This document shows positions 1 through 32,868 of a stretch of 32,868 bases of DNA, piece after piece (the stretch's first letter is position 1; each line of letters starts with the position of its first letter). The stretch spans positions 1 to 32,868 of the forward strand of contig CASFZN010000004.1 in NCBI GenBank assembly GCA_949299195.1, written 5' to 3'. This DNA is from an uncultured bacterium. GTDB lineage: Bacteria > Bacillota_I > Bacilli_A > RFN20 > CAG-826. The position numbers and the translations under genes are program-made. The notes under the pieces were generated by a model. The model saw only the letters and a list, made by a program, of their open reading frames with translations, searched no databases and was not told where the DNA came from.

Positions 1-342
1 ACCATTATGGCCATCTTTTCCATCTTCTCCATCGGCACCATCTTCGCCTTGGATATTCATTTTTAATTTCCATCCATCGGCTTCTTTTTGATAGACATCA
101 CCATTAGATGTATTTAGATACATATCTCCTTCTTTACCTAAATCGCTAGAAGGGGCACCTTCGCCACTATACCAGAAAGAGCCATCTTCACCTGGTTCCC
201 CTGGTTCACCAGGTTCACCTTGAATACCTTGTTCTCCTTGGTCTCCTTTATCACCTTTTTCTCCTTGTGCTCCAGTACAGCTTGCAAGACTCATAGCTCC
301 TAGAGCAAGAAGAGAAAGTACGGTTAATTTTGCTTTTCTCAT
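1..342 (-). CDS. Collagen-like lipoprotein, N-terminal part (runs off window)
   Basis: The visible 114 residues begin with a lipoprotein signal peptide whose lipobox is LASC (Cys22), so the product should be lipidated and anchored on the outer face of the membrane. Directly after it come about ten Gly-X-Y triplets rich in Glu/Pro (GEKGDKGDQGEQ, GEPGEPGEPGEDG), a short globular module (SFWYSGEGAPSSDLGKEGD, then a YQKEADGW segment) and a second Gly-X-Y run at the edge. The start ATG at 340-342 has an AAGGAGAC Shine-Dalgarno upstream. Residues 1-78 are almost identical to the start of the neighbouring gene at 628-3810, so the two are recent paralogues; the second Gly-X-Y run already differs. The C-terminal domain lies outside the window. 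Surface display is inferred from the family; ligand and function are unknown. Confidence 0.8.
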   Translation of the reverse strand, partial: MRKAKLTVLSLLALGAMSLASCTGAQGEKGDKGDQGEQGIQGEPGEPGEPGEDGSFWYSGEGAPSSDLGKEGDMYLNTSNGDVYQKEADGWKLKMNIQGEDGADGEDGKDGHNG

Positions 343-368
343 AATAAAGTCTCCTTTTAATTGGCACT

Positions 369-397
369 ATAATAACCCCCCCCCCTCGATTTTGCAA
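369..397 (-). promoter_or_regulatory. Promoter with G10 tract in the spacer (P1)
   Basis: On the minus strand the -35 box TTGCAA (392-397) and the -10 box TATTAT (369-374) are separated by exactly 17 bp, and the spacer consists of AATCGA, ten consecutive G (376-385) and one T. Slippage in the G tract would change the -35/-10 distance and so promoter strength, a known mode of bacterial phase variation. The promoter drives the lipoprotein gene starting at 342. The 345-627 gap holds this promoter, the conserved upstream block and the terminator of the next gene; I see no gene in it. Confidence 0.75.
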
Positions 398-426
398 CGC
401 CATTTTTATTATCTTCTATTGTCAAT

Positions 427-441
427 TTAAAATTTGTCACC
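427..441 (-). promoter_or_regulatory. Conserved upstream block of P1
   Basis: The 15-mer TTAAAATTTGTCACC (plus-strand reading) lies 29 bp beyond the -35 box of P1. The same 15-mer lies at the same distance from the -35 box of P2 (3900-3914), although the sequence between is only partly conserved. It could be a regulator site or an UP-like element, or simply a remnant of the duplication. Confidence 0.4.
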
Positions 442-567
442 TATTTTATTGAGATAATAAAATTTAAAAATTCAAGGTATAAAACTTATAAAAAATAGAT
501 GAGAGAATTTACCTAAATAATATTTTTGTGTTTTACTTTCAAATAAGTTCTTTATTAAAAAATAGAA

Positions 568-597
568 AAATACTTGCTGATATATCAGCAAGTATTT
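568..597 (-). terminator. Terminator of the 1060-residue lipoprotein gene
   Basis: There is a perfect 13-bp stem (AAATACTTGCTGA with TCAGCAAGTATTT) around a TATA loop. On the minus strand the stem runs into a T-rich tail. It lies 30 bp past the stop codon at 628. Confidence 0.8.
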
Positions 598-627
598 CCT
601 AATTTTAATAGAGACTTATTTTACTAA

Positions 628-3600
628 TTATTCTAAAACGTAAACACCAACTACGTTTTCACCTTCATAAATAGTTATGATACATTTTTCAGATTTAGTT
701 GGTTCATATGTAGATTTATTGTCATCTATATCATTTAAATATAATTCCCAACCAAGTTCTTCTAATTTAAGTTCTTCTTCTGTGAATTTTACGTACTTTT
801 CGTCAGTATTTCCAAAATCACTATAAACAAAGTACTTTTCAGGAACAGTTATCGAATTATTAGAAACAACAGCTTTATCTACGTAATGAGTTAACATTTG
901 TGTTCCAGATTTAACACCATTTTTATATCCTACTGAGTAATGAATGTAAGTTAAATCATACTTTAATTCTTTATTTTCTAATTCGCCGGTTAAGGTTAAA
1001 GTTCTATTATTTTCTTCTATGTTCTTAGCTTTTGATACAGAAAGATCTTCAGGTCTATAGGTAACAGCGCCATCTTCTAATGTATAGTTAGTATTTTCGC
1101 CTATACCAAATAATATGTCAGATTTAATTGTTCCATTTAATTTTCCAGTCAATTTATTGCCTGAAAAATTATAATCAGCATATGTAGTATTAAAATTTGC
1201 GCTATTACCAAATAAGAAGCCCGCATATCCGGCAGTTAAAGTTCCACCATATTCACAATCTTTAATTGTAACTTGTGCTTTATTATTAGGATTATCATCA
1301 TTATAAGTTCTAAAATAACCTCCAAATATTGCGCCATTATATGAAGCACTATTAAATTTATAATCGACTTTGTTAATTACTTTTTCGATGGTTGTAATGT
1401 GAGCGCAAGATTGTCCAATAACAACGCCAAAATTATTAGATTCACGGCGAAGTTTTTGATTAACTTCCCCGGTTAAAATTAAATTCTTCATAGTTAATTT
1501 GTAATTAACTCTTTTAACAGTTTTATCTCCATTTTCCCAACCGGAATAAGCGATAAGGCCAACGTTTGTTGTTTCTACATTTAAATTTTCAATAGCAACA
1601 TCTCCCCAAGTGTCACCGAATAAATAACCGCTTGTTAATACTTTATCTACTAATGTGACTGTGTGTTTTGGTTTGCCTTCAGTGTCAACTTCACCTGAAA
1701 TTTTTCCAGAAAAATGTTTAAAGAAATATTCTCCTTCAGCATCATTAAAATCGATATCACCAGTAATAAGGAAACTATATCCACCTAAACGAACATCTTC
1801 ATTTCCTAATAAAGTTTCAAATTGAGAGACATCAGAAATTTGTAATGGATCAGTTTCTGTTCCATCGCCGTCAGCAAACTTAACACCAAGAACTTTATCA
1901 TTTTCATTTACGGAAACATTACCGTTTTGATCTACAAGACCTTTTGAATATAATTGTCCATCAACAAAAACGTTATTTTTTTCTTCATAGCCAATAATAT
2001 TAATTTTTGTAGTTCCGTCGCCTTTTTTGATTATTTTTTCCTCATCAAATTGATTATAAGTAGAGCTATCGATATTTAAGGTAGCTGATTTACCTGAAGC
2101 ACAACCAACGAAAATTTCATAATAATCAGGTTCAGTTGAATTTTCTTCTAATGGTAAAACTTCATTTAAAGATTGAGTGCCTGCAGCATCGCTATTGGTA
2201 TATTTATAGGTAACGCCAGTTAAGGTTAATTCTGCTTTTAATCCATAATTATTGCTAATGGAACCATCATCACCGATAACAATTGCGGAATTAGCAACTT
2301 CATTTCCACTGCTATATACTAAATCATATCTATCTCCAGAATTCCCATTATATGAATTAGCCCATTCAATAGTTGAATTTTCAATTGTAGCTGTTCCGCC
2401 TCTAACAATTACAGCTTGTCTTAAACCTGTGATAACAGAGTTATTTTTAACTGTTACATTTGCATCTGGAATATTAACTAAGAGTCCAGTAGAGTCGTTA
2501 TCTTTTCCACTAAAACCGCCCTTTTCGGTAGTAATTAATTTTGAATGGTCAATAACAATATTAACTTCTTTATTATCTCCACCGGCATTAGTGCTTAAAC
2601 CATAAACTTTTGCGTTAATAATAGAATCCTTAATTAAAATGTTTCCTTTTCCTTGATGAACACCGACACCACTAGCATCAGTATTCAATACAACACCTTC
2701 AAGGGTTAAATTACCATCGGCATTTTCTGTTCCGGTCTCTTGAGTAAGACTTATAGCGCCCTTTGTTCCGTCCTTGCTATAACTATATTCAATAGTGCCG
2801 TTAGATAATGTAACGTCTTCATCGGTAATTTTTAAAGCGCTTACTTCCGCGGTAAGCTCACTATTATCAATTGTTAATGTTTTTCCATTTAAATCAATAT
2901 TTGTTCGTTCACCACTTTCAGAAGTAGTACTAATAATAGGAATTTTTCCTTCAGTAGTTATATCCTCAGCTAATTTAAAATAGGTCGCATTAGTGGCTTC
3001 AACAGCGTCGCTACTAATATTGGATAATTGATTACCATTAACTAGTAAAGCTGTTTCTTCGCTTAAACCATCGCCATCTTCAAATAATTGATCCCCTCGT
3101 GTTCCGCTATCGATGATATTACCCATTCCATCGGTTTGTCCTTGAGTATAGATGTAACCACCTTCAATATATGAAGTTGATCCAACAGCTGTGGAACTAC
3201 CGAATTCAGCTAAAACAACAAAGCCGTTTTCTTGCATTGCTAAAGTGTATGAAACAACACCATCAACAACTTCGCCTTTTGGTAAGCTAACTTCTTTGCC
3301 GTTATTCCAAATAGTTAATTTTTCAAGAACATAGCTTGAAGAATCTGGGTGAACTGTGAAGGTAACATCTTCGCCAACAACAGCACTGCCAACGTTAACT
3401 GTTACATAACCGTTTTCACTAGGTAAGATGGTGTTACTCCAAGCGGTCTTTCCGTTTGCACCATTGCTACCGTTTTTACCATCTTCTCCATCCTCTCCAT
3501 CTTCGCCATCATCGCCTTTAATATTAGCGATCTTGGTCCATCCGTCTGCACCTTTTTGATATACATCGCTAGTTGCAGTATCTAAATACATGTCTCCTTC

Positions 3601-3810
3601 TTTACCTAAATCGCTAGAAGGGACACCTTCGCCACTATACCAAAAAGAGCCATCTTCTCCTGGTTCCCCTGGCTCACCAGGTTCACCTTGAATTCCTTGT
3701 TCGCCTTGGTCTCCTTTATCACCTTTTTCTCCTTGTGCTCCAGTACAACTTGCAAGACTCATAGTTGTGAGGGCAAGAAGAGAAAGAACTGTTAATTTTA
3801 CCTTTCCCAT
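628..3810 (-). CDS. Collagen-like lipoprotein with large repetitive extracellular domain
   Basis: The product is a 1060-residue surface lipoprotein. The chosen start (ATG 3808-3810) gives a signal peptide with lipobox LASC (Cys22) and follows an AAGGAGAC Shine-Dalgarno at 3821-3828. An upstream in-frame ATG at 3876 would require translating through the promoter, so I reject it. After the Cys come Gly-X-Y triplets (about 23-53), a small SFWYSGEG / YQKGADGW module, a second Gly-X-Y run (GEDGEDGEDGKNGSNGANG) and then long stretches of short Asn/Thr-rich strands such as NIDLNGKTLTIDNS and TVKNNSVITG. The last part resembles a right-handed beta-helix of the adhesin or pectate-lyase-like kind (inference from pattern only). 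No sortase motif or catalytic site is visible. It is monocistronic, between a promoter with a G10 tract and its own terminator. Likely role: phase-variable adhesin or surface-coat protein. Confidence 0.85.
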   Translation of the reverse strand: MGKVKLTVLSLLALTTMSLASCTGAQGEKGDKGDQGEQGIQGEPGEPGEPGEDGSFWYSGEGVPSSDLGKEGDMYLDTATSDVYQKGADGWTKIANIKGDDGEDGEDGEDGKNGSNGANGKTAWSNTILPSENGYVTVNVGSAVVGEDVTFTVHPDSSSYVLEKLTIWNNGKEVSLPKGEVVDGVVSYTLAMQENGFVVLAEFGSSTAVGSTSYIEGGYIYTQGQTDGMGNIIDSGTRGDQLFEDGDGLSEETALLVNGNQLSNISSDAVEATNATYFKLAEDITTEGKIPIISTTSESGERTNIDLNGKTLTIDNSELTAEVSALKITDEDVTLSNGTIEYSYSKDGTKGAISLTQETGTENADGNLTLEGVVLNTDASGVGVHQGKGNILIKDSIINAKVYGLSTNAGGDNKEVNIVIDHSKLITTEKGGFSGKDNDSTGLLVNIPDANVTVKNNSVITGLRQAVIVRGGTATIENSTIEWANSYNGNSGDRYDLVYSSGNEVANSAIVIGDDGSISNNYGLKAELTLTGVTYKYTNSDAAGTQSLNEVLPLEENSTEPDYYEIFVGCASGKSATLNIDSSTYNQFDEEKIIKKGDGTTKINIIGYEEKNNVFVDGQLYSKGLVDQNGNVSVNENDKVLGVKFADGDGTETDPLQISDVSQFETLLGNEDVRLGGYSFLITGDIDFNDAEGEYFFKHFSGKISGEVDTEGKPKHTVTLVDKVLTSGYLFGDTWGDVAIENLNVETTNVGLIAYSGWENGDKTVKRVNYKLTMKNLILTGEVNQKLRRESNNFGVVIGQSCAHITTIEKVINKVDYKFNSASYNGAIFGGYFRTYNDDNPNNKAQVTIKDCEYGGTLTAGYAGFLFGNSANFNTTYADYNFSGNKLTGKLNGTIKSDILFGIGENTNYTLEDGAVTYRPEDLSVSKAKNIEENNRTLTLTGELENKELKYDLTYIHYSVGYKNGVKSGTQMLTHYVDKAVVSNNSITVPEKYFVYSDFGNTDEKYVKFTEEELKLEELGWELYLNDIDDNKSTYEPTKSEKCIITIYEGENVVGVYVLE

Positions 3811-3840
3811 ATTAAAAAAAGTCTCCTTTAATTTGTTCGT

Positions 3841-3870
3841 ATAATAACACCCCCCCCCCTGAGTTTGCAA
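3841..3870 (-). promoter_or_regulatory. Promoter with G10 tract in the spacer (P2)
   Basis: The -35 box TTGCAA (3865-3870) and -10 box TATTAT (3841-3846) are 18 bp apart, with spacer ACTCA, ten G (3850-3859) and TGT. It drives the lipoprotein gene 628-3810. From the -35 outward, 16 bases (TTGCAACGCCATTTTT) are identical to P1. The spacer is one base longer than in P1, so the two copies may currently have different strengths. Confidence 0.75.
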
Positions 3871-3899
3871 CGCCATTTTTTGAAGGTATTGCTCATTTC

Positions 3900-3914
3900 T
3901 TAAAATTTGTCACC
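3900..3914 (-). promoter_or_regulatory. Conserved upstream block of P2
   Basis: Same 15-mer as at 427-441, at the same 29-bp distance from the -35 box. The shared spacing suggests functional or very recent duplication. Confidence 0.4.
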
Positions 3915-4064
3915 ATTTAGCTAACGAATTGAATTTCATGGATAAGTGCCATTAAATCTAAAACAAAAATATTCTTCTATTTAAATTTAGGTATGATTCT
4001 AATAACTTTGTTTTATATTAAATAGTAATATAAACGCTTTACTAAACTTTAATAACTATAAAAA

Positions 4065-4087
4065 GGTCATGAACTCTGTTCATGACC
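4065..4087 (-). terminator. Rho-independent terminator (leftward)
   Basis: A perfect 10-bp stem (GGTCATGAAC with GTTCATGACC) around a 3-nt loop is followed on the minus strand by TTTTTATAG. It would end leftward transcripts arriving from the SipW operon. The ISL3-like remnant now lies between it and the last operon gene. Confidence 0.7.
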
Positions 4088-4147
4088 CATAAGAAATATA
4101 AATTTAAAGGGATCTTTAAATTTCACCAAGGTTTGGGTTTTGCTCTA

Positions 4148-4167
4148 AACCCCGTTTAGTTTGGAGT
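4148..4167 (+). repeat. 20-bp direct repeat inside the ISL3 remnant, copy 1
   Basis: AACCCCGTTTAGTTTGGAGT recurs at 4711-4730 with one change (GCAGT for GGAGT). It follows a GGGTTT-N6-AAACCC hairpin (4135-4152). The two copies are in the same orientation, so they are not the element's terminal repeats. Confidence 0.6.
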
Positions 4168-4267
4168 TTTTTTAACCTCGTCTTTTTTAATTGACATAAA
4201 AAAGATCCTCCGTATAAATATATTTTGTCGAAAGAATTTTTATAAGAGGATTTAATAAATATTATTT

Positions 4268-4694
4268 ATGAAAAATTATGAAGACACAACAATTTTATGC
4301 GAGGCTTTTCACATTAAAAAAGAAGATTTGGAATACGACCCAATAAGTTTTAAAGAAGATGAGACACTTGCAGTCCTATCTATCTAAAAAAATAGATAAT
4401 CCTATTTGCCCAAATTGTGGTTCTATTGATGTGGTTGTTAAAGAGAAAATAACCACAAATATAAAAAATGTGATAACTATTTTAAATTGGTATGACGAAA
4501 TCTTAAATTATTTTAATAATCCAATAGGAATCAAAGTCTCAAACGCAATTAGAGAAGGAGTAAATTCACAAATTAAATTATTGATTAATAACTCAAGAGG
4601 AATGCCAAACTTCAATAGATTAAGAAAAAGAGTTTTGATTCACTTTCATGAAAAAGATAAGAAAGAATTTTTAACTCACAAAAAAATGGGGTGA
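4268..4694 (+). pseudogene. ISL3-family transposase, frameshifted and internally deleted
   Basis: The reading begins MKNYEDTTILCEAFHIKKED in one frame and stops at 4387. The continuation is in another frame from about 4359, with the N-terminal zinc-finger motif CPNCGS of ISL3 transposases. It then jumps almost directly to the C-terminal region (SNAIREGVNSQIKLLINNSR, then an RLRKRVLIHFHEKD segment). The middle of the protein, including the catalytic DDE core, is missing. ISL3 transposases are normally about 400 residues; about 140 codons remain. It cannot encode an active transposase, though the ends could be moved in trans by a full-length relative. Confidence 0.75.
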
Positions 4695-4715
4695 TTTACT
4701 TCTGTAAATCAACCC
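4688..4715. terminator. Hairpin at the transposase stop codon
   Basis: GGGGTGATTTAC pairs with GTAAATCAACCCC around a TTCT loop, with one bulged base. The transposase TGA stop is inside the stem. On the minus strand the stem is followed by ATTTTTTT, so it also resists leftward transcription entering the element. Confidence 0.6.
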
Positions 4716-4730
4716 CGTTTAGTTTGCAGT
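4711..4730 (+). repeat. 20-bp direct repeat inside the ISL3 remnant, copy 2
   Basis: Second copy of the sequence at 4148-4167, directly after the terminator hairpin. Deletion between direct repeats may explain how the element lost its middle, or the pair may mark a nested rearrangement. Confidence 0.6.
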
Positions 4731-4775
4731 AATATTAAGAAATCTTAATAAATCCCCGGACATCCCCGCTTAAAT

Positions 4776-7490
4776 TTAAAGAGCCGAATTTGTTTCCCAA
4801 GGAGTAAATGTTTTTGATGCTATATAAAGAATATATGATTTTTTAATTTTAAATGGATCTATATACCATCCTTGAACAATATTTTCTCCAGTCACATCTT
4901 CTCCTACATAATAAATTATTAATCTATCAGTTATGTAATCTCTTATGCAATAATTATTTTTCTCATCTGAAGTATCGAATCTTTGATTTAAGAATGTAAT
5001 TAATGTTTCACTATTAGAATTAACTTTATCGATACCTTCAATCGTTGAATTGAAGGTATCTCCTATATATGGGGTAGCTTCCCATAATAATTTATCATTT
5101 TCTGCCTCATGATTTATAAAACCATCTTCTTCAGTAAAAGCAGTATTTTCATCAAAAATTTTGATGAAATTCAAACGGTGTCTATAAGCGTAAACATCAA
5201 TGTTGCTTGAAGAACTAGATGAAGGATTATAAATTAACAAAATGTCAAATGTTGAATCTTGATAACTCGGATCAGAAAGCGTAAATCCATTCATTTTTAC
5301 ATCATCTGGATTATCATTAATTAAATCTTTTTCTATAAAGAAAGAACTTCCTTCATAGAAAATGTGGGAGTTATTTAAAGTATCGCTATAGTTTTCGTTA
5401 CTATCGTAAACAGGATTAATTACAACGCTTGAAGAAGTATATCCATTATCTAGCGTTAAATTAGGTGAAAGATTATATTCAAGATTTGCAACATAATCGC
5501 CACCACTTCTTATTTGGAAATAATAATTACTAAATTTATCAAAAGATAAATTTCTTAATAAATAAATATATGGGTTTGTTGAGGTTAATTCATTTTTACT
5601 ATCTATTTTATAACTATTCCCGTTATCATCACTATAACGAGGATAAACATCATGTCCATACATTGTAAAAGGAATTTCGTGTATTAAATTGTTGTTAATA
5701 TCATTCTCTAATCCCTCATTACTTTGATAATTACCACTTAAATTAGGAACAAGAGAAAAATCAGATACTTTTTCAAAAGCTAAACAACAACTCTTAATTT
5801 TATCTGTAATATTCTTTTGATCTAGTTTTAAAAAATAATCTGGATTACCCCCATCATAAATTAAAGAAGAAAAAATAGAATTCTGATTATTAACAACAAT
5901 TAAATTTTTATAATAAAGTTCTTCCCAACCCGGAATATAGTTTTTTGATGCATATTGAGCAATATTAAATCCATTATAATGACCATTTATATAACTAGAG
6001 TTTTCAATAGTATAAGCATCATGTTCGCTGTTAGCCACAAAAAGATAGACATTATAAAGACCTTCGCCATATGTATTTACAACTGCATCAAATACGTTCG
6101 GCCCAAACGCAACTTGCCAATCGCCATCCCGCTGATCGTTATCCGCAATAGGATTATTATGATCAGATTGGCAATTAAAAGATGAATATCTTCCACCAGA
6201 ATCATTATTTTCTAAATATACGTTAGGCATTGTTGCGTATGCAATATTATGGATATCGTTAAGATTGGAATCATTAGGCCACATGGTATTATTTGAATCT
6301 AAAATATCATCATCATACATAAAGTATCTTTCTGTTTTTACTAATTGATTACTCTTACTTGAATCAGTACCAGTAAACGCTGGTAAATAATGATTGGAAT
6401 CTTTATAAGTTAACTTTAATGCATCTCTTCTTCCATATTGATATTCACTTCCTAAATAATTTTTTCCATTAGAAAAGAAAGGAAAAAGCCTTATTACATT
6501 GTTTTCATCAGCATATACATCTAAATTTAAATTCATGTCGAAGTAAGAATTAATATCAGGATTTTGAAAACCCCATAAAATAAAATTCTCATCTTCTCCT
6601 ACATATGGATCGCTATACGTTCCATTATTATTCTTTGGAAAAATAACCCAGTTTGAAAAAGAAAGGTTAAACCAGTCTTCTCCTCCAATTAAACTACGTC
6701 CGGCATCCCCCATAGAACAAATTGGTGTTGAAGTTTTTTCTAAAAATGAATTTTTAAACTCTGTTTGAGTTACCTCAAGCTTCATTGGCAAATATCTACC
6801 TAGTTGATCCGAAGAGGTATCATATTCGTATGTGTTAGAAACGCTTTCACTATAAGAATGTAAGCGAGCCCAAGCTCCAAACCTATCGTATCTAAACTGA
6901 TTAATGCCGTTTACTCTAGATATAGTATTACCCGCCTGATAAGCGGCGTTTAAATGTTGAAAAGGAACATTTGGATTTCCAATTCCACCAGTATATAACT
7001 CATTCCCTTCTTCCTCAAAGACTTCATAAAATGCTTTATCATAATCATCATGCATATATACATTTTTGTAATTGTAATTAGCTTCTACGTAATCAACATA
7101 ATCTAAATATGTTTCAGAATCGCTAGTATCTGAGGTTTTGCTAGTAACTTCTATAACAGGATAATTGTTATTATACTTCCCATCAAAAGTAAAATATCCG
7201 AAATATTCTTCTGGGAGTTTGGTGACTGAAGTATTTGTTTTGTCTAAATATTGTCGGTATAAATCGGTATAAACAGCACTAGGAAATAAATAGATAGTAT
7301 AAATTTCTTCTTCGTCTTCATTTCTTCCAAAAGTATAATTTTCTTTTATATTATCAATAGTGCCTAAACCAACCTCTGCATCGTGTTCGACTTTGACGTC
7401 ATTAAAATACCAATAGGCGTATCCTCCGCCTATTGAACTACCTATTAGTAATAATGCCAATAAAGATATAATTGCTCTTTTTAATCTCAT
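4776..7490 (-). CDS. Large secreted protein with SipW-type signal anchor
   Basis: This 904-residue protein starts with a basic segment and a hydrophobic helix (about residues 5-28) followed by GGYAYWYFNDV. That is the aromatic hallmark shared with the other two secreted proteins of this locus and similar to TasA/CalY/SipW-dependent signal peptides (G-x-AYFTD). The rest is Asn/Asp/Ser/Tyr-rich with no domain I recognise, no further membrane helix and no sortase motif. It is the last gene of the SipW operon, 30 bp after the 7521 stop, and has an AAGGAATT Shine-Dalgarno. Its last codons (Ala, Leu, stop) coincide with the end of the ISL3 remnant (GGCTCTTTAA), so the original C-terminus has probably been replaced. 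Likely role: structural or adhesive extracellular component processed by the neighbouring signal peptidase (inference). Confidence 0.75.
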   Translation of the reverse strand: MRLKRAIISLLALLLIGSSIGGGYAYWYFNDVKVEHDAEVGLGTIDNIKENYTFGRNEDEEEIYTIYLFPSAVYTDLYRQYLDKTNTSVTKLPEEYFGYFTFDGKYNNNYPVIEVTSKTSDTSDSETYLDYVDYVEANYNYKNVYMHDDYDKAFYEVFEEEGNELYTGGIGNPNVPFQHLNAAYQAGNTISRVNGINQFRYDRFGAWARLHSYSESVSNTYEYDTSSDQLGRYLPMKLEVTQTEFKNSFLEKTSTPICSMGDAGRSLIGGEDWFNLSFSNWVIFPKNNNGTYSDPYVGEDENFILWGFQNPDINSYFDMNLNLDVYADENNVIRLFPFFSNGKNYLGSEYQYGRRDALKLTYKDSNHYLPAFTGTDSSKSNQLVKTERYFMYDDDILDSNNTMWPNDSNLNDIHNIAYATMPNVYLENNDSGGRYSSFNCQSDHNNPIADNDQRDGDWQVAFGPNVFDAVVNTYGEGLYNVYLFVANSEHDAYTIENSSYINGHYNGFNIAQYASKNYIPGWEELYYKNLIVVNNQNSIFSSLIYDGGNPDYFLKLDQKNITDKIKSCCLAFEKVSDFSLVPNLSGNYQSNEGLENDINNNLIHEIPFTMYGHDVYPRYSDDNGNSYKIDSKNELTSTNPYIYLLRNLSFDKFSNYYFQIRSGGDYVANLEYNLSPNLTLDNGYTSSSVVINPVYDSNENYSDTLNNSHIFYEGSSFFIEKDLINDNPDDVKMNGFTLSDPSYQDSTFDILLIYNPSSSSSSNIDVYAYRHRLNFIKIFDENTAFTEEDGFINHEAENDKLLWEATPYIGDTFNSTIEGIDKVNSNSETLITFLNQRFDTSDEKNNYCIRDYITDRLIIYYVGEDVTGENIVQGWYIDPFKIKKSYILYIASKTFTPWETNSAL

Positions 7491-7520
7491 AATTCCTTAT
7501 TTTATCAATCTAATTAATTT

Positions 7521-8246
7521 TTAAATCTTATAATCTACCGAGAAGATTATCTCTATTTTCCAGCCATTAGTTAATCCGTTTTGAATAGAATTATATAAAC
7601 TTTCAAATGTCTCAATATTAGTTGGTTTAACATCTTGCGAGGTATACTCAAAGCAATCATTTAAATTCAAATTCATTGCGTATTGGGTAATATTAGAAGA
7701 AGGATATTCATAACAATTAGTAATGGTTGATGTTATGGTTTCTAAAAAGAATTCATCATTATAACCATCACTTACCTTTAAAAAGTGACTTAATTTAAAG
7801 GTCCCGTTGGTTGGATCATCGATTGAAATTCCATCTTGAATTCTTATCTCACATTTAAATTCTAATTCAGGATGTTCAATTTTATCTAATTCTGGATTTT
7901 CATGGAAATAAACGTGTAGAGTAGAATCGTTTATTAATTCTTGAGAATTATTTACCTTAGGATCGCTAAATTGATAAAACCTTAATCCGCTTTTTAAATC
8001 GGAAGGATCTTCTCCTTCTTCAAATACTAAAAATAAACGGTGGTCGTGATCACTAGATTCGTCTTGATGTCTTAAAAAATGACCACAAGAAGGTAAAACA
8101 TATGTAACATCAACTTCGACTCCATTTAAAGTTAAAGAAATATCTCCACTTTCATCAAAATACCATACACAAAAACCACTAGAGATGATGCTAGTGAGGG
8201 ATAATATTCCTAATAGAGATGTTAATATACGTACCTTTTTAAACAT
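7521..8246 (-). CDS. Secreted protein with SipW-type signal anchor
   Basis: This 241-residue protein has an N-terminal hydrophobic segment (about 6-24) followed by SGFCVWYFDESGDISL, matching the WYF-D/E pattern of its operon neighbours. The mature part is acidic and rich in beta-type sequence, with no recognised domain. The start lies two bases after the stop of the signal peptidase gene, with no clear Shine-Dalgarno, so translational coupling is likely. Family assignment rests only on the signal and gene context. It may be an accessory subunit (a TapA-like role) for a fibre formed by the 9680 protein, which is inference. Confidence 0.7.
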   Translation of the reverse strand: MFKKVRILTSLLGILSLTSIISSGFCVWYFDESGDISLTLNGVEVDVTYVLPSCGHFLRHQDESSDHDHRLFLVFEEGEDPSDLKSGLRFYQFSDPKVNNSQELINDSTLHVYFHENPELDKIEHPELEFKCEIRIQDGISIDDPTNGTFKLSHFLKVSDGYNDEFFLETITSTITNCYEYPSSNITQYAMNLNLNDCFEYTSQDVKPTNIETFESLYNSIQNGLTNGWKIEIIFSVDYKI

Positions 8247-8248
8247 AA

Positions 8249-9544
8249 TTAATTTTTAAATTCTTCTTTTTCTTTAATTTCTTCGTTTTCGATTATTTCT
8301 TCGATATTTTCTTCATTGTTAATTTCATTAATTTCATTAACTCTATTAACTTCTTCTTTATTTTCTTTATTTCTTTTTTTCTTATTAAAATAAAGATCTT
8401 TTTCTTCTTCGTTAAAGTCAAAAATAAGAGCGATTCTTTTGGTGTAACTATTATTAATTAAATATTCACTATATGAAAATGAGACTAAAAAGAAGAAGGC
8501 ACTAGCTAAAGAAATTAATCCAATTTCAGACTTTAAATAGATTAATGTTATTCCTAATCCATAATTATTAAATCCAGTATATCTAGCTTCAATGTCTCCA
8601 AAATAAAGATTAACTTCACTAACTAAAGAAGCAAAATTACTATCACCTCTAAAGGTATAGAGTAATTCACTCTTATTTCCATCTTTATCTAAATCATCCT
8701 TATCTTCTTTAATTTCAATTAATCTATGAATAATCAAATCATCATTACTATCTTTAAAAGCATAGATGTCATATAGTTTCATATCTTTTAATTCATCATC
8801 TACTTTTTCTAATTCTATTAAAGAATATTGTAAGATTTGATTATCTAGACCAAATTTGTCTAGATAATCATTATCTTTATATTTTCTTTCCATACTATCA
8901 GTATAAATCGTGATATAACTCTTATTATTAAAGTAGATGGTTTCATTATTTATTCTATAGGTGAAAGAAAATATAAAGATAAGTAAAAAGAAGATACCTA
9001 TAACTAAAAATATTGAATCAATTACATTATTTAAAATGGTATTAACTCTTTTTTCTTTAATGATACATTCTTTAATTTTTTTATAATTTTCTTTATTGTT
9101 AATGTTATTTTCTTCACCTATTAATTCTTCATTATCAATATTGAATAATGAAGAATTATAATTATTATCGTTATCACTATCTCTAACATCTAGTTCATTA
9201 ATATTAATAGTTTCAATATTAATTTTCTTACAAATGATTTCATTACTATTATTACTACTTAAACTAGTAATACTACTAGTTTCAATCGATTCATTACTAT
9301 TTACTTCATTTTCAATTAATTCATCAATATTTGAATCATTCTTATTACTTCTTCTTTTCTTTTTATACACACACTTTTTAAAGTATGATTCTTTGATTAT
9401 TTCGTCTTCATGACCATTCTTAATATTTTTACTCTTATATTTAGAGTATAAAAAGAAAAGAAGACTAAAAATTAGTGCTAAAAGGATGATAACACATATT
9501 GAAACACTAAAAGCTATAATTCCTAATCTCTCTTGGCCGCTCAT
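8249..9544 (-). CDS. SipW-like (ER-type) signal peptidase I
   Basis: This 431-residue membrane serine protease should remove the signal anchors of the neighbouring secreted proteins. Three hydrophobic segments are visible (about 8-33, 171-195, 340-362). The catalytic region has Ser217 in YTDSMERKYKDND (equivalent to GSMEP-x-GD), His273 in LIIHRLIEI and Asp301 in TFRGDSN. That is the Ser/His/Asp arrangement of SipW and ER/archaeal signal peptidases, not the Ser/Lys dyad of ordinary bacterial ones. Two features are unusual: an Asn/Glu/Ser-rich region of about 135 residues between the first two membrane segments, and an acidic Asn/Glu-rich C-terminal tail. Known SipW proteins are about 190 residues. 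No strong Shine-Dalgarno precedes the ATG. It sits between substrates, as in tapA-sipW-tasA. Confidence 0.85.
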   Translation of the reverse strand: MSGQERLGIIAFSVSICVIILLALIFSLLFFLYSKYKSKNIKNGHEDEIIKESYFKKCVYKKKRRSNKNDSNIDELIENEVNSNESIETSSITSLSSNNSNEIICKKINIETININELDVRDSDNDNNYNSSLFNIDNEELIGEENNINNKENYKKIKECIIKEKRVNTILNNVIDSIFLVIGIFFLLIFIFSFTYRINNETIYFNNKSYITIYTDSMERKYKDNDYLDKFGLDNQILQYSLIELEKVDDELKDMKLYDIYAFKDSNDDLIIHRLIEIKEDKDDLDKDGNKSELLYTFRGDSNFASLVSEVNLYFGDIEARYTGFNNYGLGITLIYLKSEIGLISLASAFFFLVSFSYSEYLINNSYTKRIALIFDFNEEEKDLYFNKKKRNKENKEEVNRVNEINEINNEENIEEIIENEEIKEKEEFKN

Positions 9545-9619
9545 ATATTAATCACTTATTTATCTATTTATATATGCTTATAATTATTTAATTTAAATTC
9601 TACTTATTGCTTTATTTTC

Positions 9620-9657
9620 AAAATATTCACTAACCCATTTTTGGATTAGTGAATATT
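9620..9657. terminator. Hairpin between the TasA-like gene and the signal peptidase gene
   Basis: A stem of about 16 bp (AAATATTCACTAACCC with GGATTAGTGAATATTT) has one mismatch around a T-rich loop. It lies just after the 9680 stop. On the minus strand the tail is only ATTTTGAAAA, so partial termination is plausible: most transcripts would cover the abundant structural gene and a fraction would read through into the peptidase gene. Confidence 0.6.
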
Positions 9658-9679
9658 TTTTAAAGATTTAAATTAAAAT

Positions 9680-10369
9680 TTAAAAAGTTCTATGAACAAC
9701 GTATAATTTAAGACTTTCAACTGCTTGAGCCATATCGTTAACTTCGCTTGCAGAATCAACCACACCATCTTTATATTCAAAGAAAGCATTTAAATCTGAT
9801 GGATCATTAGTTGAAACATCGATATTTCTAGTTGTTGTGTCACTAATTGTGTCTTCTTTATAACAAGCTACATAACTAGTGCTATCTAATCCTACTACAC
9901 TCAAGCTACTTGCAGCTGTTGTGATATTTGCTGACCACACGTCAGATGAAAGATCTAAATCATCGGTAATAACATTTAAATAATTTAACAAAGTTTTTGG
10001 TATATAAAAATATGAGCCGAAATTAACGCTATCACTTGGATCTCCTGTTTTAGTAATTGTTGCAGTTGCTCCTAAATCAGAAACCGTAGTTTTTCCATCG
10101 GCTGATAAAAATCTAATACCCTTGCCTCTATCGCTTGAAGGGTTAACTTGATCAAGTTCCAATTTAAATTCTTTAGTAGATGCAACAGCATTATCGATTA
10201 ATTCAACTGATGCATTCAATGTTTGAACTTCAGTTACATCGATTTTACCGGTAGCGTTAGCACTAGCTTGAACATCACTGAAATACCACGCACTGAAACC
10301 ACTTCCTGTAACTGTAATAGCGGTTAATAATCCTGCTGCTAAAGCGAAAATTTTTCTATTTAACATCAT
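9680..10369 (-). CDS. TasA/CalY-like secreted protein (SipW substrate)
   Basis: This 229-residue protein starts MMLNRKIFALAAGLL, continues through a hydrophobic helix and then GSGFSAWYFSDVQASANATG, closely resembling the signal peptide and mature start of TasA/CalY camelysin proteins (TYAYFTDKATATGNT type). The mature part is a Ser/Thr/Val/Asp-rich beta-type sequence with one long extracellular domain. An AGGGAGG Shine-Dalgarno at 10374-10380 precedes two adjacent ATGs; either (10369 or 10366) could be used. It is first in the locus, has its own promoter with a G11 tract and is followed by a hairpin, the expected layout for the most abundant component. In the known family such proteins polymerise into biofilm fibres; fibre formation here is inferred, not seen. 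Confidence 0.75.
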   Translation of the reverse strand: MMLNRKIFALAAGLLTAITVTGSGFSAWYFSDVQASANATGKIDVTEVQTLNASVELIDNAVASTKEFKLELDQVNPSSDRGKGIRFLSADGKTTVSDLGATATITKTGDPSDSVNFGSYFYIPKTLLNYLNVITDDLDLSSDVWSANITTAASSLSVVGLDSTSYVACYKEDTISDTTTRNIDVSTNDPSDLNAFFEYKDGVVDSASEVNDMAQAVESLKLYVVHRTF

Positions 10370-10427
10370 TTTTCCTCCCTAAACCACAAAAAAAGTAAAA
10401 AAACCTTTGCTTTTGTAATTTTGAGGT

Positions 10428-10457
10428 ATTATAACCCCCCCCCCCATTACTTTTCAA
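10428..10457 (-). promoter_or_regulatory. Promoter with G11 tract in the spacer (P3)
   Basis: The consensus -10 TATAAT (10428-10433) and -35 TTGAAA (10452-10457) are 18 bp apart. The spacer is AGTAAT, eleven G (10435-10445) and one T. Loss of one G would give the optimal 17 bp. It drives the TasA-like gene. Apart from the G tract it does not resemble P1 and P2, so the tract position has been conserved or has evolved independently. Confidence 0.75.
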
Positions 10458-10677
10458 TGTTTAGTTTTGTTTTGTTAGTGTTTCAATTTTGTAGGTAAAA
10501 AAATAAGGACCTTCTATAATTATTTTTAGACAAAAATCAAACGAGGTTCTTATGGGTTTAGGTATAACAAATTTCGAAACTATTTTAACCGCAAAATTTA
10601 ACAATTTAAAATAGTTTTATTTTATCGATAAAATCTTAATAATAGTAGACTTCAAACATTGATAAAATTAATAGAAT
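10458..10677. other. Intergenic stretch without a clear gene
   Basis: The only coding signal is a 20-codon plus-strand reading (ATG 10552, stop TAG 10612-10614; MGLGITNFETILTAKFNNLK) with GAGG just upstream. It is too short to judge and could be the start of a lost transposase gene. Nothing else is recognisable. Confidence 0.3.
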
Positions 10678-10823
10678 AATAGGTAATAAAAAGGAAGAAC
10701 TATATTTATATAAGAATTATATGAGTTTATAGGGTGCGCATATTTTTTAAGAGTCAAAGAGATCAATATGTGTATGATAATTAAATAATTCTTATTTGTT
10801 GTTCCTCCTTTTTATTACTTATT
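10678..10823 (+). ncRNA. Possible rod-shaped structured RNA (146 nt)
   Basis: Four matching segments nest into one long hairpin: 10678-10700 with 10801-10823 (22 of 23 positions pair), 10710-10720 with 10785-10795 (11 of 11), and 10734-10744 with 10765-10775 (11 of 11, three being G-U), ending in a 20-nt loop. Asymmetric internal loops separate the helices. Four pairs are G-U when read as plus-strand RNA but only one when read as minus, which favours the plus strand. A rod with internal bubbles is the architecture of 6S RNA, but I cannot match a 6S consensus, and a MITE-like element is an alternative. I see no target duplication. Confidence 0.4.
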
Positions 10824-10869
10824 AAATATATATAAAAATAAAAACTTTAATATCTTTAATAAGTTAATA

Positions 10870-10892
10870 GTTATAAACAAGGTGTTTATAAC
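10870..10892. terminator. Hairpin downstream of the ATPase pseudogene
   Basis: GTTATAAACA pairs perfectly with TGTTTATAAC around an AGG loop. The tails are not T-rich on either strand, so termination is uncertain. Confidence 0.35.
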
Positions 10893-10914
10893 TTAAAAGT
10901 TTATAAATAAACCC

Positions 10915-12260
10915 CTATTTAAGAGCAAAAAACATGTAATAAGGAATGTTTATTAATTTATTAACAACTTTTAAATTAAATGATGAAACTATGTATTTTT
11001 CTCCTATCTTTTTAGTAAATTTCTTTCTAAATTCTTCTAATGAAGTTTTATTTGAAATATTACGGGACTTCACTTCAAGAGGAATAGTTTTACCTTTTTT
11101 AAAGATGATGAAATCAATCTCATAACTTTTCTTTCAACCTTCCTTTATTTCACCCCACGAATAATAATATGGTTCAAATCCATTACTAACTAAAGTTTGG
11201 CAAGCACCATTTTCAAATAGCATCACTAAATTAGTATGAAGATTATCTAAAACAAGTCTTTGATAAATATCTAATGAATCACTTTCGCTATTAGCGTAAA
11301 TTATCGAAGTAAAAAGTTCAACATCATTATAATAAATCTTAAATGAGGAAATATCTTTCTTTAAAGCAAAGCCTCTAGTAGGATCATTTGCTTTATATAC
11401 GGCAATAATCATCTTTGATTCAATTAATTTTTCCATAGTATTAGTAAAAAGAATTGAATCTGCTCTTTCGTTAGTTGAAAAAACAATAAATCTAGTTGAA
11501 TGTTTAGTTAACATTGAAGGAATTTGTTTCCATACTAAATAACAGATAGTTCCAAACTTATTATCGATCTTTCTTAAATCTTCTTCATAAAGTTTAAGAA
11601 TCATTCTCTTTTCTTTATCTACAGCGACAAAATCATGAGTTTTTATATAAGTATCAACTACTTTTGGCATTCCTCCAACAGCTAAATAGGTTCGATAGTC
11701 TTGTAGTAATTCTTGGTGGATCTTTGAATCAAATCTTTCTTTATTTAGAAAATGTTCCTTTATTACATCAGCTTGAAATTCGTTTTTTATAGCCCATAAA
11801 AAACTCTTCATAATCCATTGGGTTCATCCTTATAGCTTCTTCTTCAGAAGGAATAAGGATATCTTTAACATTTTCTTTAATTGATATTAAAGATCCACTT
11901 TTCAATATAAAAATATCTTTTATCGTTAACTAAACTTTTAATTGCTTGTCTAGCTTTAGGACAAAATTGAACTTCATCAAAAATAATCAAACTTCCTTTT
12001 GGTAGTGGACTAATTCCTAAAGCTAAAAATAAACGTTCAAAAAATTTATCAATATTACTCAAATCATCAAATGTTTTTACTACATATTCTAAGACAATAG
12101 AAAAATAGATAGTTTTATAACTAGGAAATTCGTTTTTACCAAATTCTTCAGCAACTGTAGTTTTTCCTATTCTACGAGCACCTTCAATTAAAAGCGCAGA
12201 ATTTCCGTTTGATTGATTTTTCCATTTTAATAAATCATTATAAATCTTTCTTTTGAACAT
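10915..12260 (-). pseudogene. AAA+ ATPase of the DUF4143 type, broken
   Basis: The N-terminus has a Walker A (GARRIGKTT) and a Walker B with the usual DEVQ (SLIIFDEVQFCPKAR). The later part has the family segments QELLQDYRTYLAVGGMPKVV and, at the end, YEIDFIIFKKG / IPLEVKS. The reading is interrupted by a frameshift near 11897-11902, a second in an A6 run at 11798-11803 (one base extra), and an in-frame TGA at 11134-11136. After the TGA another 72 codons of good family sequence follow before TAG at 10915. Intact members are about 400-430 residues, chromosomal and of unclear function. The ATG at 12260 starts without a strong ribosome site. Both shifts are at homopolymers, so sequencing error cannot be excluded, but the TGA is a third independent lesion. 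Confidence 0.8.
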
Positions 12261-12463
12261 AATATATTTATCACCAAAATATTAGCGTTATTATCGCAAT
12301 TTGCAAAATGTATTTAGAAAAAGTTAGGTTTTGGTTTTAAGGAAATTTGCAAAAATCTTGGCATTAATGTAAAAATTTTTAATTTTAATATGTAAGTTTT
12401 ACATTTCTTATATTCCAAAAATAATTAATATAAAATTTAGTAAATTATTAATACAAATATAAA
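12261..12463. other. Intergenic stretch, AT-rich
   Basis: Between the ATPase pseudogene start and the clpB terminator I see no reading frame or repeat worth reporting. It should contain the old promoter of the pseudogene. Confidence 0.3.
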
Positions 12464-12508
12464 AAATAGGAATATCTAAAGAATTAAAGCTTTATGATAT
12501 TCCTATTT
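12464..12508 (-). terminator. clpB terminator
   Basis: A perfect 13-bp stem (AAATAGGAATATC with GATATTCCTATTT) has a 19-nt loop. On the minus strand it is followed by a T-rich tail. It lies 27 bp past the clpB stop. Confidence 0.75.
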
Positions 12509-12534
12509 AATTAATTAAATAATAAAGAAAGGTA

Positions 12535-14661
12535 TTAAACTTTTATAACTTCTACCTCTTCTTTATCCTTATTAAATTTAACTTTATAAGGAGTGTTAAC
12601 CTTTATAGATTCATTAATAATATTTTTTGCTAAAACAGTCTCAATATTATGTTGAATGAATCTTTTTATTGGTCTAGCACCAAATTCTAAGGAATAAGAA
12701 TTATCAAGGATGTAATCTATTAAAGATTCATCATCAAAAGAAATATCATAATATTCTTCTTTTAACTTATTCTTAGTTTCATTTAACATCTTTTTTACAA
12801 TCTCTTTTTGAACATCTTTTGTTAATGGGTTAAAGGTTACAATTTCATCAATTCTATTTAAGAATTCTGGTTTAAAGTGAGAATTAAGTAGATATCTTAA
12901 TCCATCTTTATTACCTTTCAAAATCTCTTCACTTCCAATATTAGAAGTCATGATAATAACGGTATTTTTAAAGTCACATAATCTTCCTTGAGCATCAGTT
13001 AATCGACCTTCATCCATAATCGAAAGAAGTAAATTTAATACATCAAGGGAAGCTTTTTCAATTTCATCAAAAAGAATTATTGAATAAGGATTATGTCTAA
13101 CTGGTTCAGTTAATTGACCACCTTCTTCATATCCAATATATCCAGGAGCAGCACCAATAAGTCGAGAAACGCTATATTTTTCTTGATATTCCGCCATATC
13201 GAGTCTAATGATATGAGACGAAGAATCAAATAAAGAATCCGCTAAAGCTCTAGCAACTTCAGTTTTACCAACTCCAGTTGGTCCCATAAAAAGGAAGGAT
13301 CCAATAGGACGATTAGAATCTTTAATACCTGCTCTTTGTCTTAAAATTGCATTAGAAACAAGTGAAATTGCTTCATCTTGACCAATAACTCTCTTTTTAA
13401 GTTCGTTTTCTAAATTTAAAACTCTTTCTTTTTCGCCCTTAGTGATTCTAGAAACAGGAATATTAGTCATTTTGGCAACTATTTCAGCAATTTTATATTC
13501 ATCAATATTCTCACTTAAAATATGGTGATTCTTGGTATTTTCTTCAATTTCTTCAAGTCTTTTATTTAAAGCAGGGATTTTATTATAGTTAATTTCACTA
13601 GCTTTTTTAAAATCGCCATTATTATAAGCGTTAGAAAGTTCAAAGTTTAATGAATCAAGTTTATTTTTAATTTCTTTAGCTTCATTAAGTTCTTCTTTTT
13701 CTTTTTTCCATTCGTTAGTTAAGTTTTCTTTTTCTTCTTTAAGTGAAGTTAATTCTTTAAGTAAGTTTTCAAGTCTAACTTTAGATTGAAGATCTTTTTC
13801 TTGTTCTAAAGCGAGTCGCTCCATTTCAAGTTGATTAATCTTTCTTTCGATTTCATCTAATTCACTTGGTTTAGATTCAATTTCGACCTTTGTTTCAGCA
13901 CAAGCTTCATCAACCAAATCAATTGCTTTATCAGGTAAAAATCTATTTGGGATATATCTAACACTATAATTAACAGCAGCAATTAAAGCATTATCCATAA
14001 TTTTTACCCCATGATGAGCCTCAAATTTTGCTTTTAATCCTCTTAATATAGAAAGGGTATCTTCTTTAGTAGGTTCATTAACCACGATTGGTTGGAATCT
14101 TCTTTCTAAGGCTCTATCTTTTTCAATATATTCTTGATATTCCTTTAAAGTAGTAGCCCCAATACAGTCAATATCTCCTCTTGCTAACATTGGTTTTAAC
14201 ATATTAGAGGCATCTAAAGCTCCACTAGTTCTTCCAGCGCCTACAATTAAATGAATTTCATCAATAAAAAGAATGATTTTATGATTAGATTCTTTAATTT
14301 TATTTAATACAGCTTTAAGTCTTTCTTCGAATTCACCTTGATATTTAGCTCCAGCTACTAAAGCTCCCATATCAAGTTCAAAGATTTCTTTATCCTTTAA
14401 AGATAAAGGAACATCGTTATTAACAATTCTTTGAGCTAAACCTTCTAAGATTGCAGTTTTACCAACACCCGGTTCACCTAATAAAATGACGTTATTTTTA
14501 GTTTTTCTTGCTAAAACAGTGATGATATTTCTAATTTCATTATCTCTTCCAATTACCGGATCTAATTTATTATTTTTAACTTCATCTGTAATATTACGAC
14601 CATATTTTTTTAAAACATCGTCTTCACTATTATTGTTATAAGTATTGTAGTTATTATTCAT
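12535..14661 (-). CDS. clpB: ClpB disaggregase lacking the N-terminal domain
   Basis: This ATP-driven hexameric chaperone pulls apart protein aggregates with DnaK/GrpE. Two AAA+ modules are visible: Walker A GEPGVGKT (62-69) with ILFIDE (130-135), and Walker A GPTGVGKT (460-467) with ILFDE and the arginine-finger region LNRIDEI. Between them is a Glu/Lys-rich coiled-coil middle domain (about 260-385). At 708 residues it is about 150 shorter than ordinary ClpB (about 860) because the Clp-N repeat domain is missing: the ring domain starts within the first 40 residues after an Asn/Tyr-rich leader. The same short form occurs in mycoplasmas. The ATG at 14659-14661 has a strong AAGGAGGT site. A CIRCE operator overlaps the promoter, so HrcA heat-shock control is expected. 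Single-gene unit with its own terminator. Confidence 0.95.
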   Translation of the reverse strand: MNNNYNTYNNNSEDDVLKKYGRNITDEVKNNKLDPVIGRDNEIRNIITVLARKTKNNVILLGEPGVGKTAILEGLAQRIVNNDVPLSLKDKEIFELDMGALVAGAKYQGEFEERLKAVLNKIKESNHKIILFIDEIHLIVGAGRTSGALDASNMLKPMLARGDIDCIGATTLKEYQEYIEKDRALERRFQPIVVNEPTKEDTLSILRGLKAKFEAHHGVKIMDNALIAAVNYSVRYIPNRFLPDKAIDLVDEACAETKVEIESKPSELDEIERKINQLEMERLALEQEKDLQSKVRLENLLKELTSLKEEKENLTNEWKKEKEELNEAKEIKNKLDSLNFELSNAYNNGDFKKASEINYNKIPALNKRLEEIEENTKNHHILSENIDEYKIAEIVAKMTNIPVSRITKGEKERVLNLENELKKRVIGQDEAISLVSNAILRQRAGIKDSNRPIGSFLFMGPTGVGKTEVARALADSLFDSSSHIIRLDMAEYQEKYSVSRLIGAAPGYIGYEEGGQLTEPVRHNPYSIILFDEIEKASLDVLNLLLSIMDEGRLTDAQGRLCDFKNTVIIMTSNIGSEEILKGNKDGLRYLLNSHFKPEFLNRIDEIVTFNPLTKDVQKEIVKKMLNETKNKLKEEYYDISFDDESLIDYILDNSYSLEFGARPIKRFIQHNIETVLAKNIINESIKVNTPYKVKFNKDKEEVEVIKV

Positions 14662-14718
14662 ATTTTGTTTACCTCCTTAAATAAACATTAAATAAAATAT
14701 ATATGTATCCATAGAATC

Positions 14719-14744
14719 GTTTTAATTAAGAGCTTAATTAAAAC
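14719..14744 (-). promoter_or_regulatory. Hairpin in the clpB leader
   Basis: A perfect 11-bp AT-rich stem (GTTTTAATTAA with TTAATTAAAAC) around a 4-nt loop lies in the 5' untranslated region, between the -10 box and the ribosome site. It has no T tail. It may stabilise the messenger or add temperature-sensitive control (inference). Confidence 0.5.
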
Positions 14745-14751
14745 TATATAT

Positions 14752-14779
14752 ATTCTAGAAAAAAATTAGCACTTGTCAA
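14752..14779 (-). promoter_or_regulatory. clpB promoter
   Basis: A consensus -35 TTGACA (14774-14779) and a -10 TAGAAT (14752-14757) are 16 bp apart on the minus strand. The -35 box lies inside the CIRCE element, so HrcA binding would block polymerase directly. Confidence 0.8.
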
Positions 14780-14792
14780 GTGAGAGTGCTAA
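14766..14792. promoter_or_regulatory. CIRCE operator (HrcA binding site)
   Basis: TTAGCACTT-N9-GAGTGCTAA is the CIRCE element of Gram-positive heat-shock operons with one change from the canonical TTAGCACTC half. It overlaps the clpB promoter. CIRCE is classically on groESL and dnaK; control of clpB by it fits lineages with a reduced regulator set. Confidence 0.9.
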
Positions 14793-15322
14793 AAATGTTA
14801 AAAATATTTGATTGTATCGTGTTTTTATATTTATAAATTTAATAATAAAATATAAATTCAATAAATATATTTAGTAGCTCCCCTGTTTCCTTTTCTTTTA
14901 ATAAAAGATTTATCAATTAAGGAATTTTATAACGCTAATAATTGTGTCTATTTTAATATGGAATTCTTCTTTTAATATTCCTATGGTATAAGAGATTTTT
15001 TAGCCATTACTCCTAAAAAGTGTTGACTCTAAAAGTTCTTTTGTTGACATTAATATCACATACTCTATCAATAATTAAATTTGAATAGCTTCTTTAAAGG
15101 CTTTATAAGAAATTCTTTTTCTTTTAATTTTAAAGCACCTTCAATAATTTTTGATATACATTCTTGTTCAAAAATTTTCAAAAGATAGCAACACTAAATA
15201 ATAATTGATTTTTGAAATAAATTTATTTCACATTAAGTTTTTATGTTCTAATTTGATTTTATCAAAAACTCTCATGGTTCTTTTTAAATAGCAAGGCCTT
15301 AAAAAGATAAAATAAAAAATAA
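14793..15322. other. Decayed non-coding stretch
   Basis: There is no intact gene in about 530 bp. On the minus strand around 15075-15185 an open stretch reads like protein (FEQECISKIIEGALKLKEKE, then FLIKPLKKLF) before a stop, and short plausible segments appear in other frames on either side. This looks like an old gene worn down by stops and shifts; I cannot name the family. Confidence 0.3.
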
Positions 15323-15358
15323 AAAAGACTATTCGTATTAAATTTGGATAGCCTTTTT
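15323..15358 (-). terminator. degV terminator
   Basis: On the minus strand AAAAGGCTATCC pairs with GAATAGTCTTTT (one G-U and one mismatch), followed by a long T-rich tail. It lies 27 bp after the degV stop. Confidence 0.7.
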
Positions 15359-15384
15359 TTAAATTTAAAATTTAATTAATTAAA

Positions 15385-16296
15385 TTAGAAACAGCAGATT
15401 ATTCCACCTTCAAGAGAATAAAAAGCGGTTAATCCTCTATGAGGAACAAGTTTAATTTCTTTGAATTTATATAAACTTTCAATTAATTTTTTAAGTTCTT
15501 CTGCGGTTTCTTTACATTCAGTATAAGAAATAATACAGATTTTATTGATAGTGTCTTCACACATTTTGCCAATATTAAATGCGAGTCTTTTCAATGCTCC
15601 ATTAATGGTTCTAATCTTTTCTTTAACCTTAATTTCTCCATCTTCTCCATAACAAAGTGGTTTGATATTAGCAAGCATTGCAATAAAAGCAACTACCTTA
15701 TTCATTCTTCCATTTTTAACTAAATTATCAAATTTATTTAAAACGAATAATAGATTCATTGAATCACGATATTTAATTAATTCAGTTTCTAACTCTTGAT
15801 AGGTAATATTGTGATTTTCATCAATTAATTCCAAGGCTTTAATCAAGATAAGTTCTAAAGTTCCACAGACTAATTTAGAATCTAAAACTAGGATTTTTGC
15901 ATCCTTTTCTTCAATATTATGTTCTTCTAAATAGGTGTTTTTAGCAACAACCGCATTTTTATAAGAACCACTAAGTTTTGAAGAAATGGTAACAACCACT
16001 ACTATTTCTCCTTCGCCCATTGGTTTTAAAAAACTATCAACACTAGGACAAGATGATTTAGGATTATCACTTCCTTTATATTCATTTAAATCATTTATCA
16101 TCCCTTTAACATCAAGTGATTCATCATCAACATATTCCTTATCTTTAATAATTACTTTTAAAGGAGCGATGCTTAAAGAAGTATTATTTAAGATAAATTC
16201 ATTATCTTTATAATTTTCTTTAATGTAGGATTCATTTAAATTTGAAGATGAATCTAAAATAAATTTGTATTTAATTTTTTCTAATATTTTTTTCAT
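15385..16296 (-). CDS. DegV family fatty-acid-binding protein
   Basis: This 303-residue protein belongs to the DegV/FakB family, cytosolic proteins that bind a fatty acid and, as FakB, present it to the kinase FakA for phosphorylation and lipid synthesis. Family features seen: the N-terminal FILDSSSNL (D-S-S/T-x-L), KSSCPSVDSFL (the TSQPS-like motif), ISSKLSGSYKNA (S-x-x-LSGTY-x-NA), the central GRMNKVVAFIAMLANIKPL and the terminal HRGLTAFYSLEGGIICCF (G-x-G region). The length is normal for the family. The gene stands alone, divergent from uridine kinase, with its own terminator; a GGAG site lies somewhat far (about 15 bp) from the ATG. No fakA is visible in this window, so whether it acts as FakB is not shown. 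Confidence 0.85.
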   Translation of the reverse strand: MKKILEKIKYKFILDSSSNLNESYIKENYKDNEFILNNTSLSIAPLKVIIKDKEYVDDESLDVKGMINDLNEYKGSDNPKSSCPSVDSFLKPMGEGEIVVVVTISSKLSGSYKNAVVAKNTYLEEHNIEEKDAKILVLDSKLVCGTLELILIKALELIDENHNITYQELETELIKYRDSMNLLFVLNKFDNLVKNGRMNKVVAFIAMLANIKPLCYGEDGEIKVKEKIRTINGALKRLAFNIGKMCEDTINKICIISYTECKETAEELKKLIESLYKFKEIKLVPHRGLTAFYSLEGGIICCF

Positions 16297-16501
16297 ATAA
16301 ACTATTCATTTTCTCCATTAACTACTTTTTATACTTTTTAAGTTCTAAGTTAGATACTTATAAAGTCTCAATATTATAGTATAAAAGGATAAATATTAAT
16401 ATTATTTTAATTTTTATTCTTCTATAATTCATTATTAGGTACAAAATAAATTACTTATTAATATATAAATTAATATTTATTTTTTAAGAGGGTAAAAAGA
16501 T

Positions 16502-17125
16502 ATGGCGAAATTAATTTTAGTTGGTGGTGGATCAAGTAGTGGTAAGACCTATGTTATTAATGAAGTTATAAAATTACTTGGAGATAAAGATATTGTTCAT
16601 TTTTCAATTGATGACTATTATAAAGATCTTTCTTATATGGATATTGAAGAAAGAAAAAAGCAAAACTTTGATCATCCTAAAGCATTTGACTGGAAATATA
16701 TGTATTCTCAATTATTAGATTTAAAAAACGATAAAGAAATTGATAAGCCATTATATAATTATACTATTCATAACCGTAGTGATAAGGTAGAACATATCAT
16801 TCCTAAAAAATTAATAATTGTTGAAGGAATCATGGGTTTAGTTAATAAAAATATTCGAGAATTATCAGATTTAAATGTCTTTATTAACGCTTCAAGAGAA
16901 AGAAGATTACTCCGTAGAATGGATCGAGATATCGTTGAAAGAGGAAGAACTAAAGATTCCATTATTACCCAATACTTTAATAGTGTCCAACCAATGTATG
17001 AAGAAATTATTGGACCAAGTCAATATTATGCAGATTTAATCATCAATAATGATGGTTATGATAATAAATCTATTGAAGTTTTTGCTTCAGTATTAAAAGC
17101 GATATTAAATGATGAGATTCATTAG
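16502..17125 (+). CDS. udk: Uridine kinase
   Basis: This 207-residue cytosolic kinase should phosphorylate uridine (and cytidine) to UMP/CMP in pyrimidine salvage. The P-loop is GGGSSSGKT (8-16), followed by the nucleoside-site motif SIDDYYKDL and FDHPKAFDW, the IIVEGIMGL segment (Walker B-like) and the lid RRLLRRMDRDIVERGRT, ending with YYADLIINN. These are the standard uridine kinase landmarks and the length matches. An AAGAGGGT ribosome site precedes the ATG by 7-8 bp. It is a single gene, divergent from degV, and its terminator overlaps the stop codon. Confidence 0.9.
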   Translation: MAKLILVGGGSSSGKTYVINEVIKLLGDKDIVHFSIDDYYKDLSYMDIEERKKQNFDHPKAFDWKYMYSQLLDLKNDKEIDKPLYNYTIHNRSDKVEHIIPKKLIIVEGIMGLVNKNIRELSDLNVFINASRERRLLRRMDRDIVERGRTKDSIITQYFNSVQPMYEEIIGPSQYYADLIINNDGYDNKSIEVFASVLKAILNDEIH

Positions 17126-17147
17126 TCAAAATGAGTCTCTTTTTTTA
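17114..17147 (+). terminator. udk terminator
   Basis: GAGATTCAT (17114-17122) pairs with ATGAGTCTC (17131-17139), followed by eight T. The left arm lies in the last codons and the TAG stop is in the loop, an unusually compact arrangement. Confidence 0.8.
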
Positions 17148-17158
17148 TATAAAAAACT

Positions 17159-17219
17159 ACCTCAGTTGACTACCCTAGTAACGACCTGAGTAAGTACCTC
17201 AGTAAGCACCCTAGTAAGC
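17159..17219 (+). repeat. Five tandem 12-bp repeats upstream of the Fic gene
   Basis: The units are ACCTCAGTTGACT (one base longer), ACCCTAGTAACG, ACCTGAGTAAGT, ACCTCAGTAAGC and ACCCTAGTAAGC. The array ends 10 bp before the -35 box of the Fic promoter. Read in one frame, units 2-5 give the four-residue peptide pattern (Asn/Lys-Tyr/His/Asp-Leu/Pro-Ser), so the array may be the worn tail of a repetitive coding sequence; the extra T in unit 1 breaks the frame. Confidence 0.75.
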
Positions 17220-17229
17220 TTATAATGTA

Positions 17230-17258
17230 TTGAATAATAGTGATAATTATCGTACAAT
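17230..17258 (+). promoter_or_regulatory. Promoter of a leaderless Fic transcript
   Basis: TTGAAT (17230-17235), a 17-bp spacer and TACAAT (17253-17258) are followed after six bases by the ATG at 17265. Transcription should start at or next to the ATG. No Shine-Dalgarno is present, unlike most genes here. Confidence 0.65.
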
Positions 17259-17264
17259 TTTAAC

Positions 17265-18254
17265 ATGAGAAATTTATACAATCCTTCATACGAAATTACT
17301 CCAGAAATTTTAGATTTGGTTGTCGAAATTTCGGATATTTTTAAGAAATTCGGAGCTTTTATTGAACTTAGAAAAGTTCCCTCTTTAAAGAGGAAAAGTA
17401 TGATTAAATCTATTCATGGTTCATTATCAATTGAAAATAATCCCTTATCGGTAGAAGAAATCGCTTCTATTGTTAAACAAAAAATGATTTTGAATCCTGA
17501 AAAGGAAGTTAAAGAAGTTCAAAACGCTTACCACGTTTATTCGAATATACATAAATACAATCCATATTCTGTTATCGATTTATTAAGTGCCCATGGAATA
17601 ATGATGAACGGAATTACAAATAGAGCCGGTTCTTTTAGAAATGGGGGAGTTGGCGTTTATGATGGGGAAGGTAATTTAGTACATTTAGCTCCTGATTACC
17701 AAATGGCTATAACAAAATTAAAAGAATTGTTTAATTGGTTAAAAGAAAGCAAACTTAATATCTTAATAAAATCTTCAATCTTTCATTATGAATTTGAATT
17801 TATTCATCCTTTCTTTGACGGAAATGGGAGAATGGGCAGATTATGGCAAACTTTATTATTAATTAATGATAATCCTGCATATGAATATTTACCTATTGAG
17901 GCAACTATTAATGTACATCGTGAAAATTATTATAAAGCTATTAGAGAATCTACGAAAAAAGCATCATCTACTCCTTTTATTCTTTTTATGTTGGAAACAA
18001 TTAAAGAAACATTGCTCACCGAAATCGATTCATTTATTGTTTCGAAAGATCCAGCCAATCTTTATTACATCAAACAAATATTAGAAGTTATTGAAGAAGA
18101 ACCTTTAAGTGCAAACGAATTAATGAAAAAGCTTGGGTTAAAATCAATTAAGAATTTCAGAAAAAATTACCTTAATCCTGCTTTAAAACTTAATATCATT
18201 AAACCAACTAGCAAAAAGAAAAATAGTCCAAGACAAAAATATTATTTGAAATAA
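17265..18254 (+). CDS. Fic family protein (intact)
   Basis: This 329-residue Fic-domain enzyme probably transfers AMP from ATP to a Tyr/Ser/Thr of a target protein. The active site HPFFDGNGRMGR (181-192) is complete, including the catalytic His and the Gly-Asn-Gly-Arg phosphate loop. An N-terminal autoinhibitory helix motif S-x-x-x-E-N is present (GSLSIENN, Ser53, Glu57, Asn58), placing it in class II, where the Glu competes with the ATP gamma-phosphate. A C-terminal region (about 260-329) with LSANELMKKLGLKSIKNFR resembles a winged-helix DNA-binding domain, as in many bacterial Fic proteins that act on their own gene or on gyrase; the target is not evident here. It stands alone between udk and the XRE regulator. 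Confidence 0.9.
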   Translation: MRNLYNPSYEITPEILDLVVEISDIFKKFGAFIELRKVPSLKRKSMIKSIHGSLSIENNPLSVEEIASIVKQKMILNPEKEVKEVQNAYHVYSNIHKYNPYSVIDLLSAHGIMMNGITNRAGSFRNGGVGVYDGEGNLVHLAPDYQMAITKLKELFNWLKESKLNILIKSSIFHYEFEFIHPFFDGNGRMGRLWQTLLLINDNPAYEYLPIEATINVHRENYYKAIRESTKKASSTPFILFMLETIKETLLTEIDSFIVSKDPANLYYIKQILEVIEEEPLSANELMKKLGLKSIKNFRKNYLNPALKLNIIKPTSKKKNSPRQKYYLK

Positions 18255-18283
18255 AAAAACAGCCAAAACGATCGGCTGTTTTT
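18255..18283. terminator. Bidirectional terminator between Fic and XRE genes
   Basis: AAAAACAGCC pairs with GGCTGTTTTT around a 9-nt loop, with A-rich and T-rich flanks on both sides. It serves the convergent genes ending at 18254 and 18317. Confidence 0.8.
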
Positions 18284-18316
18284 AAATAGTACTATTTTTA
18301 TTTATTTATCAAATTT

Positions 18317-19180
18317 TTAATCATCGTCTAATTCATCTTCTTCTAATACATCATCAATTACGATTTCTTCATCAAAGATTCTTCTTTGTTTATTTTTCTT
18401 AACAATACTTGTGATTGACCCTGCTAATGCATAATAAATTGGAATTGCGAATAATATTACCCAATAAGGATGCCAACCTGCACCGTTAGGAATTAAGGTT
18501 CCACAGAATAGATAAGCAGAAAGTGCTACAAATACGATTGGGAATTCGGTAGCTTTTCTTTTAGTAATGCATCTAATAATTCCTGGGATAATATCAAATG
18601 TAAAAAATAAAGGCCACATTGTTCCCCAATATTCGCCATCAATAAAGCCTAGCGTAAGATAAACTACGATAATAATTAGAATTGAAACGCCTTCTAAACA
18701 GTTGGCAATATCTCTCCATAATCTTTCTCTTTTCCTTTTTCTAGCATCTACTTTAACAGCGTTTTTATAAGAATATTTTTTACCATTAATATAAACTCCA
18801 CCATCAACTTCTACATAATCATCTTTGCGGTCACCTTCATTAATAAAGATACCATCCTTAGAAATTTCTACATAAGCGCCGCTTCTTCTTTTTCTTTTTT
18901 TATCTCTTTCTTTAGAATTATGAAATTCTCTTTTACTTTCTTCTTCACTTTTAGCTTCATAAACTTCTTCGACAGATAGTTTGAAATTAGTAAGATCGTC
19001 TAAAGATACATTATAAAGTTTAGATAATTGAATCATATAATCGATTGATGGAGATGAAGCGCCAGTTTCCCAGTTAATAATAGATTGTCTTGAAACGTTT
19101 AATTCAGTTGCCAATTCTTCTTGTGAATAATTATTAAACTTTCTAAACTCCTGAAGTCTTTTTCCTAAATTTTCTTCCAT
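18317..19180 (-). CDS. Membrane-bound XRE-type transcription regulator
   Basis: This 287-residue protein has an N-terminal Cro/C1-type helix-turn-helix (about 1-62; LGKRLQEFRKFNNYSQEELA and VSRQSIINWETGASSPSID are classic). A charged linker follows (Lys/Arg-rich with a short DGGVYINGKKY beta segment), then four hydrophobic segments between about 160 and 262 and an acidic tail. The DNA-binding head is thus cytosolic and tethered to the membrane, suggesting it senses a membrane or envelope signal (inference). An AAGGAGGG site precedes the ATG. Three matching palindromic operators lie 70-190 bp upstream, which suggests autoregulation, perhaps shared with the divergent PAP2 gene. Confidence 0.85.
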   Translation of the reverse strand: MEENLGKRLQEFRKFNNYSQEELATELNVSRQSIINWETGASSPSIDYMIQLSKLYNVSLDDLTNFKLSVEEVYEAKSEEESKREFHNSKERDKKRKRRSGAYVEISKDGIFINEGDRKDDYVEVDGGVYINGKKYSYKNAVKVDARKRKRERLWRDIANCLEGVSILIIIVVYLTLGFIDGEYWGTMWPLFFTFDIIPGIIRCITKRKATEFPIVFVALSAYLFCGTLIPNGAGWHPYWVILFAIPIYYALAGSITSIVKKNKQRRIFDEEIVIDDVLEEDELDDD

Positions 19181-19248
19181 AGATATTTCCCTCCTTATAG
19201 GAACAATTTCGTTATGGTTTTATCTTATATTCAAATTTTTAAATAAAA

Positions 19249-19268
19249 AAGTATAAATTTTTTTACAT
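19249..19268. promoter_or_regulatory. Weak operator copy (XRE regulator site?)
   Basis: AAGTATAA-N4-TTTTACAT matches the 8-4-8 palindrome of the two better sites in 14 of 16 arm positions. It is the copy nearest the XRE gene. Confidence 0.4.
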
Positions 19269-19285
19269 AAAAAATTTTTGACATC

Positions 19286-19305
19286 ATGTAAAAGTTTTTT
19301 TACAT
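19286..19305. promoter_or_regulatory. Perfect palindromic operator (XRE regulator site?)
   Basis: ATGTAAAA-N4-TTTTACAT is a perfect 20-bp dyad. It partly overlaps a TTGACA at 19278-19283. The paired 8-bp arms fit binding by a dimeric helix-turn-helix protein. Confidence 0.6.
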
Positions 19306-19354
19306 ATAAAATATGCGAAAATATCGCTATTTTTCTTTTTCTTACTATAGTTGG

Positions 19355-19374
19355 ATGTAAAGAAAGTTTTACAT
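19355..19374. promoter_or_regulatory. Near-perfect palindromic operator (XRE regulator site?)
   Basis: ATGTAAAG-N4-TTTTACAT has the same arm sequence and spacing as 19286-19305 with one mismatch. It is the copy nearest the PAP2 gene. Confidence 0.6.
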
Positions 19375-19418
19375 AACTTTTTGTGGTAAGTTATTAGAAA
19401 CTAGATGTTAAAATAAAA

Positions 19419-19451
19419 ATAGTTCTAAATTTTCTATTCATTTAGAACTAT
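19419..19451. terminator. Hairpin directly upstream of the PAP2 gene
   Basis: A perfect 12-bp stem (ATAGTTCTAAAT with ATTTAGAACTAT) has a 9-nt loop. On the minus strand it is followed by TTTTATTTTAAC, so it could stop leftward transcription towards the XRE promoter region. Its right arm overlaps a consensus TATAAT (19449-19454) that lies 8 bp before the PAP2 ATG, so the PAP2 messenger may have almost no leader. Confidence 0.5.
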
Positions 19452-19462
19452 AATTTATTCAT

Positions 19463-20071
19463 ATGTTAAACTTTATTTCTTTTAAGAATCCTCTTGATGA
19501 TTCGATTGCTGAGTTTTTTAAACAACAACTTGATAATGAAGCCTTAATTGAATGGATGACAATTATTTCATGTTTTTTTGTCTTCTATTTTGTAATTAGT
19601 GCTTTCTTTATTATTAATAAAAGGTTTAGGGTAGTAGGAATAATTATGTTAATAACCTTGGTATTAACATATCTATCTAATGATCTAATATTTAAAAATA
19701 TCTTTACTAGGGATAGACCATTTATAGAAATGGGAATGGCCACTTCTCCTGGATTTAGTATTGATGGATATTCCTTTCCTAGTGGTCATAGCGCTATTTC
19801 TAGTGCTGGAACTTTTTCTTTCTTCTTTTATTATCTATTCTTTGTTAAAGATAAAAAAGGTAATAAGGATATGTTAATTTATTCGATGATATTCTTAGTT
19901 TTTATGTTATTAATAATGCTTTCTAGAATTGTATTATTACATCATTATTTCACCGATGCAATCGCCGGAATGGTTGAAGGAATAATTATTAGTTTATTAG
20001 TAATGTTAGGATATTATTTAATTAAAAAGTATCTTATAGATAAGAAAAAAGAAAATAAAATAGAAGAGTAA
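19463..20071 (+). CDS. PAP2-family membrane phosphatase
   Basis: This 202-residue polytopic membrane protein carries the three PAP2 signature motifs: KNIFTRDRP (K-x6-RP), SFPSGHS (PSGH) and SRIVLLHHYFTD (SR-x5-H-x3-D). All catalytic residues are in place. Family members remove phosphate from phosphatidic acid, phosphatidylglycerol phosphate or undecaprenyl pyrophosphate on the outer face of the membrane; the sequence does not decide which. About five to six hydrophobic segments are visible and the C-terminus is a short Lys/Glu tail. No Shine-Dalgarno precedes the ATG. It may be co-controlled with the divergent XRE regulator through the operators between them. Confidence 0.9.
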   Translation: MLNFISFKNPLDDSIAEFFKQQLDNEALIEWMTIISCFFVFYFVISAFFIINKRFRVVGIIMLITLVLTYLSNDLIFKNIFTRDRPFIEMGMATSPGFSIDGYSFPSGHSAISSAGTFSFFFYYLFFVKDKKGNKDMLIYSMIFLVFMLLIMLSRIVLLHHYFTDAIAGMVEGIIISLLVMLGYYLIKKYLIDKKKENKIEE

Positions 20072-20073
20072 TA

Positions 20074-20114
20074 ATAGATAAAACGGTTAGGAAGTTCCTA
20101 ACCGTTTTATCTAT
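20074..20114 (+). terminator. PAP2 gene terminator (20-bp stem)
   Basis: A 41-bp perfect palindrome starts 3 bp after the stop: twenty bases on each side of a single central G at 20094, so as RNA a stem with a small loop. A TTTTAT run is part of the right arm. It is much longer than the other terminators here and works on either strand by symmetry. Confidence 0.75.
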
Positions 20115-20168
20115 AAGTTCATATAAGGATTAAATAGAATTGAAAGCTAATTTTGTTTTAAATTTTTA

Positions 20169-20309
20169 TTATTCTTCAATAATTAAGCCATTAGAAGAAT
20201 TAGTAAAGGAAATAAAAATGTTATTTTGTTTTCTTTTTTCATCAAATTCGTTATAACCAACAAATTCTTCTTCGTATTCGTTAATATTATTTAATTCAAT
20301 ATTATTCAT
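20169..20309 (-). CDS. Small acidic hypothetical protein
   Basis: A 46-codon reading (MNNIELNNINEYEEEFVGYN, then an NNIFISFTNSSNGLIIEE end) with an AAAGGGAG site about 13 bp upstream of the ATG and TAA as stop. Its composition is like real proteins of this genome (Asn/Glu/Ile), but I see no homologue or motif, and it stands alone in an otherwise empty 370-bp gap. The AT-rich codons make chance possible. Confidence 0.35.
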   Translation of the reverse strand: MNNIELNNINEYEEEFVGYNEFDEKRKQNNIFISFTNSSNGLIIEE

Positions 20310-20484
20310 AAAATATGTCTGATCTCCCTTTTATCTATACTATATATTTAGTCTTTAATTTAGAGCTTGTGTTATTTCTCTTTTAAAGACAACTATATTA
20401 TAGTATTTAATAAAGTATATATTTTATGAAAACGCTTAAACTAAATTAGTCAATTTAATATATTTTTATATTAATGATAAATAA

Positions 20485-20508
20485 AAAATACGATAAATAT
20501 CGTATTTT
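20485..20508 (-). terminator. Terminator of the HAD hydrolase unit
   Basis: AAAATACGAT pairs perfectly with ATCGTATTTT around AAAT. On the minus strand it continues TTTTATTTATC. It lies about 50 bp after the stop at 20557. Confidence 0.65.
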
Positions 20509-20556
20509 CTTAATTAACAATTTCTTAATAATCTTTAAAAATGAAAGTGCTTACAT

Positions 20557-21387
20557 CTAATCTAAAATCTTATGAATTTCTTCACTAAACTCATTATAAA
20601 TAGATGAAGCTTTGTCTTTTGTTATCTTTAAAGCGGTAATTGGAGAATGGGTTTTAGAAGTTACTTCAAACATTGCAAGATCATTTTCTCCATCTCCAAA
20701 AACGTGGATATTATCAGGATTTAGATTAAATTTATCTACTAGTAATTTTAAGGTAGTTCCTTTATTAGTAAATTTTGAAGAACAATCAATCCATTTATTA
20801 TTAGCATCAAAAAAATCTATCTGATATAAATCACTATAAGTATCAATTAAATATTTATGAGTATTCCTAAATGGAGTTTTATCATTATCATAATCTGGGA
20901 AATATGCCGATATTTTGATAGATTTTTCTTTTAAAATAAGTTCATAAAATTCTTCTTTTGATACACCTTTTTTAAAAGGAATTTCATCTTCATCGATATA
21001 TATTTCGCCATTTTCATAATATAAAGCCTTATCAACTAAAGAGACTAAAACTGCACATTCTTTAACATTTAATAAGTCTTTAACTACATTTTTAACGAAG
21101 TCATCTTCAAAATAGTGGACATATAAAAGTTCGTTATTTTTATATGCAACATTCCCATTTTCGGCGATAAAAACAAGGTTATCAACTTCTTCTTCACTTA
21201 AAAAATCGCCATAAAGTTTCCTTAATTGGCGATAAGTTCTTCCACTAGCTACAATAAGATTATTTTCTTTTAATAAATATTTAAAAGCTTCTTTTGTTTG
21301 GTCTTTAAAAAATATTTCTCCAGGCATTAATGTTGTTCCATCTACATCTGTAACAAAAGTTAAAGCTTCTTTATTTTTAAAAGACAT
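20557..21387 (-). CDS. HAD-superfamily (Cof-type) phosphatase
   Basis: This 276-residue cytosolic hydrolase of the HAD IIB/Cof type has motif I TDVDGTTL (nucleophile Asp with the DxDGT pattern), motif II as VASGRTYRQL, motif III with a Lys in the SKFTNKGTTLKLLV region and motif IV VFGDGENDLAMFE. These are the complete catalytic set. Relatives dephosphorylate sugar phosphates, flavin or pyridoxal phosphate; the cap domain gives no clue to the substrate. A GGGG ribosome site precedes the ATG. It starts 34 bp after the His-rich protein gene and is probably in the same transcript, ended by the hairpin at 20485. Confidence 0.88.
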   Translation of the reverse strand: MSFKNKEALTFVTDVDGTTLMPGEIFFKDQTKEAFKYLLKENNLIVASGRTYRQLRKLYGDFLSEEEVDNLVFIAENGNVAYKNNELLYVHYFEDDFVKNVVKDLLNVKECAVLVSLVDKALYYENGEIYIDEDEIPFKKGVSKEEFYELILKEKSIKISAYFPDYDNDKTPFRNTHKYLIDTYSDLYQIDFFDANNKWIDCSSKFTNKGTTLKLLVDKFNLNPDNIHVFGDGENDLAMFEVTSKTHSPITALKITKDKASSIYNEFSEEIHKILD

Positions 21388-21421
21388 AATTTTTCCCCAA
21401 AAATATTAAAAATAGTGGTAT

Positions 21422-21868
21422 TTATTCTTCATCAGAACAGCATCCATCTTTAGAATGGCATCCGCATTCTTCATCATGATGATGGCGGTGTCCATGACAG
21501 CATTCATGACCTTCTTCATGTTCATGATGATGTCCATGACAACATTCATGTCCATCTTCGTGATGGTGATGACCATGACAACAGTGATGATCCTTAACTA
21601 AAAGGAGTAAATTTTCTTCATCGGTATCATAAGTTAAGACTAAATGGTCACTTTTTTCTTTACTATCTAAATTTTTATAGATGATGTTGACTCCGTTTTC
21701 AATTTCATCAACTAAATCTTCTTGATCAACTAAAACATCTTTATTAATAAGTTCTAATCCGATTTCTTCTCCTTCTACTTCAATATATAAAGAGTTTGGA
21801 TTTTCTTTTTCTTTATTTTCTTCAATTAATTTAAGTAAGAATTCTTTTGCTAAATCATCAATTTTCAT
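21422..21868 (-). CDS. Small protein with a His/Cys-rich metal-binding tail
   Basis: This 148-residue cytosolic protein has an N-terminal half (about 1-90) that is an acidic alpha/beta module of unknown family (LYIEVEGEEIGLELINKD, then an NLLLLVKDHH segment). From residue 92 it becomes a tail of near-repeats ECCHGHHHxHEEGH, ending in a Cys-rich piece (CGCHSKDGCC). Three such units are visible. Tails like this bind Ni, Zn or Cu in metallochaperones and storage proteins (as in HypB or SlyD tails), but the N-terminal module is neither. A GAAAGGAAAT ribosome site is present. It lies between PPi-phosphofructokinase and the HAD gene, all leftward and closely spaced. Role in metal storage or buffering is inference. 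Confidence 0.8.
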   Translation of the reverse strand: MKIDDLAKEFLLKLIEENKEKENPNSLYIEVEGEEIGLELINKDVLVDQEDLVDEIENGVNIIYKNLDSKEKSDHLVLTYDTDEENLLLLVKDHHCCHGHHHHEDGHECCHGHHHEHEEGHECCHGHRHHHDEECGCHSKDGCCSDEE

Positions 21869-21935
21869 AAATCTTTTATTTCCTTTCTAAAAGTTAGTTT
21901 AAAAACCAGTTACTAGTATACTATTTAAATAAAAT

Positions 21936-23279
21936 TTAGTCATATTTTTTACTTCTTTTTCGAGATTCATTATTTTTAAATCTTTTTAAGAAGTTAATAG
22001 TTCCATATTTAGAGAAAGTATTAACATTTCCAGCGATTACTCTTTTTATATAATATGCATATTCTTCTTTAATAGTCTCGTTTTTATAATCTAAATACTT
22101 AATATTCATCTTTCTTTCTTTATTAGCGACTTGGTCTAGAGGAATATATTTATAAATATATTTATTTTTATATTCATCATATTCGAATGAAATCATCTTA
22201 TTATTTAAAAAGTAAGGATCTTTATAAATATATTTTAAGGCATCTTTTAAGGCTCTTTTTGAAGTATTGATTGCCATATCTAAATCTAGTTTTGAAGGAG
22301 AAAAAGAATTTGCTCTTTGTAAGAGACTAAGTTCTATTGCTCTAACCTTAAATCCTAATTCTTTAGTTACTAAGGAAGCTAAAAAAGAAGCTACTCCTCC
22401 TAAGGAATTATGATTAAATTCATCAACCTTACTATTAGCTTCATATAAAAAGTTATTATCTTTATCCTTAATTCCTTCACTTACTACTACTAAACAATGT
22501 TTTTTAGAATTATAAATACACTTTACTTCCTCTAAGAATTTAGTTTTATCAAAACTAAATTCTGGTATATAAATTAAATCTACATCAATGATATTAAAAT
22601 ATTGTAAATAATAACTACTGGCTGCGAGCCATCCAGCATTTCTTCCCATAACTTCTACAATATTTACTCTTCCTACCTTATAAGACATATCATCGTTATA
22701 AATATTAATTAAGGAATTAATAATAAATTTTGCAGCACTAGGAAAACCTAGTGAAAAATCAATATTCATTAAGTCATTATCAATAGTTTTAGGAAGCGCG
22801 ATACAGGTACAAATATATTTTTGTTTTTCTAAATATTGACTAATTTTATTAATGGTATCCATTGAATCATTACCACCATTATAAAAAAAGATACGGATAT
22901 TATATTTTTTAAATGTTTCTAAGATTTTTTTATAATCACTTTCATCTTCATTAAAGTCTTTAAGTTTATAACGATTACTTCCAAAATAAGAACCACTAGT
23001 ATTTTTTAAATTATCATAGTTATAGTCACTACTTGCAAAAAAAGAAGCCTTAATAAACTCTAATTCTTCGTTTAATAAGCCTTCAATTCCATAATTCATT
23101 ACAATAAGATTATCTACCTTTATGGTATAATTTAAGGAAGATAAAAGAGTTTTATAGATTCCATAAAAAGAGGTATTAATAATTGGAGTTGGTCCGCCGC
23201 TTTGGCCATATAAAATATTTATTTTTTTAAACTTATAATCATTTAAGACATCTTTTTTAAATAATTTATTAGTTTCCAT
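21936..23279 (-). CDS. pfp: Pyrophosphate-type 6-phosphofructokinase
   Basis: This 447-residue enzyme phosphorylates fructose 6-phosphate to the 1,6-bisphosphate, the committing step of glycolysis. The two residues that choose the phosphate donor are of the PPi type: Asp138 in YNGGNDSMDT (ATP enzymes have GGDGS) and Lys164 in LPKTIDND (ATP enzymes have PGTIDND). The usual MGRNAGW substrate motif is present. It also has GQSGGPTPIIN near the N-terminus and SGSYFGSNRYKL. Using PPi saves ATP and makes the step reversible, common in fermentative Mollicutes-like bacteria. It is first in a leftward group with the His-rich and HAD genes. It is divergent from the membrane protein at 23489, sharing an inverted repeat with it. 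The PPi assignment is inferred from residues only. Confidence 0.88.
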   Translation of the reverse strand: METNKLFKKDVLNDYKFKKINILYGQSGGPTPIINTSFYGIYKTLLSSLNYTIKVDNLIVMNYGIEGLLNEELEFIKASFFASSDYNYDNLKNTSGSYFGSNRYKLKDFNEDESDYKKILETFKKYNIRIFFYNGGNDSMDTINKISQYLEKQKYICTCIALPKTIDNDLMNIDFSLGFPSAAKFIINSLINIYNDDMSYKVGRVNIVEVMGRNAGWLAASSYYLQYFNIIDVDLIYIPEFSFDKTKFLEEVKCIYNSKKHCLVVVSEGIKDKDNNFLYEANSKVDEFNHNSLGGVASFLASLVTKELGFKVRAIELSLLQRANSFSPSKLDLDMAINTSKRALKDALKYIYKDPYFLNNKMISFEYDEYKNKYIYKYIPLDQVANKERKMNIKYLDYKNETIKEEYAYYIKRVIAGNVNTFSKYGTINFLKRFKNNESRKRSKKYD

Positions 23280-23296
23280 AACTTTTCTTTAATTTT

Positions 23297-23490
23297 ATAT
23301 TTCTTCCTTACCTTAATAGTTTTTTATAATTAAAAATAAACTAGTTCCTATTATAATCTTATTTTCAAATAGATTCACTAGTTTGAATCTTTAATTACTT
23401 TCCTTAATAGATTAAAATTAATATCGAAACCAAAATTAATTAAATTAAACTTTAATTATTATTATTATTATTTAGGTAAGGAAGAAATAT
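23297..23490. repeat. 17-bp inverted repeat pair in the pfp/membrane-protein intergenic region
   Basis: ATATTTCTTCCTTACCT (from 23297) and AGGTAAGGAAGAAATAT (23474-23490) are exact inverses, bracketing the 209-bp divergent region. The right copy contains the ribosome site and touches the ATG of the 23489 gene; the left copy lies about 18 bp upstream of the pfp ATG. The region between holds no gene; both promoters must lie here. Confidence 0.6.
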
Positions 23491-24745
23491 GGATCAAAAG
23501 AAAGAAAAATCAATAAAAAAAGAATATTTGAAATATTCAAACATCAACCCAAAAGAATATGACACTCTTAATAGTTTATATGTTGATAATGCTAGTGAAT
23601 TATTAAAAGATAGCGAATATTATGCTTATAAATTAAAGAAAAAACATAACCATAGTTATTATAGATATCACTATATTTTATTTATGAGCGTAATAACTCT
23701 TCTTATTTATACCCTATTATCATTAATTGGAGGAAATGTTGGAGGAGATTATTTTTTCCATATACTTTATTATAGACTCTTCGTTTCCCCATATTATTTA
23801 ACAATTAATGTGATAGTATCAATATTATTTTTACTTTATACCCTCATTACTATTAAAAAAAGAGGTATCTTAGATATTGGAGTAAGTTGTTTAAACGTAG
23901 TTTTAGCAATAGTTTCTAATATTATTCTTTTTTATGGCTTAGAATCTACTATTACTACTTCAAATATTAGTTATATTTTCCCTTGTTTATTTAGTGCAAC
24001 TAATGCAACTACTAATGAATTAGTTGCATTAGTTATCGATATTTATCCTATATATATGTTAGTTATCTTCCTTTATTCAATTATTAGAATTTTAGTTAAT
24101 CAACTTATGAAATCAAATGAAGATAAATATTATTTTTTAACCTATTATGGAAAAAGAGAAATTATTAAAGGATATGAAAGTTACTATAAAAGTGTTAAAA
24201 ATTTAACAAAAGACGAAATAAAAGATACTAATATTGATATTTTAGTTGCTGAGATTGTTAGAAATAGATCTTCAATCTTTATTAAATCTAAAAAATATAA
24301 TTTCATGCTTACTTATGCGATTTATTATTTTGTTACTACTTTAGTTTTACAAGCTACCTTATTTATATTTAGTATCAATAACGAATCTTTAGGATTAATT
24401 GTTTCAAATTATTATGTCATGCTTGAATTAACCTTCCTTCTTTCTTATATTGGATTTTTAATTTATGCAGCAGTTTCTTATAGAAAAAGACATTTCTATG
24501 ATTGGATAGTTTTAGGAGTAACTATTTGTGTTACTGCAATCTTTTATTTCCTTATTTCTTCTTATTCTAGTGTCTTTAATGGAGAAGCTTTATTCTATAA
24601 TTTGTTCCAAATCTATTTTGGAAGAGATTTAATTCCTTATTATGATCCTACTATTTTTATTGCTATCATTCTTTTAGTTGTAACTATTATTTTCAAAGTT
24701 TATGATACTCATAAGAAGATAAATCTTGCTTATACTAATATGTAA
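23489..24745 (+). CDS. Polytopic membrane protein of unknown function
   Basis: This 418-residue protein has a Lys/Tyr-rich cytosolic start of about 60 residues, four to five hydrophobic helices between about 62 and 200, a soluble charged loop (about 205-265, containing YGKREIIKGYESYYKSVKNL), and about four more helices up to residue 407. No transporter or enzyme motif is visible and I do not recognise the family. An AAGGAAG ribosome site immediately precedes the ATG. It has its own terminator. The two-halves-with-a-loop layout resembles some transport or stress membrane proteins, but that alone does not support a function. Confidence 0.75.
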   Translation: MDQKKEKSIKKEYLKYSNINPKEYDTLNSLYVDNASELLKDSEYYAYKLKKKHNHSYYRYHYILFMSVITLLIYTLLSLIGGNVGGDYFFHILYYRLFVSPYYLTINVIVSILFLLYTLITIKKRGILDIGVSCLNVVLAIVSNIILFYGLESTITTSNISYIFPCLFSATNATTNELVALVIDIYPIYMLVIFLYSIIRILVNQLMKSNEDKYYFLTYYGKREIIKGYESYYKSVKNLTKDEIKDTNIDILVAEIVRNRSSIFIKSKKYNFMLTYAIYYFVTTLVLQATLFIFSINNESLGLIVSNYYVMLELTFLLSYIGFLIYAAVSYRKRHFYDWIVLGVTICVTAIFYFLISSYSSVFNGEALFYNLFQIYFGRDLIPYYDPTIFIAIILLVVTIIFKVYDTHKKINLAYTNM

Positions 24746-24784
24746 AAAGTATTAATTTTTAACTATCATTTTAAGTTTATTTAA

Positions 24785-24815
24785 TAAAAAATTGCGCCTA
24801 TAGGGCGCTTTTTTT
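24785..24815 (+). terminator. Terminator of the membrane protein gene
   Basis: GCGCC pairs with GGCGC (24794-24798 and 24804-24808), extended by an A run on the left and a T7 run on the right. It is one of the few GC-rich spots nearby. Confidence 0.8.
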
Positions 24816-24831
24816 AATTAAACACATAAAA

Positions 24832-24990
24832 TTAAAAATCTTCCATTTTTAAAAAATCTTTAAAAGAAATTTGTCTAATAGTACTTGCTAAATAATATAT
24901 TCCATCATTAGTAATAATTATTTTTTGATTCATATTATCAAGATTTTTAAAAGCTCCAAATTCTATACTATAAGCTTTTTCACCGCTTCT
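24832..24990 (-). pseudogene. C-terminal fragment of a probable AAA ATPase
   Basis: The minus strand reads about 50 codons of convincing protein (KAYSIEFGAFKNLDNMNQKI, then ITNDGIYYLASTI and a KDFL ending) to TAA at 24832. The pattern resembles the very C-terminus of the AAA ATPases with a nuclease-like end (EFGAFxxIxDNxxKxVLTxD...DFL). Further out the sequence goes on in broken frames, with an in-frame TAA just before the fragment. No start or Walker motifs are present in the remaining gap up to the tRNA gene, so the gene was truncated. Family assignment is tentative. Confidence 0.45.
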
Positions 24991-25185
24991 TTACTTCATA
25001 GGAACTATAGTGAGTTTTGTATTTCCTTTATAATTTCGAGTTCGATTCCGCTAAAAGCGGTCTTTAACGAAATATTGGATATGTTAATTAAAATTTTATC
25101 GATAAATATCGCCTTTTTTATCAGTTTGGGGTAAAAAATAATTTTTAAGTTCGATTTAAATTTAAAGTGCTACAGAAAATAAAAA

Positions 25186-25207
25186 AACTACGACAGTTAT
25201 CGTAGTT
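25186..25207 (-). terminator. Terminator of tRNA-Ser(GCU)
   Basis: AACTACGA-N6-TCGTAGTT is followed on the minus strand by TTTTT. The same 8-bp arms form the terminator after the other tRNA-Ser gene at 28900. Confidence 0.8.
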
Positions 25208-25217
25208 ATTCGTATGT

Positions 25218-25307
25218 TGGCGGAGTAAGAGAGACTCGAACTCTCGCGCCAGTTGCCCGACCTACTTCCTTAGCAGGGAAGCCCCTTCACCACTTGGGTA
25301 TTACTCC
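25218..25307 (-). tRNA. tRNA-Ser (anticodon GCU)
   Basis: On the minus strand a 7-bp acceptor stem (GGAGTAA with TTACTCC), an anticodon stem CTTCC/GGAAG around loop CTGCTAA (anticodon at 25272-25274), a long class II variable arm, a GTTCGAGTC T-loop and an encoded CCA end (25218-25220) are all present. It reads AGC and AGU codons. The long variable arm is what seryl-tRNA synthetase recognises. Confidence 0.95.
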
Positions 25308-25384
25308 AAAAAAATATGTAAGCAACTTTTTATTGCTTTAAAATATTATCATATATCGCTTAATAAATCTATTAGTATTTTTAG

Positions 25385-25418
25385 AAGTTTACTCCAGGAA
25401 AATTCCTGGAGTAAACTT
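25385..25418 (-). terminator. Strong hairpin after proS
   Basis: A perfect 16-bp stem (AAGTTTACTCCAGGAA and its inverse) has a 2-base centre, seven bases past the proS stop. The minus-strand tail is CTAAAAATAC, not T-rich, so it may act as a 3' stabiliser or processing end rather than a classical terminator. Confidence 0.55.
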
Positions 25419-25424
25419 CATAAA

Positions 25425-26855
25425 TTAATATGCTTTTGCAAAATAAATTACGTATTTTGCCTTCTTTCCACAGATAGGACAGACTTCATCAAATCCTTCT
25501 TGGTTAAATGGTAAACATCTTGATGTAGCTTGAACATCTTCTTTAACTTTATTTTCACAAGCTTCATCGCCACACCACATACATTTAACATACCCGCCTT
25601 TATTTTGAATAACGTCTTTAAGTTCATTATAAGTATGAACTTCAGTAATGTTGTTTAATAAGTTTTTAAAGGCAGTTTCATACATTTCTTCATGAATTTT
25701 CTTTAATAATTGTGGGATTTCTTCTTTTAATGAATCTAAAGATACTTTAATCTTTACTCCAGTATTTCTTTTTACTAAAACGCATTGGTTATTTTCAATA
25801 TCTTTAGGTCCGATTTCAATTCTTAAAGGGACACCTTTCATTTCATATTCAGAGAATTTCCGTCCTGGAGTTTTATCACTATCATCGAGTTTAACTCTGA
25901 TTCCAATTTCTTCTAAAGCCCCTTTAACTTCGTGACATTTCTTTAAAACTCCTTCTTTTGCCATTTGAATTGGAACAAGAACTGTTTGAATTGGAGCAAC
26001 ATATGGAGGTAAAACTAAGCCATTATCATCACCATGAACCATAATAACTGCACCAATTAATCTAGTTGATACGCCCCATGAAGATTGATGAGGATTTTTA
26101 ATTTTTCCATCTTTATCTAAGAATTGAACATTAAAGGCTTTTGCAAAACCATCTCCAAAATAGTGAGTTGTTCCACTTTGAAGAGCTTTTCCATCATGCA
26201 TCAAAGCTTCGATGGTATAAGTTTCTAAAGCTCCAGCGAATTTTTCTTTTTCAGTTTTTCTACCCTTAACAAAAGGAATAGCTAAGACATCTTTTCCTAA
26301 TTTATCGTAGATTTCTAACATTTTTAAAGTTTCTTCTTTAGCTTCATCTTTAGTTGCGTGCATTGTATGACCTTCTTGCCATAAGAATTCACTACCTCTA
26401 AGGAATGGACGGGTTGTTTTTTCCCATCTTACGACCGAACACCATTGGTTATATTTTTTAGGTAAATCACGATATGAAGAAATAATGTGTGAATAGTGTT
26501 CTGTAAAAACAACTTCACTGGTTGGTCTAATGATTAATGGATCTTGAATTTCTTCTTTTCCACCAATTGTTGCGATTAATGTTTCAGGAGCAAATCCTTC
26601 AATATGATCCTTTTCTTTTTGGAATAAACTTGAAGGAATTACTAAAGGCATATAGACATTTTCGTGTCCAGTTTTTTTAAATTCTTTATTTAAATAATTT
26701 TGAATTTCTTCCCAAATTGCATAGCCATAAGGTCTATAAATAATGAATCCTTTGGTTGAAGAATAATCCATTAATTCTGCTTTTTTACAGACGTCAGTAT
26801 ACCATTGGGCAAAATCTTCATCTCTTGAAGTAATACTCTTATTTTTAATATTCAT
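25425..26855 (-). CDS. proS: Prolyl-tRNA synthetase, archaeal/eukaryote-like type
   Basis: This 476-residue class II synthetase charges tRNA-Pro. Class II motifs are visible: motif 1 around GYAIWEEIQNYLNKEFKKTG, motif 2 RWEKTTRPFLRGSEFLWQEGH and motif 3 GVSTRLIGAVIMVHGDDNG. An anticodon-binding domain starts at about 280. The C-terminal part has a zinc-type Cys set (CMWCGDEAC, CPICGKKAKY) and ends in YFAKAY, as typical of the archaeal/eukaryotic type. There is no editing insertion between motifs 2 and 3, unlike the bacterial type of about 570 residues. The short type is usual in Mollicutes and some Firmicutes. A good AAGGAAAGG site precedes the ATG. It follows the 26904 gene by 48 bp and may share its transcript; no T-box is visible. 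Confidence 0.95.
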   Translation of the reverse strand: MNIKNKSITSRDEDFAQWYTDVCKKAELMDYSSTKGFIIYRPYGYAIWEEIQNYLNKEFKKTGHENVYMPLVIPSSLFQKEKDHIEGFAPETLIATIGGKEEIQDPLIIRPTSEVVFTEHYSHIISSYRDLPKKYNQWCSVVRWEKTTRPFLRGSEFLWQEGHTMHATKDEAKEETLKMLEIYDKLGKDVLAIPFVKGRKTEKEKFAGALETYTIEALMHDGKALQSGTTHYFGDGFAKAFNVQFLDKDGKIKNPHQSSWGVSTRLIGAVIMVHGDDNGLVLPPYVAPIQTVLVPIQMAKEGVLKKCHEVKGALEEIGIRVKLDDSDKTPGRKFSEYEMKGVPLRIEIGPKDIENNQCVLVKRNTGVKIKVSLDSLKEEIPQLLKKIHEEMYETAFKNLLNNITEVHTYNELKDVIQNKGGYVKCMWCGDEACENKVKEDVQATSRCLPFNQEGFDEVCPICGKKAKYVIYFAKAY

Positions 26856-26903
26856 ATTTTTATCCTTTCCTTTTTTACCTAAATTTTTATAAATTTATCA
26901 AAC

Positions 26904-28724
26904 TTAATTTTTATTAATCATCGTGATTAACTTCTTATAAATCTTCTTATCAATCGGTTGAATCATGGTGTTATAGCCACTGATGCAGTCGCTAGAGAAA
27001 TATTCTACTCCGCTACGATATAAAAGTTCAATTTCGGTTAACGATTTTGCATTTATTCCGATAATTACCTTTTTAAATGGTACTAACTTTTCTAATAAAG
27101 AGTGGGTTAATAAGAACGATTTAGAATCAGCTTTAAGATTTTCTTCATTATCGAGATTGACAATAAAGAAATCTACTAAATTAAATAGCTCATTATCTTT
27201 AATCGCATCATAGTTTTCTTTTTTAATTAATAAAGCAACTTCATTTCCCTTAAGTTGAATATTTTTTAAGGTTTTAATAACTTCTTCATCTTCATCCTTT
27301 AAATCTAAGATTTCATTTAAACTAAAGGTGAAAACTACGTGTGCATTTACTATACCCTTAATATAGGGGAGGCTTCTTAAAGCGATTGTAATTTCATCAT
27401 AGCTTATCGGGAGGAAAATTTTAGAATAATAATTTTCCTTATTTGCAATATAACTTGGAACTGCTTTTTTTAAACAAAGCGAGAAGATTTCTTTATAAGA
27501 ATTTGAAGATTTGGCAGCCTTTTTTAAAGCATCCATCGATTGGAAATTAACTGATAAACTTCTAAAATTTACCATATATCCAAAATTCATTACGTGATGA
27601 TCTTTAAAGTCATAAACATTTCTAAAAGAAGCTTCAACTCCTTGACTCCTAATAACTTTAATAACTTCAGTTTTAGCAATCCACGAACCACTTTCCTTAT
27701 TTTTATCTTCTTTTTTAAATATTGAAAAAGTAAGGTTATTATCGAAGTTATCAAAACATTTTTTCTTTAATTCTTCATAAGATTTATCATATTCATGATA
27801 AAGTTCACTAACTAAAGAACCACTTAAAGAATAATTATAAATATAAGAATATCCATATTTTTCAAAAGTATCTTGAATAGATTTAATGAAGATTTTTGAT
27901 CTTTCATTAAGATTATAAATCGTAATAAAAGAAGAATCTAAAACATCGATTTCAAACTCATCTTCATTTTTAAAATAAAAGTAAATATCCTTATTATTTT
28001 TAAATTCCTTATATAAAGAATCTAAAATTATATATCTTAATTCATATTCATTATAATGAGATAAAACCCCTTCTTTTTTCTTAAAACGGATATTAAACAT
28101 GCTGCCTTTAGCAAAAAATCCATCTTCATAGAGTTTAACAATCTCACTAATATGATATTCGACTCGCTTAATCTTCTTTTTTGATTTAGTTTCAATAACA
28201 GGAAGATTAAAAAGATGTGTTCCTTTTAAATAGATAATGTCATTAACATTATCAACATCCATACATTTAAAAACTACTCGATGATTAGTAGATTGCTTCC
28301 CCTTATCAGTAACGCTTAAAAGTACGATAGCTTCTTTACTTTTATAATCAATTGTTTCATCCATTTCTTTTAAAGAAGAAGATTCTGTTAATAAAACATT
28401 TAAATAATCATTAAATAACATCGAATTATTAAGAGTAAAAAGTTTTAAAAAATCATCATAAAGATAAGTTTTATAGTGATTTAAATCCTTTAAATTATAG
28501 CGATAAACGGTTCCACTTCTTTTCTTTATAATATATAAAAATTCAGATCCATAACTTTTACCATAACTTCTTTTTTTATCGATAACATCCTTTTTGCGAT
28601 AAAAAAAGAATAATACAAAGAAAAGAATGATTAAAATAGAGGACACTACTATAAAAAAGATAATAAATATCCAATCACTCTCACTAATTTGACCTAAATA
28701 ATTTAAAAATAATTTTAAATTCAT
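26904..28724 (-). CDS. Membrane-anchored protein resembling a degenerate GGDEF-EAL protein
   Basis: This 606-residue protein has one N-terminal membrane helix (about 19-43), a PAS-like or other sensory stretch (about 55-190), a middle alpha/beta region (about 195-330) and a C-terminal region that ends as EAL phosphodiesterases do: IIGINAKSLTEIELLYRSGV, then SGYNTMIQPIDKKIYKKL. That compares with the EAL pattern of a VAEGVET-like strand, a helix, a (G)-x-x-x-x-QGY-like turn and a final helix. The GG(D/E)EF and ExLxR motifs and the metal-binding residues are absent, so it is probably catalytically dead and may act as a sensor for cyclic di-nucleotides or another ligand. The assignment is by pattern only. 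The ATG follows an AAGGT directly. It lies upstream of proS and divergent from a tRNA-Ser gene. Confidence 0.55.
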   Translation of the reverse strand: MNLKLFLNYLGQISESDWIFIIFFIVVSSILIILFFVLFFFYRKKDVIDKKRSYGKSYGSEFLYIIKKRSGTVYRYNLKDLNHYKTYLYDDFLKLFTLNNSMLFNDYLNVLLTESSSLKEMDETIDYKSKEAIVLLSVTDKGKQSTNHRVVFKCMDVDNVNDIIYLKGTHLFNLPVIETKSKKKIKRVEYHISEIVKLYEDGFFAKGSMFNIRFKKKEGVLSHYNEYELRYIILDSLYKEFKNNKDIYFYFKNEDEFEIDVLDSSFITIYNLNERSKIFIKSIQDTFEKYGYSYIYNYSLSGSLVSELYHEYDKSYEELKKKCFDNFDNNLTFSIFKKEDKNKESGSWIAKTEVIKVIRSQGVEASFRNVYDFKDHHVMNFGYMVNFRSLSVNFQSMDALKKAAKSSNSYKEIFSLCLKKAVPSYIANKENYYSKIFLPISYDEITIALRSLPYIKGIVNAHVVFTFSLNEILDLKDEDEEVIKTLKNIQLKGNEVALLIKKENYDAIKDNELFNLVDFFIVNLDNEENLKADSKSFLLTHSLLEKLVPFKKVIIGINAKSLTEIELLYRSGVEYFSSDCISGYNTMIQPIDKKIYKKLITMINKN

Positions 28725-28796
28725 ACCTTAATATTATATTATAATTTAAATCTTAAATATAAATATATTTAAGAGTTAATTAAATTAATTACATAC

Positions 28797-28885
28797 GGAG
28801 AAATACCCAAGCGGCTGAAGGGGTCGGTTTCGAAAACCGATAGGAGCTAACACTCGCAGGGGTTCAAATCCCCTTTTCTCCGCCA
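28797..28885 (+). tRNA. tRNA-Ser (anticodon CGA)
   Basis: The acceptor arm GGAGAAA/TTTCTCC, anticodon stem TCGGT/ACCGA around loop TTCGAAA (anticodon 28831-28833), a long class II variable arm (AGGAGCTAACACTCGC region), a GGTTCAAATCC T-arm and encoded CCA (28883-28885) are all present. It reads UCG codons. It is the second serine tRNA in 3.6 kb. Confidence 0.95.
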
Positions 28886-28899
28886 ATAAAAATAAAAAT

Positions 28900-28924
28900 A
28901 ACTACGATATTTGTCGTAGTTTTT
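28900..28924 (+). terminator. Terminator of tRNA-Ser(CGA)
   Basis: AACTACGA-N6-TCGTAGTT followed by TTTATC; the arms are identical to those of the tRNA-Ser(GCU) terminator at 25186. Confidence 0.8.
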
Positions 28925-28939
28925 ATCTTTTATAAAGAG

Positions 28940-29833
28940 TTAAAATTTAATCTTAAAATAGTTCAAATACTTTTTATAAATATCTTGGCAAGATAAACAA
29001 GTTTCAATTAAAAACCCCTTATTAGAACTATATTCTTTTAATCCTCGATAATAAAAAAGTTTATGTACTTCATCAATTATAAAAGGAATTATGTTATTTC
29101 CCAAACATTCTTTAAACATAATTAGTCTTTCAACTCTTCCATTACCGTCTTGAAAAGGATGAATACTTTCAAAAGCATGATGAAATTCAACGATATCTTC
29201 AATTGTCTTATTTTCAATTTTGTTATAAGTTTCTAATAATTTTTTCATTTCTTTTTTAACGTTTTTAGGATCAACGGTTTCTTTTCCTCCTGCCTCGTTA
29301 GGAGTAACTTTATATTCACCGACTTTAAAATAAGAATATTTATCATCATTAGTCAGTTTTTAAGCATAAAATGCAACTTTTTTATCATTTTTTCACTACG
29401 TGGCTTATTTACATTATCAATAATAAAATCAAAAGATCTAAAATGATTAGCGGTTTCTAAAATATCATCTACCCTTACCGCCTTATCGCTAATATTTATA
29501 TAATTAGTTTCAAAGATATATCTTGTTTGATCACGAGTTAAAGCGCTTCCTTCAATATGATTAGAATTATAAGTAAATTCAATTTGAGTTTTTGTGATAA
29601 ATTCCACTCTTTAAGTTCATATCTTTCCCTACCTTTAAAACACTTAAAAGATTATTTGAACCTAGATATTTATTTTTTTCTCTTCTTTTTGGTTTATTGG
29701 AAGTTTCCGGAAAATGCCGTGTTTTTCCAACCAAAAAAGCACCCATTACTCTATTGGAAGCGCAATAATTTCTAACCATTCTTTCGGATATATTCAGTTT
29801 TTTTGATATTTCTGAAACTGAAAGATATTCCAT
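28940..29833 (-). pseudogene. Fic family protein with N-terminal helix-turn-helix, broken
   Basis: Three overlapping frames together give one Fic protein. The N-terminus has an excisionase-like helix-turn-helix (EYLSVSEISKKLNISERMVR). Then comes the autoinhibitory S-x-x-x-E-G helix (NSNHIEGSALT), then the Fic core HPFQDGNGRVER. There is a one-base insertion in a T5 run at 29589-29593 and a further shift near 29353-29356. The last Gly of the HPF-x-DGNGR-x-GR motif is Glu, another sign of decay. It lies downstream of a tRNA-Ser gene and upstream of the 22-bp repeat at 29913. The other Fic gene at 17265 is intact and not closely similar. The homopolymer shift could be a sequencing artefact; the second shift is less easily explained so. 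Confidence 0.8.
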
Positions 29834-29912
29834 CTTTTTTATTACTTACATAATAATTATAATGCTTTATCGAAAATTATATATTTGATTTTCTATTAAA
29901 AATTTCCGATAT

Positions 29913-29934
29913 TGTTAGCTAACAATTGATGTGA
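29913..29934 (+). repeat. 22-bp repeat, left copy (possible IS end)
   Basis: The sequence begins with the 12-bp palindrome TGTTAGCTAACA and continues AATTGATGTGA-like to 29934; it is identical to 32477-32498. The following bases differ. It lies 80 bp upstream of the broken Fic gene. Confidence 0.7.
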
Positions 29935-29983
29935 TGCCCTCTATTTTTAAGTTCTAAAGTTATTCTTCTATGGTTTTATAAAA

Positions 29984-32419
29984 CTAGTACTTTATATATT
30001 TTATTAATTTATAAAGTCTAGAAGCGCAAGCTTCCAAGTCGCTTCTTTTAATTTTATCTTCTAATAATGCCTTATATAAATTTTCACTTTCTTTATCTCT
30101 TCCAGGCATTATTAAATCATTTCCGGCTTTTATAGTTTCATATACTAATGCTTGATTATTATCTACGCTTCCCCAATCGGTCATTATTAAATCATGATAA
30201 TTAAATTCATTTCTCAAAACATTATTTATTAAATCATAAGAAGAGTTGGAATAAATTCCATTTACTTTATTATAAGAGGTCATTATAGCTTTACTATTTC
30301 CTTCTTTTATTGCAATTTTAAATGGTTTTAAATATATCTCTCTTAATTCTCTTTCATATAATCTAGAATCACATTTCATTCTATTATCTTCTTGATTATT
30401 ACAACAATAATGTTTAAATGTAACGCTATGTTTTTTACTCTCACTTACTCCAAGACTTAAACTAGAAGCTAATTTTCCTGCAAGTAGTGGGTCTTCGCTA
30501 TAATATTCAAAATTTCTTCCACATAAAGGAAATCTCATTATATTAATACCTGGAGCAAGCCATATATCTATATTAAATTTATCCATTTCTTTACTGACTG
30601 CTTTTCCAATTTCATATAATAAATCTAAATTAAAGCTTTGTGCTAGTACAATTCCAACTGGGAAAGCAGTGGCAAAATGATAGTGTTTTTTCATAAATGA
30701 GATGTTAGATATTTTTTCTTTTATTGCAAAATATTTACTTGCAAGAGTTAATTTTTCCGATGAAGAAAATCCTTTAGCTCTTGATTTGCCATTACTTTTA
30801 TAATATGGAACAATTCTTAAACCAGCTGGACCATCAGCCATTGAAAGAGATTTAATGTTATATTTTTCAATTAATTTATTAGTTGTTTTTCCAGCACATC
30901 CAGGAGTTACAAAAGGTTTTTCTATATCATTATATGCATCATAGCCATTTAAAAAATAACATAAATCCTTATCGCTTATTTTTTTGATAATGTCTGGAAT
31001 TTCTTCTTTATAATCATAAGTATGTGTAACAGCTTTAAATTTTGTATAATCAAATTCAAAAATTGGATTTACTAATTTTTCTTCGTTTATTTTATTTGGA
31101 ACAATTTGATTAAATGGATTATCTAGTTTTGCAATATTTTTAACTTTTTCTACAATTAAATCTTTGGATAAATTAATCGTACAAATAGATCTTAAATTAT
31201 TGCTAGAATTTCCAACTTGGACAATATAATTTCCTTTTGTCAAACAATAAGATGCAATTTTCTCATCATAATATGAAAAATCTGTTATATCAAAAGATAA
31301 TTCTAAAATTTCTTCTTCATTAATATTTAATTCTTTACTCTTTTTAAAGCAAACTAATGCTTTCTTTTCTCTTTTAATATTGCTTTGTGGGAATACTAAA
31401 TAAACTTGAATAACTTCTTTCCCTTTATAATTTCCGATATTTTTTATTTTTATTTTTAATGATAGTAAATTATTAATTAAATTAGGCCTAACTTCAAAAT
31501 CAAACTTAGTATATGACAAACCATAGCCAAAATAAAATCTAGGTTTTATATTAAAAGCATCGCAATATCTATAGCCAACATAAATTCCTTCTTTATATTC
31601 TTCAAAATCAGTTTGTCTATCTAAATAAGAATACGATTTTACTAAAGGATGAAGAGTTATATCTTCATACCATGTTGCACTTAATTTAGCAGAAAAATTT
31701 TCTTCTCCGACTAAAAGTTTAAAAATTGCATTTCCAGATTCTTCTCCAGCCTGTCCCATAAATACAATTGCTTTAGGTAAGAACTTTTCTATACTTTTTA
31801 AATCAACAGCAGAACCAGAATTAATTAATAAGATCGAATTTTTATAGTGAGTAGAAATAAATTCAATATTATGAATCTCTTCATCACTTAAAAAATAGTC
31901 TCCTTTTTCTAAAAGTCTATCTTTTCCTTCTCCGGCTTGTCTTGTAATAACATAGATTGCGGTGTCAGTGTTACTTATTTTAAAATCTTCTTCATCTATT
32001 TTTTGACCGACTGGAAAATTTTCTTTTATTGGATCTAATGCCCAAAAACAAGCATTTGAATCAAATCTTGAAACACCTTTTAACGCATTTTTAAGTCTTT
32101 TTTTATAATTTGTTCTTTCTAATTTTATATAAGATTCGTAATTTTTTAGCCATTTCTTACTTCTTATTTGATAACCATTATTTTTAAAAGAATCATAAAT
32201 TGAAACGTTAAAACGATTATTTACTTCTCCAGAACCAGTACCACCTTTTGATGCGTGTTGTATTCCAGCTCCAAATAAAGCAATACATTTACTTTTTATG
32301 GGTAAACAATTTTCATCGTTTTTTAACAAAACAATACCTTCGATAGCGGCTTTTAATGCTAATTTTCTATTATTTGTTTCTATTTCATCGGTTTTAATAT
32401 AAGAAAAACTTTTATCCAT
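29984..32419 (-). CDS. GH3-family beta-glycosidase with permuted domain order
   Basis: This 811-residue glycoside hydrolase family 3 enzyme probably releases glucose or a related sugar from beta-linked oligosaccharides or glycosides. The order of domains is reversed relative to most GH3 enzymes: the sandwich domain comes first (GIVLLKNDENCLPIKSK at about 28-44, acid/base candidate Glu164 in QAGEGKDR, FGYGLSYTKF linking to a fibronectin-like domain), and the TIM-barrel comes last. The barrel has FKHYCCNNQEDNRM (substrate-binding Lys-His) and the nucleophile Asp at about 748 in LIMTDWGS. Such permuted enzymes are known from rumen bacteria. There is no signal peptide, so it should be cytosolic, acting on imported sugars. 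No strong Shine-Dalgarno is seen. It stands alone between two copies of a 22-bp repeat. Confidence 0.9.
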   Translation of the reverse strand: MDKSFSYIKTDEIETNNRKLALKAAIEGIVLLKNDENCLPIKSKCIALFGAGIQHASKGGTGSGEVNNRFNVSIYDSFKNNGYQIRSKKWLKNYESYIKLERTNYKKRLKNALKGVSRFDSNACFWALDPIKENFPVGQKIDEEDFKISNTDTAIYVITRQAGEGKDRLLEKGDYFLSDEEIHNIEFISTHYKNSILLINSGSAVDLKSIEKFLPKAIVFMGQAGEESGNAIFKLLVGEENFSAKLSATWYEDITLHPLVKSYSYLDRQTDFEEYKEGIYVGYRYCDAFNIKPRFYFGYGLSYTKFDFEVRPNLINNLLSLKIKIKNIGNYKGKEVIQVYLVFPQSNIKREKKALVCFKKSKELNINEEEILELSFDITDFSYYDEKIASYCLTKGNYIVQVGNSSNNLRSICTINLSKDLIVEKVKNIAKLDNPFNQIVPNKINEEKLVNPIFEFDYTKFKAVTHTYDYKEEIPDIIKKISDKDLCYFLNGYDAYNDIEKPFVTPGCAGKTTNKLIEKYNIKSLSMADGPAGLRIVPYYKSNGKSRAKGFSSSEKLTLASKYFAIKEKISNISFMKKHYHFATAFPVGIVLAQSFNLDLLYEIGKAVSKEMDKFNIDIWLAPGINIMRFPLCGRNFEYYSEDPLLAGKLASSLSLGVSESKKHSVTFKHYCCNNQEDNRMKCDSRLYERELREIYLKPFKIAIKEGNSKAIMTSYNKVNGIYSNSSYDLINNVLRNEFNYHDLIMTDWGSVDNNQALVYETIKAGNDLIMPGRDKESENLYKALLEDKIKRSDLEACASRLYKLIKYIKY

Positions 32420-32476
32420 ATTTAAATTTTATTTTTATTAACGAAAAATACAATAGTTTTCTTTAATAAAATTGCA

Positions 32477-32498
32477 TGTTAGCTAACAATTGATGTGA
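32477..32498 (+). repeat. 22-bp repeat, right copy (probable end of an IS)
   Basis: Identical to 29913-29934 and in the same orientation. It lies 13 bp past the stop codon of the transposase gene, the usual place for an IS terminal repeat; the other end would be outside the window. Its first 12 bases are a perfect palindrome, so a regulator site 58 bp upstream of the GH3 gene is an alternative. Confidence 0.65.
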
Positions 32499-32511
32499 GA
32501 CGCTTTAAACA

Positions 32512-32868
32512 TCAAATCTCACGTGTATCTTTAAATAATTCTTTTAATTTTTCAAGTTCAATTTCATTTGGCGACTTAAAATTTAAAACCATCTTAGGTA
32601 AATTATTGTATCTTTTATTCCAAGCCTTGCCTTGTTTCTTTAAATCTTTCAAAGAATAGAACTTTAGAGTTCTATAAAATTTATCTTGATCAATTCTATG
32701 ACTACGTTCTACCTTACCATTATGTTCAGGTGTTCTTGGTCTAATTAAATGATGTTTAATTTTGTTCTCTGTCAAAAACATTTCCAAACAATTATCGTAT
32801 TCACGGCTATTTTTTCCATCTTTATTTCTTCTAGCTTTATCGGAAAATTCAAATCCATTATCAGTTTG
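32512..32868 (-). CDS. DDE transposase, C-terminal part (runs off window)
   Basis: The reading is open to the window edge: QTDNGFEFSD, EMFLTENKIKHHLIRPRTPE, then HNGKVERSHRIDQDKFY and a KSPNE region. QTDNG carries the second catalytic Asp and the HNGKVER segment the final Glu of the rve-type DDE core of IS3/IS481-like transposases. The visible 118 codons end in TGA, the only TGA stop besides the ISL3 remnant. The rest of the gene and the left terminal repeat lie outside the window. I cannot tell whether the element is complete. Confidence 0.8.
   Translation of the reverse strand, partial: QTDNGFEFSDKARRNKDGKNSREYDNCLEMFLTENKIKHHLIRPRTPEHNGKVERSHRIDQDKFYRTLKFYSLKDLKKQGKAWNKRYNNLPKMVLNFKSPNEIELEKLKELFKDTREI

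Follow-up and report, generated by a model that had tools for sequence, protein, structure and literature searches.

Poly-G runs in promoters are a signature of random on/off switches in pathogens such as the agents of meningococcal disease and syphilis, and switching by slippage is in the textbooks for a small number of mucosal pathogens. In the Vlp system of Mycoplasma hyorhinis, lipoprotein paralogues stand in tandem; their starts are similar, their tails differ, and their promoters are phase-variable. In Treponema, the tp0126 promoter carries a poly-G run between its -35 and -10 boxes and is transcribed optimally at 17-bp spacing, the poly-G spacer of Neisseria porA works likewise with a 17-bp optimum, and the tprL tract of Treponema pallidum has 7–11 G in vivo (PMC7864442). 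Here, two collagen-like lipoprotein genes and a SipW/TasA-like operon of an uncultured bacterium are, judging from the sequence, very probably (roughly 85%) phase-variable surface loci, which would vary through slipped-strand changes of their promoter spacers, and by recombination among paralogues as well. We favour this reading because of the position and rarity of the tracts, their order-wide conservation, the types of gene they precede, differences of one G between homologous promoters, and the mosaicism of the first lipoprotein gene.

The window (the whole stretch of DNA that was analysed, 32,868 nt) comprises all of contig C4, from a 1.17-Mb genome in 22 contigs, which is 95% complete and has 27% GC; the source bacterium presumably lives in the gut, as is generally the case for such bins. 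Since the window spans the complete contig, gene 1 is truncated by an assembly break. The lipoprotein genes and their upstream elements, with the boxes and tracts read directly from the sequence, are as follows:

1–342, minus strand: gene 1, first 114 codons of a collagen-like lipoprotein (to the contig end); open reading frame, PF01391 above cutoff, lipobox LASC, mosaic
369–374, minus strand: -10 box TATTAT of gene 1
376–385, minus strand: G10 tract in the gene 1 spacer (C10 on the forward strand)
392–397, minus strand: -35 box TTGCAA of gene 1
427–441, minus strand: 15-mer GGTGACAAATTTTAA upstream of gene 1
628–3810, minus strand: gene 2, a 1060-aa collagen-like lipoprotein; open reading frame and family searches
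3841–3846, minus strand: -10 box TATTAT of gene 2
3850–3859, minus strand: G10 tract in the gene 2 spacer (C10 on the forward strand)
3865–3870, minus strand: -35 box TTGCAA of gene 2
3900–3914, minus strand: 15-mer GGTGACAAATTTTAA upstream of gene 2

The genes of the putative operon (the run from 10369 to 4776) and its promoter are:

4776–7490, minus strand: exported protein of 904 aa whose N-terminus is hydrophobic, final gene of the putative operon; open reading frame, no family
7521–8246, minus strand: 241-aa exported protein with a SipW-substrate-like N-terminus; open reading frame, no family
8249–9544, minus strand: SipW-like signal peptidase (NF046067, E 2.7e-6; TIGR02228, E 9e-4; both below the curated cutoff)
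9680–10369, minus strand: 229-aa exported GSGFSAWYF protein (SipW-substrate/TasA-like), first gene of the operon; open reading frame and sequence
10428–10433, minus strand: -10 box TATAAT of the operon
10435–10445, minus strand: G11 tract in the operon spacer (C11 on the forward strand)
10452–10457, minus strand: -35 box TTGAAA of the operon

Read along the coding strand, the three promoters are TTGCAA-AATCGA-G10-T-TATTAT for gene 1 (spacer 17 bp), TTGCAA-ACTCA-G10-TGT-TATTAT for gene 2 (18 bp) and TTGAAA-AGTAAT-G11-T-TATAAT for the operon (18 bp). Set against the porA and tp0126 type, these runs of 10, 10 and 11 G lie in spacers near the 17-bp optimum. Runs of at least nine G are rare in this genome, with 4 observed in 1.17 Mb against 0.03 expected from composition, and three of the four sit exactly between the -35 and -10 boxes of the window promoters. 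The fourth, a G10 at C18:395942-395951, is at the promoter of an operon paralogous to the SipW/TasA-like one, where it overlaps the candidate -35 box; that paralogue carries the same kinds of gene. The C-run lengths in the window reach 5, then nothing follows until 10, 10 and 11, and none of 100 dinucleotide shuffles of the window contained a 9-mer G run.

Profile searches of Pfam and NCBIfam gave no TasA/CalY family match for the exported operon proteins. A model of the TasA-like protein (22-row alignment, pLDDT 68) had no significant fold match in Foldseek (best E 0.16), its best VIA Z of 4.5, to integrin beta-sandwiches, was uninformative, and no TasA chain was among the structural matches listed. 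Upstream of two TasA-like genes elsewhere (L092, L094), the sense strand carries a C8 run within a possible promoter spacer (TTGCAA...C8), opposite to the usual strand of the G run.

The proposed switch would work as follows. A run of 9–12 G beside the -10 box would occupy part of the -35/-10 spacer, and slipped-strand mispairing during replication would add or remove one G, so that the spacer would shift around the 17–18 bp optimum and transcription would be switched or graded, independently for each gene. Recombination among the tandem paralogues may additionally reshuffle the proteins, and a candidate benefit is escape from antibodies, phages or competitors, or bet-hedging in adhesion. Slippage in living cells, the effect on transcription, surface exposure of the products and the benefit are what we infer.

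The poly-G in the promoter spacer is a more specific variation device than paralogue recombination, and it is absent from the first-pass annotation, which had proposed that genes 1 and 2 are a recent duplication with identical 5' ends, set up for antigenic variation by recombination. Two paralogous collagen-like lipoprotein genes on the same strand are indeed real, with N-termini that align gap-free, matching promoters, and a Gly-X-Y repeat recognised by the Collagen family PF01391 at 37.3 and 28.7 bits (Pfam cutoff 27.2). The first 78 residues, claimed to be shared, are similar and align without gaps, but they are not identical (6 differences). At the DNA level, the 5' ends are 84.5% identical over 342 nt with a longest exact stretch of 44 nt, so that identity of the 5' ends does not hold, and given this divergence and the 22 synonymous codon differences (next to 19 non-synonymous ones in the same 342 nt), the pair is not a recent copy. 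The 15-mer, of which the genome holds only these two exact copies, begins 44 nt before the -35 box in both genes as had been stated for an identical distance, whereas relative to the ATG the distances differ (99 vs 104 nt).

Further copies with a similar start and different tails, which the same note had led one to expect, were found by a search of the genome: there are three close copies and more distant relatives (C21:81345 and C10:984). The third close copy is truncated at the broken end of contig C21 and matches at 86% over residues 37–114; beside it on C21 lies a fourth relative (L015:4200-5507), which has an in-frame TAA and no upstream G run and is possibly a silent copy. Gene 1 is mosaic, resembling gene 2 in its 5' half and gene 3 in its 3' half: in the region common to the three genes, informative sites divide 29:2 (gene-2-like to gene-3-like) up to the breakpoint and 3:29 beyond it (P 5e-5 by permutation). 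The mosaic segment is within 150 nt of the contig end; an ordinary k-mer assembly chimera is nevertheless unlikely, because the exact match common to all three genes at the junction is just 17 nt. The idea of recombination-based variation keeps its extra copies and a significant mosaic, and loses the recent duplication and the identical 5' ends.

These data could also be taken to mean that recombination among tandem paralogues with a conserved 5' block is the main source of variation, and that the promoters are shared merely by duplication. The mosaic gene, the presence of at least three close copies and a fourth without a poly-G promoter and with an in-frame stop all speak for it; still, we consider it rather unlikely, as it leaves unexplained the G tracts found order-wide at unrelated genes (SipW/TasA-like, pilin and polysaccharide genes), and exact shared stretches are at most 44 nt.

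The occurrence of such promoters in relatives was surveyed with the pattern GGGGGGGGG-N0-3-TANNAT, the -35 box forming no part of the selection. In the family, the pattern is present in 35 of 209 genomes and 15 of 33 genera; in the order, it is present in 56 of 257 genomes, 25 of 51 genera and 5 of 7 families, and absent from the other 201 genomes. A control pattern in reversed order gave 2 sites, and a C-run version gave 6 sites in 155 genomes of the order. Across a sample of the whole class, the pattern is present in 62 of 394 genomes; these belong mainly to the order of the window and to a small number of other families, and several further families have almost none. Some genomes have at least 10 sites (e.g., G505, G342). 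A match to TTGACA at five or more of six positions is found at 49 of 86 sites (57%, against 3.8% in shuffled upstream sequence), with spacers at those 49 of 15–21 bp (mode 19), while at some pattern sites the -35 box is weak. Tract lengths keep to a narrow range, mostly 9–11. Among viral contigs, there were 3 matches to the promoter pattern and 8 to species-specific promoter words.

The genes downstream encode collagen-like lipoproteins, pilins, fibre-like proteins, LRR proteins, sugar transferases, polysaccharide synthesis and MBOAT proteins. An unselected listing of every run of at least nine G in the 26 genomes of the genus has many runs preceding TasA-like, pilin-like and collagen-like lipoprotein genes, and others lying in regulators, in an HsdS gene, and within lipoprotein genes, where they are in frame and closely follow the lipobox. 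As some runs are coding and many downstream genes are unclassified, the targets are not exclusively surface proteins.

An artefact of sequencing chemistry or of assembly ends was considered as the origin of the tracts, since a few runs do stand at contig ends (G26 in L055, G12 in L051). It is very improbable: each run in the window is flanked by well-formed promoter boxes, two of the three are well away from the contig ends, and the arrangement recurs with correct boxes in tens of independent genomes. Sequence artefact as a source was rejected by the shuffles together with the order-wide controls.

A scan of contigs for a second strain of the species gave other species alone (28–44% protein identity), and the following comparisons of tract length set side by side homologous promoters that belong to different genes or to different species. 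Matched promoters differ by one G in L187/L188 and L184/L183 (G10/G9 in both pairs), in L164/L167 (G10/G9, with proteins 93% identical) and in L154/L166 (G11/G10, different genera with nearly the same flanks), and L200/L201 carry G9, G9 and G10. In L195 (G541:C6), six tandem paralogues share the start MKNLKMFAI... and diverge in their tails; every one has a promoter to itself, and these promoters (TTGACA-N10-G8/9-TATAAT) are near-identical, five of them with G9 and one with G8. One orthologous promoter series runs through G10, G9, an interrupted G4TG8 and a decayed tract. Because short-read assemblies can miscount a homopolymer by one base, some of the one-G differences are perhaps errors, and a single-base assembly error is possible for any individual case.

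Variation of this kind bears on whether the poly-G is a fixed promoter element, that is, a stretch of constant length which tunes constitutive strength through DNA stiffness or as a protein-binding site. Such an element would fit the tract being nearly always on the same strand and adjoining the -10 box, and the narrow length range, mostly 9–11. We find it improbable, given that homologous promoters differ by one G, spacers range from 15 to 21 bp, and orthologues are decayed or interrupted. Long poly-G runs also count as some of the most unstable sequences known from bacteria.

Other poly-G sites were seen outside promoter spacers. A conserved leader in L168, L165, L161, L163, L057/L029 and L213 comprises, in this order, CTTGCCTCTCTC, G9-11-TAATATTA, a terminator-like hairpin and AGGAGG, and this class precedes unrelated genes in several genera. 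Its CUCUCUC can pair with the G run (G-C and G-U), with fold z of -2.9 to -4.1, and the leader is possibly a tract-length-dependent attenuator; in Rfam, no known element was found in this class apart from neighbouring tRNAs. An in-frame G9 is present in a type I restriction specificity gene (HsdS, PF01420; L050:1968-3143 and its L061 homologue), a candidate phase-variable methylation regulator, and in-frame G9-10 tracts shortly past the signal peptide of lipoprotein genes (L052, L053, L058) are candidate translational on/off switches. In a LacI-type regulator (L049:2769-3308), the frame closes soon after a G9 and the remainder lies in another frame, which is either an OFF state or an assembly error.

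Returning to phase variation through promoter spacers, we think it somewhat probable that these sites form a lineage-wide phasome of poly-G promoter switches in uncultivated Bacilli, with at least 10 independent switches per genome in some lineages (G505, G342, G481), controlling matrix fibres, pili, lipoproteins, LRR proteins and polysaccharides, to which the tracts that lie in frame within lipoprotein genes and genes for type I restriction specificity, the leader-hairpin class and paralogue recombination would be added. A search of the open-licence PMC literature found no paper that describes poly-G promoters in these Bacilli; the type of switch is already known, and its spread through uncultivated Bacilli appears to be undescribed in that literature. 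The same slippage device would then mark surface genes across small-genome Bacilli that are uncultivated and have been seen almost exclusively as metagenome bins. Existing metagenome reads offer a direct test of phase variation in these commensals, the signature singles out probable surface and matrix genes within the set of unknown proteins, and poly-G loci may help explain assembly breaks at such sites in these genomes.

Among the known systems, Vlp differs in having a poly-A tract upstream of the -10 box, where the window has poly-G and collagen-like stalks. The operon resembles tapA-sipW-tasA of Bacillus subtilis in combining a SipW-like signal peptidase and exported GxGFSAW-type proteins in one gene run, although it lacks a TasA family match or a significant fold match, and no poly-G promoter is known for the Bacillus system. 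The sortase pili of Bifidobacterium breve offer a gut commensal in which replication slippage turns a surface structure ON or OFF, but in an Actinobacterium and for pili (PMC9187656). Treponema pallidum tp0126/tpr shares the poly-G within the promoter (PMC7864442), yet controls outer-membrane proteins of a spirochaete, and switching was measured there, whereas here we infer it. Neisseria meningitidis porA has the same G run between promoter boxes in control of a surface protein (PMC7864442), but that is an outer-membrane porin of a Gram-negative pathogen, while here the device is found at many loci per lineage in uncultivated Bacilli.
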